The notes under the pieces are model-generated. The model worked only from the letters and a program-made list of their open reading frames with translations. It made no database searches and was not told the DNA's origin. A DNA stretch of 64,000 bases from Anaeromyxobacter sp. Fw109-5 (lineage in GTDB: Bacteria > Myxococcota > Myxococcia > Myxococcales > Anaeromyxobacteraceae). The DNA lies in contig NC_009675.1 of assembly GCF_000017505.1 (NCBI RefSeq), positions 1,364,001-1,428,000 on the forward strand. The letters are read 5' to 3'. Each line of letters opens with the position of its first letter. The first letter of the stretch is position 1. Position numbers and translations under genes: made by a program. Shown here piece after piece: positions 1 to 64,000 of the stretch.

Positions 1-3000
1 CCGGGAGCACGTCCACGTTGCACTGGAGGGCGAGGTAGCCCGCGGTCGGGAAGAACGGCTGCAGCTCGCCGTCGCGGCTGCGCGTGCCCTCGGGGAAGAT
101 GAGCAGGTGGTAGCCGCGGCGCAGCGCCTCGGCGGCCGCCTTGAGGCTCGCCTTCAGGGACCCCTCCCGCTCCATCGGGATGAGGTTCGTGAAGTTCTCG
201 AAGTAGGCGCGCTTCACGCGCGTGTCGAAGAAGTAGTCGCGCGCGGCGAGCGCGGCGAGGCGGCGTCCCTCCTCGCCGAGCGCCACCTTCACGAGCCCCA
301 TGTCCAGGTGGCTCGCGTGGTTCGCGACGACGAGCACGTTCCGGTCGTGCGGGACGTTGGCGGCGCCGACCACCTTCGCGTCGTACAGCCCGTGGTACAG
401 CGCCCGCTGCCCCAGCCCGAGCAGCCGCCGCCCGAGCTTCGCGATCGTCGCGGGGACCGGGATCTCCTCGTCGCTTGCGGGCTGCGCGGCCGGCGCTCGC
501 TCCGGCTCCGGCGCGTGGCGGCGCGCCGCCGAGGCGACCACGCGCGCCAGCTCGCCGACGGTCTGCACGTCCTGCAGGTGCTCGGCCGTGGACGCCGGGA
601 CGCCGGTCTCCTCGAGGGCGGCGGCGAGCTCGGTGAGCATCAGGCTGTCGAAGCCGAGGTCCGTCGCCAGGCGCGACTCGTGGGTCACCTCCGACCGCGG
701 GCGGCGCGACACCTCGGCGAGGAGGTCGAGCAGCCAGCCGTCGCCCGCGCCGCGCTCCATCGCCGCCTCGCGCGCGCGCCGCCCCTTCTGCGCGGCGGCC
801 TCGAGCCGGAGCAGCTCCTCGCGCACGAGGCCGCGCTTCACCTTGCGCGTCGCGGTCTTCGGCAGCTCGGCGTCCACGACGTGCCAGACCTTGACGCGCT
901 TCGCGAAGGGGAGCGTCGCCGACACCGCCCGGACGTGCGCCTCGAGGCGGGCGCGCACCTCCTCGCGATCGTCCTCCCCGTACTCGGGCACGAGGATCAT
1001 GGCGACCTTCTCGCCGGTGCCGTCGGGGAGGCCCACGACGCAGAGCTCCTTCACGAGCTCCGGCTCGCGGTACGCCTCCTCGATCTCGTCGGGATAGACG
1101 TTCTTCCCGTTGGCGTCGATGATGACGTCCTTCTTGCGGCCGACGAGGGTGAGGTTCCCCTTCTCGTCCAGCTTCCCGAGGTCGCCGGTCCGGAGCCACC
1201 CGCCGTCGAGCACCTGCCCGGTCTGCTCCGGGTCCACCCCCGCGTTCGCGCCGCCGCGCCAGTAGCCGAGCATGACGTTGGGCCCGCGGGCGAGCACCTC
1301 GCCGACTCCGTCCGCGTCCGGCTCGGCGATGCGAAGCTCCACCCCAGGCAGGGCCGGGCCGACGCTCCCCTCCGGCGACTCCTCGTGCGGCTGCGACACC
1401 GCGAGCACGGGGGCCGCCTCGGTGAGGCCGTAGCCCTCGTAGAGATCGAAGCCCAGCTCGCGGAACGCCTTCTGGACCTCCGGATCGAGCGCGGAGCCGC
1501 CGGAGACGAGCAGGCGCAGCCGGCCGCCGAAGCGGCGGTGCACCGGCCAGAAGAGGAGCTTGCCGAGGTTCAGCCCCAGCTCGGAGTCGCGCAGCGCCGC
1601 GTTCCCCTTCATGAGCGCGCGGAACGCGCCCTCGACGACGCCGGGCTTCGCCGCCAGCTCCTGCGTGATGCGACGGTGGAGCAGCGACCAGAGCGCCGGC
1701 ACGCCGATCATCGCGGTGACGCGCCCGGAGGAGAGCGCCTCGGAGATGCGGTCCGAGGTGAGCTCGTCGAGGTACTCGATCTCCGCGCCGCGCGAGAGCG
1801 GCACGAGCAGCCCGCAGGTGAACTCGAACGTGTGGTGCAGCGGCAGCACCGACAGCATGCCGTCGCCGGGCCCGAGCTCGAACGTGCCGACGAGCTTCGC
1901 GACGAGGCTCGCGAAGTTCCGGTGCGAGAGCATGACGCCCTTGGGCGTGCCCGTCGTCCCGCTCGTGAAGATGAGCGAGGCGAGATCGTCCGGGCCGACC
2001 TTCGCGGCGGGGGCGCCCGCGGGCGCCGGTCCCCCCGCGAGGGCCTCGGCGAGCAGCGCCGCGCGCGCGCCCGGGACCGCGGCCGCCGCGAGCGCGGCGA
2101 GGCCCGGGCTGCGCTCCGCGGCGTCGTCGGAGAGGAGGGCCAGCCGCGCGCCGGCGGTGCGCCAGAGGTTCGCGAGCTCGCGCTCGGTGAGCTGCGGATC
2201 GACCGGCACCGCCGCCGCGCCGGCGCGGAGGATCCCGAAGTAGGCGACCGCCCACTCGGGCCGGTTCTCGCTCGCGAGCAGCACGCGATCGCCCCTGGCG
2301 ACCCCGGCCGCGCGCAGGAACGCGGCGACCGCGCCGGCGCCGCGGCGCAGCTCGCCGTAGGTGAGCCGCGACTTCGCGGCGCCTTGCATCCGGAGCGCGA
2401 CGCGGTCTTCCCAGCGCTCGCAGGCGGCGTCGAGGAGCTCGAGCAGATCGCGGTGGGCCTTCGGGGCGTGGACGCGCCTGTCGGACTCCTCCTCGAGTCC
2501 GGGGAACACCCACTCCTCCATGCCCTTCATGTGGACGTCGAGCCAGTACCGGCGCCAGTCGAGCGCCTCGGGGTCCCAGGGGATGCGCGCGCGGTCGGCG
2601 TCGCCGAGGCGCGCGTACAGCGCCCGGATGGCGGCGCAGCGGAACACGTACCGGTTGTCGCAGACGAACGGCAGGTAGAGCTCCCAGAGGTCCTTCGTCT
2701 GCTCGAGCCGGGCCTCGAGCTCGTCGAGGCTGTCGGAGAGCCCCTCGGCCAGGGCGGAGAGCCTCGGCGCGCCCCAGCGCGGCGAGGTCTCGCGCAGGAG
2801 CCGCTTCGCGCCGCGCGCGAGCGCGGAGAGGGCGGGGGTGCTCGCCGCCTCGTAGTGCGCGCGAGAGACGGAGTAGGGCTCGAGCCTGGAGAGGAGCCGG
2901 TTCCAGGTGCGGTTGCCCTCCTCTCGCTCGCGGAAGAAGCGACGCCGGTAGAGCGCGGTGAGCTCGACCGCCCGCCGCGCCCAGAGCGGGTTCACGTCGC

Positions 3001-4243
3001 CCGAGGCGAGGTGGTACACGCGGCCCGGGGGGCGCTCCGCGGCGGGGCGGGCCCGCACGGCGTCGCGCCGCTCCACGAGCTCGGCGGTCGCCGCGATCAT
3101 CGCCGCCGCCACGAGATCGACCGGCACGACGTCGAGGATCGCCTTCTCGGCCGCGGGGAAGCTGCGGTGCCCCTTGAGCGCCATGAAGGCGAGCGGTGCG
3201 CTCGTCGTGAAGCCCTCGTTCCAGCCGGGGAACGGGAAGCGCAGCGCGCTCTCCACGATCGACGGGCGGACGATCGACCAGACCACGTCGCTGCCGGCGA
3301 TGACCTGCTCGCCGAGCGACTTCGTGTACGTGTACGTGTTGGGCCAGCCCCAGTGGCGGGCGCGCGTCATCCCCGCCTCGACGAGCTGACCGGAGAGCCA
3401 CAGCCGCCGCTCGCGGCCGATGGCGAGCCGGAGCGCCTTCTCGTCGCCCGCGCGGCCCTCGGCGCGGAGCCGCTCGACCGCGCGATCCCGGAACTGGGAC
3501 TGGAGCACGCGATCGTCGGCGCGGGCCCGGAGCTCCTCGACGCGGCGGGTGGCGTCGGCGAGCTCGCTCTCGACGCCGAAGTCGGCCGCGTCGAGCGTGC
3601 CCGCCTTCGGGCGACCCTCCACGCCCTCGCGGCGCGGGAAGTAGCCGACCAGCTCCTCGTCCTCGTGCACGACGCCGTCGCGGTTGCCCGCGACGAAGCA
3701 GGTGGACACGTGCAGGAGCGCCGCGCCGGTGCAGCGGCAGAGCTCCACCGCGCCCCGCGGCCCGTGCACGTTCACCGCGAGCGCGAGCTCGAGCGAAGGG
3801 TCGAAGTCCACGAGGCCGGCGCTGTTGACGATCGCGTCGAGCCCTTCGAGGCGCGCGAGATCCGCCTCGGAGAGGCCGAGGAGCGGGTCCGTCACGTCGC
3901 CGGCGAGGGGGACGCACTTCTCGCGGAGGAACGCGTCGAACCCCGCGCCGTGACGTGCGCGGAGCGTGTCGAACGGCCGGCTCGGCGCCACCTTGTCGAA
4001 GAAGCGGGCCTCGGCGGTGCCGCCGGTGCCCGGACGGACCACCACGAACACCCGCCCGACGTCGGGGTAGCGGTCGAGCAGCATCGAGAGCGCGACCTTC
4101 CCGACGAAGCCGGTCGTGCCCGTGAGGAGGAGCTTGCGCCCCGCGAGCGCGCGGCCGACCTCGAGGGGAGGGGCGCCCGGCGAGGCGCGCCCGGGGGCGG
4201 GCGCGGGCGCGTGGCGGGCGGGGCTGTCGCGGCGCTCGGTCAT
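1..4243 (-). CDS. elbD: ElbD-like multidomain ether-lipid enzyme (partial, C-terminus off window)
   Basis: 1,414 codons are visible and the C-terminus lies beyond base 1. Domains in order: an NAD(P)-dependent thioester reductase of the fatty acyl-CoA reductase type (TGTTGFVG at residues 41-48, YTYTK further on), an AMP-forming acyl ligase ([12 protein letters not shown] near 764, YGLTEAAP), a carrier domain (LGFDSLML near 1198), and a PlsC-type acyltransferase (NHASHLD near 1307, FPEGTRS near 1385). This order matches, as I recall, ElbD of Myxococcus xanthus, described as a multifunctional enzyme of ether-lipid synthesis needed for fruiting. The likely role is to activate and reduce an acyl chain and place an acyl group on the glycerol backbone. 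The ATG overlaps the stop of the upstream LarA-like gene (ATGA), so it is the last visible gene of a four-gene operon. Domain calls are firm; the ElbD assignment is an inference from architecture. Confidence 0.85.
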
Positions 4244-5853
4244 CCGAGGTTCTGCGTCATGACGATGGGCGGGTGGTGGAGCAGCGCGATCTGCGCGCTG
4301 CGGCCGTGGATGGCGCGGGCCATGTCGATCGCCTCGGAGAGCGACTCCGCGTGATCCCAGCCCATCATCCGCGGGACGTGCGCGTTGTCCGCGCCGGCGG
4401 CGATCACCTTGCCGACGTGCTGGCGGCCGTTCTCGCCCCAGTACCACATGAAGAACGGGTGCGCGCCGTGGTACGCGTGGCCGGTCCGGTACATGTGCAC
4501 GTACGTCGGGTTCTCGGCGAGCTCGCGCTCGTAGCGGGCCTCGAGCACCTGCGCGTCACGGGTCTCCGGCAGCAGCCGATGGAAGAACTCGATGTAGCTC
4601 GGGTGGTGCTCGGGATCGAACACGTCGGAGCACGGGTGCGTCACGATGAGCGTGCCGCCCTTCTTCACGAGCGGCTTGCCCCGGTAGAAGTTGAAGAAGT
4701 ACCCGCAGGCCATCACCTGGACGAGCAGCGGGTTCAGGATGGAGTTCACGTTGTACGGCGAGACGTACGGGATCCCGTAGATGAGCACGTCGGCCTGGAA
4801 GTCCACGTCGACCGCGTACTGGGCCCAGCTCTTCTCGAGGATCTTCGCGTGCGTGGGCTCGGTCCTCCCCGCGTGCACCGCGATGACGTCGTACGGCGCC
4901 GGCACCGCCTGGAAGAGCTTGCGCTTCGCGACGGGCGGCAGCCGCTTGAGGGCCGCGCGCATCCCCGCGAGCTTGAGCCGATCGAGCTCGGTGTAGTCCT
5001 CCTCCCGCTTCATGAGGAACTCGAGCGGCCCGTCGAACATCCGGTTGTTGATGGTCGTCTCGATGTGGAAGACGTTCAGGTTCGCGTCGACGTAGCGGCC
5101 GATCCGGTCCACCGAGCGGTGCATCTCCGACCGCTCGGGATCCATGTACGAGTGGCTCTTGCGGATGTGGTGCGGCGTGTGGTGCGCCTTCACCCCCTCG
5201 TAGTTCGTGAGCCCGGTCGAGACCGACTTGTGGCCGCCGTCCATGGGGACGAGGTTCAGGTTCACGTAGATGAGGAGATCGGACTCCGCGGCGCGGCGGT
5301 TCACGATGACCTTCTCGCCGTGGGCGGTGGTGCCGAGGACCACGCAGCCCTCCGGGTCCTCCGCGTCGTGGTTGTAGTAGCGGTCGGGGTAGTAGGCGTC
5401 GAAGATGCGATCGCCCACCATGCGCCGCATCTCGTCCTCCGTCATGCGGCGGTGGAGCGCGATGGCGATGACGAGGTGCACGTCGTCGACGCCCGACTCC
5501 TCGAGCAGGGGCAGGATGACCTCGAGCACCTGCTGGCGCACGTCCGGCGTCCGCATGGGGGGCAGCGGCAGCGAGATGTCGTCGATGGCGACGGTGACGC
5601 GCATGCCGGGCTTCAGGAGGGCGTGGAGCGGGTCGCAGCCCTCCGGACGGTTGATGGCGCTGCGGATCGCCGCCTTCACGTTGGGCAGCCCCTCGAGCGG
5701 AGGCTTGGGATAGATGACGCGCGTGCCGACGGGGAGGTCCTCGAGCAGCAGGTCCTCCCCCGAGAAGAGCACCCGCGGCGGCGAGTCCGCGTCGATGGTG
5801 ACGATCTGCTCGGTGGTCTCGTAGAAGCGCGCGAGGCTCTTCGGGTCACGCAT
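4240..5853 (-). CDS. LarA-like (DUF2088) protein of the ether-lipid cluster
   Basis: 537 residues, longer than lactate racemase LarA (about 425). Family signs are an early [10 protein letters not shown] segment, matching the His-containing loop of LarA, and GGHKSVSTG, matching the loop that carries the lysine used to bind the nickel-pincer cofactor. The His normally found just before that lysine loop is not in the usual place, so racemase activity and nickel-cofactor use are doubtful. The ATG start at 5853 has GGAG eight bases upstream; a GTG at 5859 would instead overlap the HAD stop as GTGA. The gene sits between the HAD phosphatase and the ElbD-like gene with overlapping ends. Its substrate is unknown. 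A hydroxy-acid or glycerol-derived intermediate of ether-lipid synthesis would fit the context, but that is speculation. Confidence 0.8.
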
Positions 5854-5855
5854 GC

Positions 5856-6533
5856 TCACGTCTCCGTGGTCCTGAGGACGGGCCACTCGTACGCCCGGGC
5901 CACGCGGGCGAGCCGCGCGTCCGGGTTCACCGCGGCCGGATGGCCCACCACCGCGAGCATGGGGTAGTCGGAGAACGAGTCCGAGTAGGCGAAGCTCTTC
6001 TCGAGCGCGAGCCCCTCGCGCACGCAGTAGTCGCGGATCGCCAGCGCCTTGTGCGCCCCCTCGATGATGGGGGGGATCACCCGGCCCGTCGCGACGCCCT
6101 GCACGAAGCGCATGCGGTTCGCGATGAGGTCGTCGGCGCCGAGGTGCTCGGCCAGCCGCCGCACCGTGAAGTCGAGCGCGCCAGTCACCAGCACGACGCG
6201 GCACCCGGCGCGGCGGGTCTCGTCGACGAGGCGCGGCGTGCCCGGGTAGATGGCCGGCCTCAGCACGTCCTCGAAGAGCTCCTCCGCGAGGGTCTCGAGG
6301 CGGTCCTCGCTCTGTCCGGTGTAGTACCGGTAGAAGAGCTCGTTGAAGACCTTCCGGTTGACCTTGTCCGCGGCGGCGAAGAGCGGGACCGACAGCACCG
6401 TGCGCGCGGTCTGAAAGGCCGTGCCGAGGATCGACCCCTGGTTCATCGCGTAGAACGCGAACGCGTGCACGATGTTCGTGCGCACGAGCGTTCCGTCCAC
6501 GTCGAAGAACGCGGCCCGCCCCGGTTCCGCCAT
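5856..6533 (-). CDS. HAD-IB family phosphatase
   Basis: 225 residues. It has the haloacid dehalogenase motifs in order: FDVDGTLV near residue 10 (nucleophile Asp and acid-base Asp), VLVTGAL (motif II threonine), a lysine in the HKALAI segment (motif III), and [10 protein letters not shown] (motif IV acidic residues). The length and the SerB-like C1 cap fit HAD subfamily IB, which includes phosphoserine phosphatase-like enzymes and enzymes acting on phosphorylated lipid head groups. The stop at 5856 lies a few bases from the start of the LarA-like gene, so translation is probably coupled. In this operon it may remove phosphate from a lipid precursor; the substrate cannot be read from sequence. 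Confidence 0.85.
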
Positions 6534-6621
6534 AGGTCCCGCCTCTGTAGACCGCCACGGTGCGCCTTGGCAAGGCCGACGAGGGGTGGACCGATCGTTC
6601 CCCCGCGTCGCGGGTCTCCCC

Positions 6622-7593
6622 TCAGAGCCAGCCGCGCGCGCGATACCAGGCGACGGCGCGCGCGATCGACTCGGCGAGCGGCGTGGGCGCCTCGAAGCCG
6701 AGCCGCTCGCGCGCCTTGCCGGGATCGCACACCCACCCCGGCGCGAGCACCTGCGCCGCGAGCTTGCGGTTGAGCGGGAGGCGGCGCCCCGTGAGGTGGG
6801 TGACGAGCTCCGCGACGGCGGCGGCGCCACGGACGGCGAGCGGCGGCAAGTGCACCGCCCGGACCCGCGCGCCGAGCGCGCGGGCGGCCTCCAGCTGGAT
6901 CGAGAGCGCGTCGGTGGTCTCCGGCGAGGCGAGGAAGAAGGCCTGGCCCACCGCCTCGGGTCGCTGCGCGAGCGCGACGAGCCCGCGCGCGCAGTCGTCC
7001 ACGTCGATCCAGGAGAGCGGGCGTGGAGCGCCGCGGAACCCGATCGCCACGCCGGCGCGCGCGAGCCGGAAGAAGAACAGGTTCTCGCGGTCGCCCGGGC
7101 CCATGATGCGCGGCGGTCGCGCGACGCTCACGGGGAGTCGATCGGCGAACGAGAAGGCGATCCGCTCCGCCTCCGCCTTCGACGCGCCGTACGGCTCGAT
7201 CGGCTCGAGCGGCTCGTCCTCCCGGCGCGGCGTCCGCGACGGGCCGGCCGCGGCGATCGAGCCAGCGAGCACGAACCGGCCGAGGCCGGGGGCCTCGGCG
7301 AGGCAAGCGTCGAGGGCGAGGCGGGTCGAGCCGGCATTCACTCGCAGGAACTCGGCCGGGTCGGTCGCGCGCCGGACGCCCGCCAGGTGGAACACGACCG
7401 CGCAACCTCGCACCGCCGCGCGGAGCGAGGCGGCGCTGGTCACGTCGCCGGAGACCACGTCGACGTGGGGCAGCGCCTCGAGCGCGGGCGCGGGGCCGCG
7501 GACCAGCGCCCGCACGCGGTCGCCGCGCGCGGACAGGTGGCGCACCAGCGCGGTCCCGAGGAACCCTGCCGCTCCGGTGACGAGGGCGCGCAT
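6622..7593 (-). CDS. NAD-dependent epimerase/dehydratase (extended SDR)
   Basis: 323 residues starting at MRALVTGAAGFLG; an in-frame ATG six codons upstream at 7611 would add a short non-conserved leader. The N-terminal TGAAGFLG is the Rossmann NAD(P)-binding motif of extended short-chain dehydrogenases. YGASK near residue 162 gives the catalytic Tyr and Lys. The later segments resemble 3-beta-hydroxysteroid dehydrogenase-like and OleD-like reductases. It is the first gene of the minus-strand operon leading to the ElbD-like enzyme, so a keto-reduction during ether-lipid synthesis is plausible. About 90 bp separate it from the HAD gene, so an internal promoter cannot be excluded. Confidence 0.85.
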   Translation of the reverse strand: MRALVTGAAGFLGTALVRHLSARGDRVRALVRGPAPALEALPHVDVVSGDVTSAASLRAAVRGCAVVFHLAGVRRATDPAEFLRVNAGSTRLALDACLAEAPGLGRFVLAGSIAAAGPSRTPRREDEPLEPIEPYGASKAEAERIAFSFADRLPVSVARPPRIMGPGDRENLFFFRLARAGVAIGFRGAPRPLSWIDVDDCARGLVALAQRPEAVGQAFFLASPETTDALSIQLEAARALGARVRAVHLPPLAVRGAAAVAELVTHLTGRRLPLNRKLAAQVLAPGWVCDPGKARERLGFEAPTPLAESIARAVAWYRARGWL

Positions 7594-7784
7594 GGCGGCG
7601 GACGGAAGCATGCAGGCAGGCCTCCGTCAACCCCTCCCACCGCAGGGCGCCCCCGGCGCGTGCGACCGTGCGGTGGGATCCCTTGTCCCTCTCGCATGGG
7701 AGTCCTTACCGTTTTTTACGAGGACGGGCCGGGTAGGCCCGTAGGGACGGGCCGGACGGCCCGGGGACCGAAGGGGGGAACGGG

Positions 7785-8189
7785 ATGCGGATGGCGAAGG
7801 CACTGATGGTGGCGGCGACGCTGCTCGGCTTCGGCGCGGCGAGCGCGGACGAGGTCGTGGCCGTCGAGCGGGAGCACCGCAGCACCGCGGGCATCATCCT
7901 GAAGGACACGGTGGCCGGCGGGCTCGTCGGCTCGGCCGTCGCGGGCGGCGTGATCCTCTACAACATGGGGATCGACGGGAACGACGACTACAACTGGGAG
8001 CGGACGCTGGCGTGGGGCGCGGTCGCCGGCCTCGGCGCGGGCCTCCTGTTCGGCGTGATCGACGCCGCCTCGGGGCCGGACCACTACGCGGCCGCGCGCG
8101 CGCCGGTGCGCGACGGCTACTCGCTCACGATGAACCGGAAGGATCAGAGCAACAAGACGATGATGCCGCTCCTGTCGCGCCGGTTCTAG
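7785..8189 (+). CDS. Small secreted or envelope protein, unknown function
   Basis: 134 residues. The N-terminus (MRMAKALMVAATLLGFGAAS) is a clear signal peptide with cleavage likely after the Ala-Ser-Ala at residues 20-22. The mature part has two hydrophobic Gly-rich stretches with Gly-x3-Gly spacing (GGLVGSAVAGG near 44-54 and GLGAGLLFG near 83-91) that could be membrane helices packing against each other. The tail is polar and basic. A good ribosome site (AGGGGGG) lies about six bases before the ATG. It is divergent from the ether-lipid operon and ends just before a strong hairpin terminator, so it is a single-gene unit. I do not recognise the family. Confidence 0.75.
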   Translation: MRMAKALMVAATLLGFGAASADEVVAVEREHRSTAGIILKDTVAGGLVGSAVAGGVILYNMGIDGNDDYNWERTLAWGAVAGLGAGLLFGVIDAASGPDHYAAARAPVRDGYSLTMNRKDQSNKTMMPLLSRRF

Positions 8190-8207
8190 CGGCGGCGCGG
8201 GCGGCGG

Positions 8208-8245
8208 AAAGGGCGGGGTCGGCCAGGTGCCGGCTCCGCCCTTTT
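8208..8245 (+). terminator. Intrinsic terminator
   Basis: A 13-bp stem (with two G-U wobbles) is formed by GGGCGGGGTCGGC and GCCGGCTCCGCCC around a short loop, flanked by AAA on the left and CTTTT on the right. It lies 18 bases after the stop of the small envelope protein. The arm and T-run end only about 16 bases before the start codon of the oxidoreductase downstream. Confidence 0.75.
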
Positions 8246-8261
8246 GCTATCTTCCCCCTCG

Positions 8262-10262
8262 ATGACCGCGCTGCGCTCCGTCTGCCCCTTCGACTGTCCC
8301 GACGCCTGCGGCCTGCTCGTGGAGGTCGAGGATGGCCGGGCGGTGAAGGTGCGCGGGGACCCCGAGCACCCGTACAGCCAGGGCACCCTCTGCCCGAAGA
8401 TGAACGCCTACGAGCGGAGCGTGGGATCGCCCGACCGGCTGCTCCACCCGCTCGTGCGGACCGGCGCGAAGGGGGCGGGCGCGTGGCGGCGCGCGAGCTG
8501 GGAGGAGGCGATCGCGCTCGTCGCCGACCGCTGGAGGCGGATCGTCCGCGAGGACGGGGCCGAGGCGATCCTGCCGTACTCGTACGCGGGGACGATGGGC
8601 GTGGTGCAGCGCAACGCGGGCCACGCCTTCTTCCACCGGCTCGGCGCGTCGCGGCTGGACCGGACGATCTGCTCACCGGCGAAGGGCGCGGGGTGGAGCC
8701 AGGTGATGGGGGCCACGCCGGGGCCGGATCCCGACGAGGCGCTCGACTCCGATCTCGTCGTCCTGTGGGGCATCCACGCCGTCGCGACCAACCTGCACTT
8801 CGTCCAGCGCGTGAAGGAGGCGCGGCGGCGAGGAGCGAAGGTGCTGCTCCTCGAGGTCTGGCCCAACGAGACGGCCGCGGTCGCGGACCGGACGATCCTG
8901 GTCCGGCCGGGGAGCGATGGCGCGCTCGCGCTCGGGCTCGTGCACGTGCTCGCGCGCGACGGGCTCGCCGACGAGGCGTTCCTCGCGGCCGAGACGATCG
9001 GGTGGCCGGAGCTGCGGGCGCGGGCGCTCGCCGAGTATCCGCCCGAGGTGGTGAGCCGGCTGACCGGCGTCGCGCCCGCCGACATCGAGGACCTCGCCCG
9101 CACGCTCGCGCGGGCGCGCGCCCCCTTCCTCCGGCTCGGCAGCGGGATGTCCCGCTACGCCAACGGCGCCATGACGGTCCGCTGCATCGTCGCGCTGGCG
9201 GCGGCGCTGGGCGCGTTCGGCAGGAAGGGCGGGGGCTGCTTCTGCGACGCGAGCTCCGCCCAGGCGTTCGACCTCTCCCCCATCACGCGCGAGGACCTGC
9301 AGCCCCGGCCGGCGCGCCTCGTGAACATGAACCAGCTCGGCCGCGCGCTGGCCGAGCTGCGGGATCCGCCCCTCCGCTCCATGATGGTCTACGCGGCGAA
9401 CCCCGCGGCGGTGGCGCCGGACCAGAACGCGGTGCTCGCCGGCCTCGCCCGGGAGGACCTCTTCCTCGTGGTTCACGAGCGGTTCATGACCGACACCGCG
9501 CGTCTGGCGGACGTCGTGCTGCCCGCGACCTACTCGCTCGAGCACGCCGACCTGTACCGCTCCTACGGGCAGTACTGCGTGCAGCGGGTCCGGCCGGTGG
9601 TGCCGCCGCCCGGCGAGGCGAAGCCGAACTGGGAGGTGTTCCGCCTGCTCGCGGCGGCGATGGGCTTCGAGGAGCCGGTCTTCCGCCTGACCGAGGACGC
9701 GCTCATCGACGCCGTGGTCGAGCGGCTCGCGCCGGGGTGGCGCGACGGGGTGGAGCTGGGGCGGCTCTCCGCGGGGGAAGCGGTGAGGCTCCGGCCGCCC
9801 GCAGGTCCGCGCTGGCGCACGCGCTCGGGGAAGATCGAGCTCAGGAACGACGCCCTCGCCGAGCCGCTGCCGCGCCACCTGCCCACGCACGCGGAGCGCG
9901 GACCGCCGCTGCGGCTCGTGACCGCGCCCGCGCTCCACACGCTCAACTCCACCTTCATGGAGCGGCCGGAGCTCAGGGAGCGGAACGGGGGCATGTGCCT
10001 CCGCCTGTCTCCCGCCGAGGCGACGGCGCGCGGCCTCGCCGACGGCGCGCGCGTGGTCGCCTGGAACGAGCTCGGCGAGGCGACGTTCGCGCTGCGCGTG
10101 ACGCCGGGCTTGCCGGACGGGGTCGCGGTCGCCGAGGGCGTCTGGTGGCTCGCGCACGCGCCGGGTGCGCGCAACGTGAACGCGCTCACCGCGCAGCGGC
10201 TCACCGACTCGGCGGGCGGATCGACGTTCTACGACAACCGGATCGACGTCCGGCCGGAGTAG
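8262..10262 (+). CDS. Molybdopterin-dependent oxidoreductase with N-terminal 4Fe-4S site
   Basis: 666 residues. Residues 8-16 (CPFDCPDAC) and a fourth Cys in GTLCPK near 46 form the CxxxCxxxC...C iron-sulfur site of the DMSO reductase family. Further on are the molybdopterin-binding blocks (LVVLWG; LRLGSGMSRYANG; the C-terminal dinucleotide-binding domain with NSTFMERPELRERNG). There is no twin-arginine signal, so it should be cytoplasmic. No membrane-anchor or ferredoxin subunit gene is adjacent, so the electron partner is unknown. The family includes formate dehydrogenases and polysulfide, thiosulfate or other oxyanion reductases; I cannot say which. Start choice: this ATG keeps the Cys motif N-terminal. 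There is no clear Shine-Dalgarno because a terminator hairpin lies directly upstream. Confidence 0.85.
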   Translation: MTALRSVCPFDCPDACGLLVEVEDGRAVKVRGDPEHPYSQGTLCPKMNAYERSVGSPDRLLHPLVRTGAKGAGAWRRASWEEAIALVADRWRRIVREDGAEAILPYSYAGTMGVVQRNAGHAFFHRLGASRLDRTICSPAKGAGWSQVMGATPGPDPDEALDSDLVVLWGIHAVATNLHFVQRVKEARRRGAKVLLLEVWPNETAAVADRTILVRPGSDGALALGLVHVLARDGLADEAFLAAETIGWPELRARALAEYPPEVVSRLTGVAPADIEDLARTLARARAPFLRLGSGMSRYANGAMTVRCIVALAAALGAFGRKGGGCFCDASSAQAFDLSPITREDLQPRPARLVNMNQLGRALAELRDPPLRSMMVYAANPAAVAPDQNAVLAGLAREDLFLVVHERFMTDTARLADVVLPATYSLEHADLYRSYGQYCVQRVRPVVPPPGEAKPNWEVFRLLAAAMGFEEPVFRLTEDALIDAVVERLAPGWRDGVELGRLSAGEAVRLRPPAGPRWRTRSGKIELRNDALAEPLPRHLPTHAERGPPLRLVTAPALHTLNSTFMERPELRERNGGMCLRLSPAEATARGLADGARVVAWNELGEATFALRVTPGLPDGVAVAEGVWWLAHAPGARNVNALTAQRLTDSAGGSTFYDNRIDVRPE

Positions 10263-10376
10263 AGCGGCCCGGACGTCCCCCGGAATCCGGCGCGTGCCGC
10301 ACCCGTTCGACGCGGGTGTGTGCCCTGATCCCCGTCAGCCGTCCACCCCTCTGCGGTTTTTTACCGCGCCCATCGC

Positions 10377-10400
10377 CCCACGCGGGACTGAGTGGGTTTT
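10377..10400 (+). terminator. Possible weak terminator
   Basis: CCCAC and GTGGG can pair over a 10-base loop and are followed directly by TTTT. The site lies 115 bases after the oxidoreductase stop and 120 bases before ccoN. The stem is short, so this is only a candidate boundary between the two transcription units. Confidence 0.3.
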
Positions 10401-10521
10401 CCAGAGGTTCTCGGTGGTTGCGCTGCCGAGGCCCCGCCCGAGGGGGGGCTGAACGAGCCACTACACTGCGCGGCGCTGGTCCTGTATTCTTGCGCGCGAT
10501 CAACCCACAGGGGACGTGCAA

Positions 10522-11955
10522 ATGAACGAGTATCGCTACGACCACCAGACGGTCCAGGGGTTCGTCCTCTCGGCCCTTTTCTGGGGCGTCGTGGGCATCG
10601 TGATCGGGCTGCTCATCTCGGTCCAGATGTGGCTGCCGGCGGCGAACTTCCCGCCCTACCTCACCTTCGGCCGGCTCCGCCCCGTGCACACGAACGGCCT
10701 CGCCTTCGGGCTCGGCGTCGGGGCGATCTTCGGGCTGAGCTACTGGATCGTGATGCGGCTGTGCCGGCGGCCGCTCCTGTTCCCGCGGCTCGCGCGGGTC
10801 CAGCTCTGGCTGTTCAACGCCGGCATCGCCCTCGCGGCGGTGACGCTCATGGCGGGCCACACCCAGTCGCTCGAGTACGCCGAGCTCGAGTGGCCGCTCG
10901 ACCTCGCCATCGTCGTCCTGTGGGTGATGTTCGCGGTGAACGTCTTCGGGACGGTCCTGAAGCGGCGCGAGCAGCAGATGTACGTGTCGCTCTGGTACGT
11001 CATCGCGACCGTCATCGCCGTCGCCGTCCTCTACATCGTGAACAACCTCGCGCTGCCGGTGAGCCTCACGAAGAGCTACCCGGTGTTCGCGGGGGTGAAC
11101 TCGGCGAACGTGCAGTGGTGGTACGGGCACAACGCGGTCGGGTTCGTGTTCACGACCCCGATCCTGGCGATGTTCTACTACTTCCTCCCCAAGGCGACCG
11201 GCCTGCCGATCTGGAGCCACCGCCTGTCGATCGTCGCCTTCTGGTCGCTCGTCTTCGCGTACCTGTGGACCGGCGCCCACCACCTCGTCTACACGCCGCT
11301 GCCGGACTGGATCCAGACGCTCGCCATCGTGTTCACGCTGTTCCTCATCGCGCCGAGCTGGGGCTCGGTGGTGAACGGCTACTACACGGTGGGCCAGGAC
11401 TGGTCGAAGATGCGGACGAACTACCTGACCAAGTTCTTCGTCCTCGGGATCACGTTCTACGGCCTGCAGACGGTGCAGGGTCCGACGCAGGCGCTCCGCG
11501 TCGTCTCGCAGCTCATCCACTTCACCGACTGGACCCCGGGCCACGTGCACATGGGGACGATGGGCTGGGTGACGCTCGTCATCGCAGGCTCGGTCTACTA
11601 CGTCATCCCCAAGATCTACGGGATCGAGCTCCACTCCGTGAGGCTCGCGAACGTGCACTTCTGGCTGGCGCTCGTCGGGCAGCTGATCTTCTCGATCACG
11701 ATGTGGATCACCGGCATCCGGCAGGGCTGGATGTGGAAGGCCACCGACGCCGAGGGCAAGCTCGTCTACCGCAACTTCGTGGACACGGTGGCCGGGAACT
11801 ATCCCTACTGGCACACGCGCACGCTCGGCGGGATCATCTTCACCGTCGGCATGGGCGTGTTCGTCTACAACGTCCTCATGACCATCCGTAAGGGCAGGGC
11901 CCTCGAGCGGCAGGCCGCGCCCGCGGCGCCGGCGGCCAGCGTCACGGCGGCGTAG
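10522..11955 (+). CDS. ccoN: cbb3-type cytochrome c oxidase catalytic subunit CcoN
   Basis: 477 residues and about 12 membrane helices. It is the heme b / heme b3-CuB subunit that reduces oxygen at high affinity. Recognisable blocks are RLRPVHTNG (low-spin heme ligand region), VQWWYGHNAVGF (CuB His), WTGAHHLVY (paired CuB histidines), FYGLQTVQGP (helix with the Tyr cross-linked to His in this family) and HFTDWTPGHVHMG (heme ligands). At the last of the FYG block most CcoN proteins I recall read FEGP; here it is VQGP. The start is the ATG with AGGGG eight bases upstream; a GTG two codons earlier is less likely. It is the first gene of a nine-gene operon on the plus strand ending at ccoS. Confidence 0.97.
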   Translation: MNEYRYDHQTVQGFVLSALFWGVVGIVIGLLISVQMWLPAANFPPYLTFGRLRPVHTNGLAFGLGVGAIFGLSYWIVMRLCRRPLLFPRLARVQLWLFNAGIALAAVTLMAGHTQSLEYAELEWPLDLAIVVLWVMFAVNVFGTVLKRREQQMYVSLWYVIATVIAVAVLYIVNNLALPVSLTKSYPVFAGVNSANVQWWYGHNAVGFVFTTPILAMFYYFLPKATGLPIWSHRLSIVAFWSLVFAYLWTGAHHLVYTPLPDWIQTLAIVFTLFLIAPSWGSVVNGYYTVGQDWSKMRTNYLTKFFVLGITFYGLQTVQGPTQALRVVSQLIHFTDWTPGHVHMGTMGWVTLVIAGSVYYVIPKIYGIELHSVRLANVHFWLALVGQLIFSITMWITGIRQGWMWKATDAEGKLVYRNFVDTVAGNYPYWHTRTLGGIIFTVGMGVFVYNVLMTIRKGRALERQAAPAAPAASVTAA

Positions 11956-11963
11956 GAGCGACC

Positions 11964-12995
11964 ATGGCCGGAAAGATCTACTCGAAGCCGATCGTCTTCT
12001 CGGTCGCCGTCACGCTGACGGTGCTCGCGGGCTCGATCGCGATGATGGCGTATCCGATGTTCCGCTCCGACATGCACCCCAAGGTGGAGGGGCTCGTGCC
12101 GCTCACCGCGCTCGAGCTCGCCGGGCGCCACGTGTACCAGCGCGAGGGCTGCGTGAACTGCCACACGCAGACCGTCCGCCCGCTGCAGAGCGAGGTGGTC
12201 CGCTACAAGGGCAACCGCGCGGCGGAGCCGTCGGGCCGGTACTCGCTCGCCGGCGAGTTCGCCTACGACCACCCGTTCCTGTGGGGCTCGAAGCGCACCG
12301 GCCCGGACCTCGCCTTCGAGGGATGGCTGAAGAGCGCCGCCTGGCAGTACGCGCACTTCGAGAACCCGCAGGCGGTGGTGCCGAGGTCGAACATGCCGGC
12401 CTACGCGTTCCTGAAGGCCCGGTCCGTGGACGCCGAGGAGATGCGCGGCCACATGCGCGCGCTCCGCGGCCTCGGCGTGCCGTACACCGAGGCCGATCTC
12501 GCCGGCGCGGAGGAGCAGCTCCGGGGCAAGACGGAGATGGACGCCATCGTCGCGTACATGCTGTCGCTGGGGAAGGCGGTGGACCGCGGCGGGAAGGGCG
12601 GCGCCGAGATCGATCTCGAGGAGCAGAACCCCGTCGCGACCGACGTCGCCGCGATCGCCAAGGGCCGCCAGCTCTTCGACGCGCAGGGCTGCGGCGCCTG
12701 CCACGGCGACGAGGCGCAGGGCCAGGAGGGCGTCGCGCCGAGCCTCATCGACGACGAGTTCCTCGGCGCGAAGGGCGATCTGCCCGACGCGGCGTACTTC
12801 GGGATGATCAAGGGCGGCAGCGACGTGAAGCAGCAGCTCGGGCGGCCCGGGCTCGCGGACGGCGGCATGCAGCCGTTCGGGAGCGACCTGTCGGACGAGG
12901 ACATCTGGTCGATCGTCGCCTGGCTCCGGAACCAGAAGGGCCACGAGGCCTCCGAGGGGCACCACGACGAGGCGGCGGAGCACGGGAACCGGTAG
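11964..12995 (+). CDS. ccoO: cbb3 oxidase subunit CcoO with C-terminal cytochrome c domain
   Basis: 343 residues against about 200-240 for a usual CcoO. Residues 10-30 form the membrane anchor. CVNCH at 63-67 binds the CcoO heme, with Met-144 (RSNMPAY) a likely axial ligand. After residue 215 a second cytochrome c domain follows, with CGACH at 243-247 and DGGMQPF as its likely methionine ligand. That domain resembles one of the two heme domains of CcoP. The gene lies 8 bp after ccoN and 10 bp before a short ccoP-like gene with no heme motif. The arrangement looks like transfer of one CcoP heme domain onto CcoO. Electrons would pass from a soluble cytochrome c through these hemes to CcoN. Confidence 0.95.
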   Translation: MAGKIYSKPIVFSVAVTLTVLAGSIAMMAYPMFRSDMHPKVEGLVPLTALELAGRHVYQREGCVNCHTQTVRPLQSEVVRYKGNRAAEPSGRYSLAGEFAYDHPFLWGSKRTGPDLAFEGWLKSAAWQYAHFENPQAVVPRSNMPAYAFLKARSVDAEEMRGHMRALRGLGVPYTEADLAGAEEQLRGKTEMDAIVAYMLSLGKAVDRGGKGGAEIDLEEQNPVATDVAAIAKGRQLFDAQGCGACHGDEAQGQEGVAPSLIDDEFLGAKGDLPDAAYFGMIKGGSDVKQQLGRPGLADGGMQPFGSDLSDEDIWSIVAWLRNQKGHEASEGHHDEAAEHGNR

Positions 12996-13005
12996 GGAGG
13001 GCGCC

Positions 13006-13320
13006 ATGGCCGAACGGCAGCACATCGATGCGCAGCTCGAGGACGACCTCCACGCGTTCGAGTCTCCGGAGGAGACCGCGCACAAGCTCCCCGTGGGCTG
13101 GCTCGTCCTCTTCTTCGGGCTCATCGCCTGGGGCGTCTGGTACCTCTGGGCGTTCACCCCGAGTCTCGGGGGCTGGTCGCAGGCGAAGGAGCTCGAGGGC
13201 GGCGCCACGCCGATGAGCGTGAACGTGCTCGTCACGATCGCTTTCACCGCCATCCCGGCGACCGCGGCCGTCCTCCTCATCCTCGCGCAGCGGCGGAAGG
13301 GCAAGAAGCAGGCGCCATGA
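13006..13320 (+). CDS. ccoP: CcoP N-terminal membrane domain protein lacking heme motifs
   Basis: 104 residues. The segment LPVGWLVLFFGLIAWGVWYL (about 27-46) followed by a Pro-Ser-Leu-Gly turn matches the FixP/CcoP N-terminal domain. A second membrane helix is near 73-96. There is no CxxCH motif, while a normal CcoP is about 300 residues with two. The missing cytochrome function is at least partly supplied by the extra domain on the preceding ccoO product. The ATG has GGGAGGG upstream, and the stop overlaps the next gene as ATGA. The naming as ccoP is by position and N-terminal similarity only. Confidence 0.75.
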   Translation: MAERQHIDAQLEDDLHAFESPEETAHKLPVGWLVLFFGLIAWGVWYLWAFTPSLGGWSQAKELEGGATPMSVNVLVTIAFTAIPATAAVLLILAQRRKGKKQAP

Positions 13321-13463
13321 GCCCCCAGACCGCCTACTTCGTCTTCGGGCTCACGCTCACCCTCACGCTCGCCGCGATCGCGGTCTACTACTACGCGCGC
13401 AAGCGAAAGCACACGGTGGAGCGCGCCAAGTATCGGATGCTGGAGGATGACGACGAGCGGTAG
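13317..13463 (+). CDS. ccoQ: Small membrane protein, CcoQ-like
   Basis: 48 residues: one membrane helix (about 5-26) and a charged tail containing KYRMLEDDDE. Size, position between ccoP and ccoG, and the YYYARKRK membrane exit fit CcoQ, the small subunit that stabilises the cbb3 complex. It overlaps the previous stop (ATGA) and the start of ccoG by 17 bases. Its acidic tail is strikingly like the tail of the CcoS product at 19024-19218. Confidence 0.7.
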   Translation: MSPQTAYFVFGLTLTLTLAAIAVYYYARKRKHTVERAKYRMLEDDDER

Positions 13464-14670
13464 CTTCCAGCGCTGGCGGAGGCTGGCCGGGGCAGCCCAG
13501 GGTCTCCTCTGGCTCGGGCTGCCCTTCGTGTACGTCGGGGGCGAGAGCGCGCTCCGCCTCGACGTGCCGGCCGGGCGGCTGCACGCGCTCGGCGCGTCGT
13601 TCGCGATCGACGAGGCGTTCGTGGTGCTCGCCGCGACGCTCCTCCTCACGGCGGCGTTCCTGCTCGTGACGCTGCTCTACGGACGCGTGTGGTGCGGGTG
13701 GTCTTGCCCGCAGACGGTGCTCGGGGATCTCACGCGGCTGGTGGAGCGCGCGCGCGGGAGGCGCGGGCGCTGGCGGCGGCCGGCGGGCTTCGCGGTGGTC
13801 GCGCTCGTCTCCGCCGTCGCGGCGGCCAGCCTGCTCTGGTACTTCGTCTCGCCGTACGAGTTCTTCCGTCGGCTCGCGGCGGGGACGCTCGGGCCGGTGC
13901 TCGGGGGGGGCTGGCTCGCGCTCGCGGCCGTGCTGTTCGCCGACCTGGCCTTCGTGCGCGAGACGTTCTGCGCCACGGTCTGCCCGTACGCGAAGCTGCA
14001 GGGGGTGCTCTTCGACCGGCACACGCTGGTCGTCGCGTACGATCGGCGCCGTGCGGCCGACTGCGTGGACTGCGGCGCCTGCGTGCGCGTGTGCCCCACG
14101 GGCATCGACATCCGGGCGGGCCCGCAGATGGAGTGCATCGCCTGCGCGGCCTGCGTGGACGCGTGCGCGCCCATCATGGCGAAGCTGCAGCGGGGACCGA
14201 ACCTCGTCGGCTACTTCTTCGGCGAGCCCGGCACGCCGCGACGCCTCGCGCGCCCGGGCGTGCTCGCGCTCGCCGGCGCGACGGCCGCCGCGCTCGCGGT
14301 CCTGGTCGCGGTCGTGGCGGGGCGCGCCGTGGTGGACGTGAACGCGCTCGCCGAGCCGGCGTTCGCGCCGCGCCGCGCCTCCGACGGGCGAGTGGTGAAC
14401 GCGTACAGCGTCGCGCTCGAGAACCACGGCCGCGCGCCGGTCACGGTGGGCCTCGCGCTGCGCGCCGGCGCGGCGCTCGTCGCCGTCCGGCCCGAGGTGG
14501 TGGAGCTCGGCGCGGGCGAGCGGCGTCAGGTCCGGCTCGTCGCCACGGCGCAGGGGCTCGACGCGCCGGGGCGGGTCGCTGGCGAGCTCGTGGCGGAGGT
14601 GCGCCGCGGCGACGACGTCCTCGAGCGCCGCGCGCAGGAGCTCTCGATGGTGGTCCCGGAGGACAGGTGA
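13447..14670 (+). CDS. ccoG: CcoG, iron-sulfur membrane protein of cbb3 oxidase assembly
   Basis: 407 residues. N-terminal membrane helices carry CGWSCPQ. Two ferredoxin-type 4Fe-4S motifs follow: CVDCGACVRVCPTG and CIACAACVDACAP. A further membrane helix and a periplasmic Ig-like C-terminal domain complete it. This is the RdxA/FixG/CcoG family, reported to act as a cupric reductase supplying Cu(I) to cbb3 oxidase assembly. It starts inside the end of the ccoQ-like gene, and its stop overlaps the GTG of the next gene (GTGA). That tight coupling fits co-synthesis of assembly factors. Confidence 0.95.
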   Translation: MTTSGSFQRWRRLAGAAQGLLWLGLPFVYVGGESALRLDVPAGRLHALGASFAIDEAFVVLAATLLLTAAFLLVTLLYGRVWCGWSCPQTVLGDLTRLVERARGRRGRWRRPAGFAVVALVSAVAAASLLWYFVSPYEFFRRLAAGTLGPVLGGGWLALAAVLFADLAFVRETFCATVCPYAKLQGVLFDRHTLVVAYDRRRAADCVDCGACVRVCPTGIDIRAGPQMECIACAACVDACAPIMAKLQRGPNLVGYFFGEPGTPRRLARPGVLALAGATAAALAVLVAVVAGRAVVDVNALAEPAFAPRRASDGRVVNAYSVALENHGRAPVTVGLALRAGAALVAVRPEVVELGAGERRQVRLVATAQGLDAPGRVAGELVAEVRRGDDVLERRAQELSMVVPEDR

Positions 14671-15518
14671 AGAGGCACGCGACGAAGGTGGCGTTCGCGG
14701 CGGTGGTCGCCGCCGGGCTGGGCGCGGTCGTCGGGACGATCTGGATCGGCTCCCAGGTGAAGGAGCAGACGATCGTCGCCGATCCGTACGAGGAGGGGCT
14801 CCGCTACGACGCCGAGCGGCACGCGCGCGCCGCCCTCGGCTGGGACGTGCGGCTGCCCCCGCCGCCCGCCGAGCCAGGGGACGTGGCGCTCGCGTTCGCG
14901 ATCGCCGACGCGCAGGGCGGCCCCGTCGACGGCGCGGCCGTCGCGGTGAGCGTCGGCCGCCCGGACACGAGCCGGGGCGTCACCACCGTCGCCGCGCGGC
15001 CGGACGGCCGGGGGCGCTACGCCGCCGAGGTGGAGCTGCCCGCCGCGGGGCCGTGGCTCCTCCGGTTCGACGTACGTCGCGGCGAGGACCGCGTGCGCAT
15101 CGAGAAGGTCGTGCAGGTGGCCGCGGCGAGCGCGGGCGCCGCGTCCGCGCGGGAGGCCGCCGCGCCGTGCGATCTCGGCCGGGGACCGTGCACGCGCCCG
15201 CTCGACGGCGGCGGTGAGCTGGTCGTGGAGCTCCTCCCGAGGCCGCTGCGCACGATGCGCGAGCTCGCCGTCACGGCGGAGCTGCGCGGCGCCGCGGCGC
15301 CGGAGGGCGCGGAGGTGAAGGTCTCCTTCGCCATGAAGGGGATGGACATGGGGGACAACACCGCCGCGCTCGCGCCGGTCGGCCCGAGCCGCTGGGCCGG
15401 GAAGGCGGTGCTGGTGCGCTGCCCGAGCGGCCGGAAGGACTGGACCGCGGCCGTGACCGTGGCGGCGCCGGGCGCCGCGCCGCGCACGGCGCGCTTCGAG
15501 CTCGCGGTGGCCGAGTGA
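14667..15518 (+). CDS. ccoH: CcoH/FixH protein fused to a YtkA-like domain
   Basis: 283 residues from a GTG with GGAGG upstream, overlapping the ccoG stop. Residues 7-28 form a membrane helix. The region with DPYEEGLRYD and a following beta-rich domain matches FixH/CcoH, which is usually about 150-165 residues and needed for cbb3 assembly. After a Cys-containing linker (CDLGRGPC) a second beta-sandwich appears with FAMKGMDMGD near residue 220. This Met-rich signature is typical of YtkA-like proteins, some of which are linked to copper handling. The fusion suggests one periplasmic protein combining an assembly scaffold with a copper-site partner. The YtkA call rests on the Met motif and predicted fold. 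Confidence 0.85.
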   Translation: MKRHATKVAFAAVVAAGLGAVVGTIWIGSQVKEQTIVADPYEEGLRYDAERHARAALGWDVRLPPPPAEPGDVALAFAIADAQGGPVDGAAVAVSVGRPDTSRGVTTVAARPDGRGRYAAEVELPAAGPWLLRFDVRRGEDRVRIEKVVQVAAASAGAASAREAAAPCDLGRGPCTRPLDGGGELVVELLPRPLRTMRELAVTAELRGAAAPEGAEVKVSFAMKGMDMGDNTAALAPVGPSRWAGKAVLVRCPSGRKDWTAAVTVAAPGAAPRTARFELAVAE

Positions 15519-16177
15519 CGGACGCGGTCGCGATGGCCTTCGTGACGGGCCTGCTCGGAGGGTTCGGGCACTGCATCGGCATGTGCGGCCCGCTCGTCGG
15601 CTCGTTCGCGCTCGCGACCGGCGCCCTCGGCCCGCGCCGCTCGCTCGCGGGGCAGCTCGCCTATCACGGCGGGAGGATCACGACCTACGCCATGCTCGGC
15701 GCGGTGATGGGGCTCACCGGCTCCTTCGTGAACGTGGCCGGACGGCTCGCTGGCCTGCAGGACGTCGTCGCGGTGATCGCCGGCGCGCTCATGATCCTGC
15801 TCGGCCTGGGCGCCGCGGGCGTCTCGGGGGCGCTGACGCGGCTCGAGGCGCGCGCGTCCGCCCGCGTGGTGCGCTTCGTCCGAGGCGTCCTCTCCGGCGG
15901 CGGCCCCGGGCGGCTGTACCCGACCGGCCTCGCCCTCGGCCTGCTCCCCTGCGGCCTCTCCTGGACGATGTTCCTCGGCGCCGCCGGCACGGGGAGCCTG
16001 CCGGAGGGGCTCCTCCTCGCGCTCGCCTTCGGGCTCGGGACGGTCCCCGCGCTCCTCGTCGCCGGCGCGGCCGGGACGCTCGTCGGCGCCCGGGCCCGCG
16101 GCCTGCTCTACCGCGCGGGCGGGCTCCTCGTGGCCGTCCTCGGCGGCGTGTTCGTCGCGCGCGGGCTCCACCTCTGA
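15515..16177 (+). CDS. SafE/TauE-type membrane protein of cbb3 maturation
   Basis: 220 residues with six predicted membrane helices. GHCIGMCGP near residue 18 and LLPCGLSW near 150 are the paired Cys/Met motifs of the sulfite exporter TauE/SafE-like family found within many cco operons (often called CcoH2 or DsbD-like). The metal-type motif in a membrane helix suggests copper or thiol transfer across the membrane. The start is a GTG overlapping the previous stop (GTGA). The role in oxidase maturation is inferred from position. Confidence 0.85.
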   Translation: MTDAVAMAFVTGLLGGFGHCIGMCGPLVGSFALATGALGPRRSLAGQLAYHGGRITTYAMLGAVMGLTGSFVNVAGRLAGLQDVVAVIAGALMILLGLGAAGVSGALTRLEARASARVVRFVRGVLSGGGPGRLYPTGLALGLLPCGLSWTMFLGAAGTGSLPEGLLLALAFGLGTVPALLVAGAAGTLVGARARGLLYRAGGLLVAVLGGVFVARGLHL

Positions 16178-16179
16178 TC

Positions 16180-19014
<2,835 letters not shown>

Positions 19015-19023
19015 AGGATCGGC

Positions 19024-19218
19024 GTGTCGATCGGCTTCCTCATCGTCCTCTCGCTCGCCCTCGGCCTCGCCGCGTGGCTCTTCTTCATGTGGACGGTGAA
19101 GAGCGGCCAGTACGACGATCCGGAGGGCCCGAAGTACCGGATGCTGGACGACGACGAGGGCGAGGCGCCCCCCGCCGGCAAGCGCGCTCCGGACCGCAAG
19201 CCGCCGCGCCCGCGGTGA
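19024..19218 (+). CDS. ccoS: CcoS, small cbb3 maturation protein
   Basis: 64 residues from a GTG with AGAGGA upstream, 9 bp after ccoI. One membrane helix (about 4-23) is followed by WTVKSGQYDDPEGPKYRML, the CcoS signature. CcoS is needed for insertion of heme and copper into CcoN. The C-terminus is a basic, Pro-rich extension. It is the last gene of the cco operon. The acidic KYRMLDDDE segment also occurs in the CcoQ-like protein. Confidence 0.93.
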   Translation: MSIGFLIVLSLALGLAAWLFFMWTVKSGQYDDPEGPKYRMLDDDEGEAPPAGKRAPDRKPPRPR

Positions 19219-19319
19219 ACGATCTCGGCGGGCACGGACGCGCGCGCTCGCTGCAGGTCCGCCGCCGGCGAGTCGGGTACGATCTCGGGGAGACGTCGTG
19301 GGCGACGGCTCGGGCGGCT

Positions 19320-20315
19320 TCAATCGTGGCCGGCTGCGACGCTCGAGCGAGCGGCGCCGGCCTTCGGCGCGAGCTCCACGAACACGGGCCTGTGGTCGGA
19401 GCCCCCGGAGTCGTCGAGGGTTCCTGCCCGCACCGCGACGAAGTGGTCCGAGAAGAACAGATGATCGATCCGGACGAGGGGTACGGTGGGGACCGGGCCG
19501 AACGGTGATCGGACGAGCGCGGGATACGTGAAGCCGAACCCGAGTCCACGCTGCGCGTGTGCGTTCGCGAGCGCGCTCGACACCCGCTCGTACAGCTGCG
19601 ACCGATCGGGCGCGTTGAAGTCTCCCCCCAGGATCACCGGCCCGTCCTCTCGCAGCACGTCCTCGTCCACGAGCGCGGAGATCTGCGTGTAGCGGTGGCG
19701 CCATCCGCCGCTCCGCGGCGGGTGGACGTTGAAGACGGTGACGCGAGCCCCCGGCGCGCACAGCACCACCTTCTGGACGTTCCCCTTGCGCGCGAGGCTG
19801 GCGGCCGGCTCGATCGCGTACCGGCTCACGATCGCCTGCTCGAGGTCGGGGTCGTAGACGAGGTGGAGCGGCGCGCCGGCGTAGAGCCCGCTCGCCGCTT
19901 CGGTGAACCGGCTCAGGACGTCCCCCCGGATCTCCTGGAGGAGGAGGACGTCCGGCCGGTACCGCAGGACCACGCTCGCGATCCTCGTCGCGTCCAGGTT
20001 CGTCGCCCACGTGTTGTAGCTCATGACCCTCAGCGCGATCGCCCCGTGGGCCGGCGCGGAGGGACGTGGACGGAACAGGTGAGCTTGAAGCGACACGATC
20101 GTCGCAGCGGAGGCGCCCAGGACGGCGGCGAGCGCCCACCGGCGTCTCAGGCACGCCCACGCTGCACCGGGCACGAGCCCGAGGAGCAGCCAGGGCATGA
20201 GGTAGCCGGTGTAACGCGTGACGTGGAGCTCGTCGCCTGCCCACGGACGCAGGACGACTCCGGCGAGGACGGTCGAGCCGAACAGCCACCAGGTCGCGGC
20301 GAGCACGCGGGGCAT
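19320..20315 (-). CDS. Membrane-anchored endonuclease/exonuclease/phosphatase family protein
   Basis: 331 residues from the ATG at 20315 (MPRVLAATWW); upstream in-frame starts exist and no strong ribosome site settles the choice. Three hydrophobic segments (about 1-85) precede an EEP-fold catalytic domain with the expected motifs in order: VMSYNTW, LLLQEI (metal-binding Glu), VHPPRSG, GGDFNAP and SDHRPV (catalytic His). Such proteins (YafD-like) act on nucleic acids or phospholipids, and the substrate is not predictable here. It stands alone, convergent with ccoS and divergent from the YjbH-like gene. Confidence 0.85.
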   Translation of the reverse strand: MPRVLAATWWLFGSTVLAGVVLRPWAGDELHVTRYTGYLMPWLLLGLVPGAAWACLRRRWALAAVLGASAATIVSLQAHLFRPRPSAPAHGAIALRVMSYNTWATNLDATRIASVVLRYRPDVLLLQEIRGDVLSRFTEAASGLYAGAPLHLVYDPDLEQAIVSRYAIEPAASLARKGNVQKVVLCAPGARVTVFNVHPPRSGGWRHRYTQISALVDEDVLREDGPVILGGDFNAPDRSQLYERVSSALANAHAQRGLGFGFTYPALVRSPFGPVPTVPLVRIDHLFFSDHFVAVRAGTLDDSGGSDHRPVFVELAPKAGAARSSVAAGHD

Positions 20316-20607
20316 CGCGACGAGATTATCCACGGCGTGGAGCGGCAGGCCCCAAGCGCTCAGGAGCGGGGCATGGCTCCCGGCGCATGTACGGGCCCGG
20401 CGGCGCTGCGACTCGCCCCCTCCTCGGGATACCACCGGACACCCGGAGGGCGGCTGTCCCGACCCGCACCCAGGGCGCCGCGCCCAGCGGGGCGCGCGCG
20501 CACGGATTTCTGGCGGCGAGCCGCTCGAAACCTTGGGGCACCTCGCGCTGAGCGGTTGTGAGATCGCCGTTCGCCTCGCAGGATGCTGAGGTCGCGGAGA
20601 AGCGCCG

Positions 20608-22626
20608 ATGAGCCCTTACGTTCGTGCCGCCCTGGTGGGTGCGCTCCTGGCGGGCGCCCCCGCGTTCGCGGAGAACGGGCCGTCCCTGGAGGGTTTCTCG
20701 GGGCAGCTCATGACGCCCTCGGCGTGGGTGCAGACCGACGGCACCGCGCAGCTCCTGTTCACGAACGCGCCACGACTCGAGCCGAGCACGACACGCACGT
20801 TCGTCGCGAGCTTCGGCTTCCTTCGGTACCTCGAGCTCGCGGGTCGGGTCACCGACGTGTCTTCGCCCAAGGGGCCGCGGGATCTCTCGTTCAACGCGAA
20901 GCTGCAGCTGCCCCTCGAGCTGCTCTCGCCCGGGCTGCCGCTGGCGCTCGCGATCGGGACGCAGGACGAGGGCGGCGCGTCGTCGTACTTCCAGACTCGC
21001 TACGCCGTCGCGAGCGCCCGCGTCGGGCCCGCGACGTTGTCTGCGGGGTGGGGTACCGGTCCGGATCGAATGGAGGGCGCCTTCGCCGGGGGTGCGCTGC
21101 GGTTGCTCCCTGGAGTCGAGGCGCTCGCGGAGTGGGACACGGAGAACGTGAACGCCGGCCTTCGGGTGTCGGTCTCGCTCCGGCGGATCGGGGTTCCCAT
21201 CCGAGTCGGTGGCATCGGCATGTCCGCGCTCGACAGGGAGCCGCGCACGTTCGAGTGGGGCGCGACGCTGGAGCTGCCGCTCTGGCTCAACGCCGGCCCG
21301 GACGGGCGCACGCCGGTGCCGGCGGCCGCCCCGCGAGGAAACGGGGCCGCGCCCGCGAGCGACGCCAAGCTTTCGGCTTCGCCCGGGGCCCGAGACACGG
21401 CTCGACCCTCCTCGGTGGGACTCTCCGCAGAGCCCTCGACGGCGCTCCAGGTATCACCTTCCGTGAATGCAGCGCCAGGGGCGGTGGACGCGACCGGGGC
21501 GCTTCGCGAGCTCGAGGGCAGGCTGGTCGACCTCGGGTTCGAGGAGGTGCGCGTCGGGCTGGATGGCGAGGCGGTCGTCGTCGAGTACGAGAACACCGTC
21601 TTCAACCACGCGGAGGCGGATGGCCTGGAGGTCGTCGCGCGGGAGATCGCGCAGGCCGGACTCGGGGACCGTGACGTGGCCATCGTCCTCAAGCAGAACG
21701 GCCTCCGTCTCGCCGAGCTCCGAGCGCCCTCGGGGGAGCCGCGCACGTCCGCGCGGTGGACGCTCGCCCCGTCCGGGCGCCACGCCGCCTGGATCTCCGG
21801 CCGGCCGCGCAATCGAAAGACGCTCCACACCGCTCTCGTGCTCGCCCCCGCCCTGCGGACGTTCGTCGCGACCCCGGCCGGCGTGCTCGACTACTCGGTG
21901 TCGTTCCGGCCGGACGTGATCGTCCCGTTCTGGCCGGGCGCGACGGGGTTCGTGCGCTTCGACGTCCCTTTCGCCTGGTCCGACGACCTGCGGGAAGGCG
22001 GTGCCTTGCGGAGCTACCACGACGATCCGCACGTGGAGTACGCCATGCTGCACCAGGCGTTCCCGATGGCTCGCGGGCTTTGGGGCATGGTGGGGGGCGG
22101 CCTCTTCCGGTCGATCGACGCCGGCGGGGTCGCGGAGCTGCTGTGGGCGCCGGGCGACGGCGCGCTCGCGCTCGGCGCCCAGGGCTCGTGGAGCGTGGAC
22201 GACGCGGGCGACGAGCGGAAGGGGCTCACGGGCTCCGCGCGCCTGGCGGTGGCGCCGCTCGATCTGGTCGCGACCGCGCGCGGCGGCCGCTTCGTCAACG
22301 GGGACCTCGGAGGCACGGTGCAGCTCGCGCGCTGGTTCGGAGACACGCAGCTCGGGGTGTTCTTCACGAGCAGCGACGTGTCGATGGCGGGCGCGTTCCT
22401 GAGCATTCCGCTGACGCCCAGGCGAGACATGCGGCCCCGCTGGGCGCAGGTACGCGGGCGGCGCTTCGGATACGAGCTCGGGACGGTCGTCGGCGAGGAG
22501 CACAACGTCATCAGGACGGACCTCGGGATCCCGCCGCTGGCGCCCTGGAACCTGGAGGCCTCCTACCTCGACGACGCGCGCGTCACGCGCGCGGGGCTCT
22601 CGGGCGCGCTGCGCTCGCTGCGCTGA
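20608..22626 (+). CDS. YjbH-like exopolysaccharide outer-membrane protein
   Basis: 672 residues with a signal peptide (1-21, ending AFA). Mature residues begin with GFSGQLMTPSA, the typical opening of YjbH-family proteins, followed by many alternating beta strands consistent with a beta barrel. A middle linker rich in Ala/Pro/Ser (about 230-290) joins a second region with RKTLHTALVLAP and later strands. YjbH is linked to exopolysaccharide secretion, normally with YjbE, F and G, none of which is next to it here. GGAG lies nine bases before the ATG. It is the first gene of the exopolysaccharide block and may be the outer-membrane exit. Confidence 0.8.
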   Translation: MSPYVRAALVGALLAGAPAFAENGPSLEGFSGQLMTPSAWVQTDGTAQLLFTNAPRLEPSTTRTFVASFGFLRYLELAGRVTDVSSPKGPRDLSFNAKLQLPLELLSPGLPLALAIGTQDEGGASSYFQTRYAVASARVGPATLSAGWGTGPDRMEGAFAGGALRLLPGVEALAEWDTENVNAGLRVSVSLRRIGVPIRVGGIGMSALDREPRTFEWGATLELPLWLNAGPDGRTPVPAAAPRGNGAAPASDAKLSASPGARDTARPSSVGLSAEPSTALQVSPSVNAAPGAVDATGALRELEGRLVDLGFEEVRVGLDGEAVVVEYENTVFNHAEADGLEVVAREIAQAGLGDRDVAIVLKQNGLRLAELRAPSGEPRTSARWTLAPSGRHAAWISGRPRNRKTLHTALVLAPALRTFVATPAGVLDYSVSFRPDVIVPFWPGATGFVRFDVPFAWSDDLREGGALRSYHDDPHVEYAMLHQAFPMARGLWGMVGGGLFRSIDAGGVAELLWAPGDGALALGAQGSWSVDDAGDERKGLTGSARLAVAPLDLVATARGGRFVNGDLGGTVQLARWFGDTQLGVFFTSSDVSMAGAFLSIPLTPRRDMRPRWAQVRGRRFGYELGTVVGEEHNVIRTDLGIPPLAPWNLEASYLDDARVTRAGLSGALRSLR

Positions 22627-22694
22627 GGAGCGGCGCCTCCTGCCCCCCCGGCCCGAGCCCGTCCCAGCGGCCGGGTCGGCGGCGGCCGGGCGCT

Positions 22695-24023
22695 TCAAGC
22701 CTTGACCAGCCGGCGCGGCCCGCCCGCGGCGGGAAAGCGGATCGACGCGATGAGGTTCCGCGTGTCGACGACGAGCTTGACGCCGGCGTAGAGGGCGGGA
22801 TCCCTGAAGGCGTCGTGGGCCGTCGCGACGACGACCACGTCGTACCCCGCGAACACCTCGGGGGAGCAGGGCACCGAGGCGAGGCCCACGTCGTGCTTGC
22901 GCACCTTCCGCGCGACCGGAAAGTAGGGATCGCAGTAGTCGACTCGCGCGCCGCGCTCCTGCAGGAGCGTGATGATCTCGTACGAGGGCGACTCCCGGTC
23001 GTCGTCGATGTTGGCCTTGTAGGACAGCCCGAGCACGAGGGTCCGCGATCCCTTGATCGCCTTGCCGTCCTCGTTCAGCGCCTCGGCCACCTTGTCGGTC
23101 ACGTACCGCGGCATGCGGGAGTTGATCTCGCCCGCGAGCTCGATGAACCGCGCCCACTCGCCGTGCTCGGCGGCCTTCCACGAGAGGTAGAAGGGATCGA
23201 GCGGGATGCAGTGCCCCCCGAGGCCCGGCCCTGGGTAGAAGGCCATGAACCCGAACGGCTTGGTCTCGGCGGCGCGGATGACCTCCCACACGTCGATGCC
23301 CATGCTGCCGAAGATCAGCTTCAGCTCGTTCACGAGCGCGACGTTCACGGAGCGAAACACGTTCTCCATGAGCTTCGACGCCTCGGCGACGCGCGAGCTG
23401 GACACCGGGACGACACGATCGAGGGCGGCCGAATACAGCGCCGCCGCCGCCTCGGTCGAGGCCGGGTTCACCCCGCCGATCAGCTTCGGGATGGACTTCG
23501 TCGTGAAGTCCCTGCGGCCCGGGTCCTCGCGCTCGGGAGAGAACGCGAGCAGGAAGTCGCCCGGAGAGCGGAGCCCGCTCGCCTCGAGCAGGGGGAGCAC
23601 CTCCTCGTCCGTGGTCCCGGGGTAAGTCGTGGACTCCAGGACGACGAGCTGACCGGGGCGTAGCCGCGCCGCCACCTGGCGCGCCGTCTCGTGGATGAAC
23701 GAGTTGTCGGGGTCCCGGTGAGCGCCGAGGGGGGTCGGGACGCAGATCAGGATGGCGTCGCAGTCACGGAGGTCGTCGAACTCCGCGGACGGGGTGTACT
23801 GTCCGCTCGCCACGGCGGCGGCGACCCGCTCGGGCCCGATGTGCTGGATGTACGACTCGCCTCGCGCGAGGGCGGCCACCTTCGCAGGATCGATGTCGAA
23901 GCCGGTGACCGGGAACCCCGCCTCGCGAAACACGAGCGCGAGCGGCAGCCCGACGTAGCCCTGTCCGATGACCCCGACGCGAGCGGTCCGTGCGCGGATC
24001 CGCTCCAAGAGTGTCGTCTGCAT
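22695..24023 (-). CDS. Nucleotide-sugar (UDP-HexNAc type) 6-dehydrogenase, WbpA-like
   Basis: 442 residues. VIGQGYVGLPLA (18-29) is the NAD-binding motif. PGPGLGGHCIPLDPFY (265-279) contains the catalytic Cys-272. The C-terminal UDP-binding domain follows (LSYKANIDDDRESPS). The GLGGHCIP form and the length fit the WbpA/UDP-GlcNAc dehydrogenase branch rather than UDP-glucose dehydrogenase. It oxidises a UDP-amino sugar to the uronic acid for exopolysaccharide synthesis. An asparagine synthetase further along the locus could amidate such a uronic acid. AGAGGA precedes the ATG by six bases. It is convergent with the YjbH-like gene. Confidence 0.9.
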   Translation of the reverse strand: MQTTLLERIRARTARVGVIGQGYVGLPLALVFREAGFPVTGFDIDPAKVAALARGESYIQHIGPERVAAAVASGQYTPSAEFDDLRDCDAILICVPTPLGAHRDPDNSFIHETARQVAARLRPGQLVVLESTTYPGTTDEEVLPLLEASGLRSPGDFLLAFSPEREDPGRRDFTTKSIPKLIGGVNPASTEAAAALYSAALDRVVPVSSSRVAEASKLMENVFRSVNVALVNELKLIFGSMGIDVWEVIRAAETKPFGFMAFYPGPGLGGHCIPLDPFYLSWKAAEHGEWARFIELAGEINSRMPRYVTDKVAEALNEDGKAIKGSRTLVLGLSYKANIDDDRESPSYEIITLLQERGARVDYCDPYFPVARKVRKHDVGLASVPCSPEVFAGYDVVVVATAHDAFRDPALYAGVKLVVDTRNLIASIRFPAAGGPRRLVKA

Positions 24024-24295
24024 CGCGTTTCCTCTGAGCGTCCCAGGTGGCGGTCTCTCCGCTGCGCAAGGTTATTTGCGCGGTGCGCGTTCGAGAAGCT
24101 CGCCCGGACGATGTTTTCTCGCCGAGCCCACTCCGGACACGGCGCGCCTGCGCGGAACCACGATGGAGCGCCCGCCGCCGGAGGAAGCGCCCCCGCGAAG
24201 TGCCGCACCCAACTCTCCTGCCCGAGCGCGGAGCTCCCGGGTGAGCGAGCGCCCCTGCGGCGCCTCGCCCTCGGCGCCGGCCGACGCCTCGCGCG

Positions 24296-25525
24296 TCACT
24301 CCCGGCCGAGCGCCTCCAGGACCTCGGCGTACCGGCGGAGCGCCGCCTCCGCCCCGTACCGTTCCTCGAAGGCGAGGCGCGCCCGGCGGCACATGCCCCG
24401 ACGCTCCTCCTCGTTCGCGAGCAGCTCCTCGACGCCCTCCGCCAGCGCCTTCGCGTCGCCCGGCGGGACCACGACGCCGCAGCCGGACGACAGGATGGCC
24501 TCGGCGGTGTCGCAGTCGACGTCGACGCTCCCGAGGATCGGCCGGCCCGCCGCCATGTACCCGACGACCTTGCTGGGAACGCTCGTCTCGCCACGGCCGG
24601 GCGCGAGCGTGACGAGCGACACGTCGGCGGAGGCCTGGACGTCGCAGAGCTCCTCGCGCGGCTGGAAGGGGAGGAACCGCACGTTCGCGAGGCGCGCCGC
24701 GCGCGCGGCGTCCTCCAGTTCCTCCTTCACCTGCCCCTCGCCCACGAAGAGGAACAGCACGTCTCGCCGCGCGCGCAGACGCTCGGCAGCCTCGATCACG
24801 ACGCGTGCACCCGACACCAGCCCGATGGTCCCCGCGTAGAGGACGACCTTCACCTCCGGGCCGATCCCCTGTCGCCTCCGCCATGGGCCGTCGCGATCGC
24901 GCGGCGTGATCTCGTTCGTCTCGAGCCACACGGGGATGGTGACGACCTTCTCCGGAGGGACGCCCTTCGCCTCGAGCTTCCTGCGAAACCCCTCGGACAG
25001 CACCAGGATGCGATCCGACAGCCGATACTGCGCTCGCTCGACGCGCCTCGCGGCAGCGATGGCGAGGGGGTTCGTGAGCTTTCCGCTCCCGATCACCACG
25101 TCCGGGTAGATGTCGTAGATGACGCTCAGGAGGCGTGCCCGATGCGCCTTCGCGATCGCGGCGGAGAGCAGCGGCCCCACGAAGGGCGGTCCGTAGTTCA
25201 CGACCACGTCCGGCCGAGGGGCGCCCAGCGTGGCGGTGGCCGTGCCGAGCGCCTGGGACACGAGCACGGCTGCGCGCACGGCGATGTGGCGGCTCGGCGA
25301 GAGGGCGTGCCATCCCCGGAGCACGCGGATGCCCTCGTGGTCGTGTCTCTCGAACACCCGACGTGACCAGCCGCGCGGTAATCGTCCGGTCGGGTGATGT
25401 GGATGACCACAGGCCACCGTGACGTCGTGCCCCCGGCCCGCGAGGAACGCCGCGAGCTGCTGCACCATCACCGCGGTGGGGTGGATCTCGGGCGGGAACA
25501 CCTGCGTCGTGATGAGGACGTTCAT
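24296..25525 (-). CDS. Glycosyltransferase family 4 (WbuB-like)
   Basis: 409 residues with a GT-B fold. The N-terminal domain begins MNVLITTQVFPPEIHPTA, typical of WbuB-type fucosaminyl or related transferases. The C-terminal domain has VLYAGTIG, FVGEGQVKEEL and the nucleotide-sugar binding block ETSVPSKVVGYMAAGRP with the family Glu. It probably adds one sugar of the exopolysaccharide repeat unit at the cytoplasmic face. About 270 bp without a recognisable gene separate it from the dehydrogenase downstream. Confidence 0.88.
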   Translation of the reverse strand: MNVLITTQVFPPEIHPTAVMVQQLAAFLAGRGHDVTVACGHPHHPTGRLPRGWSRRVFERHDHEGIRVLRGWHALSPSRHIAVRAAVLVSQALGTATATLGAPRPDVVVNYGPPFVGPLLSAAIAKAHRARLLSVIYDIYPDVVIGSGKLTNPLAIAAARRVERAQYRLSDRILVLSEGFRRKLEAKGVPPEKVVTIPVWLETNEITPRDRDGPWRRRQGIGPEVKVVLYAGTIGLVSGARVVIEAAERLRARRDVLFLFVGEGQVKEELEDAARAARLANVRFLPFQPREELCDVQASADVSLVTLAPGRGETSVPSKVVGYMAAGRPILGSVDVDCDTAEAILSSGCGVVVPPGDAKALAEGVEELLANEEERRGMCRRARLAFEERYGAEAALRRYAEVLEALGRE

Positions 25526-25797
25526 GGGCCTTTCACGCGAGCGCCGTGCCCGGGAGCCGCCTGTTCGTCGGGCCGAAGACGCAGACGTCCGTCTGGCGTT
25601 CTACCGCGCAGGCCTCGACGTTGGCGTCGTCCGGGAAGGGGCTCGGGAGTCACGCGTGCGGCGGGCTGCGCCCGCTCGACGGGCCGGCGAGCTCGCCGCG
25701 GGTTGCCGCGCGCCGGACACTCCGTAGCGTTCGAGCAGCCCCGCTTCACCGTGCCCGGCCACGAGGCCGGCCGTTCCCGGGGCGGGCGGTGAGCCCG

Positions 25798-26430
25798 ATG
25801 GAGCGCGCTCTGACGCGAAAGGACGGCGAGGTGTCCATCCGGCCGATGTCCGCCGCCGACGTCGACCGCGTGACCGACATCCACGTCGGCGCGTTCGCGG
25901 GCTTCTTCCTCACCTACCTCGGCCGGCGGTTCGTGCGCCTCTTCTACTCGCAGACGGTGGCGCTCGGAGAGATCGCGCTCGTCGCGGAGAGTGAGGGGGC
26001 GATCGTCGGCCTCGTCATGGGCAGCGCCAGCCCAGGTCGCTTCTTCACGCGTTTGCTGCAGAGGAGGGCGTTCGGGTTCGCGGTGGCTGCGGTCCCGGCG
26101 GTGGCGCGCCGGCCCAGCACCCTGTTGCGCGTGACGCGCGCGCTCCTGAAGCCCAGGGAGGCGGGGAGGCCGGCGGGCACGGCCACGCTGCTGAGCGTCG
26201 CCGTGGCCCCCGAGGCTCAGGGGCTCGGCGCCGGCAAGAAGCTCGTCGTCGCCTTCCTCGAGGAGGCGCGGCGGCGCGGTGCGACGCGCGTCGACCTCAC
26301 CACCGACAAGGCCTGCAACGACCGCACGAACGCGTTCTACCGCTCGTTGGGGTTCCAGATCGGGCGGGAGATCACGACCCCCGAGAAGAGGATCCTCAAC
26401 GAGTACGAGCTGCGACTGTCCGATGGTTGA
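25798..26430 (+). CDS. GNAT family N-acetyltransferase
   Basis: 210 residues starting MERALTRKDG; a GTG three codons upstream is an alternative. The acetyl-CoA binding motif A is visible as SVAVAPEAQGLGAGKKL (about 138-154), followed by a motif B region with NDRTNAFYRSLGF. Between the halves is an unusual hydrophobic-basic stretch (about 75-125) that may lie against a membrane. Within the exopolysaccharide block it could acetylate an amino sugar. It is divergent from the family 4 glycosyltransferase. Confidence 0.82.
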   Translation: MERALTRKDGEVSIRPMSAADVDRVTDIHVGAFAGFFLTYLGRRFVRLFYSQTVALGEIALVAESEGAIVGLVMGSASPGRFFTRLLQRRAFGFAVAAVPAVARRPSTLLRVTRALLKPREAGRPAGTATLLSVAVAPEAQGLGAGKKLVVAFLEEARRRGATRVDLTTDKACNDRTNAFYRSLGFQIGREITTPEKRILNEYELRLSDG

Positions 26431-26643
26431 CGCGCCGCTGCTCGCGCGACGGCCGGCGGCGGACCTCCTGCCGACCGGGATTCGACGGCGACGGCGTGGC
26501 TCCTCGAACGTACCGGCCGACAACGGTTCACTCCGCTCGCTCGAGTCGTGCGCCTGGCGCCCCGCCGGTGACTGCCCGCCCTTCCACGGACGTGGTTTCA
26601 TCTCCCGCGCGTGGCGGTGCAGGGTCGTCGGAGGGGACGAGCC

Positions 26644-27609
26644 GTGAATCCCGAGACGTTCGCGGAGTGGCACCGGCGGCAGGGTCGCCGCGTCGTGCGG
26701 ACGTCGAGCAGCTGGTGGTACGAGGCGAGCCCGCGCGTCTACCAGTCGTTCCCGCTCCACGCGATCGTGCGTCCGCCGGACGACGAGCTGCTCGAGTTCC
26801 TCCGTCGCGAGGGTGCCCTCGCGCTGCGCTACTCGACGCCGCTCGACGCGCCCGTGGGACGCGTCAGCTACCACGTCGTCTGCGACGACCCCGACTACGG
26901 GCTCCACAAGCTCGACGGGCGCGCGCGCAACGCCGTCCGCACCGGGCTCAAGCGGTGCCGGGTCGAGCGCGTCTCGCTGGAGCGGGTCGCCGACGAGGGC
27001 TGGGCGCTCGAGGTGGACACCTGCCGCCGTCAGGGCCGAGACGTGCCGCTCTCGAACCAGGAGTGGCGCCGCCGCTATCTCTCGGCGGCGGAGCTGCCCG
27101 GCTTCGAGGCGTGGGGCGCGCTCGTGGACGGTCGACTGGGCGCGGCGCTCCTGTGCGTCCAGATCGGAGATTGGTGCGAGGTCCTCGCGCAGCAGTGCCT
27201 GGCAGAGTTCCTGGGGGCGCGCATCAACAACGCCCTCACGTTCGTCTTCACCGAGAGCACGGTGCGGCGCTCCGACGTGCGGTCGATCTTCTACACGCTG
27301 CAGTCGCTCGACGCTCCTGCGAGCGTGGACGACTTCAAGTTCCACATGGGCTACGTCGCGAGGCCGGTGCGCCAGAGGGTCGTGTTCCACCCGCGCGCGG
27401 AGCATCTCGTCGGCCCGTGGTCACACCGCCTCGTCACCGCCGCGCTTCGACTTCGGCCGAAGAGTCACCTCCTGGCGAAGGCGGAGGGCATGCTCCGATT
27501 CCGGCTGCAGGGCGAGCGTCGCGCCGAGGATCAGGAGTGGCCGAGGTGTCTGCAGGCGCCGCAGCGTGAACCGGCGCGGGAGCTCGGATCGCGCAGCAGC
27601 AGCGTGTGA
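26644..27609 (+). CDS. FemAB/GNAT-like acyltransferase
   Basis: 321 residues from a GTG with GGAGGGG upstream. Features: KLDGRARNAVRTGLKRCRVE (about 91-110), resembling the FemAB-like aminoacyl or acyl transferase N-terminus, and a second half with EAWGALVDGRLGAALL and QCLAEFLGARINNALTF, typical of the GNAT-like domain in sugar or peptide acyltransferases associated with exopolysaccharide loci. No signal peptide or membrane segment. It may add an acyl or aminoacyl group to a sugar. The family call is from fold-level similarity, so the substrate is open. Confidence 0.65.
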   Translation: MNPETFAEWHRRQGRRVVRTSSSWWYEASPRVYQSFPLHAIVRPPDDELLEFLRREGALALRYSTPLDAPVGRVSYHVVCDDPDYGLHKLDGRARNAVRTGLKRCRVERVSLERVADEGWALEVDTCRRQGRDVPLSNQEWRRRYLSAAELPGFEAWGALVDGRLGAALLCVQIGDWCEVLAQQCLAEFLGARINNALTFVFTESTVRRSDVRSIFYTLQSLDAPASVDDFKFHMGYVARPVRQRVVFHPRAEHLVGPWSHRLVTAALRLRPKSHLLAKAEGMLRFRLQGERRAEDQEWPRCLQAPQREPARELGSRSSSV

Positions 27610-28084
27610 GGCGTTCGCCTCGGCCTCGAGGCTGCCCCTCGGGGCGTTCGCGCGGTCGCGGTTGCTGGGTGCGGTCGGTCCCCGTGCGCTGATTCCCGAC
27701 TCGACTCGCCGTTCAGCAAGCTCCTTCCGTAGTCCCTGATGGGTCGCCCCGTTAGCGGGTGATTCGCTGCGCGTGAGATCCGGGGCAGCAGGCGAGCGCG
27801 TGTAGCGCTGAGTCCCACCCACCGTCGAACCCTGCGTCCCTCTTGGGAAAGCGCGCCGCCAGGCAGGCTCTGCCATGCCCTCACGACCGCACCGTTAGTT
27901 CATCTGGATCGCCCAAGTATACGGATGTAGGCGTTTTTATCACCGTGGTTCCACCGCGACCTGGGGGTTCCGTCGAACCCGGGAGCGTGGTTCAGTCTCC
28001 ACGCTGTCCCCTGATCGAGTGTCCCCGGCATCAGGGGGCGGCCAACCGGGTGTTCACACGCCCCCCAGCCAGAGAGGCAACCGG
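27610..28084. other. 475-bp intergenic region, relatively AT-rich near its right half
   Basis: No convincing gene. The first 20 bases contain GAGGCG-TT-CGCCTC, a short perfect hairpin without a T-run. Around 27890-27960 the base composition is clearly more AT-rich than the flanks (AAGTATACGG, GCGTTTTTATCACC), the sort of composition seen at promoters and regulator sites in GC-rich genomes. It probably contains the promoter of the lipoprotein gene at 28085. Confidence 0.5.
27895..27923 (+). promoter_or_regulatory. Candidate sigma-70 type promoter
   Basis: TTAGTT (27895-27900) and TATACG (27918-27923) are separated by 17 bases, inside the AT-rich patch about 160 bases before the lipoprotein start. 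The match to the -35 consensus is only moderate. No transcript evidence is available. Confidence 0.3.
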
Positions 28085-29944
28085 ATGAAGAATCGTCGCG
28101 CCGTACTCCTCGCTCTGTCGATTCTAGTCGTGACGGGGGCCGCCGCGTGTGGCGGCACCGACGCAGGCGATCCGCTCGCGATCTATCCCCCGTCGACCGA
28201 GGTGGACCCGTCGCAGACCGCGAGGTTCGACGCGACAGGCGCGACGGCGGGCTCGAACCTCACCGGCTGGACGGTCGTCGAGAGCGGCGGCGGGTGGATC
28301 GATTCGACGGGTCGTTACGTCGCCCCGGGCATCGAGGGGACCTATCACGTCGCCGCCACGAGCAGCACGAGCAGCGCCCAGCAGGTCGCCACCGTCCGCG
28401 TCGTGAAGAAGGGGATCCGGGTGAACGTGAGCCCGGCCGCGGCCACCGTCGCGGTGGGGGCGACGCTCACGCTCACCGGGAAGGTCACGGGTACGTCGGG
28501 CGATGCGGTCACCTGGTCCGTGGTGGAGCCGGGAGGAGGGACCGTCGTCGGCGGCGTGTACGTGGCTCCTGCGACTCCCGGCACGTATCACGTCTCCGCG
28601 ACGAGCGTGGTCGATACGGCCCGCAGCGACTTCGCGACCGTGACGGTCCTCCCGGCGCCGCCTCCTCCTCCGCCGGTCGAGGTGAGGGTGACCGTCACCC
28701 CCACCAGCGTGTCCGTGGAGACGGGCGCGACCGCGCAGTTCGGCGTGGACGTCGCTGGCTCCGGTGACGCCTCCGTGACCTGGTCCGTGCTCGAGGGGGC
28801 CGCCGGCGGCGTCGTCAGCGCGACCGGTCAGTACAGCGCCCCCTCCGCGCCGGGCACGTATCACGTCGTCGCTACCAGCAACGCCGATCCGGCGAAGACC
28901 GCCACGGCGACCGTCCTCGTCAGCGCGCCGGCGGAGCCGCCGCCCACCACCAACCCACCCACCGACACGACGCCGCCGCCGGCCATCGACACGGGATGGA
29001 GCGTGACGAGGTCGCCCCCCGCGATGACGAACCCGACGACGATCACCCTGCCGGGGAGCTATCTCAGCACGGTGTACAGCTCGTTCTGCAGTGGCCCCGG
29101 CTACGTCGTCAATCTCGACGATGGCCAGGACTACATCATCCGCGCGGACGCCCCCTTGCAGTTCCCCGTCCGGATCAGCGGCGGCAACAACGTCCGCATC
29201 GTCGGTCTGCAGATCGACCTCTCGTCTGCGGCGAGCTACTGCAACGACAGCGGGGAGACCCCGAACTACGTCCCGGGCTCACACGGCCTGCGCGTGGACA
29301 ACGTCGGGACGACGTTCTTCGAGGGGCTCTACATGGACGCCGGGAACCACATCCTCGACATGATCGTCGTCCGCAACAAGATCGGCGGCTACGACGCGCT
29401 CAGCAAGGGGTACACCGAGGCGCAGGCCCGCGGCGCCCACGACATCGTCCTCCAGAACTCGGTGGTCCGCGGCTACCAGAGCGACGCGGACCCCAATGGT
29501 GAGCACGCCGACCTGATCCAGACGCAAGGCCTGTACGAGATCTACCGCGACATCACCCTCGAGAACGTGTCGGTGGACAGCCTGTCCGAAGGAGCCATCT
29601 TCCTCGCGCGTGCGGGCTACCATCTCGCGAACACGATCACGATGCGGAACTTCGACTACCGTCTCGACGCGCGCTGGACGCCGGTCACCACGGGCGGGCC
29701 GGTCATGCACAACGCGAAGGCGTACAGCTACGAGAACGTCTTCCTCTCGGTGGACGTGGTGCGCCAGTACGATCTGAACACCGGGTGCGGGGGGGGATGC
29801 GTGCAGCCCGGCAACGGCAGCGTGGGCGTCTTCTCCCCCGCGACCCCGAGCGCGCTCGGGTTCGCCGACAGGTTCGCGAGCCCCGGAGCCGGGGGCGCGT
29901 CGAACGCATGGGTCGGGCTCAACTACGTCTCGCCTCACGACTAG
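28085..29944 (+). CDS. Secreted lipoprotein with three Ig-like repeats and a beta-helix domain
   Basis: 619 residues. A signal peptide ends in a lipobox (VVTGAAAC, Cys about 21). Three Ig-like (BIG2-type) domains follow, each with a related core: GWTVVESGGG...GTYHVAATS, TWSVVEPGGG...GTYHVSATS and TWSVLEGAAG...GTYHVVATS (about 30-285). A Pro/Thr linker (TNPPTDTTPPP) leads to a right-handed beta-helix region with repeated N-I-V/L-turn strands (about 330-580). Such architecture suits a surface lipoprotein that binds or cleaves polysaccharide, for example a lyase or epimerase; no catalytic residues can be assigned. GAGAGG precedes the ATG. It ends at a strong terminator. Confidence 0.8.
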   Translation: MKNRRAVLLALSILVVTGAAACGGTDAGDPLAIYPPSTEVDPSQTARFDATGATAGSNLTGWTVVESGGGWIDSTGRYVAPGIEGTYHVAATSSTSSAQQVATVRVVKKGIRVNVSPAAATVAVGATLTLTGKVTGTSGDAVTWSVVEPGGGTVVGGVYVAPATPGTYHVSATSVVDTARSDFATVTVLPAPPPPPPVEVRVTVTPTSVSVETGATAQFGVDVAGSGDASVTWSVLEGAAGGVVSATGQYSAPSAPGTYHVVATSNADPAKTATATVLVSAPAEPPPTTNPPTDTTPPPAIDTGWSVTRSPPAMTNPTTITLPGSYLSTVYSSFCSGPGYVVNLDDGQDYIIRADAPLQFPVRISGGNNVRIVGLQIDLSSAASYCNDSGETPNYVPGSHGLRVDNVGTTFFEGLYMDAGNHILDMIVVRNKIGGYDALSKGYTEAQARGAHDIVLQNSVVRGYQSDADPNGEHADLIQTQGLYEIYRDITLENVSVDSLSEGAIFLARAGYHLANTITMRNFDYRLDARWTPVTTGGPVMHNAKAYSYENVFLSVDVVRQYDLNTGCGGGCVQPGNGSVGVFSPATPSALGFADRFASPGAGGASNAWVGLNYVSPHD

Positions 29945-30022
29945 CTGCGCGCGGTGGCGACCCTGGTGACGGGGGTCCGGTGACCGACGCTCACCGCCCC
30001 ACGGAGACGAGCAGGTGAAGGA

Positions 30023-30057
30023 CGACGCGGGGCGCTCCGGCGCCCCGCGTCGCTTTC
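30023..30057. terminator. Bidirectional intrinsic terminator
   Basis: A 13-bp perfect stem (CGACGCGGGGCGC with GCGCCCCGCGTCG) has a four-base loop and is followed by CTTTC. It lies between the convergent lipoprotein gene (ends 29944) and polymerase gene (ends 30090) and could stop transcription from either side, although the T-run is short. Confidence 0.7.
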
Positions 30058-30089
30058 GGGGCGGGGTCGGGGCCCGAGCGCCACCGCGA

Positions 30090-31349
30090 TCACGGCTCCG
30101 CGTCGACGACCTCGCTGCGCGCCGAGATCGCGCTCGCCATGCCGAGCGCGTAGCCGCTCGCCGCGACGTACACGATCGAGAACTGCATCGCCGGCTCGAC
30201 GGCGAACGTCGCCAGGAACGACACGCCGAGACCGACGAGCGCGACGCGTACCGGGGACGGCGCCGCGCTACGAACCACCCGCTTGATGGCGGGGAGGTGG
30301 CTCGCCTGGAACGCGAGGAGCAGGAGCGCCGGCAGCGCGCCGGCGTCCACCGCGATGTCGAGCCACAGGTTGTGCGCGTAGTTCAGCCCTCCCAGATCGG
30401 CCATCCGGCCGCCGAAGGGATGCCGGGGCAAGGAAGCCAGGACCGCGAGCCACGCGCCGTAGCGCTCCGTCTCGACACCGCGCTCCATGAAGCGCTCGGC
30501 GAGCCCGTACTCCGGCGCGAGCGCTCGCAGGATCTCGCCCGCCTTCACCGCGAGCGCTACGAGGACCGCCAGGATCGCGGCCGCGGCGACGCGTCGTGGC
30601 ACCGACGCGCGCTTCACGTACGCCATGAGCACGCCCGTGGCGGCGACCGAGCCGACGAAGGCGAAGATCGGCGTCCGGTTCTGGAGCGCGATGTTCGTGA
30701 AGAACCCGAGCACGGCGAGCAGGACGACGAGGCCCCGCCAGGACGCCGAGACGATCGCGTGAGCACCCGAGGGCGCTCGAGCGAAAGCGGCCGGCAGCAG
30801 GCACATCGCCAGCGAGGCCAGCGCGCCCAGACCGGTGCCGCCGATGGAAGCGATCGGGCTCCAGGCGCTCGGGGCCTCGCGATCCGCGAGCTCGGCGAGG
30901 GCGAAGAGGCCGCGCGACTGGGCGCCCTGGACGCTCAGGAACGCGAAGGTCGTGAACCCGCCCACGAGCGCCAGGAGCTTCCAGGCCTGGATCGACGGAG
31001 CCTCACGGCCCGCCGAGTACCCCGCCACGTAGAGCCCGACGATGACGACGAAGAACTTGGCAGGGTCGACGAACCCCCCGTACAGCCCGAACGAGCTCGC
31101 GATGATGAAGAAGCTGGCGCAGAAGAGGACGAGGACCCCGAGCCGCGTGGCGAACGCGACGTCGACGACGGGCCTCGCGGACCAGCGCAGGCCCTCCCAG
31201 GCGAGCAGCGCGAAGACGGCCGCGATCGACCACTTCTCGCGGTTCAGCGTCGCCGCGAAGAGCAGCGCGAGCTCGAGCGGGACGATCGCGTCTCGAAGAG
31301 TCCAGCTCATTCCCAGGGCCGAGCGGGTTCGGGCGGTCGCGACGGTCAC
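30090..31349 (-). CDS. O-antigen ligase/polymerase family membrane protein (Wzy-like)
   Basis: 419 residues with about 10-11 membrane helices. The conserved Wzy_C/WaaL-type loop near the end is seen as HPFGGRMADLGGLNYAHNLWLDI (about 300-322; the His in AHN is the family signature). It would polymerise exopolysaccharide repeat units in the periplasm or ligate chains. The GTG start overlaps the stop of the methyltransferase gene upstream (GTGA), so the pair is co-translated. An internal ATG 13 codons later is an alternative. No WaaL-type lipid A-core context is present, so polymerase is preferred. Confidence 0.8.
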   Translation of the reverse strand: MTVATARTRSALGMSWTLRDAIVPLELALLFAATLNREKWSIAAVFALLAWEGLRWSARPVVDVAFATRLGVLVLFCASFFIIASSFGLYGGFVDPAKFFVVIVGLYVAGYSAGREAPSIQAWKLLALVGGFTTFAFLSVQGAQSRGLFALAELADREAPSAWSPIASIGGTGLGALASLAMCLLPAAFARAPSGAHAIVSASWRGLVVLLAVLGFFTNIALQNRTPIFAFVGSVAATGVLMAYVKRASVPRRVAAAAILAVLVALAVKAGEILRALAPEYGLAERFMERGVETERYGAWLAVLASLPRHPFGGRMADLGGLNYAHNLWLDIAVDAGALPALLLLAFQASHLPAIKRVVRSAAPSPVRVALVGLGVSFLATFAVEPAMQFSIVYVAASGYALGMASAISARSEVVDAEP

Positions 31350-32206
31350 CTACGTCCCTCGGCCGGCGCCGGCGCGCTGAACGCGATGCCCAGCTTCGAC
31401 CCCGGGTACCAGTGGCGGAGGGGCTCGGACCAGAACATCACGTACCTGCGGCCCGTCTCCTGCGCGAGCTGCATGAGCGCATGCGTGTGCCAGACGCTCA
31501 GCACCACCGCCCCCGGGGCGAGCTTCTCGCGCAGCAGGCCGAACTCGGCAGCCTCGAGGGCAGGGTCGGCGCTGGTGTCGTGGACGTAGAGGTCGACCGA
31601 GGAGGGCTCGAGCTCCGACAGCACGTCCAGGACGTTCCCCACGCGCATCCTGGCGGCGGCCGCGTAGCGATCGCGGAGCAGCCAGCCTGAGCTCGGATCC
31701 AGATCGATCGAGACGAGGCTTCCAGGATGGCCGTCGCCGCGGTTCCGGTCGAGCGCCGAGGCGAGGATGCAGGTGCCCAGCCCGCTCGCCGTCCCCGCCT
31801 CCACGACGAGCCTCGGCGCGAGCGCGCGAACGAGCGTGTAATACAGCAGCCGCCGGCCCGGCTTGACGCTCGAGTCGGTGGACGCGCGGTTCGGGCTCGA
31901 AGGGCCGAGCCGGGCGACGTGCTCGCGGAGACGGACGAGCGCTTCCTCCTCGAACTCCCGGCCGAACGCGTTCGCCGAGTCCCACCCGACGCCCGACACC
32001 AGCGCCACGATGTGCGCCGCGTACTGCTTGTTGTCCTCCGTCACGTCGTATTGGAAGTTGCCGGTCTCACGGGACGTGAGCAGCCACCTGGGGATCCTCG
32101 ACAGCTGGGGCAGGAAGTACGAGGTGGCGTAGTACGCCCGATACGGAATCAGGAACAATCGCCCGACGGGAGAAGTGGCGGCGTAACGATTCACGCGGCT
32201 CGTCAT
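31346..32206 (-). CDS. Class I SAM-dependent methyltransferase (CmcI/macrocin-type)
   Basis: 286 residues. After an N-terminal region of about 115 residues the SAM-binding core begins: RLVVEAGTASGLGTCILA (motif I), SIDLDPSS (motif II acidic residue), and VDLYVHDTSADPALEAAEF (motif IV). The form resembles CmcI-like and macrocin O-methyltransferases found in polysaccharide clusters. A sugar hydroxyl or carboxylate is the probable target. It is co-translated with the Wzy-like gene. Confidence 0.75.
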   Translation of the reverse strand: MTSRVNRYAATSPVGRLFLIPYRAYYATSYFLPQLSRIPRWLLTSRETGNFQYDVTEDNKQYAAHIVALVSGVGWDSANAFGREFEEEALVRLREHVARLGPSSPNRASTDSSVKPGRRLLYYTLVRALAPRLVVEAGTASGLGTCILASALDRNRGDGHPGSLVSIDLDPSSGWLLRDRYAAAARMRVGNVLDVLSELEPSSVDLYVHDTSADPALEAAEFGLLREKLAPGAVVLSVWHTHALMQLAQETGRRYVMFWSEPLRHWYPGSKLGIAFSAPAPAEGRR

Positions 32207-32574
32207 TGAACGCTCCAGCGGGAGTCTGCGCGCGACCTCCGGTCCGGCGAACGTGAATCTAGCAAGGCGGTGCCCCCCGGTGGCCGTCGGGACAGGGACG
32301 CGCCCCGTCGGTGATCCCCGGGCGCGGCGATCCCACCGCCGCACGACGCCACGCCACGCGGCGGCCCGGCCGACCGCCCCTGTCAGGGCGAGGCGTCGCG
32401 TCGGCGCCCGCCGGCTCGGAGGCGGGAGCCTGCGACGAGCGCGGTGACGTCGCCCGCGGCGCCACCGCGCCGGCGACTTCCGGAGCTCGGGGTCGAGGTC
32501 GTCTTCAGCGACCTGCGCGCTCTCGTGCCTTCTCGGGAGAGGTGCCGCCGCCTGCCCGTGGCTATGCTGCGCAC
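32207..32574. other. 368-bp divergent intergenic region
   Basis: It lies between the divergent methyltransferase and flippase genes. I see no gene, repeat or clear hairpin. It must hold the two divergent promoters, but I cannot place them with confidence. Confidence 0.4.
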
Positions 32575-34023
32575 ATGCCAATGGAACCGGACGGGGCGCG
32601 GGCGGCGTTGCCGGCGTGGCTCCCGCGATCGTTCCGGACGTCGCTCGAGGCGCGGCCGACGCTCGCCCGCGTCCTCGGGAACGTCGGCTGGCTCGTCGGC
32701 GAGCGCTTCGCCACCCTCGCGGCGAGCTTCGTCATCACGGTCTGGTTCGTGCGTTACCTCGGGCCGGAGCGGTACGGGCTCTTCAGCTACGCCGTGAGCC
32801 TGGCGGCGGTGTTCGGGATCGCCGCCGATCTGGGGCTCGACACGATCATCGTGCGCGAGCTGACCCGCGCGCCCGACGCGGACGGCGAGATCCTCGGGAC
32901 GACGCTCTTCATGCGGAGCGCGGGCGCGCTCCTCGCCTGGGCCGGGGCGGTCGTCACCGTGTTCCTGCTCCGCGACGACTGGGTCACGCGGGCCATGGTG
33001 ACGGTCCTCGCCCTCGGCTGCTTCGGCGTGGCGGCGAACGTGTTCGAGCTCTGGTTCCAGTCCCGCATCGCGGCCCGCAAGGTCGTCGTCGCGCGCACCG
33101 CGATCTTCCTCGTCTCGGCGCTGGTGCGGTGCGCGCTCATCGTCCTCGCCGCGTCGCTCCTGCCGTTCGCCGCGCTCCAGGCCGCCACGGTCCTCATCAC
33201 GGCGAGCGCGCTGTTCTGGCTCTACCGGCGGGCGCGGCGCGTCGCGAAGGTGCGCCTGGCCATCAGCGGCGCCCTGGCGAGGAGGATGGTGGCGGACGCG
33301 TGGCCGCTGTTCGTCTGGCACCTCTCGATCATCCTGTACATGAAGATCGATCAGGTGATGCTCACGGCGATGTCGGGAGAGCGCGAGAACGGCATCTACG
33401 CCGTGGCCGTCACGCTCTCGGAGGTCTGGTACTTCCTCCCCGTCGCGGTCGCCGCGACCTTGTTTCCGCTCATCGTGAAGGCACACGACGAGCTCGACGC
33501 GACCGAATTCGAGGCGCGCATGCAGGCCTTCTACGACGGCATGGCGGCGCTGGGGTACGCGATCGCCGTCCCCATCATGCTGCTGGCTGGGCCGATCGTG
33601 CGGCTCCTCTACGGGCAGGAGTACGAGCGCTCCGCCTCCGTGCTGGTCGTCCACGCGGCCTCGTTCGTCTTCGTCTGCCTCGGCGTCGCGCGCAGCAGGT
33701 TCCTCCTCGCCGCGAACCTGACGCGGTTCACGATGTTCACCGGCGTCTTCGCCGCGCTCCTCAACATCGGGCTCAACCTGGTGCTCATCCCCCCGCTCGG
33801 CGCGTACGGGGCGGCGTGGTCGACGCTCGTCTCCTACGCGGTCGCGAACTACCTCACGGGCTTCCTGTACGGGGGGGTGCGCCGGCAGTCGTGGCTCGTC
33901 ACGCGCGCGCTGGTGGTGCCGCTCCGCCCGCGTGCGCTCGTGAGCATGCTGACCGGCTGGCAGCCCAGGACGGCCCCGCAGATCGTCCTCGGCGTCACGG
34001 AGCAACGCCCGCCCAAGCCGTGA
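32575..34023 (+). CDS. Oligosaccharide flippase (Wzx-like)
   Basis: 482 residues with 12-14 predicted membrane helices. The early FVRYLGPERYGLFSYAVSLA and DLGLDTIIVREL segments are typical of the MATE/PST Wzx superfamily, as is ENGIYAVAVTLSEVWYF in the middle. It would flip lipid-linked repeat units to the periplasm for the Wzy-like polymerase encoded next door on the other strand. The start is the first ATG (MPMEPDG); a second ATG two codons later is equally possible, and no strong ribosome site is seen. Confidence 0.9.
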   Translation: MPMEPDGARAALPAWLPRSFRTSLEARPTLARVLGNVGWLVGERFATLAASFVITVWFVRYLGPERYGLFSYAVSLAAVFGIAADLGLDTIIVRELTRAPDADGEILGTTLFMRSAGALLAWAGAVVTVFLLRDDWVTRAMVTVLALGCFGVAANVFELWFQSRIAARKVVVARTAIFLVSALVRCALIVLAASLLPFAALQAATVLITASALFWLYRRARRVAKVRLAISGALARRMVADAWPLFVWHLSIILYMKIDQVMLTAMSGERENGIYAVAVTLSEVWYFLPVAVAATLFPLIVKAHDELDATEFEARMQAFYDGMAALGYAIAVPIMLLAGPIVRLLYGQEYERSASVLVVHAASFVFVCLGVARSRFLLAANLTRFTMFTGVFAALLNIGLNLVLIPPLGAYGAAWSTLVSYAVANYLTGFLYGGVRRQSWLVTRALVVPLRPRALVSMLTGWQPRTAPQIVLGVTEQRPPKP

Positions 34024-34032
34024 GCGCGCGGG

Positions 34033-36102
34033 TCAGCGGCGGATGCCGATCTCCTGGAACGGGATGGGCTGCCAGCCGGGGATGGACCAGGCCGGCGAGG
34101 TGGGCTGCAGGCCCTTGCGCGGGTCCCGGGGATCGACCCAGCGCGGATCGACCCCGTTGACGCCTCCCTGGTAGTAGTTCCCGACGTTGCCGGAGTAGTC
34201 GGCGAAGTGAGGGACGATGAGGTCCGCCCAGCCGTCGACGCCCTCCCAGGCGCGACCGCCCGCGTTGTTCAGGCCGATGAGGTTCCGCCGGAACATCGCG
34301 CCCGTGGGGTTCGGGCCGGGGAGGTTGGCGGCGACGTACGCGCCCTTGCTCGGCAGCGGGTACTGGTTCCCGCAGCTCTCGATGATGTTGTCCTGGACGA
34401 TGACCCTGGCGCCGGCGCGCGCCCCGCCGCCGTGGTGGATCCCGTAGTGCGTCACGTTGCGGATGACGTTCCCTTGCACGGTGGCGTCGCTCCACGAGTC
34501 GTCCAGGAAGATCCCCGCGTTGTCTGCGACGCCGACGCCATGGACCGCCCACCAGTTCTGGATGTCGTGGATGTAGTTGTGCTGGATGACGTTCCCCGTC
34601 CCGTGCCCGAGCCGCTGGTTGGCGTACACCGCGCCGGACTCGTTGGAGTACCAGTTCATGCCGTAGATCTCGTTCTTCTCGACGACGTGGTTGCTCCCGT
34701 GGAGCCACACGGCCTGGTCCTGGCCGTCGTGGATCGCGTTGTTCGCCACCCGGTTGCCGTCGCCGAACAGGTACACCGCCGGCCAGTACTGGTTCACCGC
34801 CAGCCGCGTGGTGTGGTGGATGTCCGCGTTCCGGACGTAGTTGCCCGAGCCGTCCAGGTACACGCCGTGATCGCCGGGGTGAGCGATCTCGCCGCCGAGC
34901 ACGCCGTTGTTGCTCGTGCCGGCGCCGATCCGGACCGCCGTCCTTCCGGCGTTCCGCAGCGCGCAGCCCTTCACGACGTCGTACGCGCCGCGCGTCACGC
35001 GGACGAGGTCGCTGCGCCCCGCCTCGAGCACGAGCCCGTCGAGCGTCACGTGCGACGCCCCGTCGAAGGTCACGAGCGGCGTCGTCATCACCGAGACGAC
35101 CGCCTCACGCGCGGTGAGCGCCGCGGGTGGCCAGTAGTAGAGCTCCCCGCTGGTCGTGTCGAGCCAGTACTCGCCCGGGCTGTCCAGCTCCTCGAGCACG
35201 TTCTGCACGAAGAACGGGTTGTTCGCCGCGAACGGATAGTAGAACCCCTGCCCGTCGTCGCGGCGGATGGTCAGCGTGCCGCCCGACTTGCGGACGATGC
35301 GTGCCGTCAGGCCCGAGTAGCCGTTCGGGACGCCCGTGCAATACGCCTCCCCGCGCGCGATGGCTGCGTCGAGGCTGCCCGGGAGGCTGCCACCCGACCA
35401 CGTCACGGTGTCGATGCTGCCGCCCGAGGACACGAGCTGTCCGCCCTTGATCCCTCTCCCGCTCGCGCCGGCGTTCGGGAACCGCGCGACCGTCTGCGGG
35501 AGGCCGTCGAGGAACAGCTCCGCCGCGAACGTCGCGTCCGGGCTGTTCTGCCCCCACGCCCCGCCGCGCGTCGCGTACGCCCCGAAGTCGCGGATGCCCA
35601 GCGCGGCCAGCGAGACCTTGAAGACGTGGCCTCGCCCCGCCGCGCCGATGCGCGCCCAGCGCGCGTCGCTCGAGAGCACCACGCTCCACGATGACGGCGG
35701 GAGCACCTTCCCGCCCAGCAGCCTCACCGTCTCCCCGGGGTACGCCCGGTACGTGATCGGGCTCTCCGCGGTGCCCGAGTCCGCCGGGCCCAGCGAGAAC
35801 GTGGACGAGCGCTCGTAGACCCCGCCCCGCAGCCACACCGTCACCCCGCCCTCCGGCAGCCCCGAGGATCTCAGGGATCGCACCGCCGCCCGCGCGCGCT
35901 CGAGCGTCGCGAACGGCTGCTCCGCCGTCCCCGGGCTCGAGTCGCTCCCGCCCGGCGCCACGTACAGGTTGGCCCGGCTCGCCGCCGGGGAGAGCGCTGG
36001 CGCCGCGCCCGCGGCGGCGGCGACGTGGAGGACCGCCGCGAACGCGAGGGCGGCGGCGCGATGGGCGCCGCGACCCGCTGGAACGCTCCTGGGCGACCTC
36101 AC
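34033..36102 (-). CDS. Secreted right-handed beta-helix (polysaccharide lyase-like) protein
   Basis: 689 residues from a GTG at 36102, chosen because it gives a compact signal peptide (hydrophobic Ala-rich core, cleavage near residues 35-38). The mature start (NLYVAPGGSDSSPGTAEQPF) is the classical opening of parallel beta-helix lyase-like proteins. It continues with FATLERARAAVRS and many rungs such as HVTLDGLVLE, VVKGCALRNA, HVVEKNEIYGM and VIQHNYIHDI, the PbH1 repeats. It probably degrades, epimerises or trims the exopolysaccharide outside the cytoplasm. Its stop lies 9 bp from that of the convergent flippase gene. No ribosome site is evident, so the start is uncertain. Confidence 0.8.
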   Translation of the reverse strand: MRSPRSVPAGRGAHRAAALAFAAVLHVAAAAGAAPALSPAASRANLYVAPGGSDSSPGTAEQPFATLERARAAVRSLRSSGLPEGGVTVWLRGGVYERSSTFSLGPADSGTAESPITYRAYPGETVRLLGGKVLPPSSWSVVLSSDARWARIGAAGRGHVFKVSLAALGIRDFGAYATRGGAWGQNSPDATFAAELFLDGLPQTVARFPNAGASGRGIKGGQLVSSGGSIDTVTWSGGSLPGSLDAAIARGEAYCTGVPNGYSGLTARIVRKSGGTLTIRRDDGQGFYYPFAANNPFFVQNVLEELDSPGEYWLDTTSGELYYWPPAALTAREAVVSVMTTPLVTFDGASHVTLDGLVLEAGRSDLVRVTRGAYDVVKGCALRNAGRTAVRIGAGTSNNGVLGGEIAHPGDHGVYLDGSGNYVRNADIHHTTRLAVNQYWPAVYLFGDGNRVANNAIHDGQDQAVWLHGSNHVVEKNEIYGMNWYSNESGAVYANQRLGHGTGNVIQHNYIHDIQNWWAVHGVGVADNAGIFLDDSWSDATVQGNVIRNVTHYGIHHGGGARAGARVIVQDNIIESCGNQYPLPSKGAYVAANLPGPNPTGAMFRRNLIGLNNAGGRAWEGVDGWADLIVPHFADYSGNVGNYYQGGVNGVDPRWVDPRDPRKGLQPTSPAWSIPGWQPIPFQEIGIRR

Positions 36103-36272
36103 GTCTGCGGAGGATGCGCTCTCACGGCGCGGGTGGGCGCGCCTCGGATGGGTTGGCCTGACGCAGGGACGCGCGTCCCGAAAGGCCCCATCCCTCACCT
36201 CGGAACGTGGACGAGGTGGGGTTGTCCTTCGAAACCGCTCGACCCATCCTCGTGCGGAAGGGGCCGTCCGCC

Positions 36273-37121
36273 ATGCCTCGAGCGGAAGTTCCACTGTTCA
36301 GCATCCTCACCGTCACGCTGAACGGCGGGGACGGGCTGTGCCGAACGGTCGCGTCCGTCGACGAGCAGGAGCACGGCGATTACGAGCACCTCGTGAAGGA
36401 CGGCGGCTCGCTCGACGGGAGCCTCGAGCGGGTCCCCGGCAGCTCGCGCCGGCGGGTGGTGACGGCGCCGGACTCCGGCATCTACGACGCGATGAACCAG
36501 GCGCTCGCGATGAGCCGCGGCCGGTTCGTCCTGTTCCTGAACGCCGGCGACGTGCTCGCGACCCCGACGGCGCTGCGAGCCGCGGCCGAGGCCCTCCGCG
36601 CCGCGCCCGAGACCGAGCTGCTCTACTGCGACTACTTCAGCGAGGAGCGGGGGGCGGTGGTCGCCAGCCCGCCGGCCTTGAGCGAGTTCTTCCTCTACCG
36701 GACGATGCTCTGCCACCAGTCGTACCTGTGCCGGTCCGACGTGTATCGCCGCCTCGGCGGGTTCGACACGTCCTTCCGCATCGCGGCGGACTACGAGTTC
36801 CTCGCCCGAGCGGTGCTGCGCGGCGGCGTCCGCTCGCGCTACGCCCCGCTGCTCCTGGCGCGTTACCAGGGCGGGGGGTTCTCGACTCGCCGGGACAGCG
36901 TCCTCCGGCTGCGGCAGGAGGTGCGAGCGGTGCGCGCGCGCCACCTCCCACGCTCCAAGCGCCTCGTGTTCGGCGCGATGTATGCGCTGACGCTCCCTTC
37001 GCTCCGGGGGCGTCTCGCGTCGCACCCCGGCCTCGGCCGCGTCTATACGGGGATCGTGAACGGCTACTACAAGGTGGCGGCGCTCGCGACGAAGCGAGAC
37101 CGGCTAGGGGACGCGCGGTGA
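36273..37121 (+). CDS. Glycosyltransferase family 2 (WcaA-like)
   Basis: 282 residues starting MPRAEVPLFSILTVTLNG, the standard GT-A opening. An in-frame ATG 22 codons upstream (36207) would add non-conserved residues. The GT2 motifs are HLVKDGGSLDG, APDSGIYDAMNQAL and FLNAGDVLATP (metal-binding acidic region), then CHQSYLCRSDVYRRLGGFD. This set is typical of the WcaA/PGL_C-type transferases of exopolysaccharide loci. It overlaps the next gene (GTGA). Confidence 0.88.
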   Translation: MPRAEVPLFSILTVTLNGGDGLCRTVASVDEQEHGDYEHLVKDGGSLDGSLERVPGSSRRRVVTAPDSGIYDAMNQALAMSRGRFVLFLNAGDVLATPTALRAAAEALRAAPETELLYCDYFSEERGAVVASPPALSEFFLYRTMLCHQSYLCRSDVYRRLGGFDTSFRIAADYEFLARAVLRGGVRSRYAPLLLARYQGGGFSTRRDSVLRLRQEVRAVRARHLPRSKRLVFGAMYALTLPSLRGRLASHPGLGRVYTGIVNGYYKVAALATKRDRLGDAR

Positions 37122-38044
37122 TCTTCCACATCGTCATCCCCGTCTTCAACAGGCTCTCGCTGACGCGCGAGTGTCTCGGATCGCTCTGCGCCCAGACCGA
37201 TCGGGGCTTCCGCGTGGTCGTCGTCGACGATCGCTCGACGGACGGGACGCCGTCCGCCGTCGTCGACGAGTTCGGATCCCGGCTCGACCTCCGGATCGTC
37301 CATGGAGACGGAAACCTCTGGTGGGGTGGAGGGATCCGGGCGGGCGTCGAGGAGGTGCTCCGCGATGCCCGCGACGGCGACTACGTCGTCACGCTGAACA
37401 ACGACGTGACCGTCCCCCCGCGCTTCCTCGAGACCGCGAGGCGCGCCGCCGAGGCTCGTCCCGGGGCCATGTTCGCCGGCATCTCGATCGACCGCTCGAA
37501 CCCCACGCGCGTCGCCCAGACGGGCTGGCGGATGATCAGCTGGCCCCTCGCCTACACCCAGCGGGTGTGGTGGCCCTCGACCGTCGACGAGCTCGAGAGA
37601 CGTCCCGAGTTCGCCGAGGTCGACTTCGTGCCGGGCACGGCGACCTTCACCCCGGTCTCCGTCGTGCGGCGCGTCGGCACGATCGACTCGAAGGCGCTCC
37701 CGCACTACCACGGGGACAGCGAGTACGCGTATCGCGTGAAGAGGAGCGGTCACGCGGTCCTGCTGTGCCGCGACCTGCTCGTCTACCACGACCTGGACTC
37801 GACGGAGACCCTGGGAAACCGGCGCGCCCACCCGACGCTTCGGGCCGTCGTCGCCTCGTTCTTCACGAGGAGATCGGGGAACAGCCTCAGGTACAAATGG
37901 CACTTCGCGCGCGCCTGCTGTCCAGGCTGGGCGCTCGTGCCGTTCATGGTGTCCGACACGTTGAAGGTCCTCGTCAGGGCCGGCGGGACGTACGTCGTGG
38001 GAGAGCGGGTCGACCGCCTACGGGCCCTCGCCAATCCGGAGTGA
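37118..38044 (+). CDS. Glycosyltransferase family 2 (rhamnosyltransferase-like)
   Basis: 308 residues from a GTG that overlaps the previous stop. GT-A motifs in order: FHIVIPVFNRLSLTRECL, VVVDDRSTDGT, NLWWGGGIRAGV, TLNNDV (the DxD equivalent) and FVPGTATFTP, then HYHGDSEYAYRVKRSGH. The NLWWGGG and NND blocks are typical of GT2 enzymes that add rhamnose or related deoxy sugars. It acts with the adjacent GT2 genes on the repeat unit. Confidence 0.85.
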   Translation: MIFHIVIPVFNRLSLTRECLGSLCAQTDRGFRVVVVDDRSTDGTPSAVVDEFGSRLDLRIVHGDGNLWWGGGIRAGVEEVLRDARDGDYVVTLNNDVTVPPRFLETARRAAEARPGAMFAGISIDRSNPTRVAQTGWRMISWPLAYTQRVWWPSTVDELERRPEFAEVDFVPGTATFTPVSVVRRVGTIDSKALPHYHGDSEYAYRVKRSGHAVLLCRDLLVYHDLDSTETLGNRRAHPTLRAVVASFFTRRSGNSLRYKWHFARACCPGWALVPFMVSDTLKVLVRAGGTYVVGERVDRLRALANPE

Positions 38045-38132
38045 CCCCGACGCCCCGTCGCGAGGGGCCGCGCGGGGCGCCGGTGACATGGGCCGTGGCG
38101 ATCGGGACGCGTGCGACGCATCGTGCGAGCGA

Positions 38133-39065
38133 ATGAACCTGGCCCCCATCGCGATCTTCACCTACAAGCGCCCCGAGCACACGCGTCGGCTGCTGTCGTG
38201 CCTGCTCGCGAACCCCGAGGCGGCGCACTCCCCGGTCCACGTCTACTCCGACGGTCCGAAGACCGCCGCGGATGCGCCGGCGGTCGAGGCGACCCGCGAG
38301 GTCGTCCGGTCGTTCGACATCCCCCACCTCGAGCTCACGGAGCGGCCCAGGAACCTCGGGCTGGCGCGCAACGTCATCGACGGGGTGAGCGCGCTGTGCG
38401 CAGCGCACGGGCGGGTCATCGTGCTCGAAGACGATCTCTACCTCTCCCCCACGTTCCTCGCGTTCATGAACCAGGCGCTGGAGCGATACCGCGACACGCG
38501 CGAGGTCATGCACGTCTCCGGGTTCATGTATCCGGTGCGTCTGCCCAGGGGAACGCAGGCGGTCTTCCTCCCTTTCCTCAGCTCGTCCGGGTGGGCCACG
38601 TGGGAGCGCGCCTGGCGTCACTTCGATCCGGAGGCGAGCGGGTACGCGCGGCTCGCGGCCGATCCCCGGCTGCGGCGCGCCTTCGACGTCGACGGGAGCT
38701 TCTACTTCTTTCACATGCTGGAGCTCTATCGGCAGGGGCGCGCCGACTCGTGGGCCATTCGCTGGTACCTGTCGATCTTCATGCGCCAGGGGCTGGCCGT
38801 TTACCCGGCGGCGTCGCTCGTCGAGAACCGCGGGTTCGACGCGGACGCGACGCACTCCACCGGGATCGTTCCTCCGCACATGCGCGCGAAGGCGCAGCCG
38901 TTCCGGGCGGGCGCGTTGCCCGACCCCATGATCGACGCCGAGGTGCTGCGCGCCGTGACGCGGCTCCTCGGCAAGGAAGGGACGTTCCACTACAAGGTGG
39001 TGAACAAGCTCCGGCGGATGTGGCGCGAGCTCACCGAGCGGCCGGTGGCGAGCTCCCCGGGCTGA
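38133..39065 (+). CDS. Glycosyltransferase (GT-A fold, GNT-I-like)
   Basis: 310 residues. PIAIFTYKRPEHTRRLL opens the GT-A fold. ERPRNLGLARNVIDGV and VIVLEDDLYLSP (metal-binding EDD) follow, then SGWATWERAWRHFD. The EDD with downstream WATWERAW is a pattern I associate with glycosyltransferases annotated as GNT-I-like or hemolysin-activation-like in bacterial polysaccharide loci. The last 35 bases overlap the 3-prime end of the convergent family 4 glycosyltransferase gene. Confidence 0.78.
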   Translation: MNLAPIAIFTYKRPEHTRRLLSCLLANPEAAHSPVHVYSDGPKTAADAPAVEATREVVRSFDIPHLELTERPRNLGLARNVIDGVSALCAAHGRVIVLEDDLYLSPTFLAFMNQALERYRDTREVMHVSGFMYPVRLPRGTQAVFLPFLSSSGWATWERAWRHFDPEASGYARLAADPRLRRAFDVDGSFYFFHMLELYRQGRADSWAIRWYLSIFMRQGLAVYPAASLVENRGFDADATHSTGIVPPHMRAKAQPFRAGALPDPMIDAEVLRAVTRLLGKEGTFHYKVVNKLRRMWRELTERPVASSPG

Positions 39066-40353
39066 GGCCGGAGCTCGCGGGGAACGGAGCGCGCTCGTCG
39101 CGAGGAGGGTGACGGAGGAGGTCCTGGTAAAGCGCGAGGTACCTCCGCGCCCACGACGCCACGTCCAGCCTGCCCTCGACCGCGCTCCGGCCCGTGCGTC
39201 CCATCTCCTCCGCGCGGCCGGGATCGTGGAGGAGGCTGCGCAGCGCCTCGCCCAGCGCGCGGACGTCGAACGGGGGCAGCAGCCACCCGGTGGCGCCGTC
39301 GCGCACGAGGTCCGGCATCCCCCCGATCCGGAAGCCGACCACGGGCCGCGCGCACGCCAGCGCCTCCAGCGCCGTGTTCGGGAAGGTCTCCTGCATCGAG
39401 GGCACCGCGACGACGTCCGCCGCGGCGATCGCCTCCGCCATCGCCTCGTCGCCCCGGAGCTCGCCGAGCGCGTGCGCCGGGAGCCCCTCGAGCGCGGGGT
39501 GACGGTGCAGCGTGGGGCTGCCCGCGACGAGCAGATGAGGGCGCGCTCCGTCCGCGAGCCGCACGGCGGCGAGCGCGGGCGCCAGGAGCTGGAAGCCCTT
39601 GTTCGGATCGCGGTCGGCCCACATCGCCGCGAAGAGCACCGTCGGCGCGTCGGCCGTCAGGCCGAGCCGAAGCTTCGCCCGACGCCGGTCCCTGGGCCGG
39701 TACACCGAGGTGTCGACTCCATTCGGGATGACCTCGACGCGGCCGTCCCCGAACAGGCTGCTCCGGGCTGCCCGCTCCGCCATCCACCTGCTGGGCGCGA
39801 CCAGCGTGATGGAGAGCTCGCGCCAGGATCTTCGCTTTCGCGCCCAGACGGCGCGCGAGAGGTCCAGCTCCCGCTCCGAGCCGAGCACGGGGCACGCCCC
39901 GCACCGCGCCGTGAACCGCTCGCAGTCCTGGGGCACGTGGCAGCCGCCCGTGAAGGGCCACGAATCGTGCAGGGTCCAGACGATGCGTCCGGGGAGCTGC
40001 CCGAGCGCCTCGAGCCGCATGAACGCGTACCCGATCCAGTGGACGTTGACGATCGACGGGCGGAGTGAACGGACGGCCGCCGCGACGCGGTCGGGCACCA
40101 TGCCCACGTCGAAGGTCGCCCGCGTGCGCCTCCGGTACAGGCGCCAGGGCAGCGAGTCGAGCCGGTCGCGCAGGCGTGGGAAGCGCGGATCGACGAGGCT
40201 GTCGTGCTGGATCACGGTCGGGTCGTCGGTCCGGCGCTTGCGGACGAAGAGCAGCGAGTCCACTCCTTCGCCGCGAAGCGCCAGGCTGAGCCGCAGGGCC
40301 GATCGCGCCGCACCGCCGCCCGCATCGGCGGTATTGAGATGAACGACCCGCAT
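39031..40353 (-). CDS. Glycosyltransferase family 4
   Basis: 440 residues, GT-B fold. The N-terminus [20 protein letters not shown] has the donor-loop Gly-rich segment of GT4 enzymes. The middle has TLHDSWPFTGGCHVPQDCERF. The C-terminal domain has VEVIPNGVDTSVY, FAAMWADRDPNKGF and VPSMQETFPNTALEALACARP, containing the conserved E-x7-E nucleotide-sugar site. It presumably adds a repeat-unit sugar. The ATG is divergent from the deacetylase-like gene at 40491. Confidence 0.9.
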   Translation of the reverse strand: MRVVHLNTADAGGGAARSALRLSLALRGEGVDSLLFVRKRRTDDPTVIQHDSLVDPRFPRLRDRLDSLPWRLYRRRTRATFDVGMVPDRVAAAVRSLRPSIVNVHWIGYAFMRLEALGQLPGRIVWTLHDSWPFTGGCHVPQDCERFTARCGACPVLGSERELDLSRAVWARKRRSWRELSITLVAPSRWMAERAARSSLFGDGRVEVIPNGVDTSVYRPRDRRRAKLRLGLTADAPTVLFAAMWADRDPNKGFQLLAPALAAVRLADGARPHLLVAGSPTLHRHPALEGLPAHALGELRGDEAMAEAIAAADVVAVPSMQETFPNTALEALACARPVVGFRIGGMPDLVRDGATGWLLPPFDVRALGEALRSLLHDPGRAEEMGRTGRSAVEGRLDVASWARRYLALYQDLLRHPPRDERAPFPASSGLSPGSSPPAAR

Positions 40354-40490
40354 GATCCCAGCAAGGATAGTGCGCACGTCGCCGGGGCTGGACGCAGGCC
40401 GCCCTGCCGATCGGGGGCGGACCCGTCGGGCGTTCCCGCCGCGCGGGCGTTCCGGTTGAACTCTCCGGCCGGCCTCTCGATCATTGCCTG

Positions 40491-41612
40491 ATGGCTGCGG
40501 ATGCCAGGAGCGTGCTGGAGCGGCTGCGCGGGCTCGCCGGCCCGCTCCGCCGGCTCGCGCTCGTCGCGCCTTCACGGGACGAGCGCGCGCTCTTCCCGTC
40601 CGCGGAGGTGCTGACGGCCGCCGAGTGGGATCTCGGGTCGCCGCGCCCGGATCTCCGCTTCGACCTCGTGGTCGCGCCTCGCGTCCTCCACGACCCGCGC
40701 GCCCAGGCCGCGCGTCTCCGCAACCTGCTCCGCTCGTGCCGCGCGCTCCTCACGATCGAGCGGCCCCCGTCGAGCGGGGGCGTCTCCCCGGGCGCGGGCG
40801 GGACCGTCCCCGCGGCCCTGGCCGATCGGGTGATCGCTCGCGGGCCCCTGGACCGGGGGGCTCACGGTGCGGGCGACACCGTGGTCCTGGTGCGCGGCGA
40901 GCTCGACGCGCCGCTCATCCGGATGGACGACTATCCGACGGGCGTGCGACCGATCCTGCCCGATCTCGCGCCGCTCCACGCGATCGTGCGCTCCTTCGAC
41001 GACCGCGGGTTGCCGGTCGCGCTGGGGATCGTGCCCGCCTTGCTCGACCCCTCCATGGTCGGGTTCCTGAGGAGCCTGCGTCACCTCGTGCCGGCCCTCC
41101 ACGGGTTCGACCACGGGTACTTCCGGTACGCGCCACGCCTCCGGCGGTCGGGCGATCCGTACAACGAGCGCGGCACCGTCGGGCAGTTCGACGAGTTCCG
41201 ATGGCAGCGCGCCCGCACCGTCGAGCGCAAGCTGGGCGAGGCGAAGCGCCGGCTCGAGGACGAGCTCGCGCGCCCGGTGACGATCTATGTGCCGCCCTGC
41301 AATCGCGTGGACGGGCGCACCGCCCGCGTCCTGCGGCGCGTCGGCTTCGAGCTCTGCCTCTGCGACGGCGCGGTGCCAGCGGACATCATTCCGTGGCGCC
41401 GCTCCGACTTCTACGGACGGTCGAGCGAGTTCGGACCGGAGACCGACGCCGAGGTCATCACGCTGCACGCGACGTGGGAGTGGGATGTCCGCCGGACAGG
41501 AGACACCCGTTCGCTGTCCCTCATGCTCGAGCTCCTGGTCGGGTCGCTCGCCGCCAAGCGCGCCGCCATCGAGCGGCTGGCGAGCGAGGTGTCCGCCTCG
41601 CGGGCGGGCTGA
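40491..41612 (+). CDS. Polysaccharide deacetylase-like protein with methyltransferase-like N-terminus
   Basis: 373 residues. The C-terminal two thirds contain IRMDDYPTG near 143 (metal and catalytic Asp pair), LHGFDHGYF near 203 (His motif), VPPCNRVDG near 265 and a late TLHATW. These are the NodB/DUF2334-like deacetylase motifs. The first 120 residues resemble the C-terminal half of a class I methyltransferase (FDLVVAPRVLHDP followed by LRNLLRSCRALLTIE) but lack a SAM-binding Gly motif, so this part is probably degenerate. It may remove acetyl groups from sugar precursors; there is no signal peptide, so it is likely cytoplasmic. Confidence 0.7.
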   Translation: MAADARSVLERLRGLAGPLRRLALVAPSRDERALFPSAEVLTAAEWDLGSPRPDLRFDLVVAPRVLHDPRAQAARLRNLLRSCRALLTIERPPSSGGVSPGAGGTVPAALADRVIARGPLDRGAHGAGDTVVLVRGELDAPLIRMDDYPTGVRPILPDLAPLHAIVRSFDDRGLPVALGIVPALLDPSMVGFLRSLRHLVPALHGFDHGYFRYAPRLRRSGDPYNERGTVGQFDEFRWQRARTVERKLGEAKRRLEDELARPVTIYVPPCNRVDGRTARVLRRVGFELCLCDGAVPADIIPWRRSDFYGRSSEFGPETDAEVITLHATWEWDVRRTGDTRSLSLMLELLVGSLAAKRAAIERLASEVSASRAG

Positions 41613-41720
41613 GGCCCTCGAGGCGCCGGCGGGCTCCGCTCGGGGGCCGCGCCCGCGGCGGCGATGTCGCATCGCCGTGCCGCTGCTTAGGATACCGGCT
41701 CCTGAAGAGGGAGCGTCCGC

Positions 41721-42323
41721 GTGAGGACCGACTACCGCACGGCCAAGCGCGCCCTCGACGTCGGGTTCGCCGGGATCGCGCTCGCGGTGCTCTCGCCCCT
41801 GATGGCCGCCATCGCAGCGGCGGTGAAGCTGGACTCGGCGGGCCCGGTCCTCTTCCGGCAACGGCGGGTCGGGCTCCGCGGCGTCCCCTTCACGATCCTG
41901 AAGTTCCGCTCGATGTTCGAGGGCGCGAGCGGCCCCTCCGTCACGGCGGCTGCGGACGCGCGGGTGACGCGAGTCGGCCGGTTCCTGCGCCGCCACAAGC
42001 TCGACGAGCTGCCCCAGCTCTGGAACGTCCTCGTCGGCGACATGAGCCTGGTCGGCCCGCGCCCGGAGGTGGAGCGATACGTGCGCCTCTTCCCGGACGC
42101 CTACGCGCGGATCCTGACGGTGCGTCCCGGCCTCACCGACTTCGCGTCGCTCGCGTACCGGAACGAGGAGGCCACGTTGAGCCGCTGGCCCGACGCGGAG
42201 GCGGCCTACACCCAGATCGTGCTCCCCGCGAAGATCGCGCTCTACCACCGCTACCTGGACGAGATGTCCCTCAGGACCGACGCCGCGCTGGTCCTGCGGA
42301 CGCTCGCCGCGCTCGTGCGATGA
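41721..42323 (+). CDS. Initiating sugar-phosphate transferase (PssY/WcaJ C-terminal type)
   Basis: 200 residues from a GTG with AGAGGGAG upstream. One membrane segment (about 10-35) precedes the bacterial sugar transferase domain: VLFRQRRVGLRG, FTILKFRSM, RRHKLDELPQLWNVL and GDMSLVGPRPE. It is the short monotopic form lacking the four-helix N-terminal domain. It transfers a sugar phosphate from a UDP-sugar to undecaprenyl phosphate and so starts each repeat unit. Its stop overlaps the ATG of the aminotransferase gene (ATGA). Confidence 0.92.
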   Translation: MRTDYRTAKRALDVGFAGIALAVLSPLMAAIAAAVKLDSAGPVLFRQRRVGLRGVPFTILKFRSMFEGASGPSVTAAADARVTRVGRFLRRHKLDELPQLWNVLVGDMSLVGPRPEVERYVRLFPDAYARILTVRPGLTDFASLAYRNEEATLSRWPDAEAAYTQIVLPAKIALYHRYLDEMSLRTDAALVLRTLAALVR

Positions 42324-43501
42324 CCTCCGGACCGTTCATCCCCTTCGCGCTGCCCGATCTCACGAGCGCCGAGAGCGACGCCGTCCTCGAGGTCCTGCGG
42401 CGCGGCTGGATCACGACCGGGCCGCGCGCGAAGGAGTTCGAGCGCCGCTTCGCGGGCGCGGTGGGCGCTCCCCACTGCGTCGCGGTGAGCTCGTGTACCG
42501 CGGCGCTGCACCTCGCCCTCGAGGCCGTGGGCGTGCGGCCGGGCGACGAGGTGATCGTCCCGACCATGACGTTCGCGGCGAGCGCGGAGGTCGTGCGCTA
42601 CCTCGGCGCGGTCCCCGTGCTCGTGGACGTGAACGCCTCGGACCACAACGTCGCCGTGCCGGCGATCGAGCGGGCGATCACTCCGCGCACGCGCGCGATC
42701 GTCCCCGTGCACTTCGGAGGCGTCCCCGCGGACATGGACGAGATCGTCGCCCTCGCGCGGCCGCGCGGCATCGTCGTGGTCGCGGACGCGGCGCACGCCT
42801 TCCCCAGCGAATACCGCGGGCGCAACGTCGGGGCGCTGGCCGACGTGACCTGCTTCTCGTTCTACGCCACGAAGACCCTCACCACCGGTGAGGGGGGCGC
42901 CGCGGTGACCTCGCGCGCGGAATGGGCCGACCGCATGCGGATCATGTCCCTCCACGGCATCTCGCGCGATGCGTGGAAGCGCTACATGGAGGGAGGAAGC
43001 TGGTACTACGAGATCGTCGCGCCCGGGTTCAAGTACAACCTCGGCGACATCGCGGCGGCGCTGGGGCTCGCTCAGCTCGCGCGCGCGGAGGCGATGCGGG
43101 CACGGCGCGAGGCGATCGCGAGACGGTACGACGCCGCGTTCGCCGGACGCGAGGCGCTGGAGCTGCTCGCGCCCGCGCCCGACCGGACGAACGCTCACCA
43201 CCTGTACGTGATCAAGCTGGCTCCGCACCTCCTCGACATCGATCGGAACCGGTTCATCGAGGAGCTGACGGCGCGTGGCGTCGGGGTCTCGGTCCACTTC
43301 ATCCCGTTGCACGAGCACCCCTACTACCGCGAGACCTTCGGGTACCGCCCCGAGAGCCTGCCGGTGGCGCACGACGCCTACCTCCGCTCGATCTCGCTGC
43401 CCATCTACTCCGCGATGACGGACGAGCAGGTCGAGCGGGTGGTCGAGGCGGTCCTGGAGATCGCGGACGGACACCTGCGGGCGAGCGCCACCGCGCGCTA
43501 G
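42320..43501 (+). CDS. DegT/DnrJ/EryC1 family sugar aminotransferase
   Basis: 393 residues. It has the PLP-dependent aminotransferase features of this family: VSSCTAALHLAL near 57-68, Asp-156 in VVADAAHA, and the cofactor lysine Lys-185 in FYATKTLTTGEGG. Later ISLPIYSAMTDEQVERV is also typical. It converts a 3- or 4-keto nucleotide sugar to an amino sugar, providing an amine that an acetyl- or acyltransferase could modify. It is co-translated with the initiating transferase and convergent with the GNAT of the carrier-protein operon. Confidence 0.92.
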   Translation: MTSGPFIPFALPDLTSAESDAVLEVLRRGWITTGPRAKEFERRFAGAVGAPHCVAVSSCTAALHLALEAVGVRPGDEVIVPTMTFAASAEVVRYLGAVPVLVDVNASDHNVAVPAIERAITPRTRAIVPVHFGGVPADMDEIVALARPRGIVVVADAAHAFPSEYRGRNVGALADVTCFSFYATKTLTTGEGGAAVTSRAEWADRMRIMSLHGISRDAWKRYMEGGSWYYEIVAPGFKYNLGDIAAALGLAQLARAEAMRARREAIARRYDAAFAGREALELLAPAPDRTNAHHLYVIKLAPHLLDIDRNRFIEELTARGVGVSVHFIPLHEHPYYRETFGYRPESLPVAHDAYLRSISLPIYSAMTDEQVERVVEAVLEIADGHLRASATAR

Positions 43502-43565
43502 AGCTGGCGGCGGCGCCTGCCCCGAGGCCGTTCGACGCCGCTGCGTCGTCCGCCGAGTCTCCGGG

Positions 43566-44255
43566 TCAGCCCGTCTCCAGGGAGAGGCCGCGAGGCCCCG
43601 ACGACGCCCCCTGCCGCCCGATCGTGCCGAAGGTCCGGCCGGCGAGGTGGTAGCCGGTGATCAACCGCTCGATGCGGAACCCGAGCCCGAGGTACGAGTT
43701 CAGCGACGCGACGTTCTCCTTCCCCACGTAGGCCTTGCAGATCTGGAAGCCCTCCCGGCTCGCGACGCCGAGCGTCGCCGCGTTGACCGTCGGGAAGAGC
43801 CCGAGCCCTCTGAACGCCGGGAAGATGAAGATGTTCTCGATCATGACCTGATCGTCGGCGAGGAGGTACCGGCGCCGCGCGAGGTGCTTCTCGAGCAGGG
43901 GATTGTCCACCGGCCGGATCAGCCACTGCAGCGAGACGATCTGCCGGGCCTTGTTTCGCCCCACGTAGCAGCTCGTGAAGCCGTGCTGGAAGAAGAGGAG
44001 CCGCGCGACGAGCTCCGTGCGGGACAGCGGATCGAGCGCCGCGATGCCCGGCAGGATCTCGTCGAAGTCGCCGTCCGTCGCCAGCGAGAACTCGACGTCG
44101 GCGCGGAGCCGCGGGAAGCGGAGCCGCTGGATCGGCGCCGTCAGGTAGTAGACGTGCTCCACGGAGCAGAGCTTCCTCAGGACGCGCACCGCCGGCAGCC
44201 GGAGACCCAGGCAGGAGGCGACGAGCCTAATCTCTCGCAGTGAACGAAGAGGCAT
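43566..44255 (-). CDS. GNAT-like N-acyltransferase of the carrier-protein operon
   Basis: 229 residues. The central part has VMIENIFIFPAFRGLGLFPTV (about 136-156), an acetyl-CoA or acyl-carrier binding motif A, then KAYVGKENVASLNSYLGLGF, the GNAT motif B region. The first 90 residues are less typical. It starts 12 bp after the acyl carrier protein gene on the same strand, so it is the last gene of the NAD synthase-like / AsnB / ACP operon. It may transfer the group activated on the carrier protein to an amino sugar. Confidence 0.78.
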   Translation of the reverse strand: MPLRSLREIRLVASCLGLRLPAVRVLRKLCSVEHVYYLTAPIQRLRFPRLRADVEFSLATDGDFDEILPGIAALDPLSRTELVARLLFFQHGFTSCYVGRNKARQIVSLQWLIRPVDNPLLEKHLARRRYLLADDQVMIENIFIFPAFRGLGLFPTVNAATLGVASREGFQICKAYVGKENVASLNSYLGLGFRIERLITGYHLAGRTFGTIGRQGASSGPRGLSLETG

Positions 44256-44267
44256 GGGCTGTCCGGA

Positions 44268-44522
44268 TCAGCCGACGGCTGCGCGCCGCTTGTTCGCGAC
44301 GAACGCCGCGACCCGGCGGATGGACTCCAGGTTCTCGGGGGTCATCTCCTCGTCCTCGATGCGGACGCCGAACTCCGTCTCCACGAACGCGATCAGCTCG
44401 AGCATGCCGGTCGAGTCGATGACGCCGGCCGTGACGAGCAGGCTGTCGTCCGCGAGGTCGGCCGGGTCGCTCACGTAGAAGTTCTCGACGATGAACTGCC
44501 TCACTCGGTCCTCGATCCTCAT
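44268..44522 (-). CDS. Acyl carrier protein
   Basis: 84 residues. The motif VIDSTGMLEL near residue 35 contains Ser-37, the expected phosphopantetheine attachment site. The surrounding sequence (FYVSDPADLADDSLL; RIEDEEMTPENL) is acidic and helical as in free-standing carrier proteins. The ATG shares one base with the AsnB stop (TGATG). Free carrier proteins in polysaccharide loci are usually loaded by an adjacent AMP ligase; one is encoded at 47627, divergent from this operon. Confidence 0.9.
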   Translation of the reverse strand: MRIEDRVRQFIVENFYVSDPADLADDSLLVTAGVIDSTGMLELIAFVETEFGVRIEDEEMTPENLESIRRVAAFVANKRRAAVG

Positions 44523-46552
44523 CACATCCCCCTGGCGCCCCGAGCGTCGGGTCCGCCGGCCCGTGCAGGCACCCGGTCGACGACGGTGGCGAAATCCATG
44601 GCCGCGGCCCTCGCCGGAGCTCGTCGGACGAGCCGCTCGTGCAACAGTCCCGTCGACAGCACGCCGACGAGGGCCATGTTGTCCGCGTTGGAGAACTGCG
44701 CTCCCCCGCCGGACGCCTCGCACTTGCGCCACAGGCGCTCGACGCCGCGCGGATCGAACACGCCCGCGTCGGCGACGGCGCGCGGGCTGGTCAGCTCGCC
44801 GACCCAGTCCGGCGCGCCGGGGCCGACGAAGCACAGCGCGTCGGGGGCGCGGAAGGGCTGCTTGGACCGGCGGACGATCTCGTCCGGGACGAGGCCTCGC
44901 GCCGCGCGCTTGAGGACGTGCTTCTCGTCGAGCCCGCGGAGCTTGAGCGTGGCGGGCAGGCCGTTCGCGAGCTCCACCACGTTGGGGTCGAGGAACGGGA
45001 ACCGGCCCTCGACCGAGTGAGCCATCAACATCCGGTCTCCCTGCGAGGACAGGAGGTAGCCGGACAGCAGGGTCCGCACCTCGAGGAACTGGTCCTGGGC
45101 GAGGTGTGGCCAGCGAGGAAACTCCGCGGGGAGCGAGGCCAGCAGCCGATCGACCACGTCGACGCGCTGCGCCTCGCGCCGGACGTCCGCGCAGAAGAGC
45201 CGCTGCAGCGCGGCGGCCGAGCGCCACCGCGTCTGGTGCGCGAACCCCGCGGAGTCCCACCGCTCCCGCCCGGCGCCGAAGAACTCGCGCGCCAGCGCCT
45301 GCTGAGCCACGGGCGAGCGCGCGAGGTACGGATACAGGCGCTCGAGGAGTCGCGGGCGGAGCCTCGACGCCGGCTGTCGTCCCCAGAAGCGCCGGACCTT
45401 CCCTTCCTTGAAGAGGTCGTAGCCGGCGAACACCTCGTCGGCGCCCTCGCCCGTCAGGACGACCTTGATGCCCGCGTCGCGCACCAGCTTCGAGAGCAGG
45501 AAGAGCGGCGCCGGGGCGGTCCGCAGCAGCGGGCGCTCCGCGTGAGCGACCACGTCCGGGAAGACGGCGGCGATGTCCTCCCGACGCACGAGCACCTCCC
45601 GGTGCTCGGTCTCGAGGCGCGCCGCGACCGCCCGCTGGAACGGCGTCTCGTCGTACTCGGCGTCCTCGAAGCGCAGCGAGAAGGTGCAGAACTTCTCCCC
45701 CTTCACGCGGCGTCCCAGCGCGGCGACCAGCGAGCTGTCCAGCCCGCCGGAGAGGTAGCTCCCCACCGGCACGTCCGCGCGCAGCATGCGCAGCCGGACC
45801 GACTCCTCGAGCGCCGCCCGCACGCGCTCCGCGGCCTGGTCGGGGGACTCCCCCGAACCCTCCGGCTCGGTGTACCGGGGCGTCCAGAAGGCGCGATCGT
45901 CCGTGCCGGCCCGGGAGATCGTCCGCACGTGACCGGGCTCGAGCTCGGTGACGCCCTGGAACACCGACTGCGGCGCCACGGCGGTCCAGAAGGTGAACGT
46001 CTCGGCGAGGCCCGCGGGATCGAGCGCCCGGGGGATGTCGGGGTCGCCGGCGAAGAGCGCCTTGACCTCGCTCGCGAACCACAGCCGGCCGCCGTGCTCG
46101 CACAGGTACATCGGCCGGACGCCGAGCCGATCGCGCGCGAGGACGAGCGCCTCACGCGCGGAGCTCCACAGCGCGATGGCGAACTGTCCGTTGAATCGCT
46201 CGAACGCCCGCTCCGCCCACGCCTCGTAGGCGTGCACGATGACCTCGGTGTCGCTGCGGGTCCTGAACCGGTGACCCAGCGCGACCAGCTCGGCGCGCAG
46301 CTCGAGGTAGTTGAAGATCTCCCCGTTGAACACCACCCACAGCGAGCCATCCTCGTTCGAGAGCGGCTGCTGCCCCGTGGCGAGATCGATGATCGAGAGC
46401 CGGGCGTGGCCCAGGCCCGCGCGGCGGTCGCGGTAGAGGCCGAGCTCGTCCGGGCCCCGGTGCCGGATCGCCCCGACCATCGCCCGCAGGTCCTCCAGCG
46501 CCGGCGGCGGCAAGCCATCGCGAAGGGCGACGCAACCGGCGATCCCGCACAT
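44522..46552 (-). CDS. asnB: Asparagine synthetase (glutamine-hydrolysing) family protein
   Basis: 676 residues. The ATG at 46552 leaves Cys-2 as the N-terminal glutaminase nucleophile (MCGIAGC); an upstream in-frame TTG would block it. The glutaminase domain includes FNGEIFNY. The synthetase domain has the PP-loop SGGLDSS (268-274), LTGEGADEVFAGYD and EGRFPFLD. In polysaccharide loci these enzymes often amidate uronic acids, not aspartate; a UDP-uronic acid dehydrogenase at 22695-24023 could supply such a substrate. It lies 2 bp after the NAD synthase-like gene and one base from the ACP. Confidence 0.88.
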   Translation of the reverse strand: MCGIAGCVALRDGLPPPALEDLRAMVGAIRHRGPDELGLYRDRRAGLGHARLSIIDLATGQQPLSNEDGSLWVVFNGEIFNYLELRAELVALGHRFRTRSDTEVIVHAYEAWAERAFERFNGQFAIALWSSAREALVLARDRLGVRPMYLCEHGGRLWFASEVKALFAGDPDIPRALDPAGLAETFTFWTAVAPQSVFQGVTELEPGHVRTISRAGTDDRAFWTPRYTEPEGSGESPDQAAERVRAALEESVRLRMLRADVPVGSYLSGGLDSSLVAALGRRVKGEKFCTFSLRFEDAEYDETPFQRAVAARLETEHREVLVRREDIAAVFPDVVAHAERPLLRTAPAPLFLLSKLVRDAGIKVVLTGEGADEVFAGYDLFKEGKVRRFWGRQPASRLRPRLLERLYPYLARSPVAQQALAREFFGAGRERWDSAGFAHQTRWRSAAALQRLFCADVRREAQRVDVVDRLLASLPAEFPRWPHLAQDQFLEVRTLLSGYLLSSQGDRMLMAHSVEGRFPFLDPNVVELANGLPATLKLRGLDEKHVLKRAARGLVPDEIVRRSKQPFRAPDALCFVGPGAPDWVGELTSPRAVADAGVFDPRGVERLWRKCEASGGGAQFSNADNMALVGVLSTGLLHERLVRRAPARAAAMDFATVVDRVPARAGGPDARGARGM

Positions 46553-46554
46553 GC

Positions 46555-47529
46555 TCAACTCCCCGGGAGCTCGGTCACGAGGAGCGGGGCCTCGTGCAGG
46601 TAACGGCTCGCCCGCCGCTTCGCCTCGATGTCGCGGTAGACGCGCTCGACCTGCTCAGCGGTGAGCCCCAGGGCGGCCCCGACCTGCGCCGCCGAAACCT
46701 CGTGATCGTGCGCCCAGAGGCAGAGGTCCATCTCCCGGTACGGGAGCGCGAAGAAGAACTCCTCCTGCGTCTGGGACAGCGAGAACGTATCGGTGGTGGG
46801 GGGACGCGCCCGGATCTCCCCAGGGACGCCCAGGTGCTCGGCGAGCGCGTAGACCTGGGTCTTGTACAGGTGCGCGATCGGCTTGAAGTCGGCGGCGCCG
46901 TCTCCCTGCTTCACGAAGAACCCCTGGTCGTACTCGAGGCGATTCGGGGTGCCGGCGACGGCGAAGTTGAGCCGATCCGCGTGGTAGTACTCCATCATCT
47001 TGCGCGCGCGCTGCTTGAAGTTCGTCGCCGCCACGAGCTGGAGATACGCCGCGGCCGACATCCGGGAGCTCCGCTCGCGACCCAGCGGGTCCGCGACCGT
47101 GAGGAGCGTCACGTTGAGGCGGTCTCCCGCGAGGAGCGAGGGGAGGGTGAGCTTGCACCGCCATCCCTCCCCGTACTCGGGGACCACCGACCGGATCGCC
47201 TCCAGCTGCCGCTCGTAGCAGCCGAGCCCTGCCAGCGCGGGTCCGACGTCCTCGACCAGGTGGCGGATCCCGAGGTGGTCGGCGAGCGAGCGGCCGAGCC
47301 TCAGCGCGTCGCTCGAGGAGTCGCGCTCGGGCATGAGCAGCCCGAGCACCCGGTCCGCGCCGAGCGCGCGCGTGCAGAGCGTCGCGACGACGGAGCTGTC
47401 GATGCCCCCCGACATCCCGACGACGGCGCCGCGGCGCCGTAGCGTCCCGAGCACCTGGTCACGGATGGCCTGCTCTATCCCTTCGGCTGCCCTCGCCGCG
47501 TCGATTCGCAGCACATCCCGCGTGAACAT
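46555..47529 (-). CDS. nadE: NAD synthase-like ATP pyrophosphatase
   Basis: 324 residues from MFTRDVLRID. SGGIDSS (40-46) is the PP-loop. GTPNRLEYDQGFFVKQGDG and IAHLYKTQVYALA match NAD synthase motifs. The C-terminal region reads PPTTDTFSLSQTQEEFFFAL, unlike the usual Gly-Gln-Thr-Asp-Glu block. This form is often found in exopolysaccharide clusters beside AsnB. It may make NAD from ammonia, but its location suggests a specialised amide- or adenylate-forming role. It is the first gene of the operon with asnB, acp and the GNAT. A longer start 32 codons upstream exists but is less likely. Confidence 0.8.
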   Translation of the reverse strand: MFTRDVLRIDAARAAEGIEQAIRDQVLGTLRRRGAVVGMSGGIDSSVVATLCTRALGADRVLGLLMPERDSSSDALRLGRSLADHLGIRHLVEDVGPALAGLGCYERQLEAIRSVVPEYGEGWRCKLTLPSLLAGDRLNVTLLTVADPLGRERSSRMSAAAYLQLVAATNFKQRARKMMEYYHADRLNFAVAGTPNRLEYDQGFFVKQGDGAADFKPIAHLYKTQVYALAEHLGVPGEIRARPPTTDTFSLSQTQEEFFFALPYREMDLCLWAHDHEVSAAQVGAALGLTAEQVERVYRDIEAKRRASRYLHEAPLLVTELPGS

Positions 47530-47626
47530 GGCGTGTCGGACAATAGGACGTCTCCGCGCGGGCAACACGCCACGGAATGGGGCGGTCGTTGCGATGAGGA
47601 GCTCCCGCCCAATACTTACCCGCACC

Positions 47627-49186
47627 GTGAACTCGCCGTTCCTGCACGAATGGCTCTTCTTCCACGCCGCCCGCCGGCCCGACGCCCCGGCGGTGGCGAC
47701 CCCCGCGCTGCGCCTGACCTACGGCGAGCTCGCCACCCGGGTACGCGCGCTGGCCGCGCACCTCGCGGAGCACGGGGTCGCGGCGGGGGACCGGGTCGTG
47801 CTCGCCGTGCCGAACACCCCGGCGACCGTCGTCGCCGGGCTCGCCGTGAATGCGCTCGGCGGCACGGCCGTGGAGGTGAACCGGGAGTGGGGCGGAGAGG
47901 TGCTCTCCGGGGTCGTCGCCCAGACCGGTGCCCGCCACGCGGTGATCTGGGGGCGCGACCTCCGAACCTGGGCCGGCGTCGCCGCGCGCTCGCGGCTCGA
48001 CGCCGTCTGGGTGCTCCACGCGGCCGGGCTCCCGGAGGCGCTGCCGGGCGTCGCGTCCACCTCGGTCCTCCTCGAGGACGGCCGGCTGCACGCGGCGGCC
48101 CCGGCTTCGCCGCCGCCGTCACCCGAGCTGCGGCCCGACTCGCCGGCGCTCATCCTGTACACGTCCGGGAGCACCGGCCGGCCGCGCGGGGTCGTGCAGA
48201 CGTTCCGCAACGTCGACGCGAACACCCGATCGATCGTGCAGTACCTCGGACTCGGCGCGGACGACCGCGCCCTGCTGGTCTTGCCGCTCTACTACTGCTA
48301 CGGCCGCAGCGTGCTGCAGACGCACCTGTTCGCCGGCGGCTCGGTGTTCCTCGACAGCCGCTTCGCGTTCCCCCGGGTGGTCCTGGACGCGCTCGCCTCG
48401 GAGCAGTGTACGGGCTTCGCCGGGGTCCCGCTCACGTTCGAGATCATCCGGCGGCAGGTGAACGTGGCGTCGATGGCGTTCCCCAGGCTGCGATACCTCA
48501 CCCAGGCCGGAGGCGCCATGGCGCCGGAGACCATCGACTGGGTGCGCCGCGCGTTCGAGCCGGCGAAGCTGTTCGTCATGTACGGACAGACCGAGGCGAC
48601 GGCACGCCTCTCGTACCTGCCGCCCGGCAGGGCGGAGGACAAGCGCGGCTCCATCGGCGTCCCCATCCCCGGGGTCGAGCTGCGCGTGGTCGACGAGCAG
48701 GGCCGTGAGCTGGCGCCCGGCGCCGTGGGGCACCTCGTGGCGCGCGGGGGCAACGTGACCCTCGGATACCTCGACGAGCCCGAGGCGACCGCGGAGATCC
48801 TGCGCGAAGGGTGGCTCTGGACCGGGGACCTCGCCTACCGAGACTCCGAGGGGTTCCTGTTCCATCAGGGACGCTCGAAGGAGATCCTGAAGGTCGGTGG
48901 CCATCGGGTGAGCCCCGTGGAGATCGAGCACGTCATCGCGGACCACCCCGACGTCGCCGAGGCCGCGGTGATCGGGATCCGGCACGACCTCGTGGGCGAG
49001 GTCCCCGCCGCGTTCGTCGTCGGCCGGGCGGGCAGGAGCCCGAGCGAGGCGGCCTTGCTCCAGCATTGCCGCGAGCAGCTGCCGCCCTACAAGGTGCCCG
49101 TCAAGTTCACCGTCGTCGAGGCGCTCCCGCGCAACGAGGCGGGCAAGCTCCTGCGCGCGGAGCTCGCCCGCCGCGCCTCCGAGTGA
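47627..49186 (+). CDS. Acyl-AMP ligase (class I adenylate-forming)
   Basis: 519 residues from a GTG giving MNSPFLHEWLFFHAARRPD; an ATG 11 codons upstream (47594) is an alternative, and neither has a convincing ribosome site. Adenylation motifs in order: ILYTSGSTGRPRGVV, YGQTEATARLS, GWLWTGDLAY, KEILKVGGHRVSP and the final catalytic Lys region NEAGKLLRAEL. There is no reductase or carrier domain in the same chain. It is divergent from the NAD synthase-like operon, whose third gene is an acyl carrier protein, so it probably loads an organic acid on that carrier. Confidence 0.88.
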   Translation: MNSPFLHEWLFFHAARRPDAPAVATPALRLTYGELATRVRALAAHLAEHGVAAGDRVVLAVPNTPATVVAGLAVNALGGTAVEVNREWGGEVLSGVVAQTGARHAVIWGRDLRTWAGVAARSRLDAVWVLHAAGLPEALPGVASTSVLLEDGRLHAAAPASPPPSPELRPDSPALILYTSGSTGRPRGVVQTFRNVDANTRSIVQYLGLGADDRALLVLPLYYCYGRSVLQTHLFAGGSVFLDSRFAFPRVVLDALASEQCTGFAGVPLTFEIIRRQVNVASMAFPRLRYLTQAGGAMAPETIDWVRRAFEPAKLFVMYGQTEATARLSYLPPGRAEDKRGSIGVPIPGVELRVVDEQGRELAPGAVGHLVARGGNVTLGYLDEPEATAEILREGWLWTGDLAYRDSEGFLFHQGRSKEILKVGGHRVSPVEIEHVIADHPDVAEAAVIGIRHDLVGEVPAAFVVGRAGRSPSEAALLQHCREQLPPYKVPVKFTVVEALPRNEAGKLLRAELARRASE

Positions 49187-49438
49187 ACCCCGGCGCCGGG
49201 GGCGCGCCGGCTCGGTCCTCGGTGAGGCTCCTCGCCCGTGGAGCGTGCGCTGGGAGGAACGAGCGTGACCCGGATTCTCGGGACGCGCTCGGCGTGCAGA
49301 CGCTCGCCGTGCCGCCCCCGTGAGATTGCGCCGGCGGGAGGAACCTCTCATGCCGTGGGATCGCAGGACTCGACGTGTGAGATAAGCGCCCTTACCTGAG
49401 CGTACGGTTCCAAAGGGCGAGCGCGGTGGGGGGTGAAG

Positions 49439-51478
49439 ATGGCTCACGCTGGGTCCATCCGGGTGGATGGCTGGTTGACGATGCGCTGTCGGGCCGCGGC
49501 TGCGTTCGCTGCGGGTACGGCCGCGCTCGCTCACCCCGGCTGGCGGTACGCCGCCATCTTCGCCGTGGACGGCGCCGCCGCCCTCGCCGCTCTGCACGTC
49601 GCGTTCTGGCTGCGGTTCGAGGGCGAGCTCCCGCTCTTCTACGGCCGGATGCTCCCGGCGGTGTCGGCCCTCCTCCTCGTGACGCGGCTCTCGTCCAACG
49701 GGCTCGCCCGCCTGCACCGATGGTCCTTCCGGCTCGCGGGCCTGGACGAGGCACTCCGGGTCGTCGCGGCTGCCGCGGCGGGTACGGCGGTCTTCCTCGC
49801 CGCGACCGTGGTGCTCTCGCTGCGGCTCCCGCTCACCGTCTACGCGCTCGAGCTCTTCCTGTCGGCCACCGCCTTCGGCGCGGTGCGCTTCCTTCCGCGC
49901 GCCGGCCTCCAGTGGCTGGGGAACCGGTCCCGGACCCGCGCGGGGGCGCCGCGCGCGCTCGTCATCGGCGGCGGTCACGCGGCGGAGCTGCTGGCGCGCG
50001 ACCTGCTGCGCGAGCCCGGCGGCCAGTACCAGCTCGTCGGGTTCATCCACGAGGACGGCCACACGGGGTGCGCGCGCATCGACGGGATCCCGATCCTCGG
50101 CGGGGTCTCCGATCTGCCTCGCCTCATCTGGCTACACCGCATCACGGCGGTGCTCCTCGCCGATCCGCGCGTCGGCGCGGCGCGGATCAGGGAGATCGTG
50201 TCGCTCTGCTCCACCTCCCGCGTGCGGTTCAAGATCGCCCCGTCCTCCTGGTGTCACCTCGAGCAGCGCCTCTCGGGGGCGATGCTCGCGGACATGTCGC
50301 CCGAGGACCTGCTGCCGCGCGACGCCGTCGCCTTCGACGAGTCGGAGATCCGTCGGCTCGTCGGCGGACGGCGCGCGCTCGTGACGGGCGCCGGCGGCAC
50401 CATCGGGGGGGAGCTCTCCCGCCAGCTGGCGCGCAACGGCGTTCGACAGCTCGTGATGGTCGACATGAACGAGAACGAGCTCTACCTGCGCCGCCTCGCG
50501 CTCGCCGAGGAATACCCGGACGTCGAGATCCGCTGCGAGGTGGCCGACGTCCGCGAGGCCGCGCCGCTCCTGCGCCTCGGCCAGCGCTACCGGCCGGATG
50601 ACGTCTTCCACGCGGCGGCGCACAAGCACGTGCCCCTCATGGAGGATGCGCCGGCGGAGGCGGTGAAGAACAACGTCTTCGGGACCTTGAACGCCGCGCG
50701 CATGGCGGACGCGTGTGGCGCCGAGCGGTTCGTGCTCATCTCGACGGACAAGGCGGTGAACCCGACGTCCGTGATGGGAGTGACGAAGCGCGTCGCCGAG
50801 CTCGTGGTCCGCGACCTCGCTCGCCGCTCGCGCATGCGGGTCACCGCGGTCCGGTTCGGGAACGTGCTCGGCTCCTCCGGCAGCGTCATCCCGATCTTCA
50901 AGCGGCAGATCGCGCGCGGCGGCCCCGTGACCGTCACGCACCCGGAGTGCACGCGCTACTTCATGACGATCCCGGAGGCGGTGGGGCTCGTGCTGCTGGC
51001 CGGCCTGGGCGGCCACGGCGAGCTGTGCGTCCTCGACATGGGCGAGCCGATCCGGATCGCCGACCTCGCGCGGAGCATGATCACGCTGTCCGGGCACGTG
51101 CCCGGAGAGGACGTGGAGATCGTCTACACGGGGCTGCGCCCCGGCGAGAAGCTGACCGAGGAGGTGCTCACCGAGCAGGAGGAGCGCTCCCTCGTCGTGC
51201 GCGATCGCATCCGGGTGACGCAGAGCCCTCCGCCGCCCGACGACCTGCAGGCGCGGCTGCGCGAGCTCCGTGCCGTCGCGGATGGGGGTGAGCGCGACGA
51301 GCTCCTCGCTGCCCTCGCGGCGCTCGTGCCGACCTACCTGTCGCCGCGCGACCGGTTCACCCACGGGCCGCCGGTCGCGACCACGCCCCCCGCGCACGGG
51401 AGCGGCAGGGGCGGGAGCTACGGACCGCCGGGGCTGAGCGTCGTGGGACGCCCCGGTGACGCCGGGGCCCGCCTGTGA
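49439..51478 (+). CDS. CapD/FlaA1-type nucleotide-sugar dehydratase (WbpM-like)
   Basis: 679 residues. Four or five membrane helices (about 30-150) come first, followed by a CoA-binding-like domain (RALVIGGGHAAELLARDL near 180). The SDR domain has VTGAGGTIGGEL near 316 (NAD-binding), and its catalytic region HAAAHKHVPLMED is typical of the WbpM/FlaA1 4,6-dehydratase family. Later FGNVLGSSGSVIP and a catalytic region STDKAVNPTSVMG follow; the usual family reads SSG or GSV similarly. It makes a 4-keto-6-deoxy intermediate for amino-sugar synthesis, upstream of the DegT aminotransferase. The C-terminal 30 residues are low-complexity. It overlaps the Wzc-like gene region closely. Confidence 0.88.
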   Translation: MAHAGSIRVDGWLTMRCRAAAAFAAGTAALAHPGWRYAAIFAVDGAAALAALHVAFWLRFEGELPLFYGRMLPAVSALLLVTRLSSNGLARLHRWSFRLAGLDEALRVVAAAAAGTAVFLAATVVLSLRLPLTVYALELFLSATAFGAVRFLPRAGLQWLGNRSRTRAGAPRALVIGGGHAAELLARDLLREPGGQYQLVGFIHEDGHTGCARIDGIPILGGVSDLPRLIWLHRITAVLLADPRVGAARIREIVSLCSTSRVRFKIAPSSWCHLEQRLSGAMLADMSPEDLLPRDAVAFDESEIRRLVGGRRALVTGAGGTIGGELSRQLARNGVRQLVMVDMNENELYLRRLALAEEYPDVEIRCEVADVREAAPLLRLGQRYRPDDVFHAAAHKHVPLMEDAPAEAVKNNVFGTLNAARMADACGAERFVLISTDKAVNPTSVMGVTKRVAELVVRDLARRSRMRVTAVRFGNVLGSSGSVIPIFKRQIARGGPVTVTHPECTRYFMTIPEAVGLVLLAGLGGHGELCVLDMGEPIRIADLARSMITLSGHVPGEDVEIVYTGLRPGEKLTEEVLTEQEERSLVVRDRIRVTQSPPPPDDLQARLRELRAVADGGERDELLAALAALVPTYLSPRDRFTHGPPVATTPPAHGSGRGGSYGPPGLSVVGRPGDAGARL

Positions 51479-51488
51479 GGGTTGCGCG

Positions 51489-53753
51489 ATGCGACGAGAT
51501 CGGCAGGCAGACGACGCGGTCGTCGAGGTGAACTTCGCGGCGGGAACCCTCAAGGAGGAGTCCCGCCGCCCGGCGACGGAGGAGCTCACGTTCGCGGATC
51601 TCGTGCGGGCGCTCTTCGCCGCGCGCTGGCTGGTCGGCGGGTTCGCGCTCGCGGCGCTCGCGCTCGGCTTCGCGTACGTGCTTCACGCGGTCCCGCTGTA
51701 CGAGACGGCGGCGCTCCTCCAGATCGAGGAGACCAGCCCGACGCTGCACGGGCTCGAGGACCTCTCGGAGATCATCGGCCACACGACCTCGCCCGCGGAG
51801 ACCGAGATCGAGATCATTCGCTCGCGAACGCTCATCGGCTCCGTCGTCGATGGGCTCCGGCTCGACCTCCGCGCAGAGCCCCGCCGGGCGCCCCTGATCG
51901 GCCGCGCGATCGCGCGCCGCTGGAAGGGCGACGGCCCGGCGCCTGCGCGGTTCGGCCTCGGAAAGTACGCCTGGGGTGGCGAGCGCATACGCCTGGCGGA
52001 GCTGCGGGTCCCCGATCGCCTGCTCGACCAGCCGCTCGTGCTCACGGCGCTCGAGGGGGGGCGGTACCGGCTCGCCGAGAGGGAGGGGGGCCAGCTGCTC
52101 GAGGGGAGGGTGGGGCAGCGGGTGGGCGGCGACGGCGCGGCCGTCGAGATCGACGTCGACGAGCTCGTCGCGCGGCCGGGCACCGAGTTCGTGGTCGTGC
52201 GAAGCGAGCGAGGCGGGGTGGTGACGGCCGTCCGCGAGGTGCTCCGGGCGTACGAGACCACACGCAAGTCCGGCGTCCTCGTGGCGCGTTTCCAGGACAC
52301 GAGCCCGGAGCGCGCCGCGGCGACCTTGAACGCCATCGCCCAGGCGTACCTGCGCCGGAACGTCGAGCGGAAGTCCGCCGAGGCCGCGCAGATGCTCGGA
52401 TTCCTCGAGTCCCAGCTCCCGCACCTGAAGGAGAACGTCGACAAGGCCGAGCTCGCGATGAACGAGTATCAGCGCGACAAGCGGACCCTCGACCTGTCTC
52501 ACGAGGCGCAGGGGATGCTCGAGCAGTCCATCCGGATCGAGACCGCGCTGCAGGAGCTGCAGATGCAGGCGACCGATCTGCGGCAGCGCTTCACGTCGAG
52601 CCATCCGGCCGTGGTCGCGGCGCAGGAGAAGATCGCGAAGGTGAAGGCGGAGCGCGCCGGCCTCGAGGAGCAGATGCGCGGGCTGCCCAAGCGCGAGCTC
52701 GAGTCCGCACGCCTCGCGCGCGACGTGACGGTCGCGTCGGAGCTCTACGTGCTCGTGCTCAACAAGGCGCAGGAGCTCAAGGTCGCGAGGTCGGGCGTCG
52801 TGGGCAACGTGACCGTGCTCGATCCGGCGGAGATCCCTCGCAGCCCGGCGCGCCCCCGCCCCCTGCTGGTGCTGTCGCTGGCGCTCCTGCTGGGCCTCGG
52901 CGCCGGCGTCGCCGCCGCGCTCGCGCGCAGGGCGCTCACGGAGGGCGCCGACGACCCCGACGAGATCGAGGCCCGCACCGGGCTGCCCGTGTTCGTCATG
53001 GTCCCGCACAGCGACACCGAGGGGCGCCTGGATCGCGAGGCGCGCCGCGTGCCGGGCGCGTTCCGCACCGCCCTCGCGGAGGCGGCCCCGGACGATCTCG
53101 CCGTCGAGGGGCTGCGCAGCCTCCGCACGGCGCTCCAGTTCGCCCTCGTGGAGGCGCGCAACAACGTCATCGCGCTCGGCGCGCCGGCCCCGGCGGTCGG
53201 CAAGTCGTTCGTCTCGGTCAACCTCGCCCACCTCCTCGCCGCCGCGGGGCGCCGCGTGCTGCTCGTCGACGGCGACCTTCGCCGCGGCCGCCTGCACCGC
53301 TACTTCTCCCTCGAGCGGACCCCCGGCCTCTCCGACGCGGTGAGCGGCACGGTCCCGCTCGAGCAGGCCCTTCGCCGTACGGGGATCGAGCGCCTGGACG
53401 TCCTCTCGACCGGCCGCATCCCCCCCAACCCGGCGGAGCTCCTGGCGAGCCACCGCTTCCAGCAGCTCCTCGCGTCGGTGTCGGAGCGCTACGATCTCGT
53501 GCTCGTCGACACGCCGCCCGTGCTCGCCGTGACCGACCCCGCGCTCGTGGCGCGGCTCGCCAGCGTGAACCTCCTCGTCCTGCGGGCGGGGGCGCACTCC
53601 ATCGCGGAGATCGCGCAGGCCGCGAAGCACCTGGCGCAAGCCGGGGTGAAGCTCCAGGGCGCGATCCTCAACGAGGTCCAGGGAACGCGCGGCGGGCGGT
53701 ACGGGCGCGGAGGGCGCTACTACCGCTACGACTACCGCTCCGACGCCTCGTAG
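51489..53753 (+). CDS. Wzc-like chain-length protein and bacterial tyrosine autokinase
   Basis: 754 residues. Wzz-type domain: membrane helix about 45-65, then a long periplasmic part with a coiled coil (about 290-430) and the PxxP-like SPARPRPLL before a second helix (about 455-480). The cytoplasmic kinase domain has a Walker A GAPAPAVGKS near 563-573 (commonly GPSPGVGKS), Walker A-prime VLLVDGDLRRG, and Walker B YDLVLVDTPPVL. The C-terminal tail GGRYGRGGRYYRYDYRSD carries five Tyr that are likely autophosphorylated. It governs polymer length and export. It starts 11 bp after the dehydratase gene. Confidence 0.9.
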   Translation: MRRDRQADDAVVEVNFAAGTLKEESRRPATEELTFADLVRALFAARWLVGGFALAALALGFAYVLHAVPLYETAALLQIEETSPTLHGLEDLSEIIGHTTSPAETEIEIIRSRTLIGSVVDGLRLDLRAEPRRAPLIGRAIARRWKGDGPAPARFGLGKYAWGGERIRLAELRVPDRLLDQPLVLTALEGGRYRLAEREGGQLLEGRVGQRVGGDGAAVEIDVDELVARPGTEFVVVRSERGGVVTAVREVLRAYETTRKSGVLVARFQDTSPERAAATLNAIAQAYLRRNVERKSAEAAQMLGFLESQLPHLKENVDKAELAMNEYQRDKRTLDLSHEAQGMLEQSIRIETALQELQMQATDLRQRFTSSHPAVVAAQEKIAKVKAERAGLEEQMRGLPKRELESARLARDVTVASELYVLVLNKAQELKVARSGVVGNVTVLDPAEIPRSPARPRPLLVLSLALLLGLGAGVAAALARRALTEGADDPDEIEARTGLPVFVMVPHSDTEGRLDREARRVPGAFRTALAEAAPDDLAVEGLRSLRTALQFALVEARNNVIALGAPAPAVGKSFVSVNLAHLLAAAGRRVLLVDGDLRRGRLHRYFSLERTPGLSDAVSGTVPLEQALRRTGIERLDVLSTGRIPPNPAELLASHRFQQLLASVSERYDLVLVDTPPVLAVTDPALVARLASVNLLVLRAGAHSIAEIAQAAKHLAQAGVKLQGAILNEVQGTRGGRYGRGGRYYRYDYRSDAS

Positions 53754-53889
53754 CGGCGGCGGGGGCGGGCCCGCCGGAGCCGGCGCGCGACTCGGGGCCG
53801 CGCAGCGGGACGCCGCCCGCCCGCGCGAAAGTGGACCTCCGGAGTCCCGTAACGACGCGTTCTCCCGAGGTTTTCGGCGCGATCGCGGG

Positions 53890-53919
53890 GTGACGCCCGC
53901 CGACCTGCCGTGCTATACG
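53890..53919 (+). promoter_or_regulatory. Candidate acnB promoter
   Basis: GTGACG (53890-53895) and TATACG (53914-53919) are 18 bases apart, in the 249-bp gap before acnB, leaving a leader of about 75 bases. The -10 element is the same TATACG seen before the lipoprotein gene at 28085. The assignment is from consensus matching only. Confidence 0.35.
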
Positions 53920-54002
53920 GCCCGAGCTTTCCCGACCTGCGCCCGCCGTCGGCTCGCCGCCGTTTGGCGCGCGCCACGTTCCGTCGGGAGCGAGGAGCCA
54001 CC

Positions 54003-56552
54003 GTGATCGAGGCGTACCTGAAGCACGAGGCGGAGCGGAAGGCGCAGGGGATCCCGCCGAAGCCCCTCGACCCCGAGCAGACGCGCGAGCTCGTGAAGCT
54101 GCTCGAGAGCCCGCCCAAGGGGCAGGAGGCGTTCCTCCTGGGGCTGCTGCGCGACCGCGTCTCCCCCGGCGTCGACCCGGCCGCCGAGGTGAAGGCCGCG
54201 TTCCTCGCCGAGCTCGTGAAGGGGACGAAGAAGTCGCCGCTCATCTCGAAGAAGGAGGCGGTGCAGCTCCTCGGCACGATGATGGGCGGCTACAACGTCC
54301 CGCCGCTCGTCGCGGCGCTCTCCGACGCCACCCTCGCCGACGACGCCGCCAAGGCGCTGTCCGGCATGACCTACGTCTACGGCGCCTTCGACGAGGTCGT
54401 CGCGCTCGCGAAGACGAACGCCGCCGCGAAGAAGGTCGTGGAGTCGTGGGCGAAGGCGGAGTGGTTCACGAGCCGCCCCGGCGTCCCCGCGCAGGTGAAG
54501 GTGAAGGTCTTCAAGGTCGACGGCGAGATCAACACCGACGACTTCTCGCCCGCGGGCGACGCGTCCACCCGCCCGGACATCCCGCTCCACGCGCTCGCCA
54601 TGGGCAAGACCCGCTTCAAGGGCGGCCTGCAGACCATCGCCGACTTCCGCGCGCAGGGCTTCCAGGTCGCCTTCGTGGGCGACGTGGTCGGCACCGGCTC
54701 CTCGCGCAAGTCCGCCTGCAACAGCGTGCAGTGGCACATCGGCGACGACATCCCGTTCGTCCCCAACAAGAAGCGGGGCGGCGTCATCATCGGAGGCGTC
54801 ATCGCGCCCATCTTCTTCGCCACCGCGCAGGACTCGGGCGCGCTCCCGATCCGCGCGGACGTGACGAAGCTGAAGACCGGCGACGTCGTGGTGGTCGACT
54901 CCGTGAAGGGCGAGATCCGCAGCGAGGCCGGGGAGGTGCTCTCGACGTTCAAGCTCGCCCCGAACACCCTCGCGGACGAGTTCCGCGCCGGCGGCCGCAT
55001 CCCGCTCACCATCGGCCGCTCCGTCACGGAGAAGGCGCGGCAGGCGCTGGGGCTCCCGGCCACCGACCTCTTCGCGAAGGTGACGAACCCGCAGCCGAAG
55101 GCCGGCCAGGGCTACTCGCTCGCCCAGAAGATGGTCGGAAAGGCCTGCGGCATCCCGGGCGCGCTCCCGGGCGGCTACTACGAGCCGAAGATGACCACCG
55201 TCGGCTCGCAGGACACCACCGGCCCCATGACCGCGGACGAGCTGAAGGAGCTCGCCTGCCTGCGGTTCCAGTCGCCGATGTTCATGCAGTCGTTCTGCCA
55301 CACGGCGGCGTACCCGAAGCCGGCCGACGTGAAGATGCACCGCACCCTGCCGCAGTTCGTCCAGGAGCGCGGCGGCGTGCCGCTCCGCCCGGGCGACGGC
55401 GTCATCCACTCGTGGCTGAACCGGCTGCTCCTCCCGGACACGGTCGGCACGGGCGGCGACTCGCACACGCGCTTCCCCCTCGGCATCTCCTTCCCGGCGG
55501 GCTCGGGCCTCGTGGCGTTCGCCGGCGCGATGGGGTTCATGCCGCTCGACATGCCGGAGTCGGTGCTCGTCCGCTTCAAGGGCAAGCTCAACCCCGGCAT
55601 CACGCTGCGTGACGTCGTCAACGCCATCCCGTACTGGGCCATCCAGCAGGGCCTGCTGACGGTGCCGAAGAAGAACAAGAAGAACGTCTTCAACGGCCGG
55701 ATCCTCGAGATGGAGGGGCTGCCCGACCTCACCGTCGAGCAGGCGTTCGAGCTGACCGACGCCGCGGCGGAGCGGAGCGCGGCGGCGGCGGCGGTGAAGC
55801 TCTCCGAGAAGAGCGTCGCCGACTACCTGCGCTCGAACGTGGCGCTCATGACGAAGATGATCGAGGACGGCTACGGCGACCGCGAGACGCTGAAGGGCCG
55901 CATCGCCGCCGTCGAGGCGTGGCTCGCGAAGCCCGAGCTGCTCTCCGCCGACGCGAACGCCGAGTACGCCGCGGTCATCGAGATCGACCTCGCGCAGATC
56001 GCCGAGCCGATCCTCGCCTGCCCGAACGACCCCGACGACGTGAAGAAGCTGTCCGACGTCGCGAACACCAAGATCGACGACGTGTTCCTCGGCTCGTGCA
56101 TGACGAACATCGGCCACTTCCGCGCGGCCGGCGAGATCTGGAAGGGCCAGAAGTTCAACCCCGGCGTGCGCACCTGGATCTGCCCGCCCACGCGGATGGA
56201 CCAGCAGCAGCTGAAGGACGAGGCGTACTACTCGACCTACAGCGCGGTCGGCGCCCGCATCGAGATCGCCGGGTGCTCGCTCTGCATGGGCAACCAGGCG
56301 CGCGTGCCGGACGGCGTGACGGTCTTCTCGACCTCGACCCGCAACTTCGACGACCGCATCGGCAACGGCGCCAAGGTGTTCCTCGGCTCCGCCGAGCTCG
56401 GCGCGGTGTCGGCGAACCTCGGCCGGCTGCCCACGCCGGCGGAGTACTTCGCCGCGTACAACGAGAAGATCGCGCCGAAGGCCGGGCAGGTGTACCGCTA
56501 CCTCCAGTTCGACGAGCTGGAGGGGTACAAGGGCCTCCGGGTCGTCGCCTAG
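54003..56552 (+). CDS. acnB: Aconitate hydratase B
   Basis: 849 residues, close to 865 in E. coli AcnB, from a GTG with GAGGAG six bases upstream. The domain order is the AcnB one: a HEAT-like N-terminal domain, then the swivel domain early in the chain ([28 protein letters not shown]), then the iron-sulfur catalytic domains. Cluster ligands are seen in [10 protein letters not shown] near 700 and [11 protein letters not shown] near 758. It isomerises citrate to isocitrate in the TCA cycle. It is monocistronic by appearance and ends before a strong hairpin. Confidence 0.97.
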
Positions 56553-56570
56553 GCACCCACCCTTTCGCCA

Positions 56571-56613
56571 CGAAAATCGGAGCGGCGCGCCGCGAGCACG
56601 GCGCGCCGCTCCG
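56571..56613 (-). terminator. Strong hairpin terminator between convergent units
   Basis: A perfect 15-bp stem (CGGAGCGGCGCGCCG with its complement) with loop CGAGCA. On its left side is CGAAAAT, which reads ATTTTCG on the minus strand after the hairpin, so the T-run favours termination of the minus-strand ferritin-like transcript. It may also slow acnB transcripts, which have no T-run. Confidence 0.75.
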
Positions 56614-56759
56614 CTGAACAGTTGGCATCGCGAGGCGCAGGAGACCGGAGCCGAGACGGGCACCCGCAGCGAAGAGCGCCGAGGCGTACTGCATCCGTAC
56701 GCCGCAGGCGCGATGAGCGAGGACGCCCGTCGCAGGCCCGGTATCGTGCGCCGCGGCGC

Positions 56760-57227
56760 TCAGTGCGCCGCGCCCGCCTGCTCCCGCTCCCAAAGCCGCT
56801 GGTCGAGCGCACGCTCGAGCCAGGCGAGGTGCCGCTGCTCGTCGGCGTAGTTGCGACGGACGAGCTCGAGGAGCTCCTCGGGGAAGGGCTTCGCCAGGGC
56901 GCGCGCGTACGTGGAGGTGGTGAGCTCCTCGTTGGGCTTCATCGCGCGGAGCGCCTGCTCGGTCCCGAGGCGGGCGCGCAGCCCCGTGACGCTGCCCAGG
57001 ATCGTGCCCTTCATGTCCGGCTTCGCCCCCGGCGGCCGCACGTTCATGTCGAGCAGCGCCTTCGAGAGCTCGAGGATGTGGCGCTGGTGGTCGAGCCTGA
57101 ACCGGGCGAGCTCCGTCGCGATCCAGCCGTCGCCGATCGCCTCGATGGCCCGGTCGTAGGCGACGACGGCGTCGACGTCGAGCTGCACCAGGTTCGTCAG
57201 CTCCTCCGCGATCTCGTGCACGTTCAT
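56760..57227 (-). CDS. Ferritin-like four-helix protein (copy 1)
   Basis: 155 residues. The sequence is helical with carboxylate/His pairs at expected metal positions: YDRAIEAI (about 24-31), RFRLDHQRHILEL (about 43-55) and NYADEQRHLAWLE (about 128-140). These fit the DUF2383/ferritin-like four-helix bundle families implicated in iron or oxidative stress handling. It has a paralogue 85 bp upstream on the same strand with the same motifs, pointing to tandem duplication. GGGAGG precedes the ATG at about 11 bases. Confidence 0.75.
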   Translation of the reverse strand: MNVHEIAEELTNLVQLDVDAVVAYDRAIEAIGDGWIATELARFRLDHQRHILELSKALLDMNVRPPGAKPDMKGTILGSVTGLRARLGTEQALRAMKPNEELTTSTYARALAKPFPEELLELVRRNYADEQRHLAWLERALDQRLWEREQAGAAH

Positions 57228-57312
57228 CTCTTTCGCTGCCTCCCGGGCACAAGGTGGTGACGCGGCGCGGCGCCCGCACCGGCGCCTCGCGGGAGCGCGC
57301 GCGGACCGCGGC

Positions 57313-57789
57313 CTAGGGGAGCGCGGCGACGGAGGAGGTGTCGAGCCAGATCGCGCGGGCGAGCGCCTCCTCGAGCCACGCGAGGTGCCGCTGCTCGTCG
57401 TCGCCCGCCCGCTCGACGAGGGCACGCACGTCCGCAGGGAGGGGCGTCCCGAGCACCTTGCGGTAGACCGCCGTCGTGAGCTGCTCGTTCCAGCGCATCG
57501 CCTCGAGGAGCTCCTGGGCGTTCAGGCGGCGCAGCGGAGGCGTGAGGGCCCCGATGACCACGCCCTGCACGTCGGGCTCGACGTCCGGGGCGCGTCCGCC
57601 GAGCGCGTGGAGCGCCTCGTGGAGCGCGAGGGCGTGGCGCTGGTGCTCGACCTTGAAGCGCGCGAGCTCGCCGCCGATCGTCGTCCCCGCTCCCCCGACC
57701 CAGGCGATCGCCACGTCGTAGGCCTGGAGGGCGTCGATCTCGAGCTCCATCAGGCGCGACAGCTCGGCGATGACGTGCGACTCCTTCAT
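57313..57789 (-). CDS. Ferritin-like four-helix protein (copy 2)
   Basis: 158 residues. The same layout as its neighbour: AYDVAIAWV (about 23-31), ARFKVEHQRHALALHEAL (about 43-60), and GDDEQRHLAWLEEALA (about 129-144). The two copies align along their length with conserved metal-type residues but many other changes, so the duplication is not recent. It is divergent from the Nudix gene. Function is not known from sequence; metal binding is expected. Confidence 0.75.
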   Translation of the reverse strand: MKESHVIAELSRLMELEIDALQAYDVAIAWVGGAGTTIGGELARFKVEHQRHALALHEALHALGGRAPDVEPDVQGVVIGALTPPLRRLNAQELLEAMRWNEQLTTAVYRKVLGTPLPADVRALVERAGDDEQRHLAWLEEALARAIWLDTSSVAALP

Positions 57790-57945
57790 CCGGTCCTCAC
57801 TGTCGGAAACGTGCTCTTGTCGACCAGTGCGGTCCACGACCCCCTTGCAGGCAAAAGAGAGCCGGGGAGGCGCCCGGGAGGGGGGAGGGCGAGCGGGCGA
57901 GCGGGTTCCGCTTGCGCGCGCCCGGATCGGGCGCAGGCTTCCGGG

Positions 57946-58623
57946 ATGCCGAAGGTCGACGCCATCGAGGTCGTGGAGGACTACACGGACCGCGCCCGCT
58001 GCGACGAGGGCTTCCTGCGCCTCAAGCGCTACCGGGCACGGAACCGGCGCGCGGACGGCTCCGCCTCACCCGTCTACCCGATCGACGTCATCGACCGGCC
58101 GACGCTGGATGCCGTGGCGGTCGTCCTCTGGGCGCGCACGCGTCGCGGGATCGAGGTCCTCACCCGCAGGGGGCTCCGGCCGGCGGCCTACTTCCGCCGC
58201 GGAAAGCCCGCGGTGCTCCCCGAGCCCGAGTACCTGCTCGTGGAGGAGATCGTGGCGGGCGTGCTCGAGCCGGGCGAGCGGGGTCTCGACGCGCTGCGCA
58301 GGCGCGGCGCCGAGGAGGCTCGGGAGGAGGCGGGCATCGAGCTCGCGCCGGAGGCGCTCGAGCTGCTCGGCGGACCGTTCTTCCCGCTCCCCGGCATCGT
58401 CTCGGAGAAGATCCACCTCCTCGCCGGCGAGGTGGCGAGGCCGGACGGGGAGGGGAGCTACGAGGCGCCGCACGAGGGTGACGGCTCCCCGCTCGAGGAG
58501 GGCGCGCTGCTGACCTGGCGCGAGCTGGGCGCCGCCGTCGCGGCGTGCGAGTCCGGCGAGATCGAGGACGGCAAGACCGAGCTCGCGCTGCGGAGGCTCG
58601 CCGCGCGGCTCACGTGCCGTTGA
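57946..58623 (+). CDS. Nudix hydrolase
   Basis: 225 residues. The Nudix region is near 120-140 (LRRRGAEEAREEAGIEL), with the essential REEAG-type Glu pair and terminal Gly. The position of the usual Arg in the consensus is Glu here, so the box is slightly variant. Preceding residues (DRPTLDAVAVVLWAR) form the first strands of the fold, as in ADP-ribose pyrophosphatase-like members. It probably hydrolyses a nucleoside diphosphate derivative. There is no linked operon partner, and the ribosome site is weak. Confidence 0.8.
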   Translation: MPKVDAIEVVEDYTDRARCDEGFLRLKRYRARNRRADGSASPVYPIDVIDRPTLDAVAVVLWARTRRGIEVLTRRGLRPAAYFRRGKPAVLPEPEYLLVEEIVAGVLEPGERGLDALRRRGAEEAREEAGIELAPEALELLGGPFFPLPGIVSEKIHLLAGEVARPDGEGSYEAPHEGDGSPLEEGALLTWRELGAAVAACESGEIEDGKTELALRRLAARLTCR

Positions 58624-58636
58624 GCCCCCGCGGGCG

Positions 58637-59026
58637 CTAGTTGTTCGGCGCGCCCGCCTCGATCCAGCTCAGGATCACCACGCGCTCCGCACCGGTCACG
58701 GCGACCGGGAGCGCCGGGTGCCCCGAGAGCAGCCCGGACGCCGCCTGGTAGAGCGGGGCCGACTCGTTCGCCGGCGTCGCGAGGTTCTGCGACTGGATGA
58801 CGGCGTGGGCCGCGGCCTTGTCGCTCTGCGCGAAGGGCAAGCTGTCGGCGAGCCCCTCGGGCACGTGGCACGCGTTGCACCTCTGGACGAGGATCGGGTG
58901 GACCTCGCTGAAGGTGTGGTGGATCTCTCCGGCGCCGCCGGCGTCACCTTCGTCGTCGTCGCCGCAGGCGATCCCCGTCGCGACCACCGCCGCCAGCATC
59001 CACGGCCATCTCCTCGAAGGCGTCAT
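58637..59026 (-). CDS. Monoheme cytochrome c lipoprotein
   Basis: 129 residues from an ATG with GGGAGGGAG upstream. The signal peptide ends in a lipobox (ATGIAC, Cys about 21), followed by GDDDEGDAGG. One heme site, CNACH (about 51-55), is preceded by TFSEVHPILVQR, the usual start of small class I cytochromes. The C-terminal VVILSWIEAGAP helix is also typical. It should sit in the outer membrane or periplasm as an electron carrier. It follows the decaheme gene, but a strong terminator lies between them. Confidence 0.88.
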   Translation of the reverse strand: MTPSRRWPWMLAAVVATGIACGDDDEGDAGGAGEIHHTFSEVHPILVQRCNACHVPEGLADSLPFAQSDKAAAHAVIQSQNLATPANESAPLYQAASGLLSGHPALPVAVTGAERVVILSWIEAGAPNN

Positions 59027-59100
59027 CGTCTCCCTCCCGGCGAGAACAGGTTTGGGACGAGGCGAGCGGACGGCGACCTCCGCCCGAGCCGGCTGCCCGT

Positions 59101-59140
59101 AAGAAACGAGTGCCCGACCGGAGGATCCGGTCGGGCACTC
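59101..59140 (-). terminator. Intrinsic terminator of the decaheme gene
   Basis: A perfect 14-bp stem (GAGTGCCCGACCGG and CCGGTCGGGCACTC) with the five-base loop AGGAT. On the minus strand it is followed by GTTTCTTA, a T-rich run. It lies 27 bases beyond the decaheme stop, and the downstream monoheme gene begins 75 bases later, so the two genes are probably not one transcript. Confidence 0.8.
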
Positions 59141-59166
59141 CCGCCCCCGAGGGCTCCACCGATCGG

Positions 59167-61455
59167 CTACTGCTGGATCGGGTGCGCCTGGTTGAGGTCG
59201 AACGCCGTCCCTGGGCCGTGGCACACCGCGCAGCCCGCGTCGGTCGGCTGCGCCCCGCCGGAGTGGAGGCACTCCTCGCTGTTCAGCTCGGCGAGGGTGT
59301 TGCACGCCGGCAGCCCCGTCCCCTCGAACCGGGTCTGGTCGTGGCAGGCGGTGCAGACCGCGATCGTGGCCGGGACCTCCGTGTCCGCGCCGAACAGCGT
59401 CGTGTCGAAGACCGCGGCGTTGAGCGGCAGGTTCCAGGTGTTCGCCACGTGGCAGATGGCGCAGTTCGCGGTCGTGTTCGGGATCTCACCGGGGAACGTG
59501 TGCGGGGTGTTCCCGAAGCCGTAGATGGTGACCTCCTCGCCGCGGATCCCGGCCGCGTGGATCTCGTGGATCATCCGCTTGAAGTCGATCGACTCCGCGG
59601 GCGTGCCCGCGCCCGGGCTGCCCGTCCCGCGCCGCCCGGCGTCGGTGGCCCGCGGGTTGTGGCACACCGCGCAGACCTGGATGACGTTGTTGCGGTTGGC
59701 CCCGTGCGCGGAGAGGTAGCCGTGGCAGGCGTCGCACTTCTGGACGTCGACCACCTGCCGGCGGTCCGCCGCCGCGCCGCCGCCGACGCCGAAGTTCCGG
59801 ATGGCGTTCTCGACCGGCATCTCCTCGCCGTTCAGGATCGGGTGACCCTCGAGGTGGACCGACGCGCTCGTGACGTCCGCCGGGATCGCCGCCGTCGCGC
59901 GCAGGTCGTACACGCCCGGCTGGCCTGCCACCGGCGTGACGTTGCTGGTCACGGCGGGCGCCGTGCCTCCCGTGGGCGTCGCGACGATGGGGACCCGCAG
60001 CGGCTGCCCCGGAGACGTCGCGCCGGAGCCCTGGTTCGTGTAGTCCGTCGTCGGCCACCCGAACATCGCGTTGAGCGACGCGCCCTGCGTGGTGTAGGCG
60101 GCGTCGGTCTCGAGCGCGTACGCGGAGTTGTCGGGCTTGCGCACCGCGAACCGCACCACCGGGACTCGATCGTCACCCACGGTGACGTTCATGATGTCGT
60201 AGCGGAACGCCTTCGCCTGCTCGGAGAGCGGCACGTGCCGCTGCTGGATGTCCGCCGCGGTGTGGCACCCGGCGCAGTTGGCGGTCGCAGGCTGGCTGAG
60301 GATGTGGTTGCACAGCGCGGGCGGCGCCGCCGTCGCCGTGCCGCAGTCGGGCAGCCCGGCCTGGGCGAAGCGGACGTTGTCGTGGCAGGAGGTGCACGCC
60401 GCCGCGGACGGCCGCGTGTTCCAGCGCGCCGCGTCCTCGCCCTGGTGGCAGAGCGCGCAGTCGCGCACGTCGTTGATGAAGCCGGCGTCGTAGACGTGCA
60501 CGCCCGCCGCCGGATCGGTGCTCGTCGCCTGGCGGAAGCCGACGATGGTGTACGGCGCGCCGGCCCCCTGCGCGGACGGGAGGTCGCCGCCCATGTGGAT
60601 CTTGTGGACCATCACCTTGAAGTCCACGGTGTTGCCGGTGTCCGGATCGGTGGACTGCGGCGAGTGGCAGGTCTGGCAGACCGTCACCCCGAGCCGCTCG
60701 TCGTGGGCGTTGACCGCGGGCGCGTGGCACCGGTTGCAGGCCTGCAGGCTCACGACCTCGTCCTTCGCGGCCGTCCCACCGGCGGGGATGAAGTTCACCG
60801 TGTCGGTCGACGACGAGGTCGCCGCCTCACCCGCCGCAGTGTGGCGCGTCAGCCAGATGCCGGCCGTGTGCGTCGCGGCGCGGTCGACCTGTGCGCCCGC
60901 CGGGAGGGCCGCGAGCGTGTAGCGGTAGACGCCGTCCCCCTGGTGCGTCAGCCGTTGATCGAGCGTCGCGTCCGTGGGCGCCTGATCGAACGTCGCCTGA
61001 TCCGCGCTGGCCTGGACCGGTTCGTTCACCCCCTCGCCCTCGCGCTGCCACTGGCGGCCAGTCTGCGGGCGCGTGTAGTACGAGGTGTAGTCGCCCGCCT
61101 CGGCGTCGAGCTTCGAGAGCGTGATCCGCGGCACGCTCGTCCACGGGAAGGTCTGGGGCGTCGCGGCGCCGTTCTTGATCTCCTGCACGAGGGTGGTCAC
61201 GGCGGTCGTGCCGTCCGTCACCTTGAACGTGACCGTGGGGGCGCCTCCGCCCTCGGGGATGTCGACCCCCTGGATGTCCACCTTGAGCGCGCCGGTCTGG
61301 ATGGCGGCGTTGTCGCCCAGGGCTCCGCCTCCTCCTCCTCCTCCGCCGCCGCCACCACCGCCGCCGTCGTCGTCGTCGTCGCCGCAGCCGGCGGCGAGCG
61401 CCATCATGATCGCCACGGCGATGCTCCACGCCGCCCCTCGGACACGCCAAGTCAT
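59167..61455 (-). CDS. OmcA/MtrC-type decaheme c-type cytochrome lipoprotein
   Basis: 762 residues from an ATG with GGAGGACG directly upstream. The signal peptide ends in the lipobox LAAGC (Cys about 24). This is followed by GDDDDD, then 14 consecutive Gly, then a beta-rich domain (about 45-230). Ten CxxCH motifs are present in order: CNRCH, CQTCH, CALCH, CTSCH, CAGCH, CDACH, CAVCH, CAICH, CTACH and CAVCH. They fall in two pentaheme groups separated by a second beta-rich domain, the MtrC/OmcA layout. Such proteins pass electrons to extracellular metals or other acceptors. There is no adjacent porin (MtrB) or MtrA-like gene in the window. It is monocistronic by its terminator. Confidence 0.95.
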   Translation of the reverse strand: MTWRVRGAAWSIAVAIMMALAAGCGDDDDDGGGGGGGGGGGGGGALGDNAAIQTGALKVDIQGVDIPEGGGAPTVTFKVTDGTTAVTTLVQEIKNGAATPQTFPWTSVPRITLSKLDAEAGDYTSYYTRPQTGRQWQREGEGVNEPVQASADQATFDQAPTDATLDQRLTHQGDGVYRYTLAALPAGAQVDRAATHTAGIWLTRHTAAGEAATSSSTDTVNFIPAGGTAAKDEVVSLQACNRCHAPAVNAHDERLGVTVCQTCHSPQSTDPDTGNTVDFKVMVHKIHMGGDLPSAQGAGAPYTIVGFRQATSTDPAAGVHVYDAGFINDVRDCALCHQGEDAARWNTRPSAAACTSCHDNVRFAQAGLPDCGTATAAPPALCNHILSQPATANCAGCHTAADIQQRHVPLSEQAKAFRYDIMNVTVGDDRVPVVRFAVRKPDNSAYALETDAAYTTQGASLNAMFGWPTTDYTNQGSGATSPGQPLRVPIVATPTGGTAPAVTSNVTPVAGQPGVYDLRATAAIPADVTSASVHLEGHPILNGEEMPVENAIRNFGVGGGAAADRRQVVDVQKCDACHGYLSAHGANRNNVIQVCAVCHNPRATDAGRRGTGSPGAGTPAESIDFKRMIHEIHAAGIRGEEVTIYGFGNTPHTFPGEIPNTTANCAICHVANTWNLPLNAAVFDTTLFGADTEVPATIAVCTACHDQTRFEGTGLPACNTLAELNSEECLHSGGAQPTDAGCAVCHGPGTAFDLNQAHPIQQ

Positions 61456-61809
61456 CGTCCGTCCTCCTTCGTGCACCGAGGGTCACGTGCCGCGGAAGAT
61501 CGCTCTGGACCGAGCGCACACACGTGCCCGCGGCGAAGTTGCCCGCGTTCAGGGCACGGTGCACCACAACCGGGAGAGAAGGCAGGCCCCGCGGCGGGGC
61601 GAGACGCATGCGGAGCTACCCGGCGGGCCGCGGCACGGGCGGGCGGACGGGGCAAGGTGTCGCGCGGCAGCGTACGCCTCGTGAATTTACGCGCAGGACG
61701 TGCGTGCGCAAGCCGCGCGGCGGCGCCCGCTCGCCCCGCCGCCGGTCGAGCGCCCGCACCGCGCGACGGCGAATTGCGCAGACCGCGGCGAGCCGGGAAG
61801 ATTCACTGC
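61456..61809. other. 354-bp divergent intergenic region
   Basis: It lies between the decaheme cytochrome and the fumarase/aspartase-like gene, reading away from each other. No gene is evident. GTGAATTTACGCG near 61679-61691 is the most AT-rich patch and may mark a promoter or regulator site, but I cannot assign one. Confidence 0.4.
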
Positions 61810-63255
61810 ATGGCAAACGATCGTTCCCGGCGCCGTCGCGGCGCGCGGCGCGCGGCGCCCGCGAATCCGCGGACGCGCGTGGAGAAGGACACCATGGGCG
61901 AGATGACGGTGCCCGCCGACGCGCTCTACGGCGCGCAGACGGCCCGCGCCGTCGAGAACTTCCCCATCTCCGGCCTCCGCGCCCACCCGGCGTTCGTCGA
62001 CGGCACCGTGCGCGTGAAGCTCGCGGCGGCGCGCGTGAACGCCAGGCTGGGGCTCCTGCCCCGCGCGAAGGCGCGGGCCATCGAGGCGGCCGCGCGCGAG
62101 GTCCTCCGGGGCGAGCACCGCGAGCACTTCGTGGTGGACGTCTACCAGGCCGGCGCGGGCACCTCGCACAACATGAACGTGAACGAGGTCCTCGCGAGCC
62201 GCGCGACGGAGCTCCTGGGCGGGCGGCGCGGGCAGCCGCTCGTCTCCGCGAACGACGACGTCAACATGGCGCAGTCCACGAACGACGTCGTCCCCACCGC
62301 CATCCGGCTCGCCGCGCTCGAGCTCGCGCCCGCCACCATCGACGCGCTCGGCACGCTCGCCGGTACGCTCGAGGAGAAGGCGCGCGCGTGGGAGGGCGTC
62401 GTGAAGTCCGGGCGCACGCACCTCATGGACGCGACGCCGATCCGGCTCGGGCAGGAGGTCTCCGGCTGGGCCGCCGCCCTCCGCGCCGCCGGAGGGCGGA
62501 TCCGGGACGCGCTGCCGGAGCTCTCGGTCCTCGGCCTCGGCGGCACCGCCGTCGGCACGGGGCTGAACGCCCATCCGCGCTACGCGAGGCTCGTGGTCGC
62601 GGAGCTCGAGGCGCTGACCGGCGTCCCGCTCACCCCGTCGCCGAACCTGTTCTACGCGATGCAGTCGCTCGCTCCGGTCGTGGCGCTCTCCGGCGCGCTC
62701 CGCACCGCCGCGCTCGAGCTGCTCCGCATCGGGGGCGACGTCCGGCTCCTGGGCAGCGGCCCGAACACCGGCCTCGGCGAGCTGAGGCTCCCGGCGGTGC
62801 AGCCTGGCTCGTCCATCATGCCCGGCAAGGTGAACCCGTCGATGGCCGAGATGCTCGCCATGGTGTCCTACCAGGTGGTCGCGATGGACGCGGGGATCGC
62901 CTGGGCCGCGAGCGGCGGGCAGCTCGAGCTGAACGTCATGATGCCGCTCGTCGCGTGGGACCTCTGCCACGCGCTCGAGATCCTCGCGAACGCCGTGCGC
63001 GCGTTCGACCTCCGCTGCGCGCGCGGGCTCGAGGCCGACGAGGCGCGGGCCCGTCACTACGCGGAGCGCACGGTGAGCCTCGCGACCGCGCTCGCGCCGC
63101 GGCTCGGGTACGCCGCCGCCGCCGAGATCGTGAAGGAGTCGGTGCGGACCGGCCGCTCCATCGTGGAGGTGGCCGTGTCCCGCGGCGGCCTGACGGAGCG
63201 GGAGGCCCGGCGGATCCTGGATCCAGGCAAGCTCACGCGGCCTGGCAGGGCTTGA
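61810..63255 (+). CDS. Class II fumarase/aspartase family enzyme
   Basis: 481 residues, typical of the family (about 460-480) plus an Arg-rich N-terminal leader. TVPADALYGAQTARAVENF near 33-51 and the signature SSIMPGKVNPSMAEM near 336-350 establish the superfamily. NDDVNMAQSTNDVVPTA near 153-169 is closer to aspartases than to E. coli FumC, whose usual reading is NDHVNMSQSSND. So it could be a fumarase of the third subgroup or an aspartate ammonia-lyase; sequence reading alone does not settle it. It is divergent from the decaheme gene, and the next gene starts 18 bp after its stop. Confidence 0.85.
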   Translation: MANDRSRRRRGARRAAPANPRTRVEKDTMGEMTVPADALYGAQTARAVENFPISGLRAHPAFVDGTVRVKLAAARVNARLGLLPRAKARAIEAAAREVLRGEHREHFVVDVYQAGAGTSHNMNVNEVLASRATELLGGRRGQPLVSANDDVNMAQSTNDVVPTAIRLAALELAPATIDALGTLAGTLEEKARAWEGVVKSGRTHLMDATPIRLGQEVSGWAAALRAAGGRIRDALPELSVLGLGGTAVGTGLNAHPRYARLVVAELEALTGVPLTPSPNLFYAMQSLAPVVALSGALRTAALELLRIGGDVRLLGSGPNTGLGELRLPAVQPGSSIMPGKVNPSMAEMLAMVSYQVVAMDAGIAWAASGGQLELNVMMPLVAWDLCHALEILANAVRAFDLRCARGLEADEARARHYAERTVSLATALAPRLGYAAAAEIVKESVRTGRSIVEVAVSRGGLTEREARRILDPGKLTRPGRA

Positions 63256-63273
63256 TGGCGGTATCATCTGCCC

Positions 63274-64000
63274 GTGCCACGCCTCGGCGAGCTGCTCGTG
63301 CAGGAGGGGACGTGCGATCCGGACGCGATCCGCGGCGCGCTCCGCAACCAGGTCATCTTCGGCGGACGGCTGGGGACGAACCTCCTGGAGATGGGCGCGA
63401 TCGCCGAGGACGCGCTCGCCGCGGCGCTGGGCCGGCGCCACCGGCTGCCCGCGCTCTGCGGCGAGCTCCCGCTCGAGCCGAAGGCCCTCTCGCTCCTGCG
63501 CGCAGAGGTCGCCGACCGCCACGACGTCGTGCCCTACCTCGTCGCGGATCGCCGCCTCGCGATCCTCGCCTGCGATCCCTCGAACCTCCGCATGCTCGAC
63601 GAGGTCGCCTTCGCCACCGGCAAGCAGGTGCACCCCATCGTCGTGCCGGAGGCGCGCCTCTGGACGCTCCTCAGGCGAGCCTACGGCGTCGCGCGGCAGC
63701 TCCGCGGCATCGACGTGGAGTTCGGGTCGCTGAAGGACGGGGGGGCACCCGCGGTCGCGCCGCGCGCCGCCCCCCCTCCGCCCGGCGCCGCCCCGGACCT
63801 CCTCGGCGAGGGGGACTTCGAGGCGCTCTACGCGCGGAGGGGCGCGTTCGAGCTCCAGCCGCCCCGGGGACGGGCGATGGGGAGTGGGCCGGACCAGGCC
63901 GGTCGCCCTCCGCTCGCCGGCGGGACCGCGGCGCGCGGTCCGGCTCCGGCCGCCGCCGAGCCCGCCGGGGGAGCGGCGCGGGACGAGCCGCCGGACGACA
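63274..64000 (+). CDS. GspE/MshEN-domain protein (partial)
   Basis: 242 codons from a GTG (PRLGELLVQEGTCDPDAI) to the window edge, still open. The first 145 residues match the N-terminal domain of type II secretion/pilus ATPases (MshEN): FGGRLGTNLLEMG, HDVVPYLVADRRLAIL and CDPSNLRMLDEV. Then a Pro/Ala-rich linker begins. No ATPase domain is visible yet. In Myxococcota many MshEN proteins lack it and carry other domains, and MshEN can bind cyclic di-GMP. The rest lies outside the window. Confidence 0.75.
   Translation, partial: MPRLGELLVQEGTCDPDAIRGALRNQVIFGGRLGTNLLEMGAIAEDALAAALGRRHRLPALCGELPLEPKALSLLRAEVADRHDVVPYLVADRRLAILACDPSNLRMLDEVAFATGKQVHPIVVPEARLWTLLRRAYGVARQLRGIDVEFGSLKDGGAPAVAPRAAPPPPGAAPDLLGEGDFEALYARRGAFELQPPRGRAMGSGPDQAGRPPLAGGTAARGPAPAAAEPAGGAARDEPPDD

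Follow-up and report, generated by a model that had tools for sequence, protein, structure and literature searches.

Several described systems share parts of the gene set that we analyzed in Anaeromyxobacter sp. Fw109-5. For S. meliloti, co-expression of the ligase SMb20650 and the carrier SMb20651 in E. coli was reported to give an acylated carrier (PMC7232532), and these papers on the pair (Ramos-Vega 2009, via PMC7232532, PMC5686131, and PMC12391972) treat no more than ligase and carrier and assign them no function; a word search of the S. meliloti ligase paper found mention of neither NAD nor asparagine. In Porphyromonas gingivalis, the AsnB-type enzyme PGN_1234/WbpS is required for a uronamide, and VimA, predicted to be similar to N-acetyltransferases, attaches an amino acid to that sugar (PMC7468200, which also links the TIGR03108 family to PGN_1234 homologues). 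The Wbp/Vim pathway thus resembles our locus in combining an AsnB-type amidotransferase with an N-acyltransferase, which there both act on one amino sugar, but it lacks a NadE, and neither a carrier protein nor adenylation of the transferred amino acid is mentioned in PMC7468200. In the Dlt system, an AMP ligase (DltA) likewise loads a stand-alone carrier (DltC), whereas the AsnB and NadE of our locus have no counterpart. Two natural-product AsnB-type amidotransferases (7ylz and 1jgt) illustrate that the fold of our AsnB takes substrates besides aspartate; to our knowledge, they belong to different clusters that lack NadE. Lastly, PEP-CTERM/exosortase exopolysaccharide (EPS) genes also include an AsnB-type enzyme and an AMP ligase in EPS loci, whereas our AsnB and ligase score far under the curated cut-offs of the corresponding models (TIGR03108 and TIGR03098) and NadE falls outside what these models describe. 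We rejected an exosortase-linked EPS system, as this genome contains no exosortase; an exosortase gene does adjoin two other loci with the gene set (L071 and L083).

The locus lies in a 64,000-nucleotide stretch of contig NC_009675.1 (hereafter the window). We confirmed five reading frames at 43566-49186, consisting of a minus-strand run of NadE-like, AsnB, carrier, and GNAT-like genes (43566-47529) and a divergent AMP ligase gene that stops at 49186 (Table 1). As the NadE stop lies 2 nt from the AsnB start, the AsnB stop overlaps the carrier start, and only 12 nt separate the carrier from the GNAT gene, the minus-strand run has the look of a single four-gene operon, from which the ligase gene diverges. 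A Wzx/Wzc-type polysaccharide locus surrounds them, with Bac_transf, DegT, a Wzx-like flippase, glycosyltransferases, a Wzc-like kinase, a UDP-sugar dehydrogenase (20 kb from the five genes), and a PglF/CapD-type dehydratase. Frames and polysaccharide neighbours agree with the preliminary description, which had seen a divergent five-gene unit inside an exopolysaccharide locus. PADLOC models for known anti-phage defence systems gave no match, and a defence-system reading was dropped.

Table 1. Positions of the five genes and selected neighbours in the window.
Feature	Position	Strand	Basis or remark
NadE-like ATP-PPi amide synthetase (PRK00876 subfamily)	46555..47529	-	profiles; without glutaminase domain; second NadE of genome
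AsnB-type glutamine-hydrolysing amidotransferase	44522..46552	-	PF00733 and GATase_7
Stand-alone carrier protein, DST attachment motif	44268..44522	-	PF00550, solved relatives
Probable GNAT-like acyltransferase, lineage-restricted	43566..44255	-	sub-threshold profiles of homologues; second copy in genome
AMP-forming acyl/carrier ligase, 'type A' subfamily	47585..49186 (start 47585 or 47627)	+	PF00501
Divergent intergenic region between NadE operon and ligase gene	47530..47584 (to 47626 with later ligase start)	.	
DegT/PseC-like sugar aminotransferase, candidate source of acceptor amino sugar	42320..43501	+	
Small bacterial sugar transferase (Bac_transf)	41721..42323	+	
CapD/PglF-type nucleotide-sugar 4,6-dehydratase	49433..51478	+	

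Four of the five genes recur together across genomes. We collected 41 loci with full flanks through the NadE-like protein and labelled their genes with our own codon-usage gene caller and HMMs, for which the annotated locus L006 served as the sole check. AsnB was present in 41/41 of these loci, and 35/41 held all four genes within 6 kb, far more than chance would give; chance clustering was therefore rejected. The four-gene set is spread over about ten phyla and also occurs on rhizobial plasmids (Mesorhizobium, Nitratireductor, and S. meliloti). Within the genus, cassette NadE and AsnB were both present in six genomes and both absent in three, and neither gene occurs in G016 or G020, two members of the genus with genomes 99-100% complete. 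Identity to the window proteins was correlated between NadE and AsnB (Spearman 0.77) and less so between either and the ligase (0.37 and 0.46). The expectation that all five genes would co-occur hence held for these four and failed for the GNAT, close relatives of which were found in 3/145 genomes of the order. Literature searches by enzyme names retrieved no paper on the NadE-AsnB-carrier-ligase set, in line with the earlier view of the five-gene set as a candidate for an undescribed system.

The ligase and carrier have the features of a loading pair. The AMP ligase matches PF00501 (6e-76), with the PEP-CTERM ligase model TIGR03098 as its second-best model at 332.3, below the cut-off of 592.35. 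Cassette ligases fall into three subfamilies that differ in pocket residues, and the window ligase is of type A, in which Y-C replaces F-D at the A4 position. The carrier, at 20.7 bits just short of the 20.8 cut-off of PF00550, presents a D-S-T-G attachment site (DST motif, Ser attachment); among solved structures, it comes closest to type II peptidyl carriers, then to DltC, and it shows a likeness to natural-product carriers of the BlmI type. In S. meliloti 1021, AsnB, carrier, ligase, and NadE stand in a row on pSymB (L087), and the cassette of strain GR4 (L004) contains a carrier with the DST motif, as reported for SMb20651. SMb20651 is the sole pSymB-tagged carrier among six listed S. meliloti carriers, and although the record shows no locus tags, the pSymB cassette very probably includes SMb20650/SMb20651. 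The pSymB ligase differs from that of the window in being of the F-D type, another subfamily, with ~35% identity between the two. The acylated carrier reported for this very probable homologue pair (PMC7232532) lends support to the initial view of ligase and carrier as an acyl-loading pair.

The window AsnB (PF00733, 5.8e-93; GATase_7, 4.1e-46) has an N-terminal glutaminase domain and an SGGxDSS synthetase motif, and as the protein begins with MCGIAG, the glutaminase Cys is in place. It passes general AsnB models and is the sole strong Asn_synthase match of this genome, while the PEP-CTERM amidotransferase model TIGR03108 is its second-best model (436.5 bits, below the cut-off of 816.9). Its best solved relative is the hydroxyamidotransferase 7ylz, with the beta-lactam synthetase 1jgt scoring lower.

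A survey of the NAD synthetase family noted two NadE types in some genomes, and word searches of its text found no link of NadE to AsnB or carrier clusters (PMC3376133). The NadE-like protein of the window scored 528.9 bits against PRK00876 (cut-off 313) and 153.7 bits against nadE TIGR00552 (cut-off 63.65), with a NadE domain over the curated cut-off and the ATP/Mg motif SGGxDS. Among 81 cassette NadE family members, E. coli NadE positions 140, 160, 165, 173, 180, 189, and 211 are identical in 81/81, and position 261 is K in 76 and R in 5; following curated annotation, we take these eight to be ATP-, Mg-, and NaAD-binding positions. As the presumed NaAD-binding residues are kept, the cassette NadE could simply make NAD. 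Members of this family have QEEF[FY]F where E. coli NadE has the active-site loop PDEVALG, and they carry a family-specific insert with a near-invariant G-C-Y. The cassette copy was never the sole NadE, a separate, longer NadE frame being present in 16/16 cassette genomes tested.

The fifth gene is of a different kind. Pfam models gave no match to the GNAT-like protein at E<=1, and its AlphaFold model was unusable (pLDDT 36); two homologues matched Acetyltransf_1 below threshold in the corresponding motif region (E 0.02 and 0.044), which renders the GNAT assignment probable rather than proven. A second carrier-GNAT pair lies ~47 kb upstream in the same genome (G000:C1:1359843-1360915) and is 82% and 76% identical to the window copies. 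The conserved set does not include the GNAT, and hexapeptide or N-myristoyltransferase (NMT)-like tandem GNAT acyltransferases stand in its stead at other cassette loci. Among Pfam families of near neighbours, hexapeptide transferases ranked first in each of the two locus types sampled (10/110 and 10/112), and one neighbour acyltransferase family was predicted to have an N-myristoyltransferase fold (pLDDT 83.6, Foldseek E 3e-15). For fold prediction from an alignment, loci on genome contigs were used. The Myxococcus-type operon runs SGNH-like, two hexapeptide transferases, carrier, AsnB, ligase, and NadE. A Dlt-like export with an MBOAT was rejected, as the large upstream gene of this operon encodes an MscS-like channel (MacB/FtsX in a relative) and our genome contains no MBOAT (DltB) gene. 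A holo-ACP synthase gene adjoins four type A loci. Given the non-core GNAT, the other acyltransferases elsewhere, and the second carrier-GNAT pair, it seems that the carrier can pair with different acyltransferases as exchangeable partners, consistent with the transfer step first assigned to it. At the level of sequence, we thus find a conserved module with intact catalytic motifs and a link to acyltransferases.

We tentatively propose, with somewhat less than even confidence, that NadE-like protein, AsnB, carrier, and AMP ligase form a conserved module whose product is an acyl or aminoacyl group that contains an amide and is bound to the carrier, from which a partner acyltransferase moves it to an acceptor. 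What we infer here concerns the glycan acceptor, the chemistry of the acid, and the targets of amidation. The ligase would adenylate a carboxylic acid and load it on the carrier phosphopantetheine, while glutamine-dependent AsnB and the NadE-like enzyme would each adenylate a carboxylate and convert it to an amide. That carboxylate could belong to the acceptor or to the acid, in the latter case with amidation preceding or following loading. WbpS offers a precedent for an AsnB-type enzyme in uronamide formation (PMC7468200). The exchangeable acyltransferase, here the GNAT-like protein, would then pass the group on. The likely acceptor here would be a 4-amino sugar, which the nearby PglF-like dehydratase and PseC-like DegT enzyme of the same polysaccharide locus could provide; an amino sugar made by the DegT enzyme had been envisaged before.

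Glycan decoration is the best reading at this locus, although rivals must be weighed. In type A loci, including that of the window, flippases, glycosyltransferases, and hexapeptide transferases are overrepresented, and this speaks against the rather unlikely alternative that the product is secreted as a free small molecule or is an amino lipid (an acyl amide or N-acyl amino acid amide), the polysaccharide surroundings of the module being incidental; the absence of a constant exporter gene among cassette loci does so as well. Such a product would fit the absence of glycan genes beside many cassettes (Sorangium, S. meliloti plasmids, and the Myxococcus type), including stand-alone operons in Sorangium (L011, L014, and L016) with NadE-carrier-ligase-AsnB only and in Myxococcus-type genomes, as well as the N-myristoyltransferase fold, the BlmI-type likeness of the carrier, and a PrmC-like NPPY methyltransferase that recurs with some type B loci (7/38). 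Counting against a glycan module are, besides these many cassettes away from glycan genes, the presumed NaAD-binding residues kept in NadE, the three ligase subfamilies, the weak profile support for the GNAT, and that no gene indicates the loaded acid.

Improbably, the locus might encode two decorations, with a WbpS-like AsnB amidating a uronic acid, the ligase, carrier, and GNAT acylating an amino sugar, and NadE serving either or supplying NAD, a reading close to that of the preliminary description. P. gingivalis, in which WbpS and VimA act on the same sugar, offers a precedent (PMC7468200), and the window AsnB reaches 436 bits with the family tied to PGN_1234 homologues. Yet this score is under the 816.9 cut-off, AsnB remains with NadE where glycan genes are absent, and its conservation tracks that of NadE. 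The earlier suggestion that both enzymes amidate a uronic acid was not upheld, given the distant dehydrogenase, the many cassettes without glycan neighbours, and the NadE residues that we take to bind NaAD. A very improbable reading has the NadE-like protein as an ordinary spare NAD synthase and AsnB as an ordinary asparagine synthase, clustered through shared regulation only. That both pass general models, that the presumed ligand-binding positions are (near-)invariant, and that the genome has no other strong Asn_synthase match would agree with such roles; by contrast, the separate NadE in every cassette genome tested, the near-complete congeners without both genes, the altered loop, and the insert with its near-invariant Cys argue otherwise, and fixed linkage to carrier and ligase over many phyla would be unexpected of housekeeping genes. 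Returning to the proposed module, we consider it possible, if short of probable, that the cassette NadE has acquired a new function within the NAD-synthase family, in which it and AsnB together amidate another carboxylate (e.g., a carrier-bound acid or a nucleotide-linked sugar acid) as part of a widely shared amidated-acyl pathway not described before.

As a rule, NAD synthase and asparagine synthase are annotated as housekeeping enzymes, whereas here they belong to a dispensable module that also comprises a carrier and ligase and is hosted by Myxococcota, Acidobacteriota, Planctomycetota, Gemmatimonadota, Actinomycetota, and rhizobia. If our proposal is true, many database genes named nadE and asnB would be parts of an undescribed biosynthetic route. 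For S. meliloti, it would place the orphan pair SMb20650/SMb20651 in a pathway context that is testable in a tractable laboratory strain.

Using the NadE-like protein as a query, with one genome per species, we retrieved 80 loci, and tblastn with the window proteins placed AsnB, the carrier and the ligase beside nearly all of them. After calling genes by codon usage and labeling them with HMMs at the 41 loci with at least 5 kb of flank on each side (including a few plasmid loci), we found AsnB within 6 kb of NadE in all 41, and AsnB, carrier and ligase all present in 35, counts that are conditional on the subfamily, as loci were selected by at least 51% identity to the window NadE. The four-gene module is real and widespread, occurring in Myxococcota, Acidobacteriota, Planctomycetota, Gemmatimonadota, Actinomycetota (Tessaracoccus, Catellatospora) and Proteobacteria, in MAGs labeled Bacteroidota, Zixibacteria and Chloroflexota, and on plasmids of Mesorhizobium, Nitratireductor and S. 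meliloti. The five-gene set of the preliminary description was thus borne out for these four genes, but not for the GNAT-like gene, whose relatives were found in only 3 of 145 genomes of the order.

In the window, all five genes lie where they were first placed, and the NadE-like, AsnB, carrier and GNAT-like genes are consecutive, separated by a few bases or overlapping. The surrounding polysaccharide locus holds a sugar transferase, DegT, a PglF/CapD-type dehydratase, a flippase, glycosyltransferases and a Wzc-like kinase. The chromosome is complete (5.28 Mb) and Anaeromyxobacter-like, and the NadE-like protein search gave Anaeromyxobacter sp. PSR-1 and A. oryzae as the closest named relatives. 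At the left edge, a 1557-aa open frame (1-4243, minus strand) runs past position 1 and contains an AMP-ligase domain scoring 302 bits against the cassette ligase HMM.

Genes of the cassette and its GNAT-like neighbor, in window positions
Gene	Position	Strand
NadE-like	46555-47529	minus
AsnB	44522-46552	minus
carrier	44268-44522	minus
GNAT-like protein	43566-44255	minus
AMP ligase	start 47585 or 47627, stop 49186	opposite direction to the other four

The NadE-like gene was present in 68 of the 145 genomes, and within the genus it was found together with AsnB in six genomes while both were absent from three, so complete genomes can lack the module. One congener's AsnB homolog (G014:C1:3158340-3160352) has a single in-frame TAA, a possible pseudogene or end-of-frame effect. 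All 16 cassette genomes tested have a separate NadE match in a long open frame of at least 571 aa, as expected for glutamine-dependent NadE, and the cassette NadE is therefore a second NadE. Its family keeps SGGxDS, with one substitution excepted, and all members retain the eight E. coli NadE positions that we take to bind ATP, Mg or NaAD (position 261 being K or R), whereas QEEF[FY]F stands in place of an E. coli NadE loop, and the first half is followed by an insert that contains a near-invariant G-C-Y. This residue pattern would be compatible with NAD synthase activity or with a new substrate, and does not decide between them.

The GNAT-like protein looks like a replaceable partner of the carrier, and elsewhere other acyltransferases occupy its position. 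In the source genome, a second GNAT copy (76% identical) directly adjoins a second carrier (82% identical) at G000:C1:1359843-1360915 (loci L112 and L123), roughly 3.1-4.2 kb ahead of window position 1 and ~47 kb upstream of the window pair, with a methyltransferase-like gene next to it. Because the pair occurs twice, the second time with neither AsnB nor NadE nor a paired ligase, gene arrangement argues that carrier and GNAT may function together. The carrier's closest solved relatives are a BlmI-type peptidyl carrier and then DltC, and 54 of 69 family members have DST as their attachment motif. Among the six nearest neighbors, hexapeptide transferases were the most frequent Pfam family at both locus types sampled, and Myxococcus-type genomes carry a secreted SGNH-like protein, two hexapeptide transferases and carrier-AsnB-ligase-NadE in a single run. 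A further neighbor family of 360-370 aa, found in 13 loci, had no Pfam match; its confident model (pLDDT 83.6) best matched N-myristoyltransferases, i.e., tandem GNAT folds. Such an NMT-like gene occurs together with a PrmC-like NPPY methyltransferase gene (loci L004, L006 and L088 29303-31248), beside the cassette in Mesorhizobium and about 10 kb from it in S. meliloti.

Cassette ligases split into three groups, types A, B and C. At the A4 position, where the Asp of NRPS adenylation domains holds the alpha-amino group of the amino acid, most type B ligases have F-D, and window-like type A ligases Y-C or Y-V. Type A was associated with hexapeptide transferases (Fisher p 0.007) and SGNH-like proteins (p 0.001), type B with the PrmC-like methyltransferase (p 0.016) and type C with the NMT-like family (p 0.0003), associations that are descriptive, as the several tests were uncorrected and the sequences related. 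Beyond close kin, the window ligase's nearest relatives are myxococcal (60% in locus L074, where NadE reaches only 54%), and the window NadE has closer relatives at loci whose ligase differs (in L015, NadE 70%, ligase 34%). One Deltaproteobacteria MAG locus (L033) has two carriers and two ligases of differing types around a single AsnB-NadE pair, and an exosortase gene adjoins the cassette in L071 and L083 (Desulfobacteraceae and Zixibacteria MAGs).

In the mechanism that we propose, ligase and carrier would yield an activated acyl or aminoacyl group. AsnB, possibly also NadE, would form amides either on this group or on its acceptor, to which an exchangeable acyltransferase would transfer the group. 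As a PseC-like DegT and a PglF-like dehydratase adjoin, gene context suggests a 4-amino sugar acceptor at the window locus. In P. gingivalis, a uronamide enzyme of AsnB type and an amino-acid transferase of VimA type act on one sugar (PMC7468200), and the decoration idea of the preliminary description is therefore chemically reasonable; its uronic-acid target, however, is unsupported, because no glycan genes directly adjoin the cassettes of Sorangium, S. meliloti and Myxococcus-type genomes.

Reportedly, the S. meliloti carrier SMb20651 has no known function and bears a DST motif (PMC12391972, PMC5686131). The ligase SMb20650, which is co-transcribed with it, produced the acylated form of SMb20651 in E. 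coli but failed to substitute for FadD (PMC7232532). The strain 1021 pSymB cassette (L087) is very probably this pair, as judged from replicon, gene order and motif rather than from locus tags. Searches of the literature and of profile models found no description of the four genes as one module. The ligase-carrier-acyltransferase logic belongs to a known kind, and the novelty lies in the constant AsnB-NadE pair.
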